A stretch of DNA of 64,000 nucleotides, from contig JAJDDD010000009.1 of NCBI GenBank assembly GCA_029260495.1, positions 622,266 to 686,265 on the forward strand, written 5' to 3'. This stretch comes from Phycisphaerales bacterium (GTDB lineage: Bacteria; Planctomycetota; Phycisphaerae; Phycisphaerales; UBA1924). Both the position numbers and the translations under genes were made by a program. A model generated the notes under the pieces. The model saw nothing but the letters and a program-made list of their open reading frames with translations. It was not told the origin of the DNA and ran no database searches. Positions 1 through 64,000 of the stretch are shown in pieces; positions within the stretch are counted from its first letter, which is position 1; every line of letters begins with the position of its first letter.

Positions 1-2
1 TC

Positions 3-1274
3 CGCCGGGCCCTTTCCATCGATCCAAGCCGGGCGGATTGGCATTTCAATCTTGGTGTCACCCTTGAAGCAGCAGGGAAGCCTGATCAGGCCGTCGCTGC
101 CTTTCGGGCCGCCTCGGAGCTTGATCCTGACAACGCCCAGGCTCAGATGGCCCTCGGGCTCAACTATCTGCGTCTCGATCAGCCCAAACGAGCGGTCGAA
201 GCGCTCTCGCTTGCTCAATCGCTCGCGCCGACCAAGCCCGATCCCCTCGTGAGTTTGATCGAAGCCCACGCCCGGTGCGGCGATCACGAGCAGGCCGAAC
301 TCGCCTTCTACATGGCGATGCAACTCGACCACGTCGATGAAGCGCTCGCTTACTGCAATCTTGGCTCATCTCTGCAAGCTCGCGGCCAGCTTGAGCGGGC
401 CATCTGGTGTTTGCGCGAGGCGGCCCAGATTGATTCGGAGTTGCCCCGGGTGCATCAGCAGTTGGCGCAGGCCTACGTGACGACGGGCAGACAGGATCGC
501 GCCCGCCAGCTCTACCTGCGCGAGCTGCGCAACAATCCCGGGGATGTCGACACGCTGCTCGATCTCGGATGCCTGCTGCTGGATATGAATCGCCTCGCAG
601 AAGCTGGCGAGAAGTTCCGCCGAGTGCTTGAGCTTGAAAGTGATAACAGCGATGCGCATTTCTATCTTGGTGAACTCGCCCTGAAGCATCGGCGTTTGCC
701 TGAAGCAATTTCCGCTTTCCGGCTGGCGATACGTCTCGATCCCGATCATCCCGGCGCCCGCCGTCGCGCGGCTCATGTGTCACTCCAGATGGGCCGCCTG
801 GACGACGCGAAGGCGCTCATCCGGCAGGAAGCTCGCCGATTTGATCCGTTTGGCGATATCAACGAGCAGAATGCAATCGAGCTGGCGGACCTAATGCTCG
901 AAACAGACCAAGCCGGTCTCTTGCTCACCGTCTTCGAGCGCGTTGTTGAACGAACCCCCAATGATGCGCAGTTGCTGCATCGCCTTGGTTTGGCCTGCTT
1001 CCGCGAAGGCCGGACTGTTGAGGGGATCGGAGTCTCACGCCGCGCATTTCGGATCGAGCCGACGCTCTTCTCAGCTGCCTACAACCTGGCGCTGGCATAC
1101 ACCCAGCAAAAGCGTTGGCGCCGGGCTGAATGCTGGCTGCGCAAGGCTTCGCGAATCAGCGAAGATGATTCATCGCTGCGCCGACTCAGCGCCCGCATCG
1201 CCGCAGAGCAGTTCTGGATCCGGGTGCGTAAGCGCATTCCGAAGAAGCTTCTTTCTCGCGGCGCACGGCGGTAG
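3..1274 (+). CDS. TPR-repeat protein, 5' end outside window
   Basis: The frame is open from the first bases of the window, so the start codon lies upstream and about 423 residues are visible. The visible part is almost entirely tetratricopeptide repeats of about 34 residues, with the usual pattern of small residues and a closing acidic/proline step (for example ELDPDNAQAQMALGLNYL and AIRLDPDHPGARRRAAHV). The last 15 or so residues are basic. No membrane segment or catalytic domain is visible. TPR arrays are protein-docking scaffolds, and the partner cannot be told from here. It ends 5 bases from the convergent trpB. A missing N-terminal part could hold a signal peptide, a kinase or another domain. 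Confidence 0.85.
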   Translation, partial: RRALSIDPSRADWHFNLGVTLEAAGKPDQAVAAFRAASELDPDNAQAQMALGLNYLRLDQPKRAVEALSLAQSLAPTKPDPLVSLIEAHARCGDHEQAELAFYMAMQLDHVDEALAYCNLGSSLQARGQLERAIWCLREAAQIDSELPRVHQQLAQAYVTTGRQDRARQLYLRELRNNPGDVDTLLDLGCLLLDMNRLAEAGEKFRRVLELESDNSDAHFYLGELALKHRRLPEAISAFRLAIRLDPDHPGARRRAAHVSLQMGRLDDAKALIRQEARRFDPFGDINEQNAIELADLMLETDQAGLLLTVFERVVERTPNDAQLLHRLGLACFREGRTVEGIGVSRRAFRIEPTLFSAAYNLALAYTQQKRWRRAECWLRKASRISEDDSSLRRLSARIAAEQFWIRVRKRIPKKLLSRGARR

Positions 1275-1279
1275 CTTCA

Positions 1280-2515
1280 TTAGCGGTGTTCGCTGAGCAG
1301 TCTCGCTGCTTCATCAACATCCTTATCGCCGCGCCCGGACAGGTTGACGACGAGATTTTTCTCAGCCGGCATCGTCGCTGCAATGTCAATCGCTCGCGCG
1401 ACTGCATGCGCGCTCTCGAGCGCAGGGATAATCCCCTCGGTGCGAGCGAGCAGCGTGAACGCATCCAGCGCTTCGGCGTCACTCGCTGTTGTGTAGCGCA
1501 CCCGTCCGGCGTCTTTCCAGCAGCTGTGCTCGGGACCGACGCCGGGGTAGTCGAGTCCCGCTGAGCAGGAATGAACGTCGGCGGTCTGGCCGTCGTCGGA
1601 CTGAAGAACATAGCTCATTGAGCCGTGCAACACGCCGGGCGCGCCATGTGAGAGCGGCGCCGCATGTTGGCCGAGCAGCAACCCCGCGCCGCCGGCTTCG
1701 ACGCCGATTAACTCGACAGCGGCGTCATCGACGAAGTCGAAGAAAATTCCTGCTGCATTGGAACCGCCGCCGACACAGGCGACGATGGCGTCGGGGAGGG
1801 CGCTGAACTGCTGTGCGCACTGGGCGCGTGTTTCCCTGCCTATAACAGCCTGAAAATCGCGCACGATCATAGGAAATGGATGCGGCCCAACGACGGAACC
1901 GAGGACATAGTGCGTGTTTTCAACCGAGCCCATCCAGTCGCGCATCGCTTCATTGGTAGCGTCTTTGAGCGTGCGCGATCCGGAGTTAACCGTGCGCACC
2001 TCGGCGCCCAACATTTGCATCCGAACGACGTTAATACGCTGCCTGCGCGCATCCTCGGCGCCCATGTAAACAACACAATCGAGCCCGAGTTTCGCAGCTG
2101 CTGTGGCGCTCGCGACTCCATGCTGGCCGGCGCCTGTTTCCGCGATGATCCGCTTTTTTCCCATACGCTGCGTGAGAAGAGCCTGGCCGATGGTGTTGTT
2201 GATTTTGTGAGCGCCGGTGTGGTTGAGGTCTTCACGTTTGAGCCAGATGCGGGCGGCGGCGGCGCTGGTGGTTTTCGATGCTGCGTGTTCGGTGAGTCGC
2301 GGGGCGAACTGCAACGGCGTCGGACGGCCGACATAGTTGTGGAGAAGGCCGTCGAGCTCTGTTTGGAATGCTGTATCGGCGCGGGCGTCGGCGTAGGCGC
2401 GTTCGAGCTGGTTGAGGGCGGCGACGAGTGTTTCGGGGACGTAGGCGCCGCCGAAGGCGCCGAAGCGGCCGCGCGGTGTGGGGAGCTCGGAAAGTGGGGG
2501 TGTGGCGGTGGTCAT
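1280..2515 (-). CDS. trpB: Tryptophan synthase beta chain
   Basis: Joins indole and L-serine to make L-tryptophan, the last step of tryptophan synthesis, as the PLP-dependent beta subunit of the alpha2-beta2 cytoplasmic enzyme. At 411 residues it is close to the normal family length. Visible motifs are [15 protein letters not shown] at the N-terminus, the PLP-lysine motif [11 protein letters not shown], the catalytic-glutamate motif ETGAGQHG, the phosphate-binding GGGSNAAG and SGRGDKD near the C-terminus. The chosen ATG begins [16 protein letters not shown]. The frame stays open 45 codons further upstream, but that part has no family similarity, and a TACACT box lies 7 bases before this ATG. 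No trpA or other trp gene is adjacent. Confidence 0.96.
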
Positions 2516-2522
2516 GGGTGTA

Positions 2523-2528
2523 AGTGTA
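2523..2528 (-). promoter_or_regulatory. -10-like box of trpB (leaderless start)
   Basis: TACACT on the minus strand, 7 bases before the trpB ATG, with no Shine-Dalgarno sequence between. Transcription would begin at or next to the start codon. No clear -35 hexamer is visible. Confidence 0.45.
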
Positions 2529-2595
2529 GGTCGAAATGATTCCGTTGAAATGGAAACGTGCTGGATTGGGCTTCGAAGGTGAAGTGGGGCATCGG

Positions 2596-2601
2596 TATAC
2601 T
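2596..2601 (+). promoter_or_regulatory. Candidate -10 box of the first kinase gene
   Basis: TATACT 66 bases upstream of the kinase ATG, in the divergent gap with trpB. A convincing -35 is absent. A GGAG sequence lies shortly before the kinase start, so this gene would have an ordinary leader. Confidence 0.35.
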
Positions 2602-2667
2602 CGGCGCCGCTACTTTGAACGTATGCCGGGGTCGTAGTTCGCGTGCCCATCTCTGGAGTTCTTATCT

Positions 2668-5600
2668 ATGGATCATGACCCCACTTTTCCAGGCGATCCC
2701 GATGACCGGCCCACGATTGATCCCTCGTCTCATCGGACGACGCGATCGACTGAACCTGAGCAGCCGGGCGCAGAATCGCAGCCTCAGAGTGTTGGCCCTT
2801 ACAAGATTCTTGAAGTGCTCGGCGAGGGTGGGATGGGCGTGGTCTACCGGGCTGAGCAGGCGCAGCCTCGGCGCGAGGTGGCGCTGAAACTTATCAGGTC
2901 CGGGCTGGTCTCGGGGACGCTTCTTAAGCGATTTCAACTTGAAGCGGACATCCTGGCTCGCCTTCAGCATCCGGGGATTGCGCAGGTATATCAGACGGGT
3001 CTTCATGAGGGGACGCCTTACTTTGCGATGGAGTTAATCGAAGGTGAGTCGCTGACGAAGCACGCGCGCGCGAACGACCTTTCGGTGAAAGAGCGACTTG
3101 AACTCTTCGCGAAAATCTGCGACGCAGTCCAGCATGCGCATCAGAAGGGGGTTGTTCATCGCGATCTCAAACCCGGCAACATTCTGGTGGACGCGTCGGG
3201 TCAGCCCAAGATTCTTGACTTCGGCGTGGCCCGCGCCACCGACGGCGACATCCAAACGACGACTATTCAAACAGACATCGGGCAGCTTATCGGCACCATT
3301 CCGTATATGAGTCCGGAGCAGGCGTCGGGGAATCCTGATGACATCGATACTCGGAGCGATGTGTACGCGCTGGGTGTTATTTTGTATGAGCTGCTTTCGG
3401 GGCGGCTGCCGTACGACCTCTCGAAGAAGCTCGTTCACGAGGCCGTGCGCATCATTCAGGAAGACGACCCGACGCGACTCTCGTCAATTCACAAGACACT
3501 GCGAGGTGATGTCGAGACCATCGTCGGCAAGGCGCTTGAGAAAGAGAAAGAGCGACGATACCAGTCGGCCAGCGCCCTGTCGGCGGACATCAGCCGGTAT
3601 CTGCGCGATGAGCCGATCGCGGCGAGGCCGCCGAGCGCTTCGTACCAGCTTCGGAAGTTCGCCAAGCGCAATCGGGCGATTGTCACCGGTGTCGCAGCGG
3701 TTTTCGTGGTGCTTGTAGCGGGAATCGTGGGGACGAGCGTCTTTGCGGCTGGTCAATCGAGAGCGCGCGCCGAAGCGGTTGTTCAAAGCGACCTTGCGGA
3801 CCAGCGAGCCGACGAAGCGGAGGAAGCGCGCGATGAGGCTGACGCGGCGAGAAAGGAAGCGGACGCCGCTCGCGCTGCGGAAACCAAACGAGCCGAGGAG
3901 CTTCAAATCGTCGCCGACTTCCAGGCTGAGCGACTGGGTGAAATTGATCCAGACGGTATGGGCCTGTCGATGCGCAGGGGGCTGCGTGACAAACTCGTCG
4001 CTGTTGCCGACCGGCGGGGACTTGATGAAGAAAAGGCTACGGCGTTGCTCGATGAATACGAATTCCTCGTCTTGGGCGCTGACTTTACTGGCTTAGCGTT
4101 AGAGACGCTTGAAGAGCACATCTTCGAGCCAGCGCTTGAAACGATTGAAAACCAGTTCAAGGATCAACCTCTCATCGAGGCGCAGCTGCTTCAAACAATA
4201 GCGGAGACGATGACAAAAGCGGGCCTGCTTGAACAGGCGACGGCGCCACAAACCAGAGCACTTGAAACCCGGCGGCGTATTCTCGGCGATGAGCACTCCG
4301 ACACGTTGCTCTCGATCAACAACATGGGCTTCTTGCTAGAAAGTCAGGGTAAATACGACGAGGCTGAGCTGTACCACAAGGAAGCGATCACAGGCCGCCG
4401 TCGCATCCTTGGCGACGAGCATCCCGACACATTGACATCGATCAACAACATGGGATTCCTGCTAGAAAGTCAGGGTAAATACGACGAGGCTGAGTTGTAC
4501 TACAAGGAAGCGCTCGAAGGCTACCGCCGAGTCCTCGGCGACGATCATCCAGACACGTTGGGTTCGATCGGCAACATGGGCTACCTGCTGCAAAACCAAG
4601 GTAAGCTCGAAGAAGCCGAGCCATACTACATGGAAGCGCTCGATGGGCAACGCCATGTCCTCGGTGATGACCACCCTGATACGTTGGCTTCGATCAACAA
4701 CATGAGCAACCTGCTGCAAAGCCAGGGCAAGCTTGAAGAAGCGGAGCCGTACTGCAAGGAGGCGCTCGAGAGCTACCGCCGTGTTCTCGGCGACAATCAC
4801 CCCGACACACTGGCTTCGATCAACAATATGGGCTTCCTACTGCGAAGCCAGGGCAAGCTCGAAGAAGCGGAGTTGTACTATCGGGAAGCGCTCGAGAGCC
4901 GCCGCCGTGTCCTCGGCGATGGTCATCCCGATACGTTGCTCTCAATCAATAACATGGGTGTCCTACTATTGAATCAGAGCAGGTTCGTAGAAGCGAAATT
5001 ATATTTTAAAGAAGCGATCGAAACGCGTCGCCGCGTTCTCGGTGACAATCACCCCGATACATTGGCCTCGATCGACAATATGGGCTCTATGCTGCGAAGC
5101 CAAGGTAGGCTCGAAGAATCGCTGCTGTACTACAATGAATCGCTCGAGGGCAACCGCCGCGTCCTCGGCGATAATCATCCCCGCACGCTGATCTCTATCA
5201 ACAATATAGGCTCTCTACTAAAAAGCCAAGGCAAGCTCGAAGAAGCGCAATCTTACTATAGAGAAGCGCTTGAGGGCCGTCGCAGCGTTCTCGGCAACGA
5301 TCATACCCACACGCTGACCTCGATCAATAACATGGGCTCTCTGCTACAAAGCCAGGGTAAGCTCGAAGAAGCCGAGCCGTACTTTAAAGAGGCGATTGTA
5401 GGCCGTCGTCGTGTACTTGGCGATGACCACCGCAGGACACTGACTTCGATCAACAACATGGGCACACTGCTACAAAGCCAAGGCAAGCTCGAAGAAGCGC
5501 ACCTGTACTTTAAGGAAGCGCTCAACACCCGCCGCCGTATCCTCGGAGTTGGACATCCCGACACGTTGCACTCGATCAACAACATGGGCGCGCTGCTCAG

Positions 5601-5979
5601 GGATCTGGGTCAGTTTGAAGAGGCGGAATCACTCGGCGCCGAAGCTGTACATTCAGGCTTGGCGACACTTGGGCCGGAGCATTGGCTTGTTGGGGTCTTT
5701 ATGGGGCACCATGCCAAGACGCTCGCAGCCATGAACCGATTTGCCGACGCTGAACCGGTCGTCATCAGAGCACATGCCATCTTCGAAGCGAAGCTTGGAT
5801 CAACCCATAGCCGCACACTTGGAGCAACTGAACAACTCATCGCCCTCTACGAAGCGTGGCACGAAGCTGAACCCGTTGGTGGGCACGATGCGAAGGCGGC
5901 GGAGTGGCGGGAGAAGCTGCCGGTGCCCGAACCTGTTGAAGAGGAGCCGGATGATACAGACCGGAGTTACGATGTTTGA
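2668..5979 (+). CDS. Membrane Ser/Thr protein kinase with TPR array
   Basis: A 1103-residue Hanks-type kinase that should phosphorylate Ser/Thr on partner proteins. The kinase domain spans about residues 43-310, with the glycine loop GEGGMGVVYRAEQ, the VALKLI lysine, the catalytic loop HRDLKPGN near residue 164, DFGVA and YMSPEQ. One transmembrane helix lies at about 337-360, so the kinase is probably cytoplasmic and the rest extracytoplasmic. A charged, coiled-coil-like stretch follows. From about 535 to 996 there are eleven 42-residue repeats of the kinesin-light-chain type (xRRxLGDxHPDTLxSINNMG), then a degenerate twelfth. It starts ATG after TGGAG. Its membrane-proximal and C-terminal segments match the next kinase, which indicates tandem paralogs. 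The ligand is unknown. Confidence 0.93.
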   Translation: MDHDPTFPGDPDDRPTIDPSSHRTTRSTEPEQPGAESQPQSVGPYKILEVLGEGGMGVVYRAEQAQPRREVALKLIRSGLVSGTLLKRFQLEADILARLQHPGIAQVYQTGLHEGTPYFAMELIEGESLTKHARANDLSVKERLELFAKICDAVQHAHQKGVVHRDLKPGNILVDASGQPKILDFGVARATDGDIQTTTIQTDIGQLIGTIPYMSPEQASGNPDDIDTRSDVYALGVILYELLSGRLPYDLSKKLVHEAVRIIQEDDPTRLSSIHKTLRGDVETIVGKALEKEKERRYQSASALSADISRYLRDEPIAARPPSASYQLRKFAKRNRAIVTGVAAVFVVLVAGIVGTSVFAAGQSRARAEAVVQSDLADQRADEAEEARDEADAARKEADAARAAETKRAEELQIVADFQAERLGEIDPDGMGLSMRRGLRDKLVAVADRRGLDEEKATALLDEYEFLVLGADFTGLALETLEEHIFEPALETIENQFKDQPLIEAQLLQTIAETMTKAGLLEQATAPQTRALETRRRILGDEHSDTLLSINNMGFLLESQGKYDEAELYHKEAITGRRRILGDEHPDTLTSINNMGFLLESQGKYDEAELYYKEALEGYRRVLGDDHPDTLGSIGNMGYLLQNQGKLEEAEPYYMEALDGQRHVLGDDHPDTLASINNMSNLLQSQGKLEEAEPYCKEALESYRRVLGDNHPDTLASINNMGFLLRSQGKLEEAELYYREALESRRRVLGDGHPDTLLSINNMGVLLLNQSRFVEAKLYFKEAIETRRRVLGDNHPDTLASIDNMGSMLRSQGRLEESLLYYNESLEGNRRVLGDNHPRTLISINNIGSLLKSQGKLEEAQSYYREALEGRRSVLGNDHTHTLTSINNMGSLLQSQGKLEEAEPYFKEAIVGRRRVLGDDHRRTLTSINNMGTLLQSQGKLEEAHLYFKEALNTRRRILGVGHPDTLHSINNMGALLRDLGQFEEAESLGAEAVHSGLATLGPEHWLVGVFMGHHAKTLAAMNRFADAEPVVIRAHAIFEAKLGSTHSRTLGATEQLIALYEAWHEAEPVGGHDAKAAEWREKLPVPEPVEEEPDDTDRSYDV
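4270..5655 (+). repeat. Eleven tandem 126-bp TPR units
   Basis: In-frame tandem units of exactly 126 bp (42 residues) inside the first kinase gene. Phases were checked at 4270, 4396 and 5530. Neighbouring units share long stretches of DNA, for example the codons for SQGKLEEAE and SINNMG, which points to duplication and homogenisation rather than independent divergence. Unit 6 (around 4900-5025) is the most divergent of the eleven. Confidence 0.9.
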
Positions 5980-6163
5980 ATCAGGGCAGCACATGACGGG
6001 CGACACAGCGGGCGCGATTGAAACGGAGAAGAAGGCATTGGCATTGCTCCCAGCTGACTCGCCTGCACGGGGTTATTACGAAGCTGCGATCGCGAGGTTC
6101 AAGGCGGCGATGGATGGCGCACAGTTATTGCGTAGAGGCTTGCTTCTCGCATACTGTGGTTGA
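5972..6163 (+). pseudogene. Remnant of a TPR-type C-terminus between the kinases
   Basis: Right at the end of the first kinase, in another frame, 63 codons read as a plausible protein tail: HMTGDTAGAIETEKKALALL, then PADSPARGYYEAAIARFKAA. This resembles the last TPR helix pair at the C-terminus of secreted TPR or thioredoxin-fold proteins common in planctomycetes. Upstream in the same frame only the shadow of the kinase gene is found, so there is no body to the gene. I infer a gene fragment left by a deletion or duplication. It could instead be a short expressed peptide starting at ATG 5972, which overlaps the kinase stop. Confidence 0.4.
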
Positions 6164-6196
6164 GCTGGCCCGCCTGGCTGCATTGGGAGTTTTTTT

Positions 6197-8920
6197 GTGG
6201 ATGATGATTTTGCGACATCGGGCGGGGCGAACGATCAACCCACTGCGGATGTTGGTGGGGCGGGGCCGACGCGATCTCTGAGTTCAGATTCGCATGAGCG
6301 AATGGCGCAACCTGAGCAGATTGGCCCCTACAAGATTCTGGGAGTTCTGGGTGAGGGTGGGTTTGGGATTGTGTATCTGGCTGAGCAGGGCGAGCCGGTC
6401 AAGCGGCGCGTGGCGCTGAAGGTCATCAAGCCGGGTATGGATTCGAAGGCGGTGCTGGCGCGGTTTGAGGCGGAGCGGCAGGCGCTGGCGGTGATGGATC
6501 ATCCGTGCATCGCTCAGATTTATGACGGCGGAACCACGGAACGCGGGCTGGCCTACTTTTCGATGGAGCTTGTGCAGGGCGAGCCGATCACCGAGTTTTG
6601 CGACAAGCACAAGCTGAGCATTGCGCAGCGGGTTGGGCTCTTCATTAAGGTGTGCGAGGCGGTGCAGCATGCGCACATGAAGGGCGTGATTCATCGTGAT
6701 CTGAAGCCGAGCAATATTCTTGTGCGGTATGCGGCGGGGGATGAGTTGCAGCCGAAAGTGATTGACTTTGGCGTGGCGAAGGCGCTGCATCAGAAGCTTT
6801 CGGAAGCGACGGTGTACACACAGCATGGTCAGTTGATCGGCACGCCGGAATATATGAGTCCGGAACAGGCGGAGATGAGCGCGCAGGACATCGACACGCG
6901 GAGTGATATCTATTCGCTGGGCGTTGTCCTGTATGAGCTTCTAAGTGGCGGGCTGCCCTTCGCGAGCGAAACGCTGCGGAGCGCGGGGGTCGGCGGGATT
7001 CAAAAGATGATTCGTGAAGTTGATCCGCCCAAACCGAGCACGCGGCTGTCATCTGAAACGGAGCACGGGCTGCACATTGCTGAACGCCGGCGCACGGAGA
7101 TTCGCTCACTCTCCGGCGCGCTGAAGCGCGATTTGGACTGGGTGGTGATGAAGTGCCTGGAGAAGGATCGGGTCCGCCGGTATGAAACCGCCAACGCGCT
7201 GGCGATGGAGTTGCATCGGTACCTGAATGATGAGCCGGTGCTGGCGGGCCCGCCGAGCGTGAGGTACCGGGTGGGGAAGTTCGTCCGGCGGAATCGGGCG
7301 AGTGTGATCGCAGCGACAGCGAGTTTGGTGTTGCTGCTGGGCGGATTTGCTGGAACGGGGTACGGGCTGGTGCAGGCGAGGGCGCAGCGGGAGGTGGCGC
7401 ATCGCGCGGAGGCTGAAGCGAAAGCGAAGGCTGTTGAGCTTGAGCTCGTGGCGGACTTTCAGGCGGAGCAACTGGGTGCGATTGATGCACAGTTGATGGG
7501 TGAGCGAATCAAGGATTCAATTCTCAAAGAGGCGCCGTCGCAGGAACGAGAGGCGCTGGATGAATCTTTGCAAGAGATCAACTTCACAAACATCGCGCTC
7601 AAATCGCTTGAGGAAAATATATTTGATCAGACGATCGAAGCGATTGATGCGCAGTTTGAGTCACAGCCGCTGGTGCAGGCGCAGCTGCTGCAGAGCATCG
7701 CGATCACGCTCAGACACCTCGGCCTTTACGATGCATCGATTGATCCTCAGAATCGGGCGTTGTCGATCCGGCGGGATAAACTGGGCGACGATCACGGCGA
7801 CACGCTGAGCTCGTTTTCTGAGATGACCGTATTAGTTCACTCGCGAGGGGAGCTTGCGCAAGCAGAGGATTACGCGCGAGAACTGATCATGCGCGCGCGG
7901 CGCGTTTATGGCGACGACCATATGAGCACGTTAAATGCCGTCTCGACACTTGCCGTCATATTGAGAACCGAGGGAAAGTACGATGAAGCAGAGCAGTATT
8001 GCAATGAACTGCTAGATGGATATCGGCGCGTTCTCGGCGAAACACACCGCTTGACAATCAATCAGATGATCCAAAATGGCTGGTTGCTGATGCTTCAGGG
8101 CAAGCTGATGGAGTCTGAAGCGCTGTATCGGGAAACAGTGGCCCTAGCCCGCCGCGCCCTTGAACCCGATCATGAGTACATAACGAATGCAGCTAACAAT
8201 CTTGGCTATGTGCTGAGGCGGCAGGGCAAGCTGAAGGAAGCTGAACCGTATCTGCGCGAAGCGCTGGAAAGGCGGCGGCGCATGCTTGGCGATAAGCATG
8301 GATTCACGCTGGATTCGGTTGCAAACCTTGGCAAGTTGCTTATGGATATGGGCGAGTTTGAAAAGGCGGAACAGCTTCTGAACCGGGCGAGGGAAGGATA
8401 TGAACAGATTTTTGGACAGTTCAGCCCAAATGTGCTCAGCACCGAGCGTGAGATTGGCACATTGCTTCGACGGCATGGAAGGCTTCGAGAAGCTGAAGCG
8501 ATCTATCGAGACACTCTGAGCAAGTGTCGAAGTCATCTCGATAAGGATCATCAGATAACACTTGGTGTGATCTGGAGCCTGGGGAATTTACTTATCACGC
8601 AGGACCAGGCTGGTGAAGGGGAGTCGCTGTTGCGCGAGGCTTTGGATGGATACCGCAGCAAGCGGGTGGAAGATCACCCAACCACGATGAATGTTATGCG
8701 CGATTACTGTGAAGCGCTTCTCAAGACTGCCCGCTTTGCAGAGGCGGAAGCGTTGGCGCTCGAGTACGACGGCCTTGCTCAGCAGGGGGAAAATCGTGCT
8801 GATGAAGTTGACGGGATTGGCGCGTTCATGATTGGACTTTATACGGCCTGGGACAGAGTGGAGCCGGGGGCAGGGCACAATGCGCGGGCGGCGGAGTGGG
8901 GCAAGAGAATAAGAGAGTGA
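6197..8920 (+). CDS. Membrane Ser/Thr protein kinase with TPR domain
   Basis: A 907-residue Hanks-type kinase, paralog of the gene just upstream. The kinase domain covers about residues 40-335: [28 protein letters not shown] near 166, [17 protein letters not shown] single transmembrane helix lies at about 368-390. The following [13 protein letters not shown] matches VADFQAERLGEID of the first kinase, and the C-terminal [18 protein letters not shown] matches AWHEAEPVGGHDAKAAEW. The TPR units here are clearly diverged from each other, unlike the near-identical ones upstream. The start is a GTG at 6197, chosen because the encoded DDDFATSGG leader parallels the acidic leader of the first kinase. 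The first in-frame ATG (6302) would remove 35 residues but keep the kinase domain. Confidence 0.92.
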
Positions 8921-8951
8921 CGTTGCAAAAGGGGCAGTACCAAGCGGCCCT

Positions 8952-9491
8952 CTATGCACGACTGGATGTTGGCGCAAACCTCCTGATGAGCTGGGAGATG
9001 CGGGCGAGGTGGTAGTCGTCGTGCTGGGCGTGAAACTCGAGGAAGTCGACGAGGCGCATGGGTTTGTTAAGGCGCGGGTGGATGGCGGTGCGGGCGAAGT
9101 CTTCAGGGGGCAGTTCGTCGAGGCGGTTGACAAGTTTCGTGCGGGCGGCGCGGAAGTTGCGCAGGATTGATGCGATGTCCTGTTCGTTGTGGTTTGAAGC
9201 GTCGGTGGCGTCGTTGTTGCCAGCCCAGGGGCTGAGCGTTTCGCGGCGGGCGAGAAAGTCATCGAGACGCTGGGCGGGGAGGGGTTCGAGATCGAGCAGG
9301 TGGCCGGCGTTTTCCTGGATTGACCATTCGCCGTCGTTTGGTTTTTTCGTGAGCACGTCGCGGGGCAACTTTAGAAGTTGGTCCCCCAGGCGGGCGGGGG
9401 CGCCACGAAGGCGCTCGATGAGGTCTGGATACATTTCGACAGGGGAGTTGAAATCGAAGGTGCGGTTGAGCCAGGGATAGGGGAGGGGCAT
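8952..9491 (-). CDS. DinB/YfiT-like four-helix metal-binding protein
   Basis: A protein of 179 residues of the DinB_2/YfiT-like superfamily, whose members are four-helix bundles with a three-histidine metal site. They act as thiol-dependent transferases or hydrolases, or have no known function. The conserved pattern is present: WSIQENAGHLLDLE in the second helix and FHAQHDDYHLARI near the C-terminus supply the histidines. The substrate cannot be predicted. The ATG at 9491 (MPLPYPW) is preferred over a TTG five codons earlier. The gene converges on the second kinase and lies 39 bases after the DUF1801-like gene, in the same orientation. Confidence 0.82.
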   Translation of the reverse strand: MPLPYPWLNRTFDFNSPVEMYPDLIERLRGAPARLGDQLLKLPRDVLTKKPNDGEWSIQENAGHLLDLEPLPAQRLDDFLARRETLSPWAGNNDATDASNHNEQDIASILRNFRAARTKLVNRLDELPPEDFARTAIHPRLNKPMRLVDFLEFHAQHDDYHLARISQLIRRFAPTSSRA

Positions 9492-9530
9492 GCGGGAGTT
9501 TCTCAAGTGTTTGGGTTGTGGGTGTTGCGC

Positions 9531-10133
9531 TTATTTTTTGCGAGAGATTATTTTCCTACTTGATGCTTTCTTTTTGGTGGGTGACTTTGCGCTGCGCGCA
9601 GTTGTTTTCTTGGAGCGCGTGGCTGTTTTTTTCTTAGAGGTTTTCTTCTTGCTGGCTGCTTTCTTCGTCGGTCGTTTGCCGCCTGGTTTGATGATGGATT
9701 CGTAATGTTCGATGTGCTTTTTGACGGACACGCGCTTGATTGCCTGGCCGACGACGTTGAGCGGGACGTCTTCTATCTTCTTGAAGCGAACGCAGCCTTT
9801 GCCCATGTCGAGTTTTTTGCCAGTCTTGATCCAGGCGTCACAGAACCATTCACGGTGATCTTCCATCGCGTAGATGCACATGAGGTAGATCGCCATGTGG
9901 TTTTTTTGTGAGGCGAGGCTTGCGAAGGGAAGTGGCTCTTTGGGATTACAGTGGTAACCGGGCGGGTAGAGGGTGTGCGGGACGTAGTAGCCGATCATGC
10001 CGTACTGCATGCCTTCCTCGTAGCCTTTGGGCAGGTTTTTGAGTATGACGGCGCGGACTTGTTCGAGAGCCTGGCGGCGATCGGCGGGGAGCTCGGCGAG
10101 GTATTTTTTTACAGTTGTTGCTTTGCTTTGCAT
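9531..10133 (-). CDS. DUF1801 (YdhG-like) protein with lysine-rich tail
   Basis: Residues 1-140 form a DUF1801/YdhG-like domain: MQSKATTVKKYLAELPADRR, then PKGYEEGMQYGMIGYYVP, HMAIYLMCIYA and GKGCVRFKKIEDVP. The family is related to the frataxin-like fold, and its function is not established. The last 50 or so residues are an extreme Lys/Ala/Thr/Ser tail (KKAASKKKTSKKKTATRSKK and onward), like the C-terminal domain of histone H1 and bacterial H1-like proteins, so nucleic-acid binding is a fair inference. The ATG at 10133 is chosen because TACAAT lies 6 bases upstream and the 16 extra codons beyond it do not resemble the family. Confidence 0.82.
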   Translation of the reverse strand: MQSKATTVKKYLAELPADRRQALEQVRAVILKNLPKGYEEGMQYGMIGYYVPHTLYPPGYHCNPKEPLPFASLASQKNHMAIYLMCIYAMEDHREWFCDAWIKTGKKLDMGKGCVRFKKIEDVPLNVVGQAIKRVSVKKHIEHYESIIKPGGKRPTKKAASKKKTSKKKTATRSKKTTARSAKSPTKKKASSRKIISRKK

Positions 10134-10139
10134 GGGGGG

Positions 10140-10145
10140 ATTGTA
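10140..10145 (-). promoter_or_regulatory. -10-like box of the DUF1801 gene (leaderless start)
   Basis: TACAAT on the minus strand, 6 bases (all C in the coding sense) before the ATG. There is no Shine-Dalgarno sequence. Five of six bases match the sigma-70 -10 consensus. Confidence 0.5.
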
Positions 10146-10205
10146 CAAACGGGCAGACGATTGTCTTGATTTTGGAGTCACGCCTGCATCTGACCACGGG
10201 CTGAC

Positions 10206-11570
10206 CTAGTCATTGTTTCCAGGTTGGATCTGGCGCCATTCTTCTTCCTCACGTTTGGCGGCGGCAACGCCTTCTGTTTGGCTGACTGTGGTGAGGATGA
10301 GGAATCCGGTGATGAAGAAGCCGGCAAGTAGGAGCAGGGCTGCGGTGGAGCCGAGTGTATCTTTGGCGACGCCGAAAGAGAGGACGCCGATGCAGCCGGC
10401 GAGTTTGTAGGTGACGCCCCAGAGGCCGAAGAACTCTGCGGTGCGGTGTGCGGGTGTGAAGGCGCCGACGAGGGCGCGCGAAGCGGTTCCGATGCCGCCG
10501 AGACCGATGCCCATGCCGTTGCCGATGATCCAGATGGGCCACTGGGGAAGGGCGGCGGCGCCGTGCGCTTGGGCGTAGTTGGCCATGGCGGCGAGGCCGA
10601 GTGCGTTGATGGTCCAGACGATGAGGAAAAAGCGGACGGTGCGCTTGTGGCCGAGGCGGTCCTGGAATGCGCTGGTGGCGATGGCGGTGATTCCAGCGAC
10701 GACGGTGAGCTGGAGAAGGAAGAGGACGAGTTTGGCGCCTTCGATGCCGAACTCTTTGGCGATGGGGGAAGAGAAGAAGATGACGACCTGCACGCCGAAA
10801 CCGTAGACGAGGAAGGCGAGGAAGAAGCGAGCGAGATGGCGGAAGCGGCGGGCGTGTTGAAGCGTTTCACTGAGACGGCGGGCGGCTTCGATGAATACGT
10901 TTTGACCAGCGAGACGCGGGTCGGGGTGGGCGCGTTCAGGGAGGTAGAGCGCTGTTGGAATCATGACAAGTAGAAACCACAGGCCGGCGAAGATGAAGAG
11001 TGGGCGCCAGTCTGCGGGGCCTTGCATGTTGGCGAAGCTCATCCAGGCGCCGGTGAGCGCAAGAAGGATAAGGGCGCCGGTGTAGCCCATAGCCCAACCA
11101 AGACCGGAGATGCGACCCATGCGTTCGCGAGTGGCGATTTCAGGCAGGAAAGACGCGAGGAAGTTTTCGCCGAGTTGATAACAGAAGTTAGCTGGGATGT
11201 AGAGGGCCATCGCAAGGGCGATGCCCCATGCGGCGCCATGCGCGTCGGGGATGAGCGCAAGTGAACAGGTGAGCGCGACGCAGGCGACGCCGAGCCCAAG
11301 AAGGATTGGTTTCTTGATGGCGCGGGCGTCTGCGATGGCGCCGGCGACTGGCGATGCGATGACAACGAGCGCGAGACTTGCTGCGATCATGGCGGACCAG
11401 AGTGTGTCGTCGATGCGCTCATCAGCGACGACGACCTCCTTGAAGAAGATCGCGAACAGGAGCGTATTGATCAGGAGCGTGAATGACTGGTTGGCGAGAT
11501 CGAACATGCCCCATGCCCAAACTTCGCGTTTGTTGGGGATGCCGTGAAATGGATTGAGGCGGAGCGGCAC
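10206..11570 (-). CDS. MFS transporter, UMF1/Atg22-like
   Basis: A 454-residue major facilitator with about twelve hydrophobic helices. The start EVWAWGMFDLANQSF matches the characteristic N-terminal signature of the UMF1/Atg22-like group, and the loop after helix 2 has GAIADARAIKKP in place of the usual GxLaDrxgrr. Related proteins are thought to export amino acids or other small solutes, but no substrate is assignable here. The start is GTG at 11570, 3 bases after the stop of the upstream hydrolase gene, so the two are almost certainly one transcript and probably translationally coupled. The C-terminus is a short charged cytoplasmic tail. Confidence 0.88.
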   Translation of the reverse strand: MPLRLNPFHGIPNKREVWAWGMFDLANQSFTLLINTLLFAIFFKEVVVADERIDDTLWSAMIAASLALVVIASPVAGAIADARAIKKPILLGLGVACVALTCSLALIPDAHGAAWGIALAMALYIPANFCYQLGENFLASFLPEIATRERMGRISGLGWAMGYTGALILLALTGAWMSFANMQGPADWRPLFIFAGLWFLLVMIPTALYLPERAHPDPRLAGQNVFIEAARRLSETLQHARRFRHLARFFLAFLVYGFGVQVVIFFSSPIAKEFGIEGAKLVLFLLQLTVVAGITAIATSAFQDRLGHKRTVRFFLIVWTINALGLAAMANYAQAHGAAALPQWPIWIIGNGMGIGLGGIGTASRALVGAFTPAHRTAEFFGLWGVTYKLAGCIGVLSFGVAKDTLGSTAALLLLAGFFITGFLILTTVSQTEGVAAAKREEEEWRQIQPGNND

Positions 11571-11573
11571 GGG

Positions 11574-12389
11574 TTAGTTCTGAGACGCGCTGCGCGGCGC
11601 GTTGAGAAGGTGTTGCTGGAAAAATTCGAGCTGGAGGTTCTTGGCGTCGTTGGCGTGGCGTCCGAAGCCGGCGTGTTCGTAGGGGGCGCCGGTTGATTCC
11701 CAGGTGATGAGTTTAGCGAGATCTGCGTTGGCGCCGGCGTGAGCGTACTTGGCTCGGAGAGTTTCAATGAAGTCGCGGATGGCGGCGACAGGAACCCATT
11801 CATCCGCTTCTGAGTGCAAAGCGAGCAGGGGGATCGGACGCCAGGCGTCGAGATGCTGCATGGGATCGAGACGACTGACTTTCTCGCTCGTGAAACGATC
11901 GGTGTAGGACATGAGAGAGAAGTCGCCGGCGGTGGACTCGACGGCGGCGCAGCGGAAATCATGTGGTTCGCAGAGGCGACGGAGAGTCACCATGCCTCCC
12001 GCGCTCATGCCGCCGATGGCGGAGCGGTCGAGATCGAAAACGCCTTTGAATTGCGGAGCAGCGAGAGCTTCGATGACCTCATCAATCTCGCTTACCGCTT
12101 GGTCGACGACATCGAGTGTGTGATCTGGGGATTGCATGGCGGGCTCGGCGCGTTCGCCGTGACCAGGGAGGTCGATGGCGCAGACGGCGATGCCTGAACG
12201 GATCCAGCGGAGATAGCGGCCGGGATCGAGCTCTTTATTGACGGTCCTGCCGTGCATCCAGAGGACGAAGGGAGCGGGCTCGTTCCAGTTGGGGTGGGCG
12301 AGGAGGGCAGGGATGCGCGCGTCGCAGAGGCGCTGAAAGCGAGATTGCGCGAGCAACGAGCGTGGCATGTTGGCGAGCCGGCGGGACAT
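11574..12389 (-). CDS. Alpha/beta hydrolase
   Basis: A 271-residue serine hydrolase of the prolyl-oligopeptidase/dienelactone-hydrolase type, with no signal peptide. Visible elements are the oxyanion motif WMHGRTVNK, the nucleophile elbow GGMSAGG, the acid in HSEADEWVP and the catalytic histidine in YEHAGFG. The substrate is probably an ester or amide of unknown nature. The ATG at 12389 (MSRRLANMPRS) is chosen because TACACT lies 8 bases upstream. The open frame runs 32 codons further without family similarity. It is the first gene of a pair with the MFS transporter and is divergent from mntR. Confidence 0.85.
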   Translation of the reverse strand: MSRRLANMPRSLLAQSRFQRLCDARIPALLAHPNWNEPAPFVLWMHGRTVNKELDPGRYLRWIRSGIAVCAIDLPGHGERAEPAMQSPDHTLDVVDQAVSEIDEVIEALAAPQFKGVFDLDRSAIGGMSAGGMVTLRRLCEPHDFRCAAVESTAGDFSLMSYTDRFTSEKVSRLDPMQHLDAWRPIPLLALHSEADEWVPVAAIRDFIETLRAKYAHAGANADLAKLITWESTGAPYEHAGFGRHANDAKNLQLEFFQQHLLNAPRSASQN

Positions 12390-12397
12390 GAGAGCGG

Positions 12398-12403
12398 AGT
12401 GTA
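12398..12403 (-). promoter_or_regulatory. -10-like box of the hydrolase gene (leaderless start)
   Basis: TACACT on the minus strand, 8 bases before the ATG of the alpha/beta hydrolase, with no Shine-Dalgarno sequence. It sits in the 88-bp divergent gap shared with mntR. Confidence 0.45.
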
Positions 12404-12477
12404 GCGAGCGAGAACGAACAGGCTCGGGCAGGCGCGGTATATTCGCGGAGCAAGATACACTGAAATTGGAGATTATT

Positions 12478-12897
12478 TTGCCCAAAGCAGAGAGAACCGC
12501 GGCGCGTTTTCGTTCGACGCGAGCTGCTCATCGCGATGAGACGGCCGAGGATTATGTCGAAGCGATTGATCAGCTCTTGAGCGATCAAGGCGAAGCGCGG
12601 GTGCGCGATCTGGCGGAGATGATGGGCGTGAGCCATGTGACAGTCTCGCGGATTGTGTCTCGTCTACAGGATGAGGGGTTGGTTGAGACGGCGCCGTACA
12701 AGCCGATTGATTTGACCAAGGCGGGCAAAAGGCTTGCGACTGAGAGTCGGCGGCGGCACGAGGTGGTACTGGAGTTTCTGATGGCGATCGGCGTGCCGCG
12801 CAAGCAGGCGGAGATTGACGCGGAGGGGATCGAGCATCATGTGAGTCAAGCGACCATCAACGCGATGCGACGATTGTCCAGGAAGCTTGATTCATAG
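12478..12897 (+). CDS. mntR: Manganese-responsive repressor MntR (DtxR family)
   Basis: A 139-residue DtxR-family regulator that should bind DNA when loaded with Mn(II). The winged helix (about 18-78) is followed by a dimerisation/metal domain. Likely ligands are in ETAEDYVEAI, RRHEVVLEFL and AEGIEHHVS, the same arrangement as in enterobacterial MntR, which it resembles along its whole length. There is no SH3-like third domain. The start is TTG at 12478: GGAG lies 6 bases before it, and the N-terminus then has the enterobacterial length. The open frame further upstream overlaps the divergent promoter region. A TATATT box at 12438-12443 could be its -10. It converges on the last transporter gene with a 6-bp overlap and probably controls that operon. 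Confidence 0.88.
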   Translation: MPKAERTAARFRSTRAAHRDETAEDYVEAIDQLLSDQGEARVRDLAEMMGVSHVTVSRIVSRLQDEGLVETAPYKPIDLTKAGKRLATESRRRHEVVLEFLMAIGVPRKQAEIDAEGIEHHVSQATINAMRRLSRKLDS

Positions 12898-14289
12898 TGT
12901 GGGTTTGTCAGGCGTTGGTTCGTTTGGCGCGGGCTTTGGCGGGATCGGGCGATCGTGGGGATCGCGGCTGGCGGCGCCCGCTTGCATTTCGAGCTCACGC
13001 TCCATCGGCTGGGTGGTGAGATGTTCAAGTGTGGTCGCGGTGCGATGAACGTGGTCGGGCCGGCTGCCCATTTCATCAACAAGGAATCGCTCCCAGAGGC
13101 GATGGGTGCGGACGATTTCCATCGCGCGGGCTCTGCCTGCGCTTGAGAGTTCAAGGCGATTGTTGTTCTTGGTAATTTCGCCAGCCTTGAGGGCAGAGCG
13201 GAAGCCTGCGCGGAGGGCGCGTTCACTGATGCCTGGGGCTCCGCGGCGGATGTGGCTGTGCACGAGGTCTACAGTTGGGTTTGCCTGCTGTGTTTCTTCG
13301 AATCGGTAGAGGAGCGCGAGAAGATCTTCATGCACAACGCTGGCGGCGAGCCTGCTTTGATGCACACGTCGAGCGATGACGCCGTGAGAGGGCGAAGCGA
13401 CGATCGCGAGAGTCATGAGTGCGCCGGCGACGACGGTCATCATGCCGGCGGCGCTGAGGGCGTGTTCGCCTCCGAAGAAGCCGGGCCCAAATGCAGCGAG
13501 GCCATAGCCAAGGACGGCGCTGATGACCGCGAAAAGAAGGCTGAGCCAGACTTGCATCGTGATGCGATCGGTGAGCATGCGAGCGGTCGCTGGGGGGCAG
13601 ATGATCATCGCGATGACGAGAATCGAACCCACGGCTTCAAAAGAAGCGACAGCAGCGAGCGCGACTAGCGCCATGAGGCCGTAATGGAGCAGGCTGGCGC
13701 GGAAGCCCAGCGTGGTCGCGAGGGCGGAGTCGAAGGCGGCGATCGTCAACTCTTTGAAGAAAAGCGTCACAAGAAAAGCGCTGACAAAGAAGACGATCGC
13801 GAGCGTTGCGACCTCGCGCGGGATATCGCGCCAGGTTTCAAGCTCAAGAAACGAAGTCCATGCGACGGGTGCGAACCAGGAGACGTCTTCCAGCTGGCCG
13901 TAAAGCACGCAGTCGGCGTCGAGATCGACGTGGTCAGCGGCGGCTTGTTCAAGGAGGACGACGCCAAGCGCAAAGAGAATGGAGAAGACGACGCCCATCG
14001 ATGCGCTCGACTCGACGCGCCCGATTTTGCGGACGAGTTCGGTGAGAATGGTGGTGAGCAGGCCCGCAGCGGCGGCGCCAAGAATGACGGGGAGTGTTGA
14101 GCGTGTGCTGGCGATGAGAAAGACAACGACGATGCCCGGGAGAACGGCGTGGGCAATAGCGTCGCCCATGAGGCTGAGCCGGCGCAGCACAAGGAAGTTG
14201 CCAAGCAGGGCGCAGGTTGCAGCGGCAAGGGTCGCAGCCAGGAGCGCGGGGAGATCGACTTGTAGGAAGAGATCGAGCGTGATGTTCAT
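12892..14289 (-). CDS. Mn/Zn ABC permease fused to DtxR-like domain (second)
   Basis: Residues 1 to about 290 are an ABC-3 family permease with eight or nine helices (ATCALLGNFLVLRRLSLMGD, AVLPGIVVVFLIA, ICPPATARML), a channel subunit for Mn(II), Zn(II) or Fe(II). The remaining 170 residues are cytoplasmic. They hold a winged-helix-like segment (ISERALRAGFRSALKAGEIT) and then a DtxR-type dimerisation/metal helix (RTHRLWERFLVDEM, DHVHRTATTLEHL). The tail is proline-rich. The start ATG overlaps the stop of the preceding permease as ATGA, so translation is coupled. Simple family members end at the membrane domain, so the added domain is the notable point. It may sense metal on the cytoplasmic side or simply bind it. 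Confidence 0.88.
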   Translation of the reverse strand: MNITLDLFLQVDLPALLAATLAAATCALLGNFLVLRRLSLMGDAIAHAVLPGIVVVFLIASTRSTLPVILGAAAAGLLTTILTELVRKIGRVESSASMGVVFSILFALGVVLLEQAAADHVDLDADCVLYGQLEDVSWFAPVAWTSFLELETWRDIPREVATLAIVFFVSAFLVTLFFKELTIAAFDSALATTLGFRASLLHYGLMALVALAAVASFEAVGSILVIAMIICPPATARMLTDRITMQVWLSLLFAVISAVLGYGLAAFGPGFFGGEHALSAAGMMTVVAGALMTLAIVASPSHGVIARRVHQSRLAASVVHEDLLALLYRFEETQQANPTVDLVHSHIRRGAPGISERALRAGFRSALKAGEITKNNNRLELSSAGRARAMEIVRTHRLWERFLVDEMGSRPDHVHRTATTLEHLTTQPMERELEMQAGAASRDPHDRPIPPKPAPNEPTPDKPTL

Positions 14290-15704
14290 GACTTGCCCTC
14301 GCGGGCTGAGTGGGTGGCGACGATCGGGTGAGGGCTCGGGAGGAGGACGCCTTCGGCCTTGAGCTCGCGTTCGAGTTCCTGAACAAGTTGGTCGCCCAGA
14401 ACGTGTTCGACAAGGTCGGCGGAAGTATCGACGTGAGAGGGAGCGATGTCGGCGTTGCGGACGAGGTAGGCCTCCCACAGGCGGTGGTTGCGCGTGGTGC
14501 GGGCGGCTTCACGCGCTCCGGATTCGGTGAGGGAGACATGGTGGTTGTGACGATTGAGCAGGCCGCGGGCGGAGAGCCATCGCAGCGCCACGCGCAGGCG
14601 GAGCGTTGACCAGTTTCGCTCGCTGGCGAGATCGGCGATCGAAACGGAAGCATCCGCATGGCGATCGGCGCCGCCTGCGACGGTTTCCAGTTGCTCGTGC
14701 ATCTTGCGCAGGATGTGCTGTTCGAGGATGAGAAGGCGAAGGCGAGCTCGGCGCGCGGCGTGGGCGACGAAGCCGCGAGCTGGAGCGGCAATCATGCTGA
14801 ACGTGAAGATGCCGCCGGCGATGAGGACGATGACAGCGCCGGTTGGAAGGCGCTCAAGCAAGGCGGAAGCAGCGGCGCCGAGATAGCCGGCGAGCCCGCC
14901 AAGGGTCGCGCTGACGATGGTCATCACTCCGAGGCGCTCTGTCCAAAAACGGGCGGCAGCAGGTGGGATGATGACCATCGCGACGACGAGAATCAGGCCG
15001 ACCGCCTGAATGCCTATGACTGTGATGATCGCGATCAGCGCGAGCAGGAGGAGATCGAGCCGCTGCACGGGCCATCCCTGGGCGGCGGCGTAGGTTGAAT
15101 CAAAGCAGAGGACGCGGAACTCTTTGAAGAACGCAAATGTGAGTAGACACGCGAAAAGGGAGGTGGCGCCGATGATGATGGCGTTGGTCTGGCTCATTGC
15201 GGCGGCCTGACCGTAGATGAAACTTGCGAGCCCGCCTTGATTACCGACGTTCATGTTTTGGATGTAGCTCAGCAGCACCACGCCGACGCCGAAGAAGACA
15301 CTCAGGACAGCGCCGATTGCAGCGTCTTCGCGGATTCGACTGTAGCGGACGATGAGCTGGACACAGAGAGCGCCGATGACGCCGCTTACAACAGCGCCGA
15401 GAAGCAAAAGCGGCAGGCTGCGGCTTACTCCCATCCAGGAGCCAATAAGAAATGCGATGGCGACACCCGGAAGTGTGGCGTGGCTGAGCGCGTCAGCGAC
15501 GAGGGCGCGTTTGCGTAAGAGAGCGAAAGCGCCGATCGTGCCGGCGCCAATGCCGAGAAAGGCTGTGCCAAGCATGACGAGATTCGTGTTATAGCCAGCC
15601 TGGAAAGAGAGCACTTCCCAGACCTCTCCGAGAGTGGGCCAATGCACGCTGACATCAGTGATGGAGCCGTGTGAGCTGGTGTGAGAAACGCCGGCGGGAA
15701 TCAT
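14286..15704 (-). CDS. Mn/Zn ABC permease fused to DtxR-like domain (first)
   Basis: A 472-residue protein. ABC-3 permease helices occupy about residues 30-300 (IGAFALLRKRALVADALSHA, GVAIAFLIG, AVGLILVVAMVIIPPAAARF). After the membrane part come a helical stretch, a winged-helix-like segment (LASERNWSTLRLRVALRWLS, ARGLLNRH) and a DtxR-type helix (TRNHRLWEAYLVRNADIAPS, VDTSADLVEHVLGD). The two permeases presumably form a heterodimeric channel with the ATPase below. They share the same architecture, so the fusion predates their duplication or was fixed in both. It overlaps both neighbours by 4 bases (ATGA). Metal specificity is inferred from the MntR-type operator, and zinc or iron cannot be excluded. 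Confidence 0.88.
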   Translation of the reverse strand: MIPAGVSHTSSHGSITDVSVHWPTLGEVWEVLSFQAGYNTNLVMLGTAFLGIGAGTIGAFALLRKRALVADALSHATLPGVAIAFLIGSWMGVSRSLPLLLLGAVVSGVIGALCVQLIVRYSRIREDAAIGAVLSVFFGVGVVLLSYIQNMNVGNQGGLASFIYGQAAAMSQTNAIIIGATSLFACLLTFAFFKEFRVLCFDSTYAAAQGWPVQRLDLLLLALIAIITVIGIQAVGLILVVAMVIIPPAAARFWTERLGVMTIVSATLGGLAGYLGAAASALLERLPTGAVIVLIAGGIFTFSMIAAPARGFVAHAARRARLRLLILEQHILRKMHEQLETVAGGADRHADASVSIADLASERNWSTLRLRVALRWLSARGLLNRHNHHVSLTESGAREAARTTRNHRLWEAYLVRNADIAPSHVDTSADLVEHVLGDQLVQELERELKAEGVLLPSPHPIVATHSAREGKS

Positions 15705-16525
15705 GGACGAGCGCCGGCTTGGGCGAGAGCCTGCGCTGCTTGATCGAGAAGCGTGAGCCGGCCGCCATAGGTTTTCTGCAGGTTGTCGTGGGTGAAGGCC
15801 GTATCGATCGAACCGGCAGCGACGACGCGCATGTTCAGAAGCAGGACATGATCGAAATATTCCTGCACCGTCTGAAGATCGTGATGCACGCAGATGACAG
15901 TCTTCCCTTCATCGCGCAGCGTGCGCAGGACATCCACGATGGCGCGCTCGGTTGCAGCGTCAACACCAGCGAAGGGCTCATCCATGAAGTAGAGCCTGGC
16001 TTCCTGGGCGAGCGCGCGGGCGAGGAAGACGCGCTGCTGCTGGCCACCTGAGAGCTGGCTGATCTGACGTTTGGCGTAGTCAGCCATGCCTACACGATCA
16101 AGACATTGGAGCGCGGCGTCCTTGTGGGCCCTGCTGACGCGGCGTCCCCAGCCGATCATGCCGTACCGCCCCATCGCGACGACCTCGAGCGCGGAGATGG
16201 GAAAATCCCAATCGACAGATTCGCGCTGGGGGACATAGCCAACATCACGGCGCACGCGACGAGGCAACTGGCCGAAAATTTCAACGCGCCCGGAGGCGAG
16301 CGGGATGAGACCGAGGCAGGCTTTGATGAGTGTTGATTTTCCGGCGCCGTTCGGGCCGACCACCGCGATGAGCGATTGGGGCGGGGCGTCATAATCAACA
16401 TCCCACAGCACGGGCTTGTGCCGATAGGCAACTGTCATGTCATGGATGGAGAGCGGACTTTGCGCGCTGTGCTCGGGAAGGTCAGCGAGGCGGGGGGGCG
16501 CTTCAGGCAGAGGATGGATGGACAT
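15701..16525 (-). CDS. Mn/Zn ABC transporter ATPase
   Basis: A 274-residue ABC ATPase that powers metal import through the two permeases downstream. Walker A is GPNGAGKST, the signature is LSGGQQQR and Walker B is LYFMDEPFAGVD, followed by the switch histidine in CVHHDL. The segment VGYVPQRESVDWDFPISALE is typical of the MntA/ZnuC/SitB group. It starts 46 bases after the binding-protein gene and overlaps the first permease by 4 bases. The metal is not determined by the ATPase itself. Confidence 0.92.
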   Translation of the reverse strand: MSIHPLPEAPPRLADLPEHSAQSPLSIHDMTVAYRHKPVLWDVDYDAPPQSLIAVVGPNGAGKSTLIKACLGLIPLASGRVEIFGQLPRRVRRDVGYVPQRESVDWDFPISALEVVAMGRYGMIGWGRRVSRAHKDAALQCLDRVGMADYAKRQISQLSGGQQQRVFLARALAQEARLYFMDEPFAGVDAATERAIVDVLRTLRDEGKTVICVHHDLQTVQEYFDHVLLLNMRVVAAGSIDTAFTHDNLQKTYGGRLTLLDQAAQALAQAGARP

Positions 16526-16571
16526 GCTTCACTCCGCGGGCTTGTGTGGCGCCCGCTTTAGCTCGGAAACG

Positions 16572-17555
16572 CTATTCGTGATCAGCTTGCGAGAGTTTGC
16601 CGTTCATGCCGCCAGCGGGGGCTTCTCCGCCGAGCGAGCGTGCGATTGCGGTGACGTTGTGATCAATCATGCCGATGTAGGTTCCTTCGTAGGTTCCCGG
16701 GGCGCCCATCGCGTCTGAGAAAAGTTCACCGCCGAGTTTGATTGTATGGCTCTGGCGCCGCGCGCCGGCGATGATGGCGCGAACATTGCGGTCGGAGACA
16801 GTGCTCTCGGTGAACACGGATGGAATGCCGCGATCGACAACGAGCGAGACGATTTGTTCGATCTCTCGGACACCGGCTTCGGATTCGGTGCTAATGCCCT
16901 GGATGCCGCGCACCTCGATCTGGTAAGCGCGGGCGAGATAGTTAAACGCATCATGCGCAGTGACGAGGACACGCTGCTGCTCGGGAATCGTCGCAAGAAC
17001 TCTTCGGGCGTATTCATCAAGGCGAGCGATTTCTGCTTTATATGCTTTCGCATTGGCGCTATATGTTGTTGCGCCATCGGGGTCGTGCTTGGTGAGCATT
17101 TGCTCGACGACGTCAACGGTGCGTGCCCAGCCGGTTGGGTCCATCCAAACATGCGGATCATGGTGGCCGGCGAACTCTTCTGGAGCGAGGAGGAAGTCTT
17201 CTTCCAAAAGCTCCGTGACGGCGTAGACAGGCTTGCCTGAGACAGCGAGGCGAATGAAGGCGTCCGTCATTTTCCCTTCAAGAAGAAGCCCGTTGTAGAA
17301 GATGATGTCAGCGCGGCGCAGCTTTGCGATGTCTGAGCGCGTGGCTTTATAAAGGTGAGGATCGACGCCTGGCCCCATGAGTGACGTGACCGTCGCGCGA
17401 TCCCCGGCGACGTTGGTGGCGACATCCGCGATCATGCCTGTCGTGGCGACGATCGTGAGCTGCGCGTCCGAAGCGCGGGCAGATGGGGCAAGCGAGCTGA
17501 ACGTGATCGCTATGACGCAAAGGAGGGCGGTGAGCAGCCGTGATGGATGAAGCAT
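16572..17555 (-). CDS. Metal-binding lipid-free periplasmic protein (TroA/MntC type)
   Basis: A 327-residue cluster A-I (TroA/ZnuA/MntC) solute-binding protein that captures the metal outside the inner membrane. A signal peptide covers residues 1-28 with an ARA|SD cleavage-like site and no lipobox cysteine. Ligand motifs are DPHLYKA, HDPHVWMDP, AHDAFNYLA and GGELFSDAMG. The His-rich loop typical of zinc-specific ZnuA proteins is short (only GHHDPH), which favours manganese or iron, but this is inference. The ATG follows GGAG by 6 bases, and the TTGACA/TATGCT promoter with an overlapping palindrome lies upstream. It is the first gene of the four-gene transport operon. Confidence 0.91.
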   Translation of the reverse strand: MLHPSRLLTALLCVIAITFSSLAPSARASDAQLTIVATTGMIADVATNVAGDRATVTSLMGPGVDPHLYKATRSDIAKLRRADIIFYNGLLLEGKMTDAFIRLAVSGKPVYAVTELLEEDFLLAPEEFAGHHDPHVWMDPTGWARTVDVVEQMLTKHDPDGATTYSANAKAYKAEIARLDEYARRVLATIPEQQRVLVTAHDAFNYLARAYQIEVRGIQGISTESEAGVREIEQIVSLVVDRGIPSVFTESTVSDRNVRAIIAGARRQSHTIKLGGELFSDAMGAPGTYEGTYIGMIDHNVTAIARSLGGEAPAGGMNGKLSQADHE

Positions 17556-17596
17556 GTGTATCTCCTGCCGGCGGTGGGTTGAGAGGGCGCCGGCAT

Positions 17597-17631
17597 ATTT
17601 GTAGCATATGCTACGAATCGAGTGCTGTCAA
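17597..17631 (-). promoter_or_regulatory. Metal-transport operon promoter with MntR-like operator
   Basis: On the minus strand TTGACA (17631-17626) and TATGCT (17608-17603) are separated by exactly 17 bases, a near-consensus sigma-70 promoter for the binding-protein gene. The perfect 14-bp palindrome GTAGCATATGCTAC (17601-17614), with four further outer positions of which three pair, covers the -10. Enterobacterial MntR sites have the same ATAGC-spacer-GCTAT core, and mntR is encoded beside the operon. Repression by blocking RNA polymerase is the simple reading. Confidence 0.8.
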
Positions 17632-17705
17632 AGCACTGATTTTTCCAGCTACACTTGCAGTGAGGGTGAGATGGCGCCGGCTGGCCTCTGTCCTTTGGAG
17701 CAACT

Positions 17706-18410
17706 TTGCAGATTCGTCGCATTCAACTGATGGCTACTGACCTTCCAGCGCTCGCGAGCTTCTACGGGGAGCAGCTCGGCCTGCCGGTCGCGGTGATGGA
17801 CGCGGGGGCGGTGCGCGTGATAATTGGCTGGACGGAGATGGTGTTCGAGGCGAGGCCCTCTTCCCAGGAGAAGACATCGCATCACTTCGCCATCACCGTT
17901 CCGAGGAACCGGTTTAGCGAGGCGAAGGACTGGCTTAAATCGAAGACGCCGCTCATTGAATCGGAGGGCCAGGACGCATTTCATTTTTCTCTCTGGAACG
18001 CGGATGCGGTTTATTTTCGAGACCCTGCAGGGAACATTGGTGAGTTGATCGCTCGACGGACGCTCGATTTTGATTCGGATGAAGAGTTCGGCGCCGGGTC
18101 GATGCAGTGCGTGAGTGAGGTCGGGATGGTCGCGCATGATGTCGCGCGGACAGCCCAGCGAATCTGTCAGGCGTTTGGCCTGCAGCGATATCCCGGCGGG
18201 AAAATTGAGGCGGAGACTGACTTTGTCGCTCTGGGTGATGAACGAGGGCTTTTCATCGTGGTCGAGGAGGGGCGGGCATGGGCGCCGGACTGGAAGACGG
18301 CGGCATGTTCAGCCCCGATGAGCGTGATCGTAGAAACGCCCATCGCTGGGGCGCTTGATCTTGAGCCGGGACCGTGCTGCATTCGTGGACTGACAGACGC
18401 GGATTGCTGA
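17706..18410 (+). CDS. VOC-superfamily (glyoxalase-like) protein
   Basis: A 234-residue protein with two glyoxalase/bleomycin-resistance/dioxygenase-type modules. The first is clear: QIRRIQLMATDLPALASFYG, then LGLPVAV, the strand pair HHFAITVP and the closing AVYFRDPAGNIGEL, the signature end of a VOC half-domain. The second half (VGMVAHDVARTAQRICQAFG onward) is weaker. The metal ligands are not obvious, so enzyme activity is uncertain. The start is TTG at 17706, placed 6 bases after GGAG; the first ATG would cut into the first strand. It diverges from the metal-transport operon and ends shortly before dinG. Confidence 0.75.
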   Translation: MQIRRIQLMATDLPALASFYGEQLGLPVAVMDAGAVRVIIGWTEMVFEARPSSQEKTSHHFAITVPRNRFSEAKDWLKSKTPLIESEGQDAFHFSLWNADAVYFRDPAGNIGELIARRTLDFDSDEEFGAGSMQCVSEVGMVAHDVARTAQRICQAFGLQRYPGGKIEAETDFVALGDERGLFIVVEEGRAWAPDWKTAACSAPMSVIVETPIAGALDLEPGPCCIRGLTDADC

Positions 18411-18430
18411 TCGCGCATGCGAATGAAGCG

Positions 18431-18436
18431 TACACT
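18431..18436 (+). promoter_or_regulatory. -10-like box of dinG (leaderless start)
   Basis: TACACT exactly 6 bases before the ATG at 18443, with no Shine-Dalgarno sequence. Its sequence and spacing are identical to the box before proS. Confidence 0.5.
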
Positions 18437-18442
18437 TGGCGT

Positions 18443-20446
18443 ATGGGTAGTTTTGCGAGTGAGTTTTTCGGTGAGGGGGGCGCGATTGCGCGGACGTTAG
18501 GCGAGCATTATGAGCCGCGTCAGCAGCAGATCGAGATGGCTGAAGCCGTCGCCGGCGCGATGAAGAGCCGAAGCAAGGTTCTGATTGAGGCGCCGACGGG
18601 CGTGGGGAAGTCCTTCGCGTACCTGGCGCCGGCGATTCGGCGGGCGCTGGATACGAAAGATCGGATCATCATCGCGACCAATACGATCTCGCTGCAGGAG
18701 CAGCTCCTAGAGAAGGATGTTCCGGCGCTGCGGCGAGCCTTCGAAATCGATGAAGAAGACTTACGCATCGAGCTGGTGAAGGGGCGTGGGAACTATCTTT
18801 CCATTCGGAGATTGGAGCTCGCGTCACGGCGCCAGGATCGGTTGCTGGCTGACGCTGCGGCACGTCGATCGCTGCATGTGATTGAGGATTGGGCGTATGA
18901 GACGGAGGATGGGACGCTTTCGACATTGCCTGTGCTGGAGCGGCCTGCGGTGTGGGACCGTGTGCAGTCAGACGCGGGCAACTGCATGGGCAGGCGGTGC
19001 GCACATTACGAAGCGTGCTTCTACCAGCGGGCGCGTCGGCGCATGGAGCAAGCCCGGATTCTGATTTGCAATCACGCGATTTTCTTCAGCGACCTCGCGC
19101 TGCGGGCCCAATCAAGCGATGCTGGATTTCTGCCCAAGTGCGATCATGTGATTCTCGATGAGGCGCACAGCGCTGAGGATGTGGCGAGCGATCACTTCGG
19201 CTTGTCGCTTTCTGAGGGGCGGGTCGAACATTTGCTGCGCATGTTGCATCATCAGCGCACACAAAAGGGGTATCTCACCCATCTTGGGATTGATGGTGCG
19301 GTGGTGGAGAGGCTGGACGCCGCGATTCGCGCGGTGCTGGAGGCGGAAGCGCAATCGCGGGTCTTCTTTGATGCGCTCCGGCGCGTCGCCGGGGGAGAGG
19401 GTCGGTCGCTGCGCATCCGGGAGGCGGCGATTGTTGAGAACACGGTGACACCAGTGTTTCGAGATGTAGCGAATCGGCTGACTCACTTGCGCGATGCGGT
19501 TGATCGCGATGAGGATCGGTATGAGCTGAACTCCTATATGCAAAGGGCCAGCGCGATTGCGATTGAAGCAAAGGCGCTGGTTGAGCAGGAGCTGGCTGGG
19601 TGCGCGTATTGGGTCGAGACGACGGGAAGCGCGGGAGCGAGAATGCGGGTCAAGCTGGCGTGTTCGCCTGTCGACGTGGCGCCGGCGCTGCGGGAGCATC
19701 TCTTTGAGAGGGACATCTCCGTCACGCTGACCTCGGCGACACTGACTACAACGGGGGGCTCATTTGCCCATGTGAAGCGGCGACTTGGCTGCGAGGATGC
19801 AGCAGAGGTGCGCGTGGACAGCCCCTTTGACGCTGCGGCTCAGGTGAAGCTGATTGTCGATGCGACAATGCCCGATCCGCGCGATCCTGCGTTTGACGAT
19901 GAGCTGGCGCGGCGGGTGCAGAACCAGGCAATTGCGACGAAAGGGGGAGTCTTTGCGCTCTTCACGAGCATCGCCACGATGAAGCGCATCTCGGCCATGA
20001 TTCGGCCAGAGCTGGAAGCGGAAGGCTTGACGGTGCTGGTGCAAACGGTGGATGGACCGCGCCCGAAGCTGTTGGAAATATTCGCAAACGATGGCAGCGC
20101 CGTGCTTTTCGGGGTGGCGAGCTTCTGGCAAGGGGTTGATGTGCGCGGGGAGGCGCTGCGGAATGTCATCATCACCCGGCTACCGTTTGATCCGCCGGAT
20201 CGGCCGCTGGTGCAGGCGCGGCATGAGATGATTTCTGAACAGGGGGGAGATCCATTTCGTGAAGACACGCTTCCCCGGGCGGTGCTGCGCCTTCGGCAGG
20301 GGTTTGGGCGGCTGATCCGGCATCGAGACGATGCGGGAAGAGTTGTAATTCTTGATCCGCGCATTGTGACCAAGTCATACGGGCGCGGGTTTCTTGAGGC
20401 GCTTCCCGTCGAGCCGGATGTCATCACCGAGCCCAGCTGGGTGTAA
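18443..20446 (+). CDS. dinG: DinG/XPD-type ATP-dependent DNA helicase
   Basis: A 667-residue superfamily 2 helicase expected to unwind DNA 5' to 3', for example at R-loops or during repair. Walker A is EAPTGVGKS, motif II is LDEAH, and the late motif is LRQGFGRLIRHRDDAG. The iron-sulfur region has C181, C186 and C192 with the DinG spacing C-x4-C-x5-C, but the residue that should be the first ligand, in KGRGNYLSIRRLE, is Ser120 instead of Cys. The ATG at 18443 follows a TACACT box; the open frame begins 23 codons earlier without similarity. Whether the cluster is absent, three-ligand or uses another residue cannot be read from sequence. Confidence 0.9.
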   Translation: MGSFASEFFGEGGAIARTLGEHYEPRQQQIEMAEAVAGAMKSRSKVLIEAPTGVGKSFAYLAPAIRRALDTKDRIIIATNTISLQEQLLEKDVPALRRAFEIDEEDLRIELVKGRGNYLSIRRLELASRRQDRLLADAAARRSLHVIEDWAYETEDGTLSTLPVLERPAVWDRVQSDAGNCMGRRCAHYEACFYQRARRRMEQARILICNHAIFFSDLALRAQSSDAGFLPKCDHVILDEAHSAEDVASDHFGLSLSEGRVEHLLRMLHHQRTQKGYLTHLGIDGAVVERLDAAIRAVLEAEAQSRVFFDALRRVAGGEGRSLRIREAAIVENTVTPVFRDVANRLTHLRDAVDRDEDRYELNSYMQRASAIAIEAKALVEQELAGCAYWVETTGSAGARMRVKLACSPVDVAPALREHLFERDISVTLTSATLTTTGGSFAHVKRRLGCEDAAEVRVDSPFDAAAQVKLIVDATMPDPRDPAFDDELARRVQNQAIATKGGVFALFTSIATMKRISAMIRPELEAEGLTVLVQTVDGPRPKLLEIFANDGSAVLFGVASFWQGVDVRGEALRNVIITRLPFDPPDRPLVQARHEMISEQGGDPFREDTLPRAVLRLRQGFGRLIRHRDDAGRVVILDPRIVTKSYGRGFLEALPVEPDVITEPSWV

Positions 20447-20477
20447 TCGTCGGTTGTCAATCGAGCGTCAATATGTC

Positions 20478-21143
20478 CTATACACGGCGGCGACGCGTAG
20501 CTGTCAGGCAAACGGTCCCAAGACCTGCGAGACCCAGGCCGGCAGTCATTGGCATGGGAACGACCTGACCCACAGTGCCGAACATGACTTCCCAGGAGCC
20601 GATCATGCCGCTGTCGGCGCCGGCGCGATCTTCGATGGAGAGCATCCAATCGCCGAGGGTGCTTTGGCCAATGAAGTCGCCCAAGCTCGAAGTGGCATCG
20701 CCCTGGCTGGACGGGGCGTATTCACCTGGAGCGATCGCCTGCATCATGCTGACAGTTGAAGCGGCGGTCCAGAGATCGCCGGTGTACGAATCATTGAAAG
20801 CGTAGTCGCCGTGAAAGTCGCTGCTGTCGCCGAAGCCGGAATCGATTCGCCCGACGCGGTGGACAAGCTCGACACTCGTGCCGGTTGTCATGTTTTCGAG
20901 CGTGATGATGAGATCGCCGGCCCAGCTGTGCTCGAAATCGAGCAGGCGAACCGTGATGTCTGTGATCGGGGCGTCTGCGAACACAGAGACGGTGCTGCGG
21001 AAGAAGTTGCCATCCTCGCCGGCCGTGCCTCCCATGCCGCCGAGCGGGACAACGCCTCCGCCTCCGCTGAGGGTGAGTGTTCCGGCTGAAGCAACGCCGG
21101 TCAGGGCGAGCAAGGCGAAAACGGACATAGCATGCTTAACCAT
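20478..21143 (-). CDS. Exported P-domain protein with PEP-CTERM-like tail
   Basis: A 221-residue exported protein. A signal peptide is visible (MVKHAMSVFALLALTGVASA). The middle is a proprotein-convertase P-domain-like beta sandwich: ITVRLLDFEHSWAGDLIITL and near the end TLGDWMLSIEDRAGADSGMI, then GSWEVMF. The C-terminus has VPMPMTAGLGLAGLGTVCL followed by an ATRRRR cluster, a variant of the PEP-CTERM sorting signal (short motif, helix, arginines) recognised by exosortases. Such proteins are cut and anchored or released at the cell surface. GGAGAG precedes the ATG. No protease domain is present, so the P-domain stands alone. Confidence 0.8.
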   Translation of the reverse strand: MVKHAMSVFALLALTGVASAGTLTLSGGGGVVPLGGMGGTAGEDGNFFRSTVSVFADAPITDITVRLLDFEHSWAGDLIITLENMTTGTSVELVHRVGRIDSGFGDSSDFHGDYAFNDSYTGDLWTAASTVSMMQAIAPGEYAPSSQGDATSSLGDFIGQSTLGDWMLSIEDRAGADSGMIGSWEVMFGTVGQVVPMPMTAGLGLAGLGTVCLTATRRRRV

Positions 21144-21480
21144 AATCTCTCTCCGTACAGCCCCAACTCAGACGTTCGGGCAGCTCCCACGCAAGGAACA
21201 GACGGGCGTCGGTCGCGATGTTCCGTGTGAACGTCACGCGTTGACGCCAAGCTGCAAAATGAAACTCTCGCGGTTTAGCGGATGGGCATGTGCAGCTCAT
21301 AACCGCCAAAGCGACGACTCCGGTTCTGTCTGTATCACATATGCGGCGTCGGGCAAGGGCTGCGTCGAAAAAGTTATCGTCGTGTGGATGCCACATCCCG
21401 AAGGGGTATTTTTTTCGGGCTTCTTGCTGGCCGAATCAACCTCGGGGATGGCATCGGCGCCCGCCCAGCGGAATCGGAGA
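21144..21480 (-). other. 337-bp gap between scoA and the P-domain gene
   Basis: No credible coding frame. It should carry the promoter of the P-domain gene; only its Shine-Dalgarno sequence (GGAGAG) is clear. Near 21396-21419 the plus strand has CCCGAA, a T-run and CGGG, able to form a small hairpin that may end transcription from either side. Nothing else is recognisable. Confidence 0.4.
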
Positions 21481-22194
21481 TCAGCCGGGCGTGATTGTGC
21501 GCTGTTCGATGCGTTTCTCACTCTGGGTGATAACGATGCCATCCACATACGCGCAGGGCGTATGCACGTTGTCAGGATCAAGGTCGCCGGCGTCGACGAT
21601 GCGATCAACCTCAGCAATGGTGACGGCGCCGGCCTGAGCCATCATGGGATTGAAATTGCGAGCCGTCATTCGGTAGATGAGATTGCCAGCGCGATCCGCG
21701 GCGTGGGCGTTGACGAGGGCGAGGTCGGCCTTGAGCCAGGTCTCCATGACATACTCCCGCCCGGCGAACTCTCGCGTCTCTTTGCCCTCAGCGATGAGCG
21801 TGCCGACGCCAGTCGCGGTGAAGAACGCCGGAATGCCGGCGCCGCCAGCCCGGATGCGCTCGGCGAGTGTGCCCTGCGGATTGAACTCGACCTCAAGCTC
21901 GCCTTCGAGAAACTGGCGGGCGAACTCATCATTCTCGCCGACGTAGCTCGAAACCATCTTGCGGATTTGCCTGGTTTGGAGAAGCAGCCCGAGGCCCCAG
22001 TCATCGACGCCGCAGTTGTTGCTGATGAGTGTGAGGTCCTTCACGCCAGTGTCGCGGAGCGCGATGATGAGCTGCTCGGGGATGCCGCACAGGCCGAAGC
22101 CGCCCGCCATCACGGTCATGCCGTCGCGGATGACGCCGTCGGCCTGGAGTTGACGCATGACAGCCTGTGGAGAATCGAAGACCTTATTGACCAT
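21481..22194 (-). CDS. scoA: 3-oxoacid CoA-transferase subunit A
   Basis: A 237-residue alpha subunit of succinyl-CoA:3-oxoacid CoA-transferase, which activates acetoacetate to acetoacetyl-CoA. Typical motifs are [13 protein letters not shown] near the N-terminus, [26 protein letters not shown] and [17 protein letters not shown]. The ATG at 22194 has TATCCT 7 bases upstream. It sits divergently beside hmgA and hppD, which fits because homogentisate degradation yields acetoacetate. The beta subunit, normally the next gene and carrying the catalytic glutamate, is not in the window: the next gene downstream is the unrelated P-domain gene 337 bp away. Confidence 0.9.
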
Positions 22195-22201
22195 GGTCGG
22201 C

Positions 22202-22207
22202 AGGATA
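22202..22207 (-). promoter_or_regulatory. -10-like box of scoA (leaderless start)
   Basis: TATCCT on the minus strand, 7 bases before the scoA ATG, with no Shine-Dalgarno sequence. It is one of the weaker matches of this class. Confidence 0.35.
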
Positions 22208-22249
22208 ACAAACCGGTCGCCCGAGGCGGATGGGAAGGCCGAAACCGCG

Positions 22250-22255
22250 TAGAAT
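22250..22255 (+). promoter_or_regulatory. -10-like box of hmgA
   Basis: TAGAAT in the divergent scoA/hmgA gap. It would place the transcript start about 30 bases before the ATG at 22295, leaving room for GGAG at 22280-22283. This argues against the in-frame GTG at 22259 as the start. Confidence 0.4.
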
Positions 22256-22294
22256 AACGTGAATGAGATTGATCTTTTCAGGAGCAACCCCGCA

Positions 22295-23611
22295 ATGCCC
22301 TACTACATGAAGCTTGGCGAGATGCCCCGCAAGCGACACACGCAGTTCCGCCGCCCCGATGGCGCCCTCTACTCCGAAGAGTTGTTCGGCACCGAGGGCT
22401 TCGTCGGTCCATCGAGCACGATGTACCACATTCACCCGCCGACGCAGGTGACCGGATGGAAGGCGCTGTACAGCTCCAAGCCTGAGTATGTCGAGCGGGA
22501 TGTGATGCGCATGCGCCACTCCAAGACGATGAATATGAAGCCGAACGGCGACCCCGTGACTGGGCGCGTCGTCATTCTTGGAAACGCAGACGTCGAGATG
22601 AGCATCTGCACGCCCGCAGAGCCAATGAGCTATCACTTCAAAAATGGCCAAGGTGATGAATGCCTGTTTATTCACTTCGGCTCAGGCACACTGAACACGA
22701 TGTTCGGCACGCTCACCTTTGGCAAGAAGGACTACATCGTCATCCCCAAGGGGACGATCTATCAGATGATTTTCGATGAGCTGGCGGATGCCGATCGGCC
22801 TGAAGGGCTGACAAAAGAAGACATGCCATACGGCAGATTCGTGTGCTTTGAGACCGCGAATCATTCGCACATCGTGCCACCGCCGAGATACCTGTCGAAG
22901 AAGACGTCCCAGTTTTTGGAGCATGCGCCGTACTGCGAGCGGGACTTGCGCGTGCCCACGCTGCCGCTCTCCTATGACGAGGATGGCGAGTTTGAGGTGC
23001 GCATCAAGGCGCTCGATCAGGTGCACGGCTACATTTACAACTATCACCCCCTGGATATTGTGGGATGGGATGGGTGCTATTACCCGTACTGTTTCAATAT
23101 CGATGACTTCGCGCCGATCACGGGCAAGCTGCACATGCCGCCGCCGATCCATCAGACGTTCGAGGGGCACAACTTTGTGATCTGTTCGTTCTGCCCGCGG
23201 ATGCTGGATTGGCATGAAGATGCGATTCCGGTGCCTTACAACCACTCGAATATCGATTCCGACGAGGTGCTGTATTACGTCGAAGGGAACTACAAGGCGA
23301 GGCGTGGGATTGAAGTGGGGTCGATCACGTTGCATCCCCAGGGGATTCCGCATGGCCCGCACCCGGGGACGGTTGAGAAGTCGCTGGGAGCGAAGTTCAC
23401 AAATGAGCTCGCGGTGATGTGCGATACATTCCGGCCGCTCTTTCCCACGAAGGCGGCGCTGGCGCTCGACGATTCAGCCTATCCGGAGAGTTGGCGCGCG
23501 GACCACTTCGCGCCACTCCAGAAGCCCAGCGCCAACGGAGCGTCAGAGCGGGGCGCCAAGGGGGGTGGAGATCGGCTGGCGGATGAGTCAGCGACAAACG
23601 TCTGGACGTGA
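22295..23611 (+). CDS. hmgA: Homogentisate 1,2-dioxygenase
   Basis: Opens the ring of homogentisate to maleylacetoacetate in tyrosine and phenylalanine breakdown, using non-heme Fe(II). It is 438 residues, the normal length. Two cupin-like halves are visible; the likely iron ligands are in [13 protein letters not shown] and [12 protein letters not shown] (about residues 317-355). The middle has [20 protein letters not shown], which is strongly family-like. The ATG at 22295 ([14 protein letters not shown]) follows GGAG, somewhat distant at 11 bases. hppD follows 164 bp downstream, so the two act in sequence. Maleylacetoacetate isomerase and fumarylacetoacetase are not in the window. Confidence 0.93.
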
Positions 23612-23775
23612 TTGATTTGGAGTTGAGAACTGCTCGCGAAGCGGGCTGATTGGTAGTTTAAGGGTGAGCAGGTGGTTGCAGGCAGCTAGAATGGAGTGGC
23701 GATGCGGTACGCGGCCCGTCTCGCTGGTGAGGGGTAAGTCGCAGCACAACATTTCGCAAAGGGATGGGCCGATCA

Positions 23776-24978
23776 ATGACCACTGTCAGCACGACGCAGC
23801 AATCTTCCGGAAAAAAAACCACCGATCCGCTGCAGTTGATCGACGTTGACCATGTTCGCTTTTATGTGGGGAACGCCAAGCAGGCGGCGTATTTTTATGC
23901 GCACACGTTCGGCTTCCGTGTGGACCAGGTCGCCGACCTGACGACGGGCTCGCGCGAAGAGGCGAACTATCTTCTCACGCAGGGGAACATTCGCCTGTTT
24001 CTGACATCAGGGCTCTCTAAGGACCATCCTGCGAGTCAGGAGTCCGCTCGATTCGGAGACGGCGTCAAGGATGTCGCGTTGACTGTCTTCGACGCAGAGA
24101 AGGCGTGGGAGCGGGCGACAGGCAACGGCGGGGAAAGCGCCTACGAGCCAGAAACCTATTCCGATGAGCGCGGGTCAATCACCATAGCTGGAATCAAAAC
24201 CTACGGCCGCGCTGTGCATTCGTTTGTTTCCCGCACCGGTGAGTACGCCCTCGACAAAATTAAACAAGGCGCCATTATCGGCCCGCGTTTCAAGAAGGTC
24301 GAAGACTTCCCGCTGAATGACTACAACGCGAAACATCCGTGCGGGCTCAAGTATGTGGATCACTGCGTCGGCAATGTTGAGCTTGGCAAAATGAACCACT
24401 GGGTCCAGTGGTATGAGAATGTTATGGAGTTCAAGCTGTTCAAGCACTTCGATGACAATGACATCTCAACTGAGTATTCAGCCCTCATGTCAAAGGTGAT
24501 GGCGTCGGGCAATCAGCTCATTAAAATGCCGATCAATGAACCGGCCGAGGGGAAGAAAAAGAGCCAGATTCAAGAATATCTGGAATGGCACGATATGACG
24601 CCGGGCATTCAGCATGTGGCAATGCGCACCGACGATGAGCTGGAAAGCGTTAAGGAGCTGCGTCGGCGCGGTGTGGACTTTCTTGATATCCCGGATACCT
24701 ATTACGAAGAGGTGTGGGATCGTGTCGGCGAGATGTTGCGTACGAACGGCCACGAGCCGGTGCGTGAAGACCATGAGCGCATCCGTGAGCTTGGAATTCT
24801 TGTGGACGCAGATGATGAAGGCTACCTGCTGCAACTCTTTACCAAGCCGTTGCAGGATCGGCCCACACTCTTCTTTGAGATCATCTGCCGCCGAGGCAGC
24901 CAGAGCTTCGGGAAGGGCAACTTCAAGGCGCTCTTCCAGTCGCTTGAGATCGAGCAGGATCGGCGAGGAAACCTTTGA
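23776..24978 (+). CDS. hppD: 4-hydroxyphenylpyruvate dioxygenase
   Basis: Converts 4-hydroxyphenylpyruvate to homogentisate, the substrate of the preceding hmgA product. It has 400 residues, like bacterial and animal HPPD. It is a two-domain VOC-fold Fe(II) enzyme; the 2-His-1-Glu ligands are in YVDHCVGNV (about 195), PGIQHVAM (about 280) and FFEIICRRG (about 366). The N-terminal domain begins DHVRFYVGNAKQAAYFYAHT. Two ATGs (23764 and 23776) are possible; the second is used because the first adds only MGRS. A TAGAAT box at 23687-23692 may be its own -10, since hmgA ends about 75 bases before it. Confidence 0.94.
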   Translation: MTTVSTTQQSSGKKTTDPLQLIDVDHVRFYVGNAKQAAYFYAHTFGFRVDQVADLTTGSREEANYLLTQGNIRLFLTSGLSKDHPASQESARFGDGVKDVALTVFDAEKAWERATGNGGESAYEPETYSDERGSITIAGIKTYGRAVHSFVSRTGEYALDKIKQGAIIGPRFKKVEDFPLNDYNAKHPCGLKYVDHCVGNVELGKMNHWVQWYENVMEFKLFKHFDDNDISTEYSALMSKVMASGNQLIKMPINEPAEGKKKSQIQEYLEWHDMTPGIQHVAMRTDDELESVKELRRRGVDFLDIPDTYYEEVWDRVGEMLRTNGHEPVREDHERIRELGILVDADDEGYLLQLFTKPLQDRPTLFFEIICRRGSQSFGKGNFKALFQSLEIEQDRRGNL

Positions 24979-25013
24979 TCTGACGAAAATCCCCCAGCGA
25001 CTGTGCTGCGTTA

Positions 25014-25934
25014 TCAGTGCTCTTCGGTCTCGTACATCGACTCGTCCGGCGGCGGCTTGCTCTCCAGATACCGCGCCAATGGTTCAAGCATCCGCTGCCG
25101 ATATTCCTGAGCGCCGACGAAGTACGCCGAACTGTTGGCATCGGGATACTCTTCGCGCAATAGGCGTTTGACCTGATCGATGCGCGTCTGAGCAAGTGGA
25201 TGTGTGCTGAGGATCTCAGGCTGGCGCGGCGTCCCTTCCGAAGCGCGCTTCAGCGCCATCATCACGCCAAGCTGCCCCGCGGGCGAGTACCCCGCCTTGC
25301 TCATGTATCTCATGCCCAGCCGATCGGATTCCAGCTCTTCGCCGCGGCCGAACTTGAGCAGGAAGCCCTGCCCGCCGACGCCGACGAGGACTGGCACGCC
25401 GATCGAGACAAAATCACTATCAGATTGCCCCGCAGCGACAGAGGCGCCGACGACCAATCCCGCCAACAACAACTGATTGGTGATGCGTTTGTCAGCGTGC
25501 TCGGCTGTCACATGCCCCACCTCATGCCCGAGGACGCCGGCCAGTTCCGCCTCAGTGTCGAGCATCGCCGCCAGACCGCGTGAGAGAAAGACCTTGCCGC
25601 CCGGAAGGGCAAAGGCATTGACAATTTCAGAATCAAGGAGTGTGAACTCCCACGGAAGATCGTGGTACCCCTCTTCAACATGGGCGGTGAGCTTGAGACC
25701 GACTTCGGTCACATATGCCTGCAGCGCATAATCCGGAGCGTCATTCACCATCCCGCCGTACTGATCGGTGAGCGAGTTCTTGGCCTCTTCGCCAAGCTGG
25801 ATCTCCTCAGCGCGGCTCAGCGAGTTGAACTGGAGCTTCCCCGTCGCAGTGTTTCGCACACACCCGGGAAAGAAAACCACCCAGAAAAGAAGTAGAAAAC
25901 TCAGGCTGAAAAGATGGCGACGTCGAGGTTTCAT
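25014..25934 (-). CDS. M48-family metalloprotease, lipoprotein
   Basis: A 306-residue zinc protease of the BepA/LoiP-like M48 group, which degrade or refold damaged envelope proteins. The lipobox FFPGC puts the mature protein on a membrane. The zinc motif is HEVGH, preceded by AELAGVLG, and the third ligand lies in the ELESDRLGMRYM region. The segment NAFALPGGKVFLSRGLAAML is diagnostic for the family. The ATG at 25934 follows GGAG by 6 bases. The C-terminus is a short acidic tail with no TPR domain, unlike BepA. It converges with hppD. Confidence 0.9.
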   Translation of the reverse strand: MKPRRRHLFSLSFLLLFWVVFFPGCVRNTATGKLQFNSLSRAEEIQLGEEAKNSLTDQYGGMVNDAPDYALQAYVTEVGLKLTAHVEEGYHDLPWEFTLLDSEIVNAFALPGGKVFLSRGLAAMLDTEAELAGVLGHEVGHVTAEHADKRITNQLLLAGLVVGASVAAGQSDSDFVSIGVPVLVGVGGQGFLLKFGRGEELESDRLGMRYMSKAGYSPAGQLGVMMALKRASEGTPRQPEILSTHPLAQTRIDQVKRLLREEYPDANSSAYFVGAQEYRQRMLEPLARYLESKPPPDESMYETEEH

Positions 25935-26029
25935 ACAGGGCTCCAATATCTGGTGCAGAATACAACAGGATAGCCTTCCAAGAGATGTCATGAGGCGGCT
26001 GTTCTATTGGTGTTCCGAGCCAACTTCCT

Positions 26030-27334
26030 CTACGGACACGCGTCACCCCAGGCGCCGAGCAGCATCGCGAGGTCCGCTCCGCCGACAACGCCGTCCGCAT
26101 TCACGTCAGCAGGGCAGAGTGCTGGCATCGGCAGACATGCTCCCCAAGCTCCGAGCAACATCGCCATGTCGCCGGCGCCGACAAACCCATCGCAATCAAG
26201 GTCCGCGAGCCTTACGGTTGTGAGATTCATCAGGATCGATGCGTCGTGGGAGTTAGAGTTGGCGGTCACCAGATCGGGGCGCCCATCAGAGTTGAAGTCG
26301 CCATGCGCGAGGTAAGCCGGCCCGGAGCCAACTGGAAGATCAATAGGCGGCCCCAAAGCACCCGCGCAATCGTTGAGCAGGATTGAAACCGATCCTCCGC
26401 CGCCATTGGCTGTCGCTGCATCAGCGTGACCGTCACCGTTGTAGTCTGCAACCGCGACGCTATGTGGGTCGGAGCCGGTTGGATACTGGACGCCCGGCGC
26501 AAATGTGCCATCGCCGTTGTTCAGCAGGACCGTGACAGTTTCGCCGCCGGCCCCATTGTTGGCCGTGATGACATCGATGTCGCCATCGCCATCCATGTCC
26601 GCGGCTTCTTCGTCGCGAGGGACATCGCCTACGGGATAATGAACCGCTGGAAGAAATGCGCCGGCGCCAGCGTTAATGAGGACCGAACAATCATCCGAAG
26701 CCCGATTTGTTGTCACAAGATCAATCAAGACATCAGTGTTAAAATGCGCCGCAGTGACTGATCCGGGTTGGGAGCCAACCGGAACAATTGTGAACGGCGC
26801 AAACCCACCGAGCCCGTTGTTCAGGTGAATAGCAACGTCGTTCGATCCCACATTGGCGCAGACGATGTCAAGGTCATTGTCGTCGTCCACATCCACAAGC
26901 ACCACGGTTCGAGGTGTTGTTCCTGTGGGAATACTCTGGGGCGCTGCGAGCGTTCCGTCGCCTGAGTTGACGAACACTGAGAGCGCATTCCCCCCCTGAT
27001 TGGGGACAACAATATCAATGTCCTGATCATTGTCGATATCGCCGGCTCCCATGACACGCGGAAGAACACCGGAGATGTAGGTGACTGCCGAGGCAAACCC
27101 GCCCGTCCCGTTTCCAAGGAGAACTGAAATCGTTCCAGCAAGTCGATCACCGGTGATGACATCGAGCGACCCGTCATCATCGAGATCTACGACGATCACC
27201 GAAGAGGGAATTGTTCCAACAGGGTGCTCAACACTGGGAGCGAACTGAAGACAGGAAATACCGCCGGCGATAGCTGGCGTCGCCATAGATGCGAGCATGA
27301 TCGACGCCAGGCTGCATGAAGCAGAACTCCTCAT
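26030..27334 (-). CDS. Exported FG-GAP/VCBS-repeat protein with GC-type dockerin
   Basis: A 434-residue secreted protein. The signal peptide ends in ATPAIAGG. At least seven FG-GAP/VCBS blades follow, each with a calcium-binding-like loop (DLDDDGSLDV, DIDNDQDIDI, DMDGDGDIDV, DYNGDGHADA, DFNSDGRPDL), which together should form a beta-propeller. The C-terminus holds two dockerin-like EF-loop segments, DLDCDGFVGAGDMAMLLGAW and ADVNADGVVGGADLAMLLGA, bounded by cysteines, the GC-type dockerin known from Phycisphaerae. The binding partner is unknown. TAAACT lies 6 bases before the ATG. Confidence 0.85.
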   Translation of the reverse strand: MRSSASCSLASIMLASMATPAIAGGISCLQFAPSVEHPVGTIPSSVIVVDLDDDGSLDVITGDRLAGTISVLLGNGTGGFASAVTYISGVLPRVMGAGDIDNDQDIDIVVPNQGGNALSVFVNSGDGTLAAPQSIPTGTTPRTVVLVDVDDDNDLDIVCANVGSNDVAIHLNNGLGGFAPFTIVPVGSQPGSVTAAHFNTDVLIDLVTTNRASDDCSVLINAGAGAFLPAVHYPVGDVPRDEEAADMDGDGDIDVITANNGAGGETVTVLLNNGDGTFAPGVQYPTGSDPHSVAVADYNGDGHADAATANGGGGSVSILLNDCAGALGPPIDLPVGSGPAYLAHGDFNSDGRPDLVTANSNSHDASILMNLTTVRLADLDCDGFVGAGDMAMLLGAWGACLPMPALCPADVNADGVVGGADLAMLLGAWGDACP

Positions 27335-27340
27335 ATGCTC

Positions 27341-27346
27341 AGTTTA
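27341..27346 (-). promoter_or_regulatory. -10-like box of the FG-GAP/dockerin gene
   Basis: TAAACT on the minus strand, 6 bases before the ATG, with no Shine-Dalgarno sequence: the leaderless arrangement again, with a weaker hexamer. Confidence 0.35.
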
Positions 27347-27444
27347 TTGCGCATCAGGAACCACGGAAGAAAAATTTGCTCCCGAAATCAGTTTTGAGGG
27401 ATATCTCTCTGTTGTGTCATCTGATGCCGCCGAACGGTTGAGCG

Positions 27445-28554
27445 CTACTCAGCGTCCGCGCTCTTCAATGTCCGTGCTGCCGTGAGGGCCCGCGCGAAAT
27501 TGCCGTACCGGAAACCAAAAAGCTCTTGTTCGCTCCAGCCGCGTCGTGCGAGGGCTTCTGTAATCAGGGTGAGCCCGACGGGCTCATTGATTCCCTCGGG
27601 CAGGTGTTTGGCTGAGACGCCCCCATCCATGTCGCTCCCCAGCCCCACGCCGGTACGGGAGTTCATCACATCACAAACATGCTCGATGATGCGCACACAG
27701 TCGTCTATGGTCGCACGCTCCTCGCTTCCAAACGCGATGGAGGGGTTGAGGAAGTTGGTGATGAGATTGAGCCCGACAACGCCCCCGCGGCGCCCGACTT
27801 CGCGGATGGTTTCATCCGTGATGTGCCGTTCATTGTCAGCAAGCAGAGCCCGCGGATTGGAATGTGACGCGATTACGAGCCGATCCGTCTGTGTGAGCAA
27901 CTCATCAGTTGCTCGCTGGCTGAAATGCGAAAGATCATGGATGACGTTCAACTCATCCATCGCGCGGATCATCTCGCGCCCTTCGGCGCTCAGCCCGACG
28001 CCTGGCGCCGCATTTCCTCCGGCGAAGCGCGAGGACTTCGACCAGGTCAGGCCGATCGCAACGACACCGCGCTCGATCCACCACGGCAGTTCGAGCGGCG
28101 AGCGGATCGGATCGGCGTTTTCAATCAGAACCCCGATGTACAAAGGCGGGGACGACCCTGCGCCCGGTTGTCGCTGCGTTGGAGAGCGCGGCGCTACACG
28201 CGCGACGCCCAACCCAGCTCGCATTTCTCCAAGATGGGAATCCACAACAGGCGGCGCCTGAAGCAAGATGTGGCCTTCATCACGCCACGTCAGATACACC
28301 TCCAGCTGTGCCCGACCCTTGCGAGCGGCCGTTTCCCAGTCGCCAGCGGGATAGCCCTCGACGCCGTCGCCCCCAGCTTCGGTGAAGATGGTTCCCAAAG
28401 CGCCAACAACCCCGCCAGCCTGAAGCGACGCCAGCGTCACGGCAGCAGGGGGGTGCGGGCCGCCACATGATGCGGTCGGCGCCGACATATCGCGCCCGTT
28501 GACAGCGAGGTAGGCCAAATCGAGATGCGCATCGAGCCAGAAATGAGAAGGCAT
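27445..28554 (-). CDS. Membrane dipeptidase, peptidase family M19
   Basis: A zinc dipeptidase of the renal-dipeptidase family, about 369 residues, with a TIM-barrel fold. Recognisable segments are WLDAHLDLAYL (equivalent of the metal-binding HxD motif), DLSHFSQRATDELL, VIASHSNPRALL, GGVVGLNLI, VGLGSDMDGG and the C-terminal FGFRYGNFARAL. No signal peptide is visible, so it is probably cytoplasmic. The likely role is cleavage of small or modified dipeptides. The ATG at 28554 begins MPSHFWLDAH; another ATG four codons upstream is possible. It is divergent from the sigma-factor operon. Confidence 0.88.
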   Translation of the reverse strand: MPSHFWLDAHLDLAYLAVNGRDMSAPTASCGGPHPPAAVTLASLQAGGVVGALGTIFTEAGGDGVEGYPAGDWETAARKGRAQLEVYLTWRDEGHILLQAPPVVDSHLGEMRAGLGVARVAPRSPTQRQPGAGSSPPLYIGVLIENADPIRSPLELPWWIERGVVAIGLTWSKSSRFAGGNAAPGVGLSAEGREMIRAMDELNVIHDLSHFSQRATDELLTQTDRLVIASHSNPRALLADNERHITDETIREVGRRGGVVGLNLITNFLNPSIAFGSEERATIDDCVRIIEHVCDVMNSRTGVGLGSDMDGGVSAKHLPEGINEPVGLTLITEALARRGWSEQELFGFRYGNFARALTAARTLKSADAE

Positions 28555-28699
28555 GCGTCCCACCATAATCGCTCAGGGGCGGAAGGCCGGCCCGGTAAAT
28601 ATCCAGCCAATGGGCCCATTCTGGCAAGTTAGCTATGTGTTTGGGGGTTGTGCGTCGAACGGGCTGCAGTTTGGCTGCAACTAACGGTCCTTCTTGACG

Positions 28700-28705
28700 T
28701 ATCAT
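28700..28705 (+). promoter_or_regulatory. -10-like box of the ECF sigma gene (leaderless start)
   Basis: TATCAT, 8 bases before the sigma-factor ATG, with no Shine-Dalgarno sequence. If the operon is autoregulated by its own sigma factor the true promoter may be a different sequence slightly upstream. Confidence 0.35.
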
Positions 28706-28713
28706 TTAGCACC

Positions 28714-29298
28714 ATGACGCGATCCGCAGAGCAACGATTGATTGAGCAGGCCGTCAAGGGCGACCGCGACGCTGCGGACAAGCTCATTCGGGCCCATCAA
28801 GGCTCCCTGTATGCCTACCTGCTTCGGCTTTCGGGAAAACCCGATATGGCTGAGGACATCGTCCAGGACGCCTTCGTCCGCGTACTCACGCATCTCGAGC
28901 GGTTCGATCCCAAGTATCGATTCAGCACCTGGCTCTTCACCATCGCCAAGCGGCTCTATGTTAACGCAAATCAGAAATGTAAGCCCCACTACGACACGGA
29001 TATTGTCGACTCCTGGAAGGGCGCCGATGAATCTCCATCGCGGCCTGCTGAAGTGCAAGAAGTTCGAGAGAACGCGCGCTCCGCGATTGGCGACGCTCTG
29101 CAAACGCTAAGCGAACAGCAGCGGGAGATTGTCCTGCTTTTCCACCAGCAGAGCTGGCCCATTGCGTTGATCGCTGAGCATATGTCCATGCCCGAGGGCA
29201 CAATCAAGAGCCATCTGCATCGCGGGCGCCAACGGATGCGCAAGCATATCGAACGTGTGAATGAAACAGTGCGTGACGCTGCTGAGGCGTGGTCATGA
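28714..29298 (+). CDS. ECF-type RNA polymerase sigma factor
   Basis: A 194-residue group 4 sigma factor. Region 2 (about residues 22-85) has MAEDIVQDAFVRVLTHLERF and RFSTWLFTIAKRLYVNANQK; region 4 (about 120-180) has LSEQQREIVLLFHQQSWPIA and then SMPEGTIKSHLHRGRQRMRK, the DNA-binding helix-turn-helix. It directs RNA polymerase to a stress or envelope regulon that cannot be named from sequence. The ATG at 28714 is chosen from the start of the conserved region. The stop overlaps the next start as ATGA, so sigma and its probable anti-sigma factor are translationally coupled. Confidence 0.93.
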   Translation: MTRSAEQRLIEQAVKGDRDAADKLIRAHQGSLYAYLLRLSGKPDMAEDIVQDAFVRVLTHLERFDPKYRFSTWLFTIAKRLYVNANQKCKPHYDTDIVDSWKGADESPSRPAEVQEVRENARSAIGDALQTLSEQQREIVLLFHQQSWPIALIAEHMSMPEGTIKSHLHRGRQRMRKHIERVNETVRDAAEAWS

Positions 29299-30185
29299 CT
29301 TTCTTTTTCAAGCGACGCTCTGAGAGCGCGTCACACAACAATAACGACGTGCCAGCCGACGCATTGATCGATGCGTACTTCAATCGTGAGTTGACGAGCA
29401 GTCAATCGAACGATCTGTTCAGCATGATCGGTGAGGACGAAGTAGTTCGTGATGATTTTGATGCAACACAGAATGTGATCGATGCGCTCCGCGCTCCGGT
29501 TGATGTGCCAGACATCTCAAGCTCTGTGCTGGACGAAGTGGGTCGCCGTCGCGGCTGGCTGCCTCCGCGCATTCGCAGCATTGTCACCATCGGCCGGCTG
29601 TCTGTTGCAGCATCGTTCGTGCTGGTGCTGACAGCCATGTTCCTCATCGAACGCTCAGCTCCGGGTTCGTTGGACGTGCGTCCAACAAGTCAGCCGCTCA
29701 CCAATCTGGTGCAGGCGGGCTCCACCGAAACAGCAGAAGGCATCGCCGCTGTTCGCGAAGGAATCGAGAAGCTTCGCGAGATCGACACACTGACCGCGTC
29801 TCTCAATGCAACGCACGGCGACGATCAGCGCCAGTGGCTGCTCGAGGTGAGTCTTGTGCCGGATCGCTCGTTGCTGCCACAAGGCACGATCACCATCGAA
29901 TCCCTGCGCCGCCATGTCATTCCAGCCCAGCTTGAAAACGGGCAAATTTCCATCAACAAACTTCTTGCAGTGACGCAGGCGGCTTCAGAAAGCAGCATCG
30001 CTGCAAAGCTGTTGCGAACGCCGTGCAACAAGATTGAAAACAGCTGGCATACGCTTCTTGTTGAAGATGGCCAGGTCATTTTCGACGCCCAATCTGGCGA
30101 GTTGTCGGTCGCCGGCGATGTACGCGTCACACTGAACCGCATGCCGGTCAGTGACGAATGCGAAGACGCCAGCGATCGCGAGTAA
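29295..30185 (+). CDS. Probable membrane anti-sigma factor
   Basis: A 296-residue protein with an N-terminal cytoplasmic part of about 100 residues (IDAYFNRELTSSQSNDLFSM), one transmembrane helix at about 102-120 (LSVAASFVLVLTAMFLIERS) and an extracytoplasmic domain of about 170 residues of unknown fold. Its place directly behind an ECF sigma gene, with a 4-base overlap, and this topology make an anti-sigma role likely. The cytoplasmic part lacks the HxxxCxxC zinc motif of ZAS-type anti-sigma factors, so it would be a different class. Family membership could not be recognised directly. Confidence 0.65.
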   Translation: MTFFFKRRSESASHNNNDVPADALIDAYFNRELTSSQSNDLFSMIGEDEVVRDDFDATQNVIDALRAPVDVPDISSSVLDEVGRRRGWLPPRIRSIVTIGRLSVAASFVLVLTAMFLIERSAPGSLDVRPTSQPLTNLVQAGSTETAEGIAAVREGIEKLREIDTLTASLNATHGDDQRQWLLEVSLVPDRSLLPQGTITIESLRRHVIPAQLENGQISINKLLAVTQAASESSIAAKLLRTPCNKIENSWHTLLVEDGQVIFDAQSGELSVAGDVRVTLNRMPVSDECEDASDRE

Positions 30186-30207
30186 TACAAGGGAGATGAC
30201 TGCTCCG

Positions 30208-31707
30208 ATGTCGATTCTTCGCACCCTGGCGATGCTGGCGTGCGCAGTGGTGTTCTCCTGCGCAGCACGCGCGGGAGGTTTACAGGCTGTCGCGGCGCTT
30301 GCGCCCGCTGATGCCGACGTCATCGTTCTCATCAACGGCGCCAGCGACATGCGCCGCGGCGACGCCCAGGCAGTCCTCGACGCTGTGTTGCCATTTTTGC
30401 AACTTACGAACACCTCCAAACGCTGGGAGGAGTTCGCAGCGGAACTCGATTGGACTCCCGACAAAGCCTTTGACAAGCTTCTTGGCCAGCGCGTCGCACT
30501 GATTGGTGACAATATCTGGTCCAACGACCGCGCCTTCGCGCTCATCACTGAAGTCGATCGTCGAACCGCAAATCATCTGCGCACTGAACTGCCCATCGCT
30601 CCGCGCAAGCTGGTGGCTGGCAAAGCAGTAATGGCGATCGAAAAGGGCGCTTTAGAGCTGATTTCCGCCAGACATCAGTGGGGATCGCTGCTCCTGATCG
30701 GCCCAAGTGAAGACGCTCTCTTGCTCGACAAGCTCGCGGGCACGTTGGGCGAAGATGTTCCGGACGCATTTTCCACCTCGCCCGCTTTCAAGCGCATCAT
30801 CCAGGCAGCCCCTCGTGAGCAGGCCCACGCCCTCTTTTTCGTGCGCCTGCCTGACCCAGTGGGCGGCTGGGTCGGCGGTGTTGTATTTGCCAGAGACCAG
30901 TGGGTGACCGTCAGCGCGATCGTCCAACCTCACAAAAAATTGCCGGCGATCAACGCATGGTCGCCGGAGGACTGGTCGCCGATGAAGCGCGGCGCCCTTG
31001 CCTTTGCCCTGGAGGTTCGACCCTCAGACCTTGATGATCCAGCCGAGTTCGGACTTCCCGAAGGAATTCTCAGCGACATGCTCTGGCTCGCGCCCAGTGA
31101 CGAGCTTCGTCCCGTCCTTGGGGATCTTCACGCAGCAAGTCTGACCGAGGATGAGCGTGGCGCACTTACGATCACAACTGCCGTTTCTGTGAAGAATGTC
31201 AACGAAGCAGCCGCGCCGATCGACGCCATGATGGCCGATTTCGTCACCGATGTGAACATTCAGCGCGGCGGGGCAGCCTGGAGCCATGACTTCGGCGGCT
31301 TTCTCCCCGAAGCAACACGCCACGCCCCCATCAAAGCAGCCCCCGGCGTCTGGGCCCTGAGCTTGTGGCAGAGCTCGGGGGAGTTTGCCTGGACATTCCG
31401 CCAGAGTCCACATCCGCAAGACGCTCCGGCTGGCTGGTTCATCGCCGGGACTGAGCCGGAGCGCGTCAAGACCATTGCTGCGGCTTTCGCTCAGGATGCT
31501 CCCAAACACGAGCGCCCGCCGGGAAAATATCTCAGTATCGGCGCCGCCCACCCCGCCGAGCTGGCGCGCGTGCTGCAACGCGAGCAAGTGTCACCCATCG
31601 TTCTTGCCATGATGAGGCTCTTTTCAGAGGTCGGCTGGTATATCCAGGCGCCCTCGACCACCGAAGCTCACGGAAAGTTCTACCTCCAACTCGCTGAGCC
31701 TAAATAA
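30208..31707 (+). CDS. Exported protein of unknown function in sigma operon
   Basis: A 499-residue protein with a signal peptide (MSILRTLAMLACAVVFSCAA, cleavage near ARA|GG) and otherwise soluble. The N-terminal part, ALAPADADVIVLINGASDMR, resembles the start of exported DUF3352-like proteins, which begin with a statement of beta strands followed by long mixed segments, but I cannot confirm this. No catalytic motif, lipobox or membrane anchor is visible. It follows the anti-sigma gene by 22 bases and is probably co-transcribed, so it is a candidate target or co-sensor of the sigma system. An alternative ATG at 30196 adds four residues. Confidence 0.75.
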   Translation: MSILRTLAMLACAVVFSCAARAGGLQAVAALAPADADVIVLINGASDMRRGDAQAVLDAVLPFLQLTNTSKRWEEFAAELDWTPDKAFDKLLGQRVALIGDNIWSNDRAFALITEVDRRTANHLRTELPIAPRKLVAGKAVMAIEKGALELISARHQWGSLLLIGPSEDALLLDKLAGTLGEDVPDAFSTSPAFKRIIQAAPREQAHALFFVRLPDPVGGWVGGVVFARDQWVTVSAIVQPHKKLPAINAWSPEDWSPMKRGALAFALEVRPSDLDDPAEFGLPEGILSDMLWLAPSDELRPVLGDLHAASLTEDERGALTITTAVSVKNVNEAAAPIDAMMADFVTDVNIQRGGAAWSHDFGGFLPEATRHAPIKAAPGVWALSLWQSSGEFAWTFRQSPHPQDAPAGWFIAGTEPERVKTIAAAFAQDAPKHERPPGKYLSIGAAHPAELARVLQREQVSPIVLAMMRLFSEVGWYIQAPSTTEAHGKFYLQLAEPK

Positions 31708-31797
31708 CAGGCATTCCACCCGCTGCCCACTTCGGTCGCTATGATCCGCGACCCGCTTGGCTGCCGTTCAAGCAGGAACTCTGCGAGCCCATGCCCC

Positions 31798-33669
31798 ATG
31801 CCCACCGACGATCTCAGAAACATTGCGATCATTGCGCACGTTGACCACGGCAAGACATCCCTTGTCGATCAGATGCTGCGCCAATCCGGCGCCCTCGGCT
31901 CAAGCGAATATGAAAAACTTCGCGGCGGCCAGCATGGACTCGTGATGGACACCAACGAACTCGAACGCGAGCGCGGCATCACCATCCTCTCCAAGAACTG
32001 CGCCATCACCTACGCCAAACCCGGCGACGCACCCACGCGCATCAACATCATCGATACTCCCGGTCACGCCGACTTCGGCGGTGAAGTCGAGCGCATTCTG
32101 CGTATGGCTGACGGCTGCCTGCTTCTTGTTGATGCTTTTGAAGGTCCGATGCCGCAAACGCGCTTCGTGCTCACCAAAGCGCTTGAAGCAGGTCTTAGGC
32201 CGGTTGTCGTCATAAACAAATGCGATCGTCCGGATGCCAGACCTGATGAAGTCGTCGATGAAGTCTTCGATCTGCTCGTGGAGCTCGGCGCCAACGATGA
32301 AGCCCTTGAATTTCCAGTGGTCTATACCTCCGCCCGCGCCGGCTGGGCTTCCCTCGATCATCACCATCCGCGCGAGGATCTCCGCGATCTGTTCGACATG
32401 ATCGTCGAGTCCATCCCGCCCGCCGGCGGCGATCCCGACGCCCCCTTGCAACTCCTGATCCTGAGTCTTGACTCCACCGCCTACGTGGGGCGCATCGGCA
32501 TCGGGCGTGTCTTTTCAGGCACGATCAGAGCCGGCCAGAATATCGCGCTACTCAAGCGGGTCGGTGGGCGCACCGACGTAAAAGTGGGGGGGCTCCAGCG
32601 TTTTCATGCGATGGGCCGCATCGAAGCGAGCGAAGTGCGCGCCGGGGATATCTGCGCCGTTGTCGGAGTCGAGGGCGTAGATATCGGCGACACCATCGCT
32701 GACCCGGAAAACGCCGTCGCTCTGCCCACCGTCAGTATCGATCAGCCAACCATCACAATGATCTTTCGCATCAATGACTCCCCCTTCGCGGGGCGCGAGG
32801 GAGAGTTCGTCACCAGTCGGCAGATTCGCACACGACTTGATCGTGAGCTTGAACGCAACGTCGCGTTGCGTGTAGAAAGTAGTCATAGCGCCGACGAGTT
32901 CATCGTCTCAGGGCGCGGATTGCTCCATCTTGGTGTGCTGATCGAAACGATGCGCCGCGAAGGATATGAGCTCGCTGTCGGCAAGCCCCGCGTCATTCTT
33001 CGCGAGGTCGAAGGACGCATCCATGAGCCCATCGAGCGCGTCACGATCGATTGCCCGGAATGGTGCGTCGGACCGGTGATGGAGTTGCTCGGCTCGCGCC
33101 GGGGTGAGCTCAAGAAGCTCGATCATATCGGCTCTCGCACGCGCCTTCATTTTGAAGCGCCCTCGCGCGGGCTCATTGGCGTCCGCTCCCGGCTGCTCGG
33201 GGTTTCTCAGGGTGAAGCGATCATGCACCATGTCTTTGATCGATATGAACCTGCGATCAGCGCAGAGCTGCGCCGCCCGTCCGGCGTGCTCGTCGCGACC
33301 GAAACCGCACAAGTCACCGCCCACGCAGTCGAAGCGATGTCCGATCGCGGCTTCCTCTTCGTCCGCCCGGGCGACAAGGTCTACTCCGGCCAGATCGTCG
33401 GCGAACACAACCGCGAAAACGATCTCACTGTCAACATCACACGCGAGAAAAAGCTCACCAACATCCGCTCTTCGACCAAGGAAGCGACCATCACGCTCAA
33501 ACAGCCGCGCGACATCGCCCTCGAAGCCGCCCTCGAATACATCGAAGATGATGAGCTCGTCGAGATCACACCCGGCGCCATTCGCCTGCGCAAAAAACTG
33601 CTCGACGAAGGCGCGCGGCGCCGAGCAAGTCGCTCCGCCAAGGATCGTCCCGCCCCAGCCAGCGCCTGA
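31798..33669 (+). CDS. typA: Translational GTPase TypA/BipA
   Basis: A 623-residue ribosome-binding GTPase related to EF-G that helps ribosome assembly and growth under stress. The GTPase motifs are [10 protein letters not shown] (G1), the switch I region [21 protein letters not shown] (G3), NKCDRP (G4) and SARAGW (G5). Domains II, III and V and the TypA-specific C-terminal domain follow in normal order (for example [45 protein letters not shown]). The ATG at 31798 starts [19 protein letters not shown], the usual N-terminus. The open frame upstream adds 19 unrelated residues. Confidence 0.96.
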
Positions 33670-33709
33670 GCGCAGGCTCGCGCAGCTCAGCAACGCAGAC
33701 GGGCCTCGC

Positions 33710-33715
33710 TACACT
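33710..33715 (+). promoter_or_regulatory. -10-like box of proS (leaderless start)
   Basis: TACACT exactly 6 bases before the proS ATG, with no Shine-Dalgarno sequence between. The same hexamer and spacing occur at dinG. Confidence 0.5.
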
Positions 33716-33721
33716 AAAAAC

Positions 33722-35578
<1,857 letters not shown>

Positions 35579-35588
35579 ATTCAGCTGA

Positions 35589-35616
35589 GTTTTACATAAT
35601 ATGCATTATCGGCGTA
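35589..35616 (-). other. Candidate XerCD dif site
   Basis: On the minus strand the 28 bases divide into TACGCCGATAA, a 6-bp centre TGCATA and TTATGTAAAAC. Against E. coli dif I count 9 of 11 matches in the XerD arm, 5 of 6 in the centre and 6 of 11 in the XerC arm; the inner 21 bases match at 18. The XerD arm also fits the B. subtilis site. It lies in a 115-bp AT-richer gap 10 bp after the proS stop. A 12-bp palindrome, GCTGAATTCAGC, overlaps that stop (35574-35585). Confidence 0.55.
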
Positions 35617-35693
35617 ATTTCATGGGCGTTTACCGCCTCAGGCGCGTGAACTTCGGACGCCGCCGGCGCCGCGGCTACTGACGGATGGCGCCT

Positions 35694-35909
35694 TTACTCA
35701 CTCGTGCCTTGTTTACCGCTCTTCAGATTCAGACGCGCGAGGAGGCCTGACAAAAAGCCGAGCCCAAACACGATCACCAGAAGCAATGCTCGGGGCATGG
35801 AGATCGTCGCGAAGAGAAGTCGCGTGTCCACGCTCTCCATATTCTGGAAGATCAGCACGAGTACGAGGATCACGATGCCCGCGATAGTGGTGAGTTTGAA
35901 CTTGTTCAT
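35694..35909 (-). CDS. LapA-domain (DUF1049) small membrane protein
   Basis: A 71-residue protein with two hydrophobic helices, LTTIAGIVILVLVLIFQNME and MPRALLLVIVFGLGFLSGLL, separated by VDTRLLFATIS. This is the exact layout of the LapA/DUF1049 domain. In enterobacteria the LapA-LapB pair tunes LPS synthesis; the LapB partner is not nearby here. The cytoplasmic tail is short and basic. It stands alone between proS and the arsR operon. Confidence 0.82.
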   Translation of the reverse strand: MNKFKLTTIAGIVILVLVLIFQNMESVDTRLLFATISMPRALLLVIVFGLGFLSGLLARLNLKSGKQGTSE

Positions 35910-36015
35910 AATTGTTCATCGGCTCTCAAATGACGTTGTGGATACATCCGCCCCCGCCGCCGGTGGCTGTATCCCATGATGATCCTCGTCCACCCACCCA
36001 TACGCCAAAAAACCC

Positions 36016-36060
36016 TTGACACCCTCCCCCAATTCCCATATACATAACCATATGGTTATG
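36016..36060 (+). promoter_or_regulatory. arsR-operon promoter with operator over the start codon
   Basis: TTGACA (36016-36021) and TATACA (36039-36044) are spaced by exactly 17 bases. The perfect 18-bp palindrome CATAACCATATGGTTATG (36043-36060) touches the -10 and contains both candidate start codons (36052 and 36058). Transcription would begin at about 36051, giving a leaderless message, and the regulator would repress its own operon by binding across the start site. Confidence 0.78.
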
Positions 36061-36408
36061 CAACAGGCCCCATCTCCCCACCTCGACCACATCTTCGCCG
36101 CCCTCTCAGACCCCACCCGCCGCGGCATCCTCGAGCGCCTCTCTCGCGGCGAATCTAACATCAGCACCCTCGCCGCCCCCTACAACATATCCCAGCCCGC
36201 CATCTCCAAACACCTCCGCGTCCTCGAACGCGCCGGCCTCATTCAACGCACCCGCCGCGGCCGCGAGCACCACATCAAAGTCGATCCCCGCCCCATCGAA
36301 GAAGCCCGCGGCTGGATCGCCACCTACGCACAGTTCTGGAAACAACAGTTCGACGCTGTCGACGCCTATCTCAAAGATCAGGAGAAAAACCAAAATGAGC
36401 AACACTGA
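36052..36408 (+). CDS. ArsR-family transcriptional repressor
   Basis: A 118-residue winged-helix repressor of the ArsR group that pairs with SRPBCC proteins. The N-terminus HLDHIFAALSDPTRRGILER and the recognition helix ISQPAISKHLRVLERAGLIQ are typical, followed by the wing RTRRGREHHIKVD. There is no CxC metal motif, so it is probably not a metal sensor. Two start codons, ATG 36052 and ATG 36058, lie inside the 18-bp operator palindrome. The 3' end overlaps the next gene by 14 bases, so the two are coupled. Confidence 0.92.
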   Translation: MVMQQAPSPHLDHIFAALSDPTRRGILERLSRGESNISTLAAPYNISQPAISKHLRVLERAGLIQRTRRGREHHIKVDPRPIEEARGWIATYAQFWKQQFDAVDAYLKDQEKNQNEQH

Positions 36409-36847
36409 CATCCGCTTCGAAGACGGCACGCTCTACGTCACACGCATCTACAACGCCCCGCGCGAAGCGGTCTTCGACGCCTGGATCAACACCAGCAAAA
36501 TCGAACAATGGTGGGGCTGCGCACAAACAACCGCTGTCCAGTCAGACATCGAACCCAAGCTCGGCGGCAAGTTCAACCACATCATGACGCTCAAAGGCGT
36601 CGGCGACTATCCCATGTCTTCCTGCTTCACCGAGTACGACCCCCCCGCCAAACTCGCCTACACCGCCGAAGCAACCGACAACGCCCCCGCCATGAAAGTG
36701 ACGGTCGAGTTCCTCGAACACCCGGACGGCACAGAAGTCCGCCTCGTCCACGAAGGCCTCCCCGAAGACTTCATCCAATACGTCCGCCCCGGCTGGACCG
36801 CCGCCTTCGACAAACTCGAAAAGTTTCTTCAGACAGCAAGTGTGTAA
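36395..36847 (+). CDS. SRPBCC (AHSA1-like) domain protein
   Basis: A 150-residue START/Bet v1-fold protein of the AHSA1 type. Telling segments are LYVTRIYNAPREAVFDAWIN, the paired tryptophans in QWWGC, GGKFNHIMTLKG and the C-terminal RPGWTAAFDKLEKFL. Such proteins have a deep hydrophobic pocket for a small ligand. The usual partnership with an ArsR repressor, which is seen here with a 14-bp overlap, suggests a detoxification or signal-ligand role, but the ligand is unknown. It is followed 9 bases later by the YjbR-like gene. Confidence 0.9.
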   Translation: MSNTDIRFEDGTLYVTRIYNAPREAVFDAWINTSKIEQWWGCAQTTAVQSDIEPKLGGKFNHIMTLKGVGDYPMSSCFTEYDPPAKLAYTAEATDNAPAMKVTVEFLEHPDGTEVRLVHEGLPEDFIQYVRPGWTAAFDKLEKFLQTASV

Positions 36848-36856
36848 AACAGACCC

Positions 36857-37225
36857 ATGCCCGCTAGCAAAAAAGACCCCACCGAGCCCATCCGCCTCAA
36901 AGCGAGCCGCTATCCCGCTGTCGATGAAGGAACCGCCTGCACCCAAAGCTCCTTCAAAACCGGCAAGAAAGCCTTCCTCTACATCGGCATGCAGGGCGGC
37001 CGCTACAAAGCCATGTTCAAACTCAAAAAGTCCCGCCCCGAAGCCGCCAAACTCGCGCAAAAAGACCCCGACTGCTACGAGATCGGCTCAACCGATTGGG
37101 TGACAGCCAGATTCACGGCTGACAAACCCATGCCAAAGAAACTCTGGGAAAAATGGCTTGATGAAAGCTACCACCTGAGTCTTGGAACTGAAAATAAAAC
37201 TTCGAGCAAGAAGACTGTCAGGTAA
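36857..37225 (+). CDS. MmcQ/YjbR-like protein
   Basis: A 122-residue protein resembling the MmcQ/YjbR family (CyaY-like fold, DNA-binding-like surface, function not established). Supporting segments are FKTGKKAFLYIGMQGGRYKA, the middle DPDCYEIGSTDWVTARF and LWEKWLDESYHLSLG. The C-terminus ends in a short basic tail. It is the third gene of the apparent arsR operon, 9 bases after the SRPBCC gene. The assignment rests on pattern only. Confidence 0.72.
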   Translation: MPASKKDPTEPIRLKASRYPAVDEGTACTQSSFKTGKKAFLYIGMQGGRYKAMFKLKKSRPEAAKLAQKDPDCYEIGSTDWVTARFTADKPMPKKLWEKWLDESYHLSLGTENKTSSKKTVR

Positions 37226-37275
37226 AAACCACTTAGAAAAGGATTGTATTTCGGTTATTCGGATTCACGTCAAGA

Positions 37276-38250
37276 ATGTCGATTCAGCACCAAAACATTG
37301 TTCGCCGCGCCCGATCGCAGTATCGCCGAGAAGGCATGACCTGGAACACCGACGGGCTCGGCGCCGAGAGGCGAATACTCTATGAGAGCAGCCTCTGTTG
37401 GGTTGGCGAGTTTCGGTGCGCCGTTTCGCATCCAGAGTTCACCACTCTCGGATCGCCGAGCTTCGGGCCGCTGATTGCGATCCCGCGATACCCAGTGAAG
37501 ATTAGACAATCCGGCTCGGCCTCATTCATCGCGGACAGCTGCGCTGCCGTGCTGCACAGCCTCGGCGTCGAATATGACCGAGCGCCGCTCACCGGTTCCG
37601 GCGACTGGTGCGTAGTGATCCACTACAAACCGAGGGTGTTCGAGGACGGGATCCCCCCTGCATTGATAGGGCGCGGGTGGTCCGGTCGGGCACACCTCGA
37701 TTCCGCGGCGCACATGAGCCAATGGCTCGTTCGAGAGCGGCTGCTCGATCCACCGCGCTGCCGCGACGAGTTCGCGATCGATTCCCAAATGATCCACATC
37801 GCGGTGTCGCTCTTTGAAAGAACGTCTGAATCTTCCAGTCAATGCCATGCGCGCGCCGGCACAAAACACCGGCACAGAGAACTTGCAGAAGCTGTGAGAG
37901 AACAGCTCGCGAGAGAGCCGGAGGCGCCGCACACGCTTTCCGATCTAGCGTCAATGTTGCATTGCTCGCCTTTTCATTTATCTAGGGTTTTCGTGGGGGC
38001 CACTGGCGCGTCGATCCATCAACATCTCATCATCCTTCGTGTGCGTCTGGCGCTCCATCTCATGTGCGACCCGTCTCGGTCGGTGACAGAAGTTGCGCTC
38101 GCATCAGGGTTCAGCAGCCACTCCCATTTCACAGACACGTTTCGATCATTCTTCGGAATGCCACCATCGGAAGCACGCCGGCTCGCAAGTCGATCAACGT
38201 GGCAGGAAATGAGCACGATTCTGGAAGCCGTCCGACGGATCAATGCTTAG
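37276..38250 (+). CDS. AraC-family transcriptional regulator
   Basis: A 324-residue regulator. The C-terminal AraC DNA-binding domain has both helix-turn-helix units: TLSDLASMLHCSPFHLSRVF and SVTEVALASGFSSHSHFTDT, ending FRSFFGMPPSEARRL. The N-terminal 200 residues start with a cupin-like segment (MTWNTDGLGAERRILYESSL) and would bind an effector. The effector and targets are unknown. It precedes two exported-protein genes, which makes them possible targets. The DNA is more balanced in base use than proS. Confidence 0.87.
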   Translation: MSIQHQNIVRRARSQYRREGMTWNTDGLGAERRILYESSLCWVGEFRCAVSHPEFTTLGSPSFGPLIAIPRYPVKIRQSGSASFIADSCAAVLHSLGVEYDRAPLTGSGDWCVVIHYKPRVFEDGIPPALIGRGWSGRAHLDSAAHMSQWLVRERLLDPPRCRDEFAIDSQMIHIAVSLFERTSESSSQCHARAGTKHRHRELAEAVREQLAREPEAPHTLSDLASMLHCSPFHLSRVFVGATGASIHQHLIILRVRLALHLMCDPSRSVTEVALASGFSSHSHFTDTFRSFFGMPPSEARRLASRSTWQEMSTILEAVRRINA

Positions 38251-38251
38251 C

Positions 38252-38270
38252 CTTGCTGCAAGCAAGTTTT
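38252..38270 (+). terminator. Weak terminator-like hairpin after the AraC gene
   Basis: A 5-bp stem (CTTGC with GCAAG, 5-base loop) directly after the AraC stop codon, followed by four T residues. It is short, so termination would be partial at best. Confidence 0.3.
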
Positions 38271-38367
38271 GAAATGAGCGAGATCCGTTGAGAAACGCCT
38301 GAGTCACACGATGGCAACTTCAGAAAACATCAGCAGCGCAGCTGCAACTGTAAAAAGGGAGACACGA

Positions 38368-38856
38368 ATGCTAAATACATGCATTTTCAGAACTGTAATT
38401 GGGGCAGCCCTCGTCACCACGGTCTCGTCGGCAACCGCAATCGCCGCAGCATCAGCCACATCAACATCGAGTTCAGTGGCAGGTGCGATATCATCGCCGA
38501 ACGCAGTGACCGGCACAGTGCGCCTGTCGAACGGATTACCAGCAGCCGGCGCACACGTCAGCTTACGGTTCGGCTCCAGCACAACAACTGCTGGCGGATC
38601 AGGTCAATACACGCTGGACGGTATTGATGGCGGATTTGCAACCGTAGACGCCACTTTCGTATCGGGCGGCGTGACGTTTACAGGCAGTGCATGGGTTAGC
38701 TTCCCGCCCGGAGGAGGCGCCACCGCGAACGCGGACATCACCGTGCGGGCTTTTCCAGTTGGTCCATTTCCACCGTTCCCACCGCTTGCGCCGATCGGTG
38801 ATCAAGTTATACCTTGGCCAATGGTCTCACCGATTGGCGACATGATTATGCCTTGA
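38368..38856 (+). CDS. Small exported protein with carboxypeptidase-regulatory-like fold
   Basis: A 162-residue protein. The signal peptide has the core VIGAALVTTVSSATAIAAAS. The body AVTGTVRLSNGLPAAGAHVS followed by GGSGQYTLDGIDGGFATVDA is the pattern of a carboxypeptidase regulatory-like (transthyretin-like) beta sandwich. The C-terminal 40 residues are proline-rich with a repeated IGD-x-xxP motif (APIGDQVIPWP, SPIGDMIMP), of unknown purpose. GGAG precedes the ATG at 38368. The gene lies between the AraC regulator and the large FG-GAP protein, in the same orientation. Confidence 0.68.
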   Translation: MLNTCIFRTVIGAALVTTVSSATAIAAASATSTSSSVAGAISSPNAVTGTVRLSNGLPAAGAHVSLRFGSSTTTAGGSGQYTLDGIDGGFATVDATFVSGGVTFTGSAWVSFPPGGGATANADITVRAFPVGPFPPFPPLAPIGDQVIPWPMVSPIGDMIMP

Positions 38857-38961
38857 CTGCAGTAATGTACTATCACCTAGTAAGGGGCAGAGAATACTTG
38901 TGCTTCATCACACGTTGTTATCGCCAAACCATGCATGGTGTTTCTAAAGGAACGATTCGTA

Positions 38962-41217
38962 ATGCAAAACAAGGCAGATACCCCGCGCAGTTGGCTGTCT
39001 TCTTTGGTCGGTATTATGCTACTGATATCGTTTTCCCGGGTTGCACAGGCCGAAGACATCTCTTTTGTGACACCAACAAGCTGGTCGCTTCAGCAACTAG
39101 CAGATGTTGATGGCGATGGCCGATCAGAAATTATCTGGTCTTCACCTTCTGCGATTGCCGCTTCTGCAATTGACTACCACATCATGTTTCTCGATGAACA
39201 CGGTGTCCCTCGCAGCAACACCGCGTTAACTCCGGTGTCAGACCGCTGGACTCTTGCGGGAGCGCGAGATTTCGATGGAAACACAACGGATGATCTTCTC
39301 TGGCACAATCCACTTGCGGGAAGAACCGGCATCTATCTTATGGACGGCGCTCATGCAACTTGGCGCCCAATTCGGCTTCCGAACGGCGACCCTGCAATAA
39401 TGGATCCAGCCTTTACTGTCGCCGCTCTTGGAGATCTCGAAGATGATGGTGAGGTGGATATCCTCTGGCGTCCCCCGGGCACCGGGTCTACGTCTGCCTG
39501 GAATGTGAGCGTAGACGATGCCGGAGCGATGCTCACAGAAGTAAAAACAATTGGATCCGGCCCAAGCTCTCAATGCTGGAAGTTAATCTCAGCGTCGGAC
39601 GCCGGCGGCGATGGCAAGGACGATCTCATCTGGTGGTCCGCATGTTCAGGTGTCGGATGGCTTTATGAGATGAATGGCGCAGCGATTATGAATAGCGTCC
39701 GTATCGATCCACCCCGGTCGGCCGATTTTCCAGATGAGCCTGATTCAACCTCATGGACGATGGTGGCGGCTGGAGATTTTAACGGCGACAAAAGAGCTGA
39801 TGCTCTGTGGAAGAGTGACCAACACGCCATTTGGCGATTGACCATTCTCGATCATGGAAACTTGCTTCGCTACGAGCATTATAAGTCCAACCATCCCGGG
39901 TTGGGTCATGCCGGCCAAGCTGTATCTGTTGGCGACATCGACGGTGACGGCCTCGCGGACATTGCGCTCGCTGCCGCCAGCGAAACTCCCGCAACAGTTC
40001 ATCGTTTTCTCCGACCGATTCGGGGAGCAGCGTTCTTTCCGGAGACGTTCCGCACGTCAAATGGCGCAGAGCTCAAGAACGGTTGGATTCAACACTACCT
40101 CTCGGATCCCGGAGTCAGGAGTCAGGCGAACGACGAGTTCGGGGCAATCCGTCAAGTTGCCGGGCTCACCCATGTGATGATTCACATCCAGGCTGGCAAA
40201 GACCTTAATTGGCCTCTCGCGACTGATTCGCAACTCGATGTTCTCGCAGCAATTCTTGATGATGTCGCGGCGAACGATCTCAAGCTCATCCTCTTCATGA
40301 ACACATGGTGCCAACTTACGGAAGAGCAGGTGATGATCGCCCAGCAACTCGGCGACCTGGACACCGAGAAGGGTAATCATGTGGGCGGGCACTGCGCCGG
40401 CGAATATGTGAACAATAGAAGGCTGCACTGGGACTGTGCCCCGTGTGTAGAGTATTGGCCATTTCCTTGTGGCAGCACGCCCCCCAGTTCGCCCGGAGAC
40501 AACATCGACCGAGTGATCCGGTACTACACGGAGATTCTCGATGGTCTTGATCAACGACTCGTTGACAAGGACGTAGTCGAATACCTGATGCTTACCGGTA
40601 ACCCGTTCGTTCCGTTTGGGGCGGAAACTAATCTCTTTCATCCGGATACCGCCCAATACATCAAGGACGATGTGGCTGCATTTTTCCGCGAAGTCATGCC
40701 AGACATTCGTGCAGTCACGGATTGGCCGGTCGGCATCCATCTTCAGGTTGGTAACATGCGGCAAGGTCCTCTGTATCTTGATTATGATTTCATGGAGGAG
40801 TGGCTCAATGTGCTTCCACTCGAAGGCGTCGATCTTATCGACATCACAATCCCGGCCTTCGTCGATGAAGAGGCTCTACTGGAAATGGTGCCTCGTTCGC
40901 AGCGACACAAGATCGTCTTCAGTGATCTGAAGGCCAAGTTTCACGATGGAATACCGAGCAGTGGTGTCTCTGATCCGGATGATGTCGAGATGCTTCCTCT
41001 TGCCGGCGTAATGCTCAAGGCGATCAAGAAAACGCACGCTGCGGGCGTCCGCGGCTGGTGGATGTGGCCGTATAAAGATTACTCTCCCGCCAGCCCAAAC
41101 CCCCCGCTGCGCGAGTATTCTGGTGTCCCAGGTCAAACCAACGGCAACAATAACGTGGGGTGGGATGAGGATGCCCTGGAAGTCATTTGGGGAGACCTTG
41201 GATTCAGAGATAGATAG
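38962..41217 (+). CDS. Exported FG-GAP-like protein with uncharacterised C-terminal domain
   Basis: A 751-residue secreted protein. The signal peptide core is WLSSLVGIMLLISFSRVAQA. Residues of about 35-370 hold VCBS/FG-GAP-like propeller blades (DVDGDGRSEIIW, DFDGNTTDDLLW, DAGGDGKDDLIW, DFNGDKRADALW, DIDGDGLADIAL), each ending in a W or L step typical of this variant. Residues 380-751 form a separate domain with alternating strands and helices (THVMIHIQAGKDLNWPL, LKLILFMNTWCQLTEEQV, WPVGIHLQVGN, GVRGWWMWPYKDYSP), which looks like a TIM-barrel glycosidase or similar. No family could be named. GC is about 47-48 percent in two 60-base samples, against 70 percent in proS. Confidence 0.75.
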   Translation: MQNKADTPRSWLSSLVGIMLLISFSRVAQAEDISFVTPTSWSLQQLADVDGDGRSEIIWSSPSAIAASAIDYHIMFLDEHGVPRSNTALTPVSDRWTLAGARDFDGNTTDDLLWHNPLAGRTGIYLMDGAHATWRPIRLPNGDPAIMDPAFTVAALGDLEDDGEVDILWRPPGTGSTSAWNVSVDDAGAMLTEVKTIGSGPSSQCWKLISASDAGGDGKDDLIWWSACSGVGWLYEMNGAAIMNSVRIDPPRSADFPDEPDSTSWTMVAAGDFNGDKRADALWKSDQHAIWRLTILDHGNLLRYEHYKSNHPGLGHAGQAVSVGDIDGDGLADIALAAASETPATVHRFLRPIRGAAFFPETFRTSNGAELKNGWIQHYLSDPGVRSQANDEFGAIRQVAGLTHVMIHIQAGKDLNWPLATDSQLDVLAAILDDVAANDLKLILFMNTWCQLTEEQVMIAQQLGDLDTEKGNHVGGHCAGEYVNNRRLHWDCAPCVEYWPFPCGSTPPSSPGDNIDRVIRYYTEILDGLDQRLVDKDVVEYLMLTGNPFVPFGAETNLFHPDTAQYIKDDVAAFFREVMPDIRAVTDWPVGIHLQVGNMRQGPLYLDYDFMEEWLNVLPLEGVDLIDITIPAFVDEEALLEMVPRSQRHKIVFSDLKAKFHDGIPSSGVSDPDDVEMLPLAGVMLKAIKKTHAAGVRGWWMWPYKDYSPASPNPPLREYSGVPGQTNGNNNVGWDEDALEVIWGDLGFRDR

Positions 41218-41281
41218 TCGCTCAGATCAACTCCCCTATTCCAAGACCTTACGTCGTATGCTTGGACACCTGCTTCGATTT

Positions 41282-44200
41282 TCAAAGCTCCGGCGCAAAC
41301 CCCCTTCTCATCGTGTTCTCGCTGCACGCGCGTGGCTCGACAAACTGCAGCAAATATTCCGCCCCCCCTGCTTTTGATCCGACGCCCGATATCCCGAACC
41401 CGCCGAAGGGTTGGCGGCCAACCAGCGCTCCCGTGATCGACCGGTTCAGATACAGGTTCCCCACGCGAAACTCGCGCTTCGCCCGCTCCAGATGGCTTGG
41501 CTTCCGGCTGAACACACCGCCCGTCAATTTGTAGGGTGAATCATTCGCGATTTCGAGCGCCTCATCGAAACTCGAAGCCCGAATCACCGCCAGCACCGGC
41601 CCGAAGATTTCCTCGCGCGCAATCGCATGGTCCGCCAGCACATCTGCAAAAACGTGTGGCCCAACAAAGGGCTTCCCTACACGCTCCTCCAGCCCCGCCG
41701 GCGCCTCCATCCCAACCACGCACCGCGACTGTTGTATCCCAAGCTCAATATAGCGCTCAATCTTCGCCTTCGCCTCAGCGTCAATCACTGGCCCAACATC
41801 CGTGCCGCGCTCCAAGGGGTCGCCAATGACCAGCGACTCCGTCGCATGCGCCAGTCGCTCCAGAAAAAGATCATGCGCCGAGTCCACCACAATCGCCCGG
41901 CTGCACGCCGAGCACTTCTGCCCCTGAAAACCAAACGCAGATTGTCGCACGCCCAGCACCGCTTCATCAAGGTCTGCGGATTCATCAATGATGATCGCAT
42001 TCTTCCCACCCATCTCGCACACAACCTTCTTCACAAAGGCTTGCGAGTCCGGCGTCCGCCCCGCCGCCTCGATGATGTCCAGCCCCACCGCCTTTGATCC
42101 AGTAAATGCAAGAATCGCGACACGCTCATCGCGCACCAGCGCCGCCCCCGTCGTCTCCCCCGGCCCCGGAACAAAATGCAGCGCCTCCGCCGGCGCCCCC
42201 GCGTCGTGCAAAATATCAACCAGAATCTTCGCAATCCCCGGCGTCTGCTCCGCCGGTTTCACAACAACAGTGTTCCCTGTCACCAGCGCCGCCGTCGCCA
42301 TCCCGCAGCAGATCGCCAGCGGGAAATTCCAGGGCGAAATCACCGCGGCCACACCCCGCGGCTGATGCCACACCTCATCAAGCTCCCCAATAAATCGCCC
42401 CAGCCGCCTCGGCTCAAAGAGAGGGACCGCAAGCCGCGCGTAATACTCACAAAAATCAATCGCCTCGCACACATCCCCATCCGCCTCGCGCCACGTCTTC
42501 CCCGATTCACGAATAAGAACGCCGGAAAGCTCATCCCGCCGATCGCGCATTACCTGCGCCGCGCGAGTGAGCACGCCGGCCCGCTCGCGCGGGTCAGCGT
42601 CGCGCCATGTCGGGAAAAACTCGTGAGCGCGTGTCACCGCTTCGTGCGCATCAGATGGTGTCCTGTCGTTCGCCACATCAGGGACGGCGCCGCGCGCAAT
42701 CGTTTGCGAAAAACGATCACGAACATCGGCGCGCGAAAAATCGCGCAAGGGTTCGGTGAAAAATGGACGCCCATCACCCACTCTATCTACCGCCGGCGTG
42801 AGCGAATGCCGCTCCGGCGCGCGCGCGTCAAGGTCGGCAATTTGAACAGTTCCGCCGCCCGTGCGCACGTGCAGGTCGGAATTTCCATCATCATCACCAT
42901 CGGCGCGCACATGCGGACTGGCCAAAAGCTCGTCCGTAGAGACGTTGTCAAGGAACCCCGCCCGCAGCCAGCTCTCATTGCTCGTATTCTCCAGCAACCT
43001 GCGCACAAGGTACGCCATTCCCGGAATCATCTCCCCCACCGGCACATACTCGCGAACACGCAGATTCATGCGCTGGGCCGCAGTTTTCAATTGATCCGCC
43101 ATCCCGTTGAGCATCTGCAGTTCGATCGCCTCGCGCGGCAGGCCGCGCCGATCCAGCCCCGCCAAAGCAGCCGCGATCGAGCGCACATTGTGCGAACCAA
43201 GACACAACTTCACCCCCCCCACCGCACCCGGCGCCCCCGGCGTCGCATCAAGAAAAATTTCACTCATCCGCTCAAAACAAGCATCCGTTTCGCGCTTGCT
43301 GGTCCACACGGGGCAAGGCCAGCCTTGTTCTTCGGCGTGGATGACTTCGTAATCCCAGTAGGCGCCTTTGACGAGGCGGACGGAGATGGTGCGGCCGGTT
43401 TGCTGGGCCCATTGGGCGAGGTTGCGGGCGTCGGCGTCGCCGGAGCGGAGGTAGGCCTGCATGGCGATGCCGGCGTGGAAGTCCACTTGGGCGCAGCAGC
43501 GTTTGAAAAGTTCGATGGTGAGGTCTTTGAGCTCGTGCTGCTCCATGTCGAAGTTGACGAAGACATTTTCATCCCGGGCGCGCTCGAGGATGGGGATGAG
43601 GCGGGACATGATGTCGGCGATCGCGCCTTCGGTGTCGATGGGGTCGCACTTGGCAGAAAGGGCGCTGATTTTTACGGAGACATTGACGCGGGGGAGCTCT
43701 CCGAGATGATCGCGCTCGAGATTGGGGCTGGCGGGCCAGTCATGTGTCGCGCCGGGGAGGTTGGCGACGAGGTCGAGGTACTTCTCCCGGTACATGTCGG
43801 CTTCGGCGTCGCTGACGCAGGCTTCGCCGAGGAGGTCTACGGAAAACGCGATGCCGTCGGCCCACTGCTTGCGCAGTTTGGCGACGGCGGAGGCGGCGTC
43901 GGTTCCGGCGATGAACTTGGCGGCCATGGACTTAATTTGCGAGGACATGGTTCCGGCGAAGAGCTTCTTGGCCATGCCGCCTGCGCGCAGGCCGACTTCC
44001 ATCCCTGGCGGAGGTTTGACGCCGGGCTGGGTGAGGTAATCGACAAGGTGGTCATGGACCGCTTCGGGGGTTGTCAGCGTGGGGAAGGCGTCGACGAAGC
44101 GGAAGAGCTGGACCTTGAATGCCTGATCCTGCATGGACCAGTCCATGAGCTTGTCGGACCAGAACTGTTTGGAGAGGAGGCCGAGCTTTTGATCGCGGGC

Positions 44201-44347
44201 GATGGCGAGCATTTCTTCGCCGATGGCGCGGATGCTGGTTTCATCGGTAGCGGGGCTTGATGGCGCTTTGGGCGCGGGCGCCGCAGGCTTGAAGGGAACA
44301 GACGCAGGGGCCTGCTGCTTGGGTGGTTTGCGTGAAAAGATAGGCAT
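41282..44347 (-). CDS. putA: Bifunctional proline dehydrogenase / P5C dehydrogenase
   Basis: A 1021-residue PutA that oxidises proline to glutamate. The FAD-dependent PRODH domain covers about residues 90-470 (VSVKISALSAKCDPIDTEGA, RLVKGAYWDYE). The NAD-dependent P5C dehydrogenase domain covers about 530-1010, with the catalytic region CEMGGKNAIII and FQGQKCSACSRAIV (active cysteine) and the C-terminal PFGGFGISGVGSKAGGAEYL. There is no N-terminal ribbon-helix-helix, so unlike enterobacterial PutA it is not a repressor. The first 35 residues are Pro/Ala-rich. The DNA strand bias flips sharply inside the PRODH-coding part, near 43.3 kb. Confidence 0.94.
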   Translation of the reverse strand: MPIFSRKPPKQQAPASVPFKPAAPAPKAPSSPATDETSIRAIGEEMLAIARDQKLGLLSKQFWSDKLMDWSMQDQAFKVQLFRFVDAFPTLTTPEAVHDHLVDYLTQPGVKPPPGMEVGLRAGGMAKKLFAGTMSSQIKSMAAKFIAGTDAASAVAKLRKQWADGIAFSVDLLGEACVSDAEADMYREKYLDLVANLPGATHDWPASPNLERDHLGELPRVNVSVKISALSAKCDPIDTEGAIADIMSRLIPILERARDENVFVNFDMEQHELKDLTIELFKRCCAQVDFHAGIAMQAYLRSGDADARNLAQWAQQTGRTISVRLVKGAYWDYEVIHAEEQGWPCPVWTSKRETDACFERMSEIFLDATPGAPGAVGGVKLCLGSHNVRSIAAALAGLDRRGLPREAIELQMLNGMADQLKTAAQRMNLRVREYVPVGEMIPGMAYLVRRLLENTSNESWLRAGFLDNVSTDELLASPHVRADGDDDGNSDLHVRTGGGTVQIADLDARAPERHSLTPAVDRVGDGRPFFTEPLRDFSRADVRDRFSQTIARGAVPDVANDRTPSDAHEAVTRAHEFFPTWRDADPRERAGVLTRAAQVMRDRRDELSGVLIRESGKTWREADGDVCEAIDFCEYYARLAVPLFEPRRLGRFIGELDEVWHQPRGVAAVISPWNFPLAICCGMATAALVTGNTVVVKPAEQTPGIAKILVDILHDAGAPAEALHFVPGPGETTGAALVRDERVAILAFTGSKAVGLDIIEAAGRTPDSQAFVKKVVCEMGGKNAIIIDESADLDEAVLGVRQSAFGFQGQKCSACSRAIVVDSAHDLFLERLAHATESLVIGDPLERGTDVGPVIDAEAKAKIERYIELGIQQSRCVVGMEAPAGLEERVGKPFVGPHVFADVLADHAIAREEIFGPVLAVIRASSFDEALEIANDSPYKLTGGVFSRKPSHLERAKREFRVGNLYLNRSITGALVGRQPFGGFGISGVGSKAGGAEYLLQFVEPRACSENTMRRGFAPEL

Positions 44348-44679
44348 GGCGGCGTAGTTTTCCTTGGCTCACATGGGACGGTTTGGTCGGTGATAGAACC
44401 GGGCGAAATCCTATCGCTGGTTGGAGGCTGGCGCCGAGCGTTTTTAGTCACCTAATTCCTGGAATCGTGATGGCGGGGGGTGGTGATCCTGGGCGGTAAG
44501 AATGGAAAGACCGGATGGGCGGATTGTGCGATCTCAAGGCCCGATATGTGCGTAAATACTGTATTCACACGTTGAACCAGAAGGCTGCTCGGGCGTCCAA
44601 CCGATCGTGAGCAACGCAGCCATTGCTTTTGCGCTGCCCAACTGACGAACCATCCTTCCCTTTCTTCGGAGGCCATCTG
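44348..44679 (+). other. 332-bp divergent gap between putA and the DUF4139 gene
   Basis: No coding frame of interest. It must carry promoters for both divergent genes. On the plus strand an AT-richer patch near 44541-44575 (GTAAATACTGTATTCAC) may hold the -10 of the DUF4139 gene. Just before that gene GGAGG lies 8 bases from the ATG. No palindrome or known operator was found. Confidence 0.35.
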
Positions 44680-46785
44680 ATGAACATCCGCACTGCCCTT
44701 ACTCTCTCCACGACCGCCGCTTTGACACTCGCAACCTTTGCCGGGACTTCGGCGTCAGTGTTCGCCGACGACGGGCTGCCACTACAGAACGTGACTCTTT
44801 ATAGATCGGGGGTTGGATTCTTTGAGCATGGGGGCATGATTGAGGGGGATCAGACGATCTCACTTCGTTTTGATGCGGACAAGGTGAATGACATTCTGAA
44901 GTCGTTGGTGCTGCTTGATTTTGACGGCGGGTCTGTCGATGCGGTTCGCTATTCCTCAAAGGAGCCGCTGCATCGCCGGCTGGAGAGCTTTGGGATCAAC
45001 ATTGCGGACAATCCTTCGCTGCATGAGTTGCTGGGGCGGCTGCGCGGCGTGGATCTTCAGGTGGTGACGGCGGAGGGGCCGGTGACGGGGACGGTGCTTG
45101 GCGTTGAGCTGCGTCCATCGGCGGCGCCCGGAACGGAGACAGTGTCCAACCTGCCGTATCTGACGCTGATTACGAATGGCGGGATTCGGACGATTTCGAT
45201 GACGACGATCTCGACGTTTGAGATTCTTGACGAGAAACTGGCGGAGGAGCTGCGGGCGGCGCTCTCAACACTGGCGCAGCATCGTGCGGAGCGGACGGCG
45301 GAGGTTGATCTTGTGTTCAACGGCGCGGGCGATCGGCACGTCGCGGTGGGGTATGTGCATGAGATGCCGGTGTGGAAGACGACGTATCGGCTGGTGCTTC
45401 CTGATGCGACAAATGCGTCGCCGCGCCTGCAGGGGTGGGCGATTATTGAAAACACGACGGATCAGGACTGGGAGGATGTGACGCTTTCATTGGCAGCGGG
45501 GCGTCCGATTGGATTTACGATGGATTTGCAGACGCCGCTCTTCTCGCCGCGGCAGAATGTGGCGGTGCCTGTGTTGGCGAACGTGGGGCCGCGCGTGTAT
45601 GAGCAGGGGCAGTTTGATTACTCGAAACTCGGTGGAAAATTTGAGGCAAAGGAACAGGATGAGTTACGACAGAACATGAAGAGTCGGCGCGTTGCGGGTA
45701 GTCGCTCGATGGACTACGATCGCGCAGAAGAAGCACAGTTGGGCGATATTTCGCTGCGCTCCGGCGCGTTCGCATCAATCCAAGGTGGCGTAAGCGCCTA
45801 CTCCCCCGCTGCGATGGCGACGGCGGGTGAGGTTGGCGAACAGTTTCATTATGAGCTGGATGCGCCGATCAGCATCGAGCGGCAGAAGTCTGCGATGGCG
45901 CCGATCATTAATGCGGATATCGAGGGGCGGCGGGTTTCGATTTACAACCATGTTTTTAATGCCAAAAACCCGATGCGCGGGGTTGAGCTTACGAATGATT
46001 CGGGGCTGCATCTGATGCCGGGGCCGATTACGGTTTTTGACGGGAGCTATTCGGGCGATGCGCAGATCGGGCATACCTCGCGCGGTGACAAGCGACTCCT
46101 GAGCTACGCGGTTGATCTTGACATGCGGTGCAGCAAAAAAGATTCCAATCGCGACCATATTACCAAGGTGATTATTCGTGACGGGCTGATTCGGGTGCGG
46201 CATGTTGGCGAGCAGACCGCGACATACACGCTGGGAAACCACGACGGGACGCGCGAGCGGACGGTGTTGGTCGAACATCCCAAGCAGGGCGGATGGAAGC
46301 TGAAGGACACGGAAAAGCCTTATGAAACGACGGAGCAGCTGTATCGGTTTGAGGTGGATGTGGCGCCTGACGATGAGAGCGAGCTGAAGGTGACGAGCGA
46401 GCGCGTGTATCACGAGCAGTTTGCGATGACGAGCATGGCGCTGGAGACGCTGCTTTCTTACTCGAAGAATGGGACAGCGTCGCGGGATGTGGTGGATGCG
46501 GTGCGCAAGGCGGCGGAGATTCAAGGGCGGATTAATATGCTGAAGGGCACGATTGCGGAGCTTGATCGTGAGCGTGATGAGATTTCGCGCGATCAGAGCC
46601 GGATTCGGGACAACATGGGGCGCATCAGCCGGGATACGGATCTTTACAAGCGGTACATGACGAAGATGAACGCGCAGGAGACGAGGCTTGAGCAGATGAT
46701 TGAAGAGCGCGAGATTGCTGTGAAGAAGCTTGGCGCGACGGAGCGCGAACTGAGCGCGTATCTGAATGATCTGGATATTGACTGA
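44680..46785 (+). CDS. Exported DUF4139-type protein
   Basis: A 701-residue exported protein with a signal peptide (residues 1-29, ending SVFADD). Its layout, LPLQNVTLYRSGVGFFEHGG near the start, the beta-rich segment VPVWKTTYRLVLPDA-like (MPVWKTTYRLVLPD) and NTTDQDWEDVTLSLAAGRPI, is that of DUF4139 proteins, relatives of the mucoidy-inhibitor A group. The last 110 residues form a coiled coil (IAELDRERDEISRDQSRIRD and onward). There is no catalytic motif, and the function is unknown. The start is ATG 44680, 8 bases after GGAGG. A hairpin follows the stop. Confidence 0.82.
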   Translation: MNIRTALTLSTTAALTLATFAGTSASVFADDGLPLQNVTLYRSGVGFFEHGGMIEGDQTISLRFDADKVNDILKSLVLLDFDGGSVDAVRYSSKEPLHRRLESFGINIADNPSLHELLGRLRGVDLQVVTAEGPVTGTVLGVELRPSAAPGTETVSNLPYLTLITNGGIRTISMTTISTFEILDEKLAEELRAALSTLAQHRAERTAEVDLVFNGAGDRHVAVGYVHEMPVWKTTYRLVLPDATNASPRLQGWAIIENTTDQDWEDVTLSLAAGRPIGFTMDLQTPLFSPRQNVAVPVLANVGPRVYEQGQFDYSKLGGKFEAKEQDELRQNMKSRRVAGSRSMDYDRAEEAQLGDISLRSGAFASIQGGVSAYSPAAMATAGEVGEQFHYELDAPISIERQKSAMAPIINADIEGRRVSIYNHVFNAKNPMRGVELTNDSGLHLMPGPITVFDGSYSGDAQIGHTSRGDKRLLSYAVDLDMRCSKKDSNRDHITKVIIRDGLIRVRHVGEQTATYTLGNHDGTRERTVLVEHPKQGGWKLKDTEKPYETTEQLYRFEVDVAPDDESELKVTSERVYHEQFAMTSMALETLLSYSKNGTASRDVVDAVRKAAEIQGRINMLKGTIAELDRERDEISRDQSRIRDNMGRISRDTDLYKRYMTKMNAQETRLEQMIEEREIAVKKLGATERELSAYLNDLDID

Positions 46786-46817
46786 TAGAAGCTTCGGAAA
46801 CGCTGGACGCGGTTGCG

Positions 46818-46848
46818 ATCCTCTCCACTGTTTGGCAGGGGAGAGGAT
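46818..46848. terminator. Bidirectional terminator-like hairpin
   Basis: ATCCTCTCC pairs perfectly with GGAGAGGAT across a 13-base loop in the gap between the convergent DUF4139 and AI-2E genes. There is no T-run on either side, so it may act as a stabilising or Rho-assisted end. Confidence 0.45.
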
Positions 46849-46867
46849 GGCGGCGCGCCGGAACGAG

Positions 46868-48319
46868 TTAGTCATCTTCGGGTTTGGTTGATCGAGATGA
46901 TCTGCTAAAGGGGAGTGGATCGGGGGCTTTGCCTTCGGTCCAGTCTTTGAAGTGGGGCCAGAAGATTTCGGTGAGGAGGATCTTCAGGCAGGCGGCGACG
47001 GGGATGGCGAGGAGGAGGCCGTAGACACCGGCGAGGGCGCCGCCGGCGAGTGAGGCGAAGAGGATGGTCGGGGTGTCCATGTCGGTGGACTTGCCCTGGA
47101 TGAGGGGCGTCCAGACGTAGTCATCGAGGGACTGGCCGAGGAAGTAGACAGCGAGAGGGGCGCCGAGCGTCCACCACCATGTTTCCATCCAGAGGGCGCC
47201 GCTGGGTTCGAGCCAGAGGCCGACGATGGAGATGGGGATGCCGACAAGAGCGAGATAGGGGACGATTGAGAGGAGGGCGACGAGGACGCCGAGCAGGAGC
47301 GGCGCGGGGACGCCGACGAGCCAGTAAGCGATGCTGAAGACGATCGCCTGGATGGCTGCGATGGTGAGGCGGCCGCGGATGAAGGCGGCGACGACGCGAT
47401 CCATTTTTTGTGCGAGTTCGATGGTGCGCTCACTGTGGGCGTCGGGGATGAGCTTGCGGGTGAAGGCGAGGACGCGGGCATAGCCGGAGGAGAAGAAGAA
47501 AAAGAAGAATGCGGTGAGGAATGCGGTGAAGATGAGGAGGCCGAGACTGGTGAGCGTTTGCAGGGCGGCTCCGACCGCGCCGACACCTCCACCGAACGCG
47601 CGAGCGCCGATGGCTGTGGCGTGGGCGCCGATGGCGTTGAGTGAGAAGTCGATGGCGCGGTAGATGGCGGAGGCTTCGCTGCGAAGGATGCGATTGCGGG
47701 CAACGGGATCAGGAGTGTCGGTGTTGGACGGCAGGTCTTGCTGGGGGGCGGGAGAGTCGGCAGTTTGTGCGTTCGTTGCGGGGCCGGACGGTGTTTCGGC
47801 AGGAATCGCGTTGCGGCGCTCTTCTTCGAGGAGGCGGGCTTCTTCCTTCATGCGGCGGGCGTAGTCGGCGATGTCACGCCAGCCGTTGATGGGGAGCTCT
47901 TCGTAGGCTTGGTCGCGTGTGTCGCTGTCGCCGACGGCGGTGATGAGGGCTTCGGTGTTGGTGGCGACTCGGGCGGCGTAGTCGGCGCCCTGGATGACAG
48001 CGAATGCGACGACGAGGATGGCGGGAATAACCACCAGTGCGCCGGCGGAAAAGATGATTCCGAGGGCGGCGGCGTGACGGCTCATGCCGACTTTTTCACA
48101 AAGGAGTCTGACGACGGGCTCGAAGAGGTAGGCGAGGGCGAGGGCGAGAAGGATGGGGACGGTGACGACGCTGAGCTTGTAGCCGAGCCAGAGGAGCCCG
48201 ACGACGGCGAGGAAGACGAGTATGTCGCGCAGCGGCTGGAACTGCCAGAGGTGCATGGTGCGCCAGTCACGCGTCTGGGTGGTGGGTTTGGAGTTTTTGG
48301 GTTTGCCGGCGCTCGCCAT
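46868..48319 (-). CDS. AI-2E-type (DUF20/TqsA-like) membrane permease
   Basis: A 483-residue inner-membrane protein with seven or eight helices and the AI-2E/TqsA family pattern: LLWLGYKLSVVTVPILLALA at the start, then AYLFEPVVRLL, and in the second half AFIRGRLTIAAIQAIVFSIA, LLGVLVALLSIVPYLALVG and the closing PTILFASLAGGALAGVYGLL. Relatives transport autoinducer-2 or act as Na+/H+ antiporters; the function here is open. An unusual hydrophilic insert (about residues 165-215, rich in Pro, Thr and Asp) separates helices 2-3 from the rest. It lies next to the Minf_1886 gene on the same strand. Confidence 0.87.
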   Translation of the reverse strand: MASAGKPKNSKPTTQTRDWRTMHLWQFQPLRDILVFLAVVGLLWLGYKLSVVTVPILLALALAYLFEPVVRLLCEKVGMSRHAAALGIIFSAGALVVIPAILVVAFAVIQGADYAARVATNTEALITAVGDSDTRDQAYEELPINGWRDIADYARRMKEEARLLEEERRNAIPAETPSGPATNAQTADSPAPQQDLPSNTDTPDPVARNRILRSEASAIYRAIDFSLNAIGAHATAIGARAFGGGVGAVGAALQTLTSLGLLIFTAFLTAFFFFFFSSGYARVLAFTRKLIPDAHSERTIELAQKMDRVVAAFIRGRLTIAAIQAIVFSIAYWLVGVPAPLLLGVLVALLSIVPYLALVGIPISIVGLWLEPSGALWMETWWWTLGAPLAVYFLGQSLDDYVWTPLIQGKSTDMDTPTILFASLAGGALAGVYGLLLAIPVAACLKILLTEIFWPHFKDWTEGKAPDPLPFSRSSRSTKPEDD

Positions 48320-48375
48320 GCGCCAAGGCTACCGCCGGGGGCGAGCGCGTGCATGTCCGGACGGGACGCGTCGGG

Positions 48376-48771
48376 TTAGTCTGCTGCCGTGACGGTGGGT
48401 TCTTCGAAGACTTCGTCGAACTCGTAGACGCCTTGGAAGTCTTCGAGACGATCGTCCTCGCTTTGGCGCATCAAGCCGGACTGGACCATGGCGAAGACGA
48501 TTTTTCCGAAGTCTTCTGTGGATGAGATATGCCAGTGTGCGAGGACGGTGCGCGCGAGCCTGCCGTACTGCCTGATGGCGTAATCGCGCAGGCCGAGGCA
48601 AAGTTCGGGTCCGGAGACGTGGCGTTCTTCTTCGTCGAGATCGGCTTCGGTGCGGTCGAGGGTTTCGATGGTGTGGCGCAGGCCGTGCTGAAGAAACGCG
48701 AATGCCTCAGCGGGGAATGGACCGGCGAGGGCCTGCATCGATTTGAAATCCAGTTCCACTGATTCTTCCAC
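48376..48771 (-). CDS. Minf_1886-family protein
   Basis: A 131-residue protein of the small Minf_1886 family, found in Planctomycetes and Verrucomicrobia, with no known function. Diagnostic pieces are FKSMQALAGPFPAEAFAFLQ, HVSGPELCLGLRDYAIRQYG and FGKIVFAMVQSGLMRQSEDD followed by DFQGVYEFDEVF. The start is taken as GTG at 48771, 8 bases after AGGAG; a longer frame to ATG 48822 exists but lacks a Shine-Dalgarno sequence and family similarity. It is soluble, acidic and mostly helical. Confidence 0.85.
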   Translation of the reverse strand: MEESVELDFKSMQALAGPFPAEAFAFLQHGLRHTIETLDRTEADLDEEERHVSGPELCLGLRDYAIRQYGRLARTVLAHWHISSTEDFGKIVFAMVQSGLMRQSEDDRLEDFQGVYEFDEVFEEPTVTAAD

Positions 48772-48862
48772 AACTCGCGCTCCTGAATCGGGTGACCGGC
48801 CGGCCCATCCGGCTGCCCTCACTTCCCCATGAGTCTATTCAATCCAATCGGGCAGGCAATAG

Positions 48863-49498
48863 TCATCTTCGGCTGACATGTCGGGATCCGCGTAGATGCC
48901 AGCGAAGGGGGCGGGCAGCCCATTCTTCGGCATACTCGACGCCGATGCGGGGGGTATTGACCAGGTCATCGTCGGGAACGGGGCTGCCGGGCTCGATCCA
49001 GATTGACGGGCTGGTGGTGAGATCCAGACCATTGTGGGAGCGATCTATCGCCAAGGCCTGGCAGAGCTTGGCTGGTCCTGAGCAGAGGTCTGTGTCCCTG
49101 AGTCCCGAGCCCTCGTCGGGGCGGCGGACGCCGCGGAGACGGCGCATTTCATCGAGATTTTCAGTCGGGGTGAGGGCGCGGATGAGAACGGCGACGGGTT
49201 CGCCTATTTGGCCACAGACGACATTGAAGCAGTGGTGCATGCCGTAGGTGAAGAAGACGTAACTGAGACCGGGTTCACCCCACATGGATTCGACGCGCGG
49301 TGTGCGCCGGGCGCCGAAGGAATGTGCGGCTTTGTCTTTGACGCCGAGATAGGCTTCGGTTTCGACGATTGTTCCCGCGAGGCGGGCGCCGGACGATGTC
49401 ATGCGCACAAGCGTGGCGCCGATGAGGCGTTTGGCGAGCGCGGTGGAATCGACTGCATAGTCTGTGCGCATGAAGCGTGTTGCTTCGAATGTCTTCAT
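48863..49498 (-). CDS. mpg: 3-methyladenine DNA glycosylase (AAG/MPG type)
   Basis: A 211-residue DNA glycosylase that removes 3-methyladenine, hypoxanthine and other alkylated purines. It has the AAG family signature: IVETEAYLGVKDKAAHSFGA, then RTPRVESMW, VFFTYGMHHCFNVVCG, AVLIRALTP and GPAKLCQALAID. The start ATG overlaps the stop of ccsA as ATGA, so the glycosylase is translated as the third gene of the resB-ccsA operon. No functional link between cytochrome assembly and base-excision repair is known to me, so this may be chance of gene order. A long open frame upstream is a ccsA shadow. Confidence 0.93.
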   Translation of the reverse strand: MKTFEATRFMRTDYAVDSTALAKRLIGATLVRMTSSGARLAGTIVETEAYLGVKDKAAHSFGARRTPRVESMWGEPGLSYVFFTYGMHHCFNVVCGQIGEPVAVLIRALTPTENLDEMRRLRGVRRPDEGSGLRDTDLCSGPAKLCQALAIDRSHNGLDLTTSPSIWIEPGSPVPDDDLVNTPRIGVEYAEEWAARPLRWHLRGSRHVSRR

Positions 49499-51258
49499 GC
49501 GTAGGCGTGCAAACCGGGGAGGATGAGGTTGACGCCGAAGTAGGTCCAGAGCATGACGAAGAAGCCAGCGACACTGAGCCAGGCGGTGACGAGGGCGCGG
49601 TTTTTTGTCGTTGCTATGCGCATGTGGATCACGATGAGGTAGACGATCCATGTGATGAGGGCCCATGTTTCCTTGGGGTCGAAGGCCCACCAACGGCCCC
49701 ATGAATGGTCCGCCCACCAGGCGCCGAGAAGGATGCCGACGCCGAGCACCCAGAAGGCGAGTTGGAGGACGGTCATCTGTGCGCGGTCGAGGTCGCGAAG
49801 GACGCGCTGGGGGCCGGTGTTGACGGATTCGTCGAGTCCGAGTCCGGTCGCCATGACAGCAGCGGCATCGTTGGCGCCTTTGCGGCGCGAACTGTAGTAG
49901 GTCCAGAGGTAGAGAGTGCTGATGAAGAAGCCGAGGGTGATGAGTCCGTAGCCGACGAGTACGCTGGAGACGTGGTACTTGAGGAGGACGGAGGTGTTGA
50001 GGATGGCTGCTTCGCGTCCGATGTCGGCGCCGGGGATGGCTGTCTGTGTGGCGGTGAGGAGTACAAGGAAGCCGACACCGGCGGATGCGGCGCCGAAGAG
50101 CCATTGGCGTTTGAGGAGCATGATGCTGGCGCCGAAGAGCGCGCCGCCGAGGGCGAGGCCGGTCATTGATTCAAACTGGTTCTGAATTGGGTAGCGTTCT
50201 GCGATGATCCAGCGGGCGCCGAAACCGTAGGTGTGCAAGAGCAGTGCAATGGCGAGCGCGGCGACGCCGGTGACGACGAGGGCGCGGCGGCCTGTTCCGA
50301 ACGCGAGAAGGAGAAGAACTAACGAAACGCAGTAGGCCCACGCGCCCCACTCGAAGGGATGGGACGCGTTGTAGAAAGCTTCAACTGTGCGCCGGGAGCC
50401 GGGGTATTTGTCTGGATTGATCGTTGGAAGTTCTTTGGCGATCTTGCGCACCTGCTCATTGACGCGGGTTGCGTCCTGGGCGCGCCAGGCGATTGCGAGG
50501 TCGGCCATCGCGGCGGGCACGGGGGAATCAGCGGGCAGGAGAGTGACGTGCTGCCAGTCTTGTGCGCTTGAAGATGGGGGGACGAGCAGAAGCTCGGCGT
50601 AGCCGAAGTTGAGAAAATCGAGTGAAGATTGAATGCGCGCAAGGCCGCGGTTGTGTTCGGGGTCGGCGCCGAGCGATTGGGCGAGCGAGCGGAACTGCGT
50701 TGCGAGAATGATTGGGCTGAGGCGTGTGAGTTTGAGCCAGCGTTCGCGTTGTTGTGTGTCATCGAAGGCGTTGTCAAGAAACGCTTGGCGCAGGGGAAGG
50801 TACTCGACATGGACGAGAGGTTTGTCGAGGTAGTAGGCGGGGTCGATGAGAAGATCGAGGTAGGTGAAGAGTGGATCGTATTTGAGTTTTTTGACTTTGA
50901 TGTCGTCACCCGAGCCGGTGACGCGGAAGTCCATGTAACGGCGTTTGCCCGTGATGGTCTGGATGGTTTCGCGCGCGAGCGTATCGAGAATTTTGACGCG
51001 CCCGCGATTGGAAACGGCGAGATCGCGGAGGGGCGCGAGATCGAGTTGCTGGGCGAAGGCGTGTTTGTCTTCAAGGGAAGAGGTTGACGATGTTGGCGGA
51101 TTGCCGAACGGGTTGGGTGTTGCGGTTTGGGTCAGTGCCTGGGCGGCGGGGTGGGCGTTGCCGGCGATTTCGCGCTGGGCGAGGGCTGCGGGCGCCAGGA
51201 CTGCCAGCAGCATTGCTACCGCGAGCGATTTGCAAAAAATATTCATAGATGTGTTCAT
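49495..51258 (-). CDS. ccsA: Cytochrome c biogenesis protein CcsA/CcsB
   Basis: A 587-residue membrane protein that forms the heme-delivery half of the ResB/CcsA (System II) cytochrome c maturation complex. The tryptophan-rich heme motif is WWADHSWGRWWAFDPKETWA, and conserved histidines include LLLHTYGFGARW and LKYHVSSVLVGYG. About eight helices occupy the C-terminal 300 residues. Unusually, a signal peptide and a soluble domain of about 250 residues precede the membrane part; most CcsA proteins have at most a few helices there. Its start overlaps the resB stop (ATGA), and its stop overlaps the mpg start. Confidence 0.93.
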   Translation of the reverse strand: MNTSMNIFCKSLAVAMLLAVLAPAALAQREIAGNAHPAAQALTQTATPNPFGNPPTSSTSSLEDKHAFAQQLDLAPLRDLAVSNRGRVKILDTLARETIQTITGKRRYMDFRVTGSGDDIKVKKLKYDPLFTYLDLLIDPAYYLDKPLVHVEYLPLRQAFLDNAFDDTQQRERWLKLTRLSPIILATQFRSLAQSLGADPEHNRGLARIQSSLDFLNFGYAELLLVPPSSSAQDWQHVTLLPADSPVPAAMADLAIAWRAQDATRVNEQVRKIAKELPTINPDKYPGSRRTVEAFYNASHPFEWGAWAYCVSLVLLLLAFGTGRRALVVTGVAALAIALLLHTYGFGARWIIAERYPIQNQFESMTGLALGGALFGASIMLLKRQWLFGAASAGVGFLVLLTATQTAIPGADIGREAAILNTSVLLKYHVSSVLVGYGLITLGFFISTLYLWTYYSSRRKGANDAAAVMATGLGLDESVNTGPQRVLRDLDRAQMTVLQLAFWVLGVGILLGAWWADHSWGRWWAFDPKETWALITWIVYLIVIHMRIATTKNRALVTAWLSVAGFFVMLWTYFGVNLILPGLHAYA

Positions 51259-53705
51259 AATGCGGCAGCCTCGACGGGCACGGCGAGCTTTTCTTTCGCA
51301 GCAGCGGGCGCGTCGTTGGAGTTGTGATTTGCGACTTTGGCGAGTTCTCGTTGAATCTTTTGCTTTCGGCGGCGCATGATCCAGGGTTTGACATAAAAAG
51401 CCCAGGGAATTCCGACGCTGACCATGACGCCTCCGGCTGCGATGATGTGGATGCCGGGATTGTTGCCGACGCCGAGGACGGTGAAGGTAGCGACGGGGCG
51501 ATCGCGGAGGCCTTTTGCTGTTTCCTCGCTGGTGCGGCGCCAGCCTTCGGCGTCCCAGCTTGCCTGGCTGAACTTGTATCGATTGGGCGCGACAAGGCTG
51601 ACGGCGCGACCGATCATGTTGGCGAGCCAAGGGCGATCGGCAGACGTTTGGAATTTGGCCCGAAGCATGAGCGGGCGGTTGAGTCGCGTGATGCGGGTTT
51701 CGGATTTGCCGGTTTCGTTGTCAATGATTTGAAGATTGGAGACGAAGTCGCGGGGGAGATCGCTGTGTTCGTAGGGGATCATTTCGAAGTCGACGAGGCG
51801 GAGTGTGTAGCTGGGCAGGCCGTGAGAAAGGCGGGAGAAGGCGAAGGCGAGATCGCGTCCGTCTGGAAGGTGGACGACGCGCTCGGTTTCGAGCCCGACG
51901 CCGAGAAACTGGGCGAAGGGGATCCAGATGGTTTGCGGCGCGCTGTTGGGAGCGCTGACTTCGACGGCGATGGATGCGGCGCCGTAGGTTCCTTCGAAAT
52001 TGCGCTGGCGTTGTTCTTCGGGGACGGGGACAGGCGTCTCGCGGCGGACGGCGTGCTGCCAGCGGTTGATGATGCGGAGTGTGACCCTGGGCGCGAGGGG
52101 GATTTCATCGCCAACTGCGGGGTGGGTGATTTGCACGGGGCCGGCGGGCGCACGCACAGCGACGGCGCCATCGGGATGGAGATATACCTGAAGGATCGAA
52201 GCGTCGATGTAGCGAAGCTGAAGGGCCGGGTCGGCGTCGCGGCGGATGGGGCGGCCGTCATTGTGATGGCCGACGATGTCCTGATCGATTTCGGGGAAGC
52301 GGTGGTGGATGTATCTCTGGTATGTGGCGCCATCGGGCGTGATGATTTGCGCGATGACGACGGAAGTTTCAGCGCCCTGGTAGCCGGCGGTAATGAGTGG
52401 AAAGGGCGGGGAGGGGAGAATTTGCTGAATACGAATGGTGTTTTGGCCAGCAGTGAACTCCTGACCGACTTTGATTGGGACGATGCGACGGGCCTCGCCG
52501 ACACCGACGACGAGGGCGTGCTCGGTTTCATTCGGGAGTTCTGATATGACATCGCGCCAGCGGCGCTCGGCGTCGGCGGGGACGTATTCGATTGCGTAGA
52601 CGCCGGGGACGGTGGTGAGACGATCGAGCGCGGAGCTGGCAGCGAGGCGAACGCGGAAGGATTCGCGGGGATCGGTTGAGCCGGTGTCGGGATCGGGGAG
52701 GGTGGTGATCAAAGCCACTTCGCAGAGTGGATTCGGCTGGGCGGGGAGAGATGAATCGGGCGCCCATGTTTCGACGAGTTCGACGTAAGCGCCGAAGCCG
52801 ACGATGCGGATTTGGATGTTTTCGTCAGTGGTGGACTGCGATGTTGCAGGGAGTGTGAGATTGAGTGTTCGATCGGTCCAGGAAACGCCGTAGTCGTTGT
52901 AGCGCGGGAGGCCGGGCATTTCGCGCTGCTCCCAGCCGCGGCCGCGCTGGTTGATCCAGAGGGCTGGCTTGGTGCGATCGTAAAACGTTGAAACGGCGGG
53001 CCCGGGGACGCCGGGGCCCTGACTTGAGGCGATGAGCAGCGCATCGCCTTCTTGCTTGAGTGATTTATAGTGCAAGCTACCGAGCGCGATGAGGACGATG
53101 CCGGTGTGGACGGTGAGCACGCCGATGTTTGGAAAGATGAACTCAATGCGGCGGACGGTGGCGGTGACCATGTTGATGACGAAGAGGATCAGAAGCAGGC
53201 GCATGGGCCACCAGGAGTAGAACTCCAGCTCGCTCATTTCGAGGGCGGGCAGGCGGCGGAGTGTGATTGCTTCATAGGTTGCGACGAACTCGGGGAAGAA
53301 GCGGAAGCCGTCGTTGATCGCGGGGTTGTACCGAAGCAGAGGCCAGATGAAGGCGCTCCAGAGCGCAATGGCGGAAACGGAGAGCGCAGCGAGAAGAATG
53401 AAGCTGACTGCGAAGCGTGTTTCTCGTGAAGCACTGAGCAGCAGGCGGCGAACCAACGCAGTGGGGCCGACTGCGACGATGGCGATTGCGAGCAGCGCTG
53501 TTGCGGCGTAGACGGCGTAGGAGGGAATGAGCGCGAGCAGACCGATGGGGACGCTGGCGAGGATGCCGTACAAAACCACAAGTGTGAGCAGGACGACGGC
53601 GGTCCGAATCTCGCTGAATGTGCGCAGGAGCCACTTGATGGGCCAGGCCCAGGCGGGAAAGACCCGCTCATCCCATTGCTTTGTACGTTCCCACTTTGCG
53701 CCCAT
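51255..53705 (-). CDS. resB: Cytochrome c biogenesis protein ResB
   Basis: An 816-residue partner of CcsA in System II cytochrome c maturation. Four hydrophobic helices lie in the first 190 residues (TAVVLLTLVVLYGILASVPI, AATALLAIAIVAVGPTALV, FILLAALSVSAIALWSAFIW, LLLILFVINMVTATVRR), a very large extracytoplasmic region follows (about 230-740), and a last helix at about 765-785 is followed by a basic tail. Typical ResB proteins are 400-550 residues, so the periplasmic part is expanded, as in some Planctomycetes. GGAG stands 4 bases before the ATG. It is the first gene of resB-ccsA-mpg. Confidence 0.88.
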   Translation of the reverse strand: MGAKWERTKQWDERVFPAWAWPIKWLLRTFSEIRTAVVLLTLVVLYGILASVPIGLLALIPSYAVYAATALLAIAIVAVGPTALVRRLLLSASRETRFAVSFILLAALSVSAIALWSAFIWPLLRYNPAINDGFRFFPEFVATYEAITLRRLPALEMSELEFYSWWPMRLLLILFVINMVTATVRRIEFIFPNIGVLTVHTGIVLIALGSLHYKSLKQEGDALLIASSQGPGVPGPAVSTFYDRTKPALWINQRGRGWEQREMPGLPRYNDYGVSWTDRTLNLTLPATSQSTTDENIQIRIVGFGAYVELVETWAPDSSLPAQPNPLCEVALITTLPDPDTGSTDPRESFRVRLAASSALDRLTTVPGVYAIEYVPADAERRWRDVISELPNETEHALVVGVGEARRIVPIKVGQEFTAGQNTIRIQQILPSPPFPLITAGYQGAETSVVIAQIITPDGATYQRYIHHRFPEIDQDIVGHHNDGRPIRRDADPALQLRYIDASILQVYLHPDGAVAVRAPAGPVQITHPAVGDEIPLAPRVTLRIINRWQHAVRRETPVPVPEEQRQRNFEGTYGAASIAVEVSAPNSAPQTIWIPFAQFLGVGLETERVVHLPDGRDLAFAFSRLSHGLPSYTLRLVDFEMIPYEHSDLPRDFVSNLQIIDNETGKSETRITRLNRPLMLRAKFQTSADRPWLANMIGRAVSLVAPNRYKFSQASWDAEGWRRTSEETAKGLRDRPVATFTVLGVGNNPGIHIIAAGGVMVSVGIPWAFYVKPWIMRRRKQKIQRELAKVANHNSNDAPAAAKEKLAVPVEAAAL

Positions 53706-53761
53706 GACGCTCCACTCATCGGTTTATCGCCAACCCAGCGCGAGTTGCGCGGGAGGGGAGT

Positions 53762-55150
53762 CTAGGACGTTTCGGCTGAATGTGAGTCTGTCGTCGAACT
53801 GTTTTCTTTTGCAAGATCGGCGCCGGACATGAGCTGAGGGGATGACGCCGAATCCAGGGCGGCGGCGAGTGGGTTGGAGGATGTCGCAGGGCCCGCGATT
53901 TCGATGGTGGCGAGACCTGCGATGGGGCCGGGTTGGAGTGTAAAGAGGGATTCTGCCATTCGAAGGGCTCGAGCGGCGTTGATGGTCATCATTTTGAGGA
54001 GTTCTAGCGGGTTGGCGTGATCCCGGCGGCGGAGGAGCTTGGCGTCATCCCAAGGCGTGAGCGGTTTGAGGGGCCCCTTGCCGATGGCGGAAAAGCCGGG
54101 CAGTCCAGCGACGGAATCCGTCCCGAGGGCGACATTGACGCCCGCATTGATGAGTCGGCGGTAGGGATGAGGGCCCAGCGTTGCTTCGTGGCTGAAGAAC
54201 TCGTGCGTGCGCGGGCAGTAGGCGACTGAGCAGTCCATTTCGGCGAGCAGTGAGAGGTCATGGTCGGTGACGAAGTTGAGGTGGGCAAGAAGCCAGGGCG
54301 CCGCCGCGAGTTCGGCTTGGAGATGTTCGATTGGCGTCTTCCCGGCGCCGACCTCATTGGCGATTTGAGGGGTCCAGAGATTGAGGCGTTCCAGGAACTG
54401 GCGGAGGGGGCCGGCGGCGTCGGCGATGAAGGCTCGTTCTTCTGCGGTTTCGGCGAGGTGGGTTGCGAGCGGAAGATCGTGGCGCTGGGCTTGCGTCATC
54501 GCTGCGCGATAGAGGCGTGGTCCGGCGGAATATGGTGCGTGGGGTTGGAGGCCGAGCCGGACGCCGCTCTGGGGTGGCGCTGCGTGCGGGGTCATGGCGG
54601 CGATGCGCGCTGTTGAGCCGTCTTCAGCAGCGCCGATGCCGAAATACTCGATGAAGGAGACGCCGACGAGTGGAGAGTCCTGCAATGTCTTTAGGGGGAC
54701 GAGGGATCCAACACCGGCGATATCCCCCACTGCCACCACGGCGCCGGCGAGTGAGCATTCGACGCCGTGCTGCACGGATTGACGGATGAGCTCATCGGTG
54801 GACAGCCGGCCTGCTCGGATTTGATTGATCCATGCGACAAAGCCTTGCTGTGGATCGTGCTCGATCGTGCCGAGATGGGTGAGGTCCAGATGGGTGTGTG
54901 CGTTAATGAGGGCTGGGATGATGAGTGATCCCGGACGCTGCAGCTGGAGGGCGTGCGGAGCGGCGGGGTGGGTGGCGACCTGCGGATGACTTCCCACGGC
55001 GAGAAGGTCGCCGTGGAGGGGGGCGAGTGACTCATCGTGCATGGGGGAGGCGAGTTCGATCAGGAGCGAGCCGGGCTGAATGAGCAAGCCGGCAGCGTCG
55101 GTGATGGCGCCGGCTTTAAGCCAGAGAACGGGATGGGGAGATGTAGTCAT
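53762..55150 (-). CDS. Amidohydrolase-family metal-dependent hydrolase
   Basis: A 462-residue cyclic amidohydrolase of the SsnA/atrazine chlorohydrolase-like group, acting on aminopurine- or triazine-like or other deaminated substrates. Metal ligands are visible: INAHTHLDLTHL, THLAETAEE, and LGTDSVAGLPG, with a further histidine in LAHLNFVTD. The N-terminus MTTSPHPVLWLKAGAITDAA starts the beta-sandwich cap domain. The ATG at 55150 was chosen because the open frame upstream is unrelated. The substrate cannot be assigned. It diverges from the OmpA-type lipoprotein gene. Confidence 0.85.
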   Translation of the reverse strand: MTTSPHPVLWLKAGAITDAAGLLIQPGSLLIELASPMHDESLAPLHGDLLAVGSHPQVATHPAAPHALQLQRPGSLIIPALINAHTHLDLTHLGTIEHDPQQGFVAWINQIRAGRLSTDELIRQSVQHGVECSLAGAVVAVGDIAGVGSLVPLKTLQDSPLVGVSFIEYFGIGAAEDGSTARIAAMTPHAAPPQSGVRLGLQPHAPYSAGPRLYRAAMTQAQRHDLPLATHLAETAEERAFIADAAGPLRQFLERLNLWTPQIANEVGAGKTPIEHLQAELAAAPWLLAHLNFVTDHDLSLLAEMDCSVAYCPRTHEFFSHEATLGPHPYRRLINAGVNVALGTDSVAGLPGFSAIGKGPLKPLTPWDDAKLLRRRDHANPLELLKMMTINAARALRMAESLFTLQPGPIAGLATIEIAGPATSSNPLAAALDSASSPQLMSGADLAKENSSTTDSHSAETS

Positions 55151-55269
55151 GGCGAAGATTCGTTCATGTCGATAATCTGTCGGCGAGGCTCGGCTAGGCC
55201 GACGCCATGACAAGGTAGGAAGCCGGGGCAGGCCTGTCGCGCCGCCCACCAAGGAAGGAGCCTTGACCC

Positions 55270-56142
55270 ATGATGATTTTTCACGAAGTTCGCCGTCGTT
55301 TTATTCTCGCTGGCATCTCTGCGCCAATTTTACTTGCATCGATCGGCTGCGTGAACCAATCGCAGTATGACGACCTGTATTCAGCGAATCGTGCGCTGGA
55401 GGAGCGGAATGTCGCGCTGCAACAGGAGATGGACGCCAAGCAGAGCGCGCTTGCCTTACTTCAGCAGCGAATCCAGGAAGGTGATTCCACCGTCCGTGAG
55501 ATTCAGAATCGCAACAGCACGCTTAACTCAAGTCTGGTGCAGATCCGCGAAGAGTATCGCGGGTTGAGCGATCGGCTCAGCAATGCGTCGTTCGGCGTGC
55601 TTGATCCGACGGTTGACAAAGCGCTTCGACAGTTCGTCAATGCCAATCCTGGCATCGCGACGTATGACTCTGAGAACGGGATGGTGCGGTTTTCCAGCGA
55701 TCTGACGTTTAACTCAGGATCGGCAGACGTGAAGCCGGCCGCGATGCAAACGCTTGCGGAGTTTGCGAGGATTCTGTCGGGGAATCTTGGATCGCAGTAT
55801 GACATTCGCATCGTTGGGCATACTGACAATGTCAGGCCGAGCAAGCCGGCGACGCTGCAGAATCATCCGACGAACATGCACCTTTCGGTTCATCGAGCGA
55901 TTGCTGTGCGCGACGCGATCAAGAAGATGGGCGTGCCGGCGAATCGTATTGAAGTGGCAGGCTGGGGTGAGTTCCGGCCGCTCATGACGAATAATCCCGG
56001 GAAGAAAGGGACGGCGGGCAATCGGCGTGTCGAGATATTCCTGGTGCCGGCGATGGATCATACGGAGCGCTACGCAGCGCCTGTTGAGATGGCTGAACCA
56101 CCCAGAGCGAATGTTGACGAGCAGAATTATCCGATGAAATGA
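55270..56142 (+). CDS. OmpA-family (Pal-like) lipoprotein
   Basis: A 290-residue outer-envelope lipoprotein. The lipobox is ASIGC at about residues 23-27. A coiled coil follows (RALEERNVALQQEMDAKQSA, then LNSSLVQIREEYRGLSDRLS). The C-terminal OmpA/MotB domain (about 145-260) binds peptidoglycan: VRFSSDLTFNSGSADVKPAA, then IRIVGHTDNV, HLSVHRAIAVRDAI, ADNPGKKG-like NNPGKKGTAGNRRVEIFLVP. It resembles Pal with an added coiled coil. AAGGAGG-like GGAAGGAG precedes the ATG. No tol genes are adjacent. Confidence 0.9.
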   Translation: MMIFHEVRRRFILAGISAPILLASIGCVNQSQYDDLYSANRALEERNVALQQEMDAKQSALALLQQRIQEGDSTVREIQNRNSTLNSSLVQIREEYRGLSDRLSNASFGVLDPTVDKALRQFVNANPGIATYDSENGMVRFSSDLTFNSGSADVKPAAMQTLAEFARILSGNLGSQYDIRIVGHTDNVRPSKPATLQNHPTNMHLSVHRAIAVRDAIKKMGVPANRIEVAGWGEFRPLMTNNPGKKGTAGNRRVEIFLVPAMDHTERYAAPVEMAEPPRANVDEQNYPMK

Positions 56143-56213
56143 TCGATGCGTAACCGGCGGCCCAGATGGCCGGCGCCTTCCGCGGAATGCAGACAGTTTC
56201 CTGATAACTCACG

Positions 56214-56250
56214 CGCACGTCGGCATTACCTGTGTCGGTGTGCGTTTTTT
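56214..56250 (+). terminator. Probable terminator after the OmpA-family gene
   Basis: An outer stem CGCAC/GTGCG (with an inner ACC/GGT pair) is followed immediately by six T residues, 72 bp past the stop. This is consistent with intrinsic termination. Confidence 0.45.
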
Positions 56251-56325
56251 CTTTGGCTTGCCCGGTGAAACGCCGAACAACCAATGCATACTGTGTAATT
56301 CTTCAGGGTTTATTTCGAGACCAAC

Positions 56326-57123
56326 ATGGCGCAACTCGGACGGTTCATCTCGGCCTTTCTGACTGATTTTGGCGCGTTTTGTCGTTTTGTCTGCGTTGCG
56401 TTGGCAGGGTTTTTCTTTGGCGTTCGCACCTGGGCGCGATGGTGGAGAGTGGCGCCGCAACTTTATCGGATTGGATCGACGTCGATCCCGGTTTTGATTT
56501 TGACGGGCGCGTTCATTGGGGCGGTGTTGGCGTTGGAGAGCTTTAACGGCTTCGCCTCGATCGGGCAGCAGAATCGAATCGGCGGTGTGATCAGCATTTC
56601 GATTGTGAAGCAGATCGGGCCGGTGCTGGCGGCGGTGATGCTTGCGGGGCGGGTTGGTTGTTCGCTGGCGGCGGAACTTGGTTCGATGCGGGTGACGGAG
56701 CAGCTTGACGCGATGAGCGTGATGGCGGCGGATCCGGTGCGTGTGCTGGTAGTGCCGCGCGTGTTGGCGTGCGTCGCGATGATTCCTGCGCTGACGATTG
56801 TTTCCAACGCGTTTGGCATATTCGGGGGGTGGGTGGTGAGCACGCAACTCTACAACGCCAACCCGATTCAGTATTGGGAGTTCACGGAATCAATGCTGAC
56901 GTGGTTTGACGTGTTCAATGGGCTGGTGAAATCTGTTTTCTTCGGACTCGCGATTGGTTTGATTGCGTGCTACAAGGGGTTTCACTGCAAACCCGGCGCT
57001 GCAGGTGTTGGCGCTGCAACCACAGCGGCGTTTGTGACCAGCTTTGTCGCGATCATCATCTTGAACTTGGTGTTGGCGAAAGTGCTGAACGACATCGATC
57101 TAATTCGCACCAGCGGTGGGTGA
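56326..57123 (+). CDS. mlaE: MlaE-family ABC lipid-transport permease
   Basis: A 265-residue permease of the MlaE/YrbE family, part of ABC systems that move phospholipids across the envelope. Family motifs are IPVLILTGAFIGAVLALESF, then QIGPVLAAVMLAGRVGCSLA, AELGSMRVTEQLDAM and the C-terminal GFHCKPGAAGVGAATTAAFV. Five or six helices are predicted. The partners, ATPase MlaF and lipid-binding MlaD, are not in the window on either side, so this is an isolated subunit or its partners lie elsewhere. Confidence 0.93.
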   Translation: MAQLGRFISAFLTDFGAFCRFVCVALAGFFFGVRTWARWWRVAPQLYRIGSTSIPVLILTGAFIGAVLALESFNGFASIGQQNRIGGVISISIVKQIGPVLAAVMLAGRVGCSLAAELGSMRVTEQLDAMSVMAADPVRVLVVPRVLACVAMIPALTIVSNAFGIFGGWVVSTQLYNANPIQYWEFTESMLTWFDVFNGLVKSVFFGLAIGLIACYKGFHCKPGAAGVGAATTAAFVTSFVAIIILNLVLAKVLNDIDLIRTSGG

Positions 57124-57195
57124 TCGATGATGTAGGCGCAGCGCCATTGATCAACGAGGCGATCGCGGCGTTTCTGATTCGAACTTGTTTTGATT

Positions 57196-57972
57196 TTAGC
57201 GACGACGTCGCGCTGTCGAGACGAACGCACAGAGGCCAAGGCCAAAGCCCGCCAATGCAACAGGCGTCGGCAGTGGAACCATCTGACCCAAGCCGTAGGA
57301 AAGCCGCGCGAGTGAGATGTCCTTGGCGGCCTCGCGCAGGACGATTTTGTCGATCAACGTCTCAGAGTTGAACTCCAGAACGTTGAAATCGAAATAGCCG
57401 CGACTCGAACCGAGCTGGACATAGGCGTCCATGAGGTTCGTCTGTTCGCTGAAGACTCGCCAGCCCTGGTCGATGACATGGACGAAGAGGACGGGATCGT
57501 CCTTATCACCCCAGCCGTCGCCGGCGCGGAATCGGCGCAGCTCAACCTGGACAGAATCACCCGGGACGGGATTATCAAAGTTGACGAGGATCTCCTCATG
57601 ACCTTCTTCGTCGCCTTCGATTCCGCCGCCGCCCACGCCTGTCATGTTTTGCGAGCCGACGCCATTACTCAGGAAGTAGATCGCCGCCTCGGATCCCGGG
57701 GCGAGGGCGTCGAAGACGCTGTTTTCATCAATCCCGGCGCGGGCGGAGAGCATGAAGTCAGCCATGACGCCGTCGCTGACTTGCGGGCGATATGCAGCGC
57801 CCATGTTTCCCGCTTGCTGATCGCGGGAACGCAGCGACACACTGACAGACTCAGCCATCACGGTCGGCGCGAAGAGACATACCACGCTCAATCCAAGGAT
57901 ACACCTGACAATGCTGCGCAAAAAACTCCCCAATCTCCCGGCTTTTCCTGACGGGGCTGGACAGTTCACCAA
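57196..57972 (-). CDS. Exported protein with PEP-CTERM-like sorting tail
   Basis: A protein of up to 258 residues. A signal peptide is seen at SIVRCILGLSVVCLFAPTVM and the cleavage after AES. The body is beta-rich with VQVELRRFRAGDGWGDKDDP and a lectin- or sandwich-like pattern, with no identified family. The tail VPLPTPVALAGFGLGLCAFV followed by STARRRR is a clear PEP-CTERM-type signal. The start is uncertain: TTG 57972 gives the full frame, while TTG 57921, 4 bases after GGGGAG, would give a more normal signal peptide. The gene is isolated between mlaE and nuoC. Confidence 0.78.
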   Translation of the reverse strand: MVNCPAPSGKAGRLGSFLRSIVRCILGLSVVCLFAPTVMAESVSVSLRSRDQQAGNMGAAYRPQVSDGVMADFMLSARAGIDENSVFDALAPGSEAAIYFLSNGVGSQNMTGVGGGGIEGDEEGHEEILVNFDNPVPGDSVQVELRRFRAGDGWGDKDDPVLFVHVIDQGWRVFSEQTNLMDAYVQLGSSRGYFDFNVLEFNSETLIDKIVLREAAKDISLARLSYGLGQMVPLPTPVALAGFGLGLCAFVSTARRRR

Positions 57973-58111
57973 CTGTCAGCCGCGCTCCATTTCCCTAACA
58001 ACAACAAGACAAGCTTGTTATTGGGACACCTTCGCAATATACGGGGCATCGACCCCCTGAACAAGGGTTTTCTCAGACGTATTTCCGCCAATGCTCCTGA
58101 GATGTGGTTTG

Positions 58112-58669
58112 TCAGGCGTCCGTGCGGTCAATCACGCGATATGTTTCGCGTTCGCCGCGCCCGCGGAGGGGGTAGTCCTTGCGCAAGGGATGGGCGGGGT
58201 AGTCCTTCCAGAGGAGGATTCGGCGGAGGTCGGGGTGGTTGCGGAAGCGGATGCCGAACATGTCGAAGACTTCGCGTTCGGTCCATTCGGCGCCGGGCCA
58301 GATATCGCAGACGCTGTCAAGGTAGAGGGCTGGGTCTTCGTCGATTCCGTCGGTGGGCAAGCTGGGATCGAGAAAGACCTTCATGAAGAGCCGGTCGTCG
58401 CGGGTGTAGCTCACGAGGTTGTAGATGACGCTGAACCTGCCTGGCATTGGCGTGGGATAGTCAAGGTAATCGATGCCGATCACGTCGGAGAGGAAGTTGA
58501 AATCGCAACGATCGTCGTGGCGCAAGAAGGCGAGCACTTTGTGGAGGTTGCCTGGCTCGACAATCAGCGTGGACTGGCCGCGAAACTCGGTGGCTCGGAA
58601 TCGAACCGCGGGGAATGCTTCCTTGACGATTTTGAAGACTGGGTGATCGAGATTTGGTTTGCTCGCCAT
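58112..58669 (-). CDS. nuoC: NADH-quinone oxidoreductase subunit C
   Basis: A 185-residue NuoC (30-kDa subunit) of respiratory complex I, part of the peripheral arm. Motifs are FNFLSDVIGIDYLDYP, FSVIYNLVSYTRDDRLFMKV and the 30-kDa signature WPGAEWTEREVFDMFGIRF, then GHPDLRRILL-like NHPDLRRILLWKDYPAHPLR. Normally it sits in a large nuo operon between nuoB and nuoD; here neither neighbour is a nuo gene, so complex I genes are dispersed in this organism, or this is an extra copy. TAGGAT lies 6 bases before the ATG and no Shine-Dalgarno sequence is present. Confidence 0.95.
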   Translation of the reverse strand: MASKPNLDHPVFKIVKEAFPAVRFRATEFRGQSTLIVEPGNLHKVLAFLRHDDRCDFNFLSDVIGIDYLDYPTPMPGRFSVIYNLVSYTRDDRLFMKVFLDPSLPTDGIDEDPALYLDSVCDIWPGAEWTEREVFDMFGIRFRNHPDLRRILLWKDYPAHPLRKDYPLRGRGERETYRVIDRTDA

Positions 58670-58675
58670 GTGGGC

Positions 58676-58681
58676 ATCCTA
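58676..58681 (-). promoter_or_regulatory. -10-like box of nuoC (leaderless start)
   Basis: TAGGAT on the minus strand, 6 bases before the nuoC ATG. The same hexamer precedes the response regulator gene at 7 bases. Confidence 0.5.
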
Positions 58682-58848
58682 CAAGCTGAACGTCGCTTTC
58701 GCCCCCCTACTTCCTCTCCATCTCCTGACGGTAGAGCGAGCGACCCGGTCGGGGTCATCGTCCGCTCGGTTTACACGTTCACGAGGTGAACGCTGGTTGC
58801 CCGATGGTCCCTGCCGCTCGTTGGTTCAATCCCATCAGGAGACGCCTT

Positions 58849-59118
58849 ATGGTCGCTGAAGCCCGCTCTCTTCGCCGAATGTTTTCAAACCGCTCCCGCC
58901 GCATGAGTGCGCCTGTTCCTGGGGCTGGCGCGCTGATCGAGAGAATCCAATCGCTGAACCCGACCGCGACTGCGGAGCGGCTGGCGGGCTTTGATGCTCC
59001 GGCATTGAGGCTTTATCTGGAGCACCTGCTTTTTCAGAGGACGCCGCGCGGGACGAGCCGGTCTTGGGATCGGCCGGGAGATACAGATGCAATTGTGACT
59101 CGCGAACCGGCGGATTAG
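58849..59118 (+). CDS. Small conserved-looking protein of unknown function
   Basis: An 89-residue soluble protein. The N-terminal third is basic; the rest reads ALIERIQSLNPTATAERLAG, then FDAPALRLYLEHLLFQRTPR and RSWDRPGDTDAIVTREPAD. The helix pair and the closing W-x-RPGDTxAIV-RE pattern look like a short protein seen in planctomycete genomes, but I recall no function. The start ATG at 58849 has an excellent AGGAG with a 7-base spacer, which argues that the frame is real. It is divergent from nuoC and converges on the GNAT gene. Confidence 0.6.
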   Translation: MVAEARSLRRMFSNRSRRMSAPVPGAGALIERIQSLNPTATAERLAGFDAPALRLYLEHLLFQRTPRGTSRSWDRPGDTDAIVTREPAD

Positions 59119-59140
59119 CACATCGTACGATGGCGGGCGG

Positions 59141-59653
59141 TCATGCTTCGGAGTCGAGATCCGCAAACTCGGGTGCATAACGAACGAGTCCTTGTATTGA
59201 CGCCAATGCGTCAGGAACCAGTTCAATTGCCATGAACTCATCACCAGCCCCGTATTCATTTTCGAGCTTCCACTGAGCGGCTGAGCGGAACCCGAATCGC
59301 ATGTAATACGCCGGCTCGCCGAGCACGACGCAGAATGTTTGAGTTGAATTTTTACAGGCTCTGAGACCATCGCGGATCAGTTGACTGCCAACACCCTGTC
59401 GCTGAACAGAGGGATGCACGGCGACGGGAGCGAGACCGACGCCTCGTCCTGCTGGTTTTGCCTCGATCGCAACCGAGCTGAACACAATGTGGCCGACAAT
59501 GCTGCTCTCTAACTCAGCCACCAGAGAAGTTACAAGTCGTTCGGCGTTCCGCAGTGAACGTACGAGATTTGCTTCTGCTTCTGTGGGGAAAGCTGTGACA
59601 AGCACGTTATGGATAGCGGTGATATCGGATGGCTTTTCATGCCGGATGCGCAT
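59141..59653 (-). CDS. GNAT-family N-acetyltransferase
   Basis: A 170-residue acetyl-CoA-dependent N-acetyltransferase of the YhbS-like subgroup. The fold begins IRHEKPSDITAIHNVLVTAF, and the acetyl-CoA pyrophosphate loop is VHPSVQRQGVGSQLIRDGL (Q/RxxGxG/A motif). FCVVLGEPAYYMRFGFRSA near the C-terminus is typical of YhbS-like members. The acceptor is unknown: a small molecule or a protein amine. GGAG is 9 bases before the ATG. It converges on the small 89-residue gene. Confidence 0.9.
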   Translation of the reverse strand: MRIRHEKPSDITAIHNVLVTAFPTEAEANLVRSLRNAERLVTSLVAELESSIVGHIVFSSVAIEAKPAGRGVGLAPVAVHPSVQRQGVGSQLIRDGLRACKNSTQTFCVVLGEPAYYMRFGFRSAAQWKLENEYGAGDEFMAIELVPDALASIQGLVRYAPEFADLDSEA

Positions 59654-59730
59654 CAGAAATCACTCCAAAGTATTGGGAGATTTGGTGTGCTGCCCCATGG
59701 GTTGAAGCCTTGGCCTGCGCAGGAGATGAG

Positions 59731-60243
59731 CTATTGCTCACCCTTCATCTTTTTCATTTTCTGGAGGGCGGCTTCGAGTTGTCGCCGGAGCAGGCGGACG
59801 CGCAGGAGCGATTTGGCCCGCGTGACGAGCTCCAGGCGGTGGACCGGCTTGGTGAGGAAGTCGTCGGCGCCCGATTCGATTGCTCGCTCGATGTCGCCCA
59901 CTTCATTCAGGGCTGTCACCATCACGATGGGAATCTCGCGCGTGCGTGGGTCAGACTTGAGCTTGGCGCAGACCTGAAACCCGCTCATGCGAGGCATCAT
60001 GACATCGAGCAAAATGAGATCTGGAGGAGATGTTTCGACGGCGGCGACGGCTTCGACGCCATCATGGGCAACTCGCAACTCACACTCGAGCGATTCCAGG
60101 TAGGCGAGGAGGAGTTCGAGGTTTTGCTCGTTGTCATCGACGACGAGGATGGAGGCGGAGGCGAGGTCGGCGTCATCGAGAGCTGCGGGCAACTCGGTGG
60201 GGGCTGGAGCGTTGGTGTCGGGTTTTGTGGTCTGATTCGCCAT
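59731..60243 (-). CDS. Single-domain response regulator
   Basis: A 170-residue protein: an N-terminal Pro/Ala-rich stretch of about 28 residues and a single receiver domain. SILVVDDNEQNLELLLAYLE gives the acidic pocket, LILLDVMMPRMSG the phosphoacceptor Asp, and LTKPVHRLEL the conserved Lys. There is no output domain, so it signals by protein contact, as CheY or Spo0F do. The last 30 residues are a basic helix. No histidine kinase is nearby. The ATG at 60243 is chosen because TAGGAT lies 7 bases upstream; a longer start would give MLLMANQ. Confidence 0.88.
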   Translation of the reverse strand: MANQTTKPDTNAPAPTELPAALDDADLASASILVVDDNEQNLELLLAYLESLECELRVAHDGVEAVAAVETSPPDLILLDVMMPRMSGFQVCAKLKSDPRTREIPIVMVTALNEVGDIERAIESGADDFLTKPVHRLELVTRAKSLLRVRLLRRQLEAALQKMKKMKGEQ

Positions 60244-60250
60244 CAAGAGC

Positions 60251-60256
60251 ATCCTA
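60251..60256 (-). promoter_or_regulatory. -10-like box of the response regulator gene
   Basis: TAGGAT on the minus strand, 7 bases before the ATG at 60243, with no Shine-Dalgarno sequence: the leaderless arrangement also seen at nuoC. Confidence 0.45.
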
Positions 60257-60311
60257 CCGCGTGTTTCAGTAGGCTGCCTGCTCAGGCTGGGCTGACTTGA
60301 AACCTTCTGCT

Positions 60312-60317
60312 GCCTAT
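60312..60317 (+). promoter_or_regulatory. Candidate -10 box of the 60378 gene
   Basis: TATACT 60 bases upstream of the ATG at 60378, leaving a normal leader with AGGAG 8 bases before the start. It is the divergent partner of the response regulator promoter. Confidence 0.35.
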
Positions 60318-60377
60318 ACTTTCGCCGCCCCATTCTGACCCCGATTCTGTACCGATTCACGCCGAGGAGCGAAGCTG

Positions 60378-60857
60378 ATGGCGCAGGCTGTCTATAAGAA
60401 GCACACCCCCTGGGAAGACAAGTTCCAGAAGCCGACGTTTGAGGACTTGCGCAGCAGCTACAACAAGCAGCTGGGCGGGTTATTTGAAACGGCGCGGGAA
60501 CGGCTGCTCAAGCGCTGTCCAGTGGAGACGATCGTGTGGCACAGCCCGCCGTGGCGGTGGGCGATCGAGTATCGGGAGAATGCGGAGGACGAGCGGGCGG
60601 CTGCTTTCTTGATTGCGGACACGGAAGCTCCGCGGCTTGGAGCGCCGCTGCCGGCGGATTTCGCGGACGCAACCGTTGCGAATAAGAAGGTTAAGCGAGC
60701 TGTGGCGGATGTCATCAGCGGCGGGAAGCTTGTGCTGGGGATTCGCTGGGTTGACTGGCAGGTGCTCAACAAGACCAGCCTGGATGATGTGATGCAGGTG
60801 ATCGAGCGGTATTTTGCGCTTGGTGATGCCCCGGAAAAAACCAGCAAGAAGAAGTAG
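60378..60857 (+). CDS. Uncharacterised small soluble protein
   Basis: A 159-residue protein with no signal peptide or membrane helix. It is mixed alpha/beta, with a conserved-looking core SPPWRWAIEYRENAEDERAA and a C-terminal helix pair ending in a lysine-rich tail (EKTSKKK). The tryptophan-rich motif WHSPPWRWAIEY is distinctive, but I cannot name a family. AGGAG lies 8 bases before the ATG. It converges on the zinc-ribbon gene, 41 bases away. Confidence 0.65.
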   Translation: MAQAVYKKHTPWEDKFQKPTFEDLRSSYNKQLGGLFETARERLLKRCPVETIVWHSPPWRWAIEYRENAEDERAAAFLIADTEAPRLGAPLPADFADATVANKKVKRAVADVISGGKLVLGIRWVDWQVLNKTSLDDVMQVIERYFALGDAPEKTSKKK

Positions 60858-60898
60858 ACATTGAAGGCAAGCGGCGCCGAGCATGGGGCGTTGGCAAG

Positions 60899-61813
60899 CT
60901 ATGTTCCGGCGGCGTTTCTTTCGTCGTTCTCTTCATCTTCACTTGGTGGCTGGGTCCACGCACTATTGCGCCAGAGCGTTGCGCTGGCGTCAATATTGAA
61001 TCGGGCGGCGAGTTCGTCTGCTGCAGCATCGCGTAGCGGAGCGCCGTGATCGCGCGAGAGTTGCGCAGCCCATGACTTGTGCACGCCGCGCAATAGGATG
61101 GCCTCCAGTCGCAGGTGGGCCATGAGCTGCCGATCTGAAAGATCGGGCCCGGGATTGCCGCCGCATGTGTAGCAGAGTCTGTGTTGTTGATCGTCATCGA
61201 TGTTTGATCGCACGATTCTTCGATTGTTGCACTCGTGACAGATGGGCTCTGTATCGAGTTCATGTTCGATATTGACGGCTGCTTCAATGAGCAACGATTC
61301 GTGGCGATTGAGCAACTCGGCGACTTCAGGCCGCACGAGCAATGCCTTTGATCGGCGATAATCACCGCTGCGATAGAGACCCAGTGCCTCACTGAGCGCG
61401 AGAGCGGCGGCGTCGGTCGGGCCGACAGTGTCGCCACTGAGATCGACTATTTCCTCAGATGGACTCAGGTTCCTTGCGAGGGCGAAGAGCCATCGACGTT
61501 CATCATTTGTTGTGGAAAGGTCCGCGAGGGCCAGGCACACACTTGCGCCAAGGCGCGGAGCTGGAGAGACGCGATCAATCTCGAAAGCGAGCACGAAGAG
61601 ATGTTGGGCCAAAGCTGTGTCGGCCGGATGCTCCGCTTCGTAGGCGACCTCCTCAGCCAGCTCGAAGTACGCCATAGCGTTGACGCCGTTAAGTGACGTT
61701 AAGCGTTCATTCAGATCGCTGACGATTTCGTCTGCGGCAATTTCGGTTGCGAGCCACGCGCTGCATGTGAAGATAGCGATGATGATTACGAGTCTGGTGG
61801 GGCGGAACCTCAT
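60899..61813 (-). CDS. Uncharacterised exported protein with zinc-ribbon-like cysteines
   Basis: A 304-residue protein with a signal peptide (MRFRPTRLVIIIAIFTCSAW, cleavage near AADE). The middle is mostly helical with a TPR-like feel (LALSEALGLYRSGDYRRSKA). Two CxxC pairs, in ICHECNNRRIV and LCYTCGGNPGP, form a zinc-ribbon-like or disulfide unit near residue 200; as the protein seems exported, disulfides are also possible. The C-terminus is acidic. Its start overlaps the preceding gene's stop as ATGA, so the two are one operon. No function can be assigned. Confidence 0.68.
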   Translation of the reverse strand: MRFRPTRLVIIIAIFTCSAWLATEIAADEIVSDLNERLTSLNGVNAMAYFELAEEVAYEAEHPADTALAQHLFVLAFEIDRVSPAPRLGASVCLALADLSTTNDERRWLFALARNLSPSEEIVDLSGDTVGPTDAAALALSEALGLYRSGDYRRSKALLVRPEVAELLNRHESLLIEAAVNIEHELDTEPICHECNNRRIVRSNIDDDQQHRLCYTCGGNPGPDLSDRQLMAHLRLEAILLRGVHKSWAAQLSRDHGAPLRDAAADELAARFNIDASATLWRNSAWTQPPSEDEENDERNAAGT

Positions 61814-63999
61814 GAATCATCTCCTGACTGATCAACGCCAAGACGAATCATCCACAGGCGGAGCATATTCAACTCTGTGCGCAGGATTTGGTCGTCGATG
61901 CTGGCAGCACTTCGGCGTTCACTTGAAAGTTTTTGCATGGTCGCTTCAACATCCTGCGCTCTACTCGGCCGTTCGGAGGCAATGATGTGGGCCATTGCTT
62001 CAGCGGCGCCGACCTGGGCGGCGGCGAATCGCTGCACCAGGCCTTTGGCGATTTGCATTCTGCCGCGGTGGCGGCGGTCGATTTCAGCCAGGGCTCGAGG
62101 CGAGCGCGCGCCTAACGCAAAGCGGTCAGCCTCGCGGCGCCAGGCGCGCCAGAGCTTGAGCGCTGAGCCAGCTGGAGTTTCACTCAACCGGCCGGTGACA
62201 GATCCTGGAGAGACGCCTCCGAGAGCTGCGACGATGTTTTCATAGGAAGCACCGATGGTGTCCGCCATCGCATCGACCTGCCCAAGTTCGCCGCGACCTG
62301 CCATCAGTTCAATCAACGTTTCCACAAGAGTCCGGCGCGCTTGCTGCATCCATCTTGGATCCTTCACGGATGGAAGGCTTTCGTTGGTGATGTCTTCGAT
62401 CAGTTCGCTGGTTTCGATTCGGCGCGGGGCTCTGGGAAGTGTTTCGAGAACGCCATTGACGACAGTTGCTTCCTGACGCCGTTGTCGAATTAATCGACGG
62501 GCTCGTTCGCGGATTTCCTTGCTCCCTGTGAGCATGGCTGCTTCGGCGAGGGTGTCGGCGTCAATCTGGCCCAGAGGGTGGCGAATCTCGGACAAAGTCA
62601 AGATCGCATCAAGGCGATCTGAGGCTCTTCCTGCAGAGAGAAAGGCCAGGGACCAGTCTCCGTCGCGATAGGCGGCAGCTTCATCTACGCTGGCGCCGCC
62701 GCCCTGGGTAGCTGCGATCGCTCGATCAATTGGCCCCCACAAATCAGAGACCACGCTGAATGCGTCCTGATCATTGCCCACCCATTTCATAGCAGCGGCT
62801 GCGTTCAGGCGGGAAATGGCGGCGGCATGGGCGAGTGTGCGAAGGATCGCACCTTGTTCGATCGGACGATTGATTTCATCGCGGGCTGCGCGGGTCCAGG
62901 CGACCGTGAATGCGTCGATTACGGTCTTGCGCGCGATGTTCCAGGCGCTGGTGTAGCGATCGCGCAACGCTTCACGCTCTTCAGGTTTTGCTGATCGAGC
63001 GAGCGCCATGGAGAGACCCACACCCGGCGCCTGTGATTCTCGCATCAGCCATTCTGTGACGACGGCGAGTTCTTGTGTTGGTATTTTCATGGCGCCGAGC
63101 CAGGTGACGAGGCGAAGCTGCGCCTGCGTTGGGCTGCTCAATCGCTCGTCACCTCTGCGGGCGCCCCAGTCCAGTTGCTCGAGAAGCAGCGCCAGGGCGT
63201 TGCGCACATTGGAATCTTTTGAGGGAGTGCGATCCACTGCTTGAAGAAGTGCTTCACTGGCGTCAAGAAACATTTCTTCGCGAAGGCGTTTTCGTTCGCT
63301 CTCACCGGGCGCCGGGATAAGCTGGGAGACTCCTGCCACGTTGACGATCCAGTCGCGCCACACATCGAGTCTTTGTTCGCTGGTTTCATTCTGAAGTGGA
63401 GCATGAAGCCTGTTCACAGCGTGTTCGAGCGCGACCTGGGCGCCTTCTGTGAAGGTTAGTTTGTTCGTTGGGCGCGCGCCTGCAAGCATTGTGCTTAATT
63501 GGCTGGTGATTTCAGTGCTTGCGCCCGGCGCCAGCTCGCGCTCGCGCGACAGGCGGGTGAGCATTCCTGAGGCCCAGACAAACCTGCGAAGCTGATCGGC
63601 ATTCAACTCCCCACGCCAGGATTCACGAGCTTCACCGCCGGTCGCAACTGCATTGATGGCGCGCCTGGCGGATTCTGATCCCGCGGGCGCTCGATAGAGA
63701 AAGTCCGTCACCGCTTCGTTTGCCGCGGTGAGAGCAGCGGGTTCGAATTCAGGCCACTGGATCGCGAGCTCGCGTATCGCTTTTTCAAATCGCCACGCGG
63801 CATCGCCGGGATTGCGCCCGTATCGTGCGCTGGCGTCGCGCAGAGCGCCCAACACTTCGGCGGGCTCGCGCAGCGCGAGCGCTTCACGGATACGGTGCGC
63901 CTGGGCATCGGAGGCTTCATCAATTTTGCGGCTTGATTGCGCTTCCGCGTCGGCCGCCCCAGTTCCCGACGGCTGCGCTTGCGGTTGCTGGAGTGTCAC
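61810..63999 (-). CDS. Large uncharacterised helical protein, 5' end cut by window
   Basis: At least 729 codons are visible; the frame runs to the window edge, and the first visible codon, GTG, is followed by a low-complexity Gln/Ala/Ser segment (LQQPQAQPSGTGAADAEAQS), so the true start, perhaps with a signal peptide, is probably beyond. The whole protein looks alpha-helical, with HEAT/TPR-like helix pairs (for example ALLLEQLDWGARRGDERLSS and WASGMLTRLSRERELAPGAS) but no clear repeats. No membrane segment or catalytic motif is visible. The C-terminus overlaps the next gene by 4 bases (ATGA). Confidence 0.7.
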   Translation of the reverse strand: MTLQQPQAQPSGTGAADAEAQSSRKIDEASDAQAHRIREALALREPAEVLGALRDASARYGRNPGDAAWRFEKAIRELAIQWPEFEPAALTAANEAVTDFLYRAPAGSESARRAINAVATGGEARESWRGELNADQLRRFVWASGMLTRLSRERELAPGASTEITSQLSTMLAGARPTNKLTFTEGAQVALEHAVNRLHAPLQNETSEQRLDVWRDWIVNVAGVSQLIPAPGESERKRLREEMFLDASEALLQAVDRTPSKDSNVRNALALLLEQLDWGARRGDERLSSPTQAQLRLVTWLGAMKIPTQELAVVTEWLMRESQAPGVGLSMALARSAKPEEREALRDRYTSAWNIARKTVIDAFTVAWTRAARDEINRPIEQGAILRTLAHAAAISRLNAAAAMKWVGNDQDAFSVVSDLWGPIDRAIAATQGGGASVDEAAAYRDGDWSLAFLSAGRASDRLDAILTLSEIRHPLGQIDADTLAEAAMLTGSKEIRERARRLIRQRRQEATVVNGVLETLPRAPRRIETSELIEDITNESLPSVKDPRWMQQARRTLVETLIELMAGRGELGQVDAMADTIGASYENIVAALGGVSPGSVTGRLSETPAGSALKLWRAWRREADRFALGARSPRALAEIDRRHRGRMQIAKGLVQRFAAAQVGAAEAMAHIIASERPSRAQDVEATMQKLSSERRSAASIDDQILRTELNMLRLWMIRLGVDQSGDDS

Positions 64000-64000
64000 C

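What the first reader, a model, noticed from the sequence alone, without database searches (positions are those of the whole stretch)
35589..35616. Candidate dif site just after proS
A 28-bp 11-6-11 sequence matches the XerCD recombination site: 20 of 28 positions with E. coli dif and a near-identical core and XerD arm. It is intergenic and AT-richer than its surroundings. If real, the window lies at the replication terminus. dif sites in this lineage are little studied.
Basis: partly seen in the sequence, partly recalled or inferred. Interest (0 to 1): 0.52.

Follow-up and report, generated by a model that had tools for sequence, protein, structure and literature searches.

The report
Chromosome dimer-resolution site (dif), Phycisphaerales
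A 28-letter DNA site just after the proS gene is very probably the spot where this uncultured planctomycete separates chromosomes that became joined during copying; it fills a gap left by an earlier survey, but the usual base-composition map of the replication end point does not work in this lineage.

Summary
In detail: the 28-mer at 35589-35616 reads, on the minus strand, as an 11-6-11 site with 20 of 28 matches to E. coli dif. It is the only such site within 3 mismatches in the 3.2-Mb assembly. Its inner motif occurs in 124 of 301 genomes of the order, nearly always once; of 30 same-family genomes without it, 22 hold a variant. The outer XerC arm, which was not searched for, is conserved too. 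XerC, XerD and FtsK-gamma genes are present. In 5 of 6 measurable relatives dif lies 0.41-0.49 of the circle from dnaA. I conclude it is a genuine dif. A 2011 survey reported that dif prediction failed in Planctomycetes (passages read).

The terminus claim is only partly supported. GC skew cannot test it, because the window's 793-kb contig shows a sawtooth skew with 17 abrupt up-jumps against 6 down-jumps. KOPS-like polarity does not reverse at dif. The sawtooth is the more surprising observation and is unexplained.

The parts
35589..35616 (-). dif site, 28 bp, TACGCCGATAA-TGCATA-TTATGTAAAAC
35606..35616 (-). XerC-binding arm (inferred), TACGCCGATAA
   Evidence: 6/11 match to E. coli dif; outer positions conserved among relatives although not searched for
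35600..35605 (-). central 6-bp core, TGCATA
   Evidence: 5/6 match to E. coli dif
35589..35599 (-). XerD-binding arm (inferred), TTATGTAAAAC
   Evidence: 9/11 match to E. coli dif; near-invariant in relatives, in part by construction of the search
33716..35578 (+). proS (prolyl-tRNA synthetase), neighbour; start codon not settled (frame translated from 33716)
   Evidence: Pfam tRNA-synt_2b, tRNA_edit, HGTP_anticodon; next to dif in 11 of 20 relatives' 20-kb stretches
35694..35909 (-). LapA-domain small membrane protein, converges on proS
   Evidence: PF06305, 30.1 bits, cut-off 28

Best explanation
It is the chromosomal dif site of a Phycisphaerales bacterium (Planctomycetota). XerC binds the left arm and XerD the right arm. 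When an odd number of crossovers joins sister chromosomes into a dimer, two copies of the site are brought together at the division site and XerCD exchanges strands at the borders of the 6-bp core, giving two monomers. FtsK, whose gamma domain is present, probably pumps DNA and activates XerD. The site, its conservation and the presence of the genes are shown here; binding, recombination, FtsK dependence and the exact position at the replication terminus are inferred from the known E. coli system.
For: Unique within 3 mismatches in 3.197 Mb. Same inner 20 bp within 3 mismatches in 13 of 41 genomes (own included), once in each, with no hit of the reversed control pattern. ATAA-N6-TTATGTNAA exact in 124 of 301 order genomes, 118 of them single-copy by my count of the table; the reversed control hits 17 genomes. 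22 of 30 same-family genomes that lacked the exact pattern hold a variant within 2 mismatches, against 1 control hit. Unsearched columns conserved: C at column 5 in 43 of 48 and column 6 in 39 of 48 distinct 28-mers. A matrix made from 47 relatives' sites, own excluded, scores the site 40.0 bits against 8.1 for the next best on the 793-kb contig, and 0 of 200,000 random draws reach its score at the unsearched columns. XerD-model hit over its cut-off (331.4 against 329.6) and XerC-model hit just under (333.1 against 335.15). One FtsK with a gamma domain, E=1.2e-23. dif-dnaA folded distance 0.490, 0.478, 0.475, 0.474, 0.414 of the circle in five relatives. dif sits downstream of proS in 10 of 20 relatives' 20-kb stretches, in 9 of them on the opposite strand as here.
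Against: G300 (another family of the order) has dif only 0.065 of the circle from its best dnaA. No skew reversal at dif: the change in gene-strand-corrected skew at dif is reached by 135 of 654 circular shifts. GGGNAGGG counts are 53/29 left of dif and 11/6 right of it, so no polarity reversal within the 135 kb available. One genus (g24) shows no such site in 7 of 7 complete genomes even with 2 mismatches, and G016 also lacks it. 177 of 301 order genomes lack the exact pattern; only 30 of these were re-searched.
Confidence: 0.95

Rival explanations
1. An attachment scar or a dif-like site of an integrative element or plasmid that uses the host XerCD, not the chromosomal dif.
For: Such elements carry dif-like sites (general knowledge; listed papers describe them in Acinetobacter).
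Against: Single copy in the assembly; conserved next to proS in 11 of 20 relatives' stretches, including members of other genera; gap of only 115 bp with no integrase beside it.
Confidence: 0.02
2. Chance resemblance in an intergenic gap, or a transcription signal shared downstream of proS.
For: Base composition alone predicts about 0.5 sites with 20 or more matches to E. coli dif in 3.2 Mb; one weak promoter-like match overlaps it.
Against: Conserved in relatives where it lies 0.6 to 6 kb from proS or with no proS in the stretch, 9 of 20; conservation has the 11-6-11 pattern with a variable core; no terminator-like structure found in the region.
Confidence: 0.02

Closest known systems
E. coli dif / XerCD-FtsK chromosome dimer resolution
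   Same: 28 bp, 11-6-11, TTATGT-type XerD arm and ATAA inner XerC arm; XerC, XerD and FtsK-gamma genes present
   Different: XerC arm reads NNGTCCKATAA in this order instead of GGTGCGCATAA; no clean skew or KOPS reversal seen at the site
dif sites predicted across bacteria by Kono et al. 2011 (PMC3025954; passages read)
   Same: Same kind of element, found by sequence conservation
   Different: That survey states that prediction failed in Cyanobacteria and Planctomycetes; the sites here fill the gap for one planctomycete order

Membership tests
chromosomal dif (XerCD type) | 28-bp 11-6-11 site with partly palindromic inner arms | tested here: met
   ATAA-N6-TTAT inner repeat; 20/28 to E. coli dif
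chromosomal dif (XerCD type) | one copy per chromosome | tested here: met
   one place within 3 mismatches in 22 contigs, 96.8% complete
chromosomal dif (XerCD type) | conserved among related genomes | tested here: met
   124 of 301 exact; 22 of 30 of the missing same-family genomes with a variant
chromosomal dif (XerCD type) | XerC and XerD encoded in the genome | tested here: met
   XerD over the curated cut-off; XerC 2 bits under its cut-off but best match to that model
chromosomal dif (XerCD type) | FtsK with KOPS-reading gamma domain | tested here: met
   PF01580 and PF09397 in one open frame of 1082 codons
chromosomal dif (XerCD type) | located opposite the origin | tested here: inconclusive
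   own genome fragmented (dnaA on C3, dif on C9); 5 of 6 relatives 0.41-0.49 of the circle from dnaA, one 0.065
[quoted passage not shown]
   sawtooth skew; corrected maximum 32 kb from dif but not significant at dif
chromosomal dif (XerCD type) | KOPS-type motifs converge on it | tested here: not met
   GGGNAGGG 53/29 left, 11/6 right; only E. coli-type and ad hoc motifs and 135 kb on the right tested, so the true KOPS of this lineage is unknown
chromosomal dif (XerCD type) | XerCD-dependent recombination | not testable with these tools
   needs experiment

The most novel reading that the evidence does not exclude
The chromosome that carries this dif is not organised as two replichores. In this family strand-biased mutation starts in both directions from many dispersed points, about 17 on 793 kb, and fades over tens of kilobases, as if replication or another strand-exposing process began at many places; in the own contig these points are rich in GCGCAC. 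dif would then serve a bacterium with many origin-like sites.
Probability: 0.12. Interest if true: 0.92.

Novelty: new member of a known kind. Interest (0 to 1): 0.45.

Why it matters
It gives a dif consensus for an order of Planctomycetota, a phylum for which a broad 2011 survey reported failure, and a landmark (downstream of proS in about half of the stretches checked) for orienting fragmented genomes. Because GC skew does not mark ori and ter in this family, dif is a rare usable terminus marker. The sawtooth skew met on the way could be tested directly with read-depth or Okazaki-fragment data and, if due to initiation, would contradict the one-origin rule for bacteria.

Tried and rejected
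GC skew as a terminus test: raw, gene-strand-corrected and sampled in three relatives; no two-replichore pattern in any. KOPS-like octamers: no reversal; the top octamers of G172 come from one repeat array, probably CRISPR-like (my guess, not searched), and G084 gave nothing shared. Skew profile centred on dif in relatives: mean near zero, no common sign change, in 19 of 20 stretches (L185 dropped because its variant site failed the pattern). DnaA boxes at the sawtooth jumps: 9 against 6.3 expected, not enriched. GCGCAC at jumps: strong in the own contig (120 within 1 kb against a mean of 50 and a maximum of 90 in 1000 random sets), present in G172 (20 against 9.0), absent in G084 (5 against 4.4), so not claimed as a family-wide element. 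Many inversions as the cause of the sawtooth: not favoured because inversions give as many abrupt down-steps as up-steps, but not excluded in combination. Phylum-wide search: outside the order hits are near background except in family f32.

Rows dropped: the sites of L011 and L185 (one genome, G014) fail the strict pattern and are not among the 48 28-mers; at least six of the 48 (L018, L019, L020, L031, L034, L041) look like chance hits by their outer arms and were kept. In one search the distances printed for L012 and L035 are not used because the proS match is cut by a contig or stretch end. In one search, four of ten genomes (G193, G045, G093, G039) have dif and the best dnaA on different contigs and give no distance.

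Literature searches for dif in Planctomycetes or sawtooth skew in bacteria: (listings). Passages read: PMC3025954, PMC7111523, PMC8941118, PMC4613354, PMC11237797, PMC12288469, PMC10945688; first of two parts of PMC4403523. I found no report of a planctomycete dif in these, which is a statement about this open-access library only.

Full report
Where it is. The window is G000:C9:622266-686265 of a 3.197-Mb, 22-contig, 96.8% complete assembly. The BipA protein beside proS has its best named matches in Phycisphaerales and Phycisphaeraceae MAGs, and one genome of the same order, G048, has a contig of 5,710,378 bases, the length of CP050848.1 (Planctomycetales bacterium ZRK34).

The observation. 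The 28-mer is present and intergenic. On the minus strand it reads TACGCCGATAA-TGCATA-TTATGTAAAAC, 20 of 28 to E. coli dif, with arms and core 6/11, 5/6 and 9/11. It lies 10 bp past the proS stop, in a 115-bp gap between proS and a convergent LapA-domain gene. By composition 0.009 such matches are expected in the window but about 0.5 in the whole genome, so the resemblance to E. coli alone is suggestive, not decisive.

Conservation. The 28-mer is unique within 3 mismatches in its genome. Its inner 20 bp recur once each in 13 of 41 genomes, own included, with no control hits. The exact pattern ATAA-N6-TTATGTNAA is found in 124 of 301 genomes of the order; six of the 124 have more than one place, and the reversed control hits 17 genomes (counted by eye from the table). 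Among 30 genomes of the same family without that pattern, 22 hold a variant within two mismatches against one control hit; genus g50 mostly reads TTCTGT for TTATGT in the XerD arm, and genus g24 has none in 7 of 7. In 48 distinct 28-mers the bases that were not part of the search are conserved as well, giving NNGTCCKATAA-TRNNTR-TTATGTNAAAY. A weight matrix without the own site puts the own site at 40.0 bits, the next position on the 793-kb contig at 8.1; part of that gap is by construction, but its score at unsearched columns is reached by 0 of 200,000 random draws.

Machinery. Two Xer-type recombinases (on C13 and C6) score 333.1 bits to the XerC model (cut-off 335.15) and 331.4 to the XerD model (cut-off 329.6). 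A single FtsK carries motor and gamma domains. Its reading frame runs on past gamma into a long acidic tail.

Neighbourhood. In 20 stretches of 20 kb around dif in relatives, proS is present in 11; dif is downstream of its 3' end in 10 of the 11 (81 to 5875 bp) and on the opposite strand in 9 of the 11, as in the window. Some of these are congeneric (G084 with G193, G076 with G101). This is inherited gene order; it shows that the site is stable, not that proS has a part in it.

Position. The own dnaA is on C3, a second dnaA-like gene on C10, dif on C9, so the distance cannot be measured. In six relatives with dif and the best dnaA on one contig, the folded distance is 0.490, 0.478, 0.475, 0.474, 0.414 and 0.065 of that contig. 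Five of six at 0.41 or more has a probability of 1e-3 under uniform placement, ignoring relatedness. G300 contradicts; it is 79% complete.

Skew. The contig does not show two arms. Raw cumulative skew rises to 768,667; after removal of the gene-direction effect it peaks at 690,362, 32 kb past dif, but the contrast across dif is reached by 135 of 654 circular shifts. The reason became clear at finer scale: third-position skew in plus and minus genes agrees within 8-kb bins (r=0.66) and swings between about -0.5 and +0.6 many times. With 6-kb flanks there are 17 up-jumps and 6 down-jumps beyond 0.2, and the jump distribution has skewness 1.03, reached by 0 of 2000 phase-randomised series. At the up-jumps the third-position change is +0.56 in plus genes and +0.63 in minus genes, intergenic +0.26, and TA skew rises in 16 of 17. 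The jumps were chosen for size, so their mean height is biased upward; the up/down asymmetry is not. Sampled stretches of G084 and G172 show the same asymmetry (31 to 0 and 80 to 32 points beyond 0.25), G300 none. This resembles the sawtooth of dispersed origins (recalled from eukaryotic work), but mutation patterns do not show initiation; PMC4403523 (first part read) gives the standing caution that skew minima need not be origins.

Mechanism. The most likely role is the known one: XerCD exchange at dif, activated by FtsK, resolves chromosome dimers. Shown: site, conservation, genes. Inferred: binding, catalysis, FtsK control, terminus position.

Novelty. A new member of a known kind, in a phylum where the survey of Kono et al. 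states that prediction failed (passages read). The consensus for the order and the proS landmark are, as far as the listed searches go, not in the open-access papers held here.

Noticed in passing
contig G000:C9 (792,910 bp); in the window the up-jumps are near 5585 and 43035: Sawtooth GC skew: 17 abrupt minus-to-plus jumps against 6 down-jumps, gradual decline between, same in plus and minus genes and strongest at third codon positions; also asymmetric in sampled stretches of G084 and G172, not in G300.
   Followed up: partly
the 17 up-jumps of contig C9, within about 1.5 kb: GCGCAC-type words are enriched (120 within 1 kb against a mean of 50, maximum 90 in 1000 random sets); seen in G172, not in G084.
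   Followed up: partly
family f32 of the same phylum: ATAATGTCCGTTATGTTAA recurs in 5 of 5 searched genomes of genus g201 and as a one-base variant in G548: a candidate dif for another planctomycete family.
   Followed up: no
genus g24 of the same family (7 genomes, 93-100% complete): No dif of this type even with two mismatches; a diverged site or another system is possible.
   Followed up: no
own genome C3 and C10; ten relatives: Two dnaA-type genes in each of the 10 relatives searched and in the own genome, the second below the DnaA cut-off.
   Followed up: no
L049 (G000:C20, ftsK): FtsK gamma domain is not C-terminal: it is followed by a long, very acidic tail.
   Followed up: no
one or more sampled stretches of G172 (L214-L233): An oriented repeat containing GGCTTCTCAGCCGCGGCCCCATTGAAGC-like words about 65 times, probably a CRISPR array (guess; not searched).
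   Followed up: no
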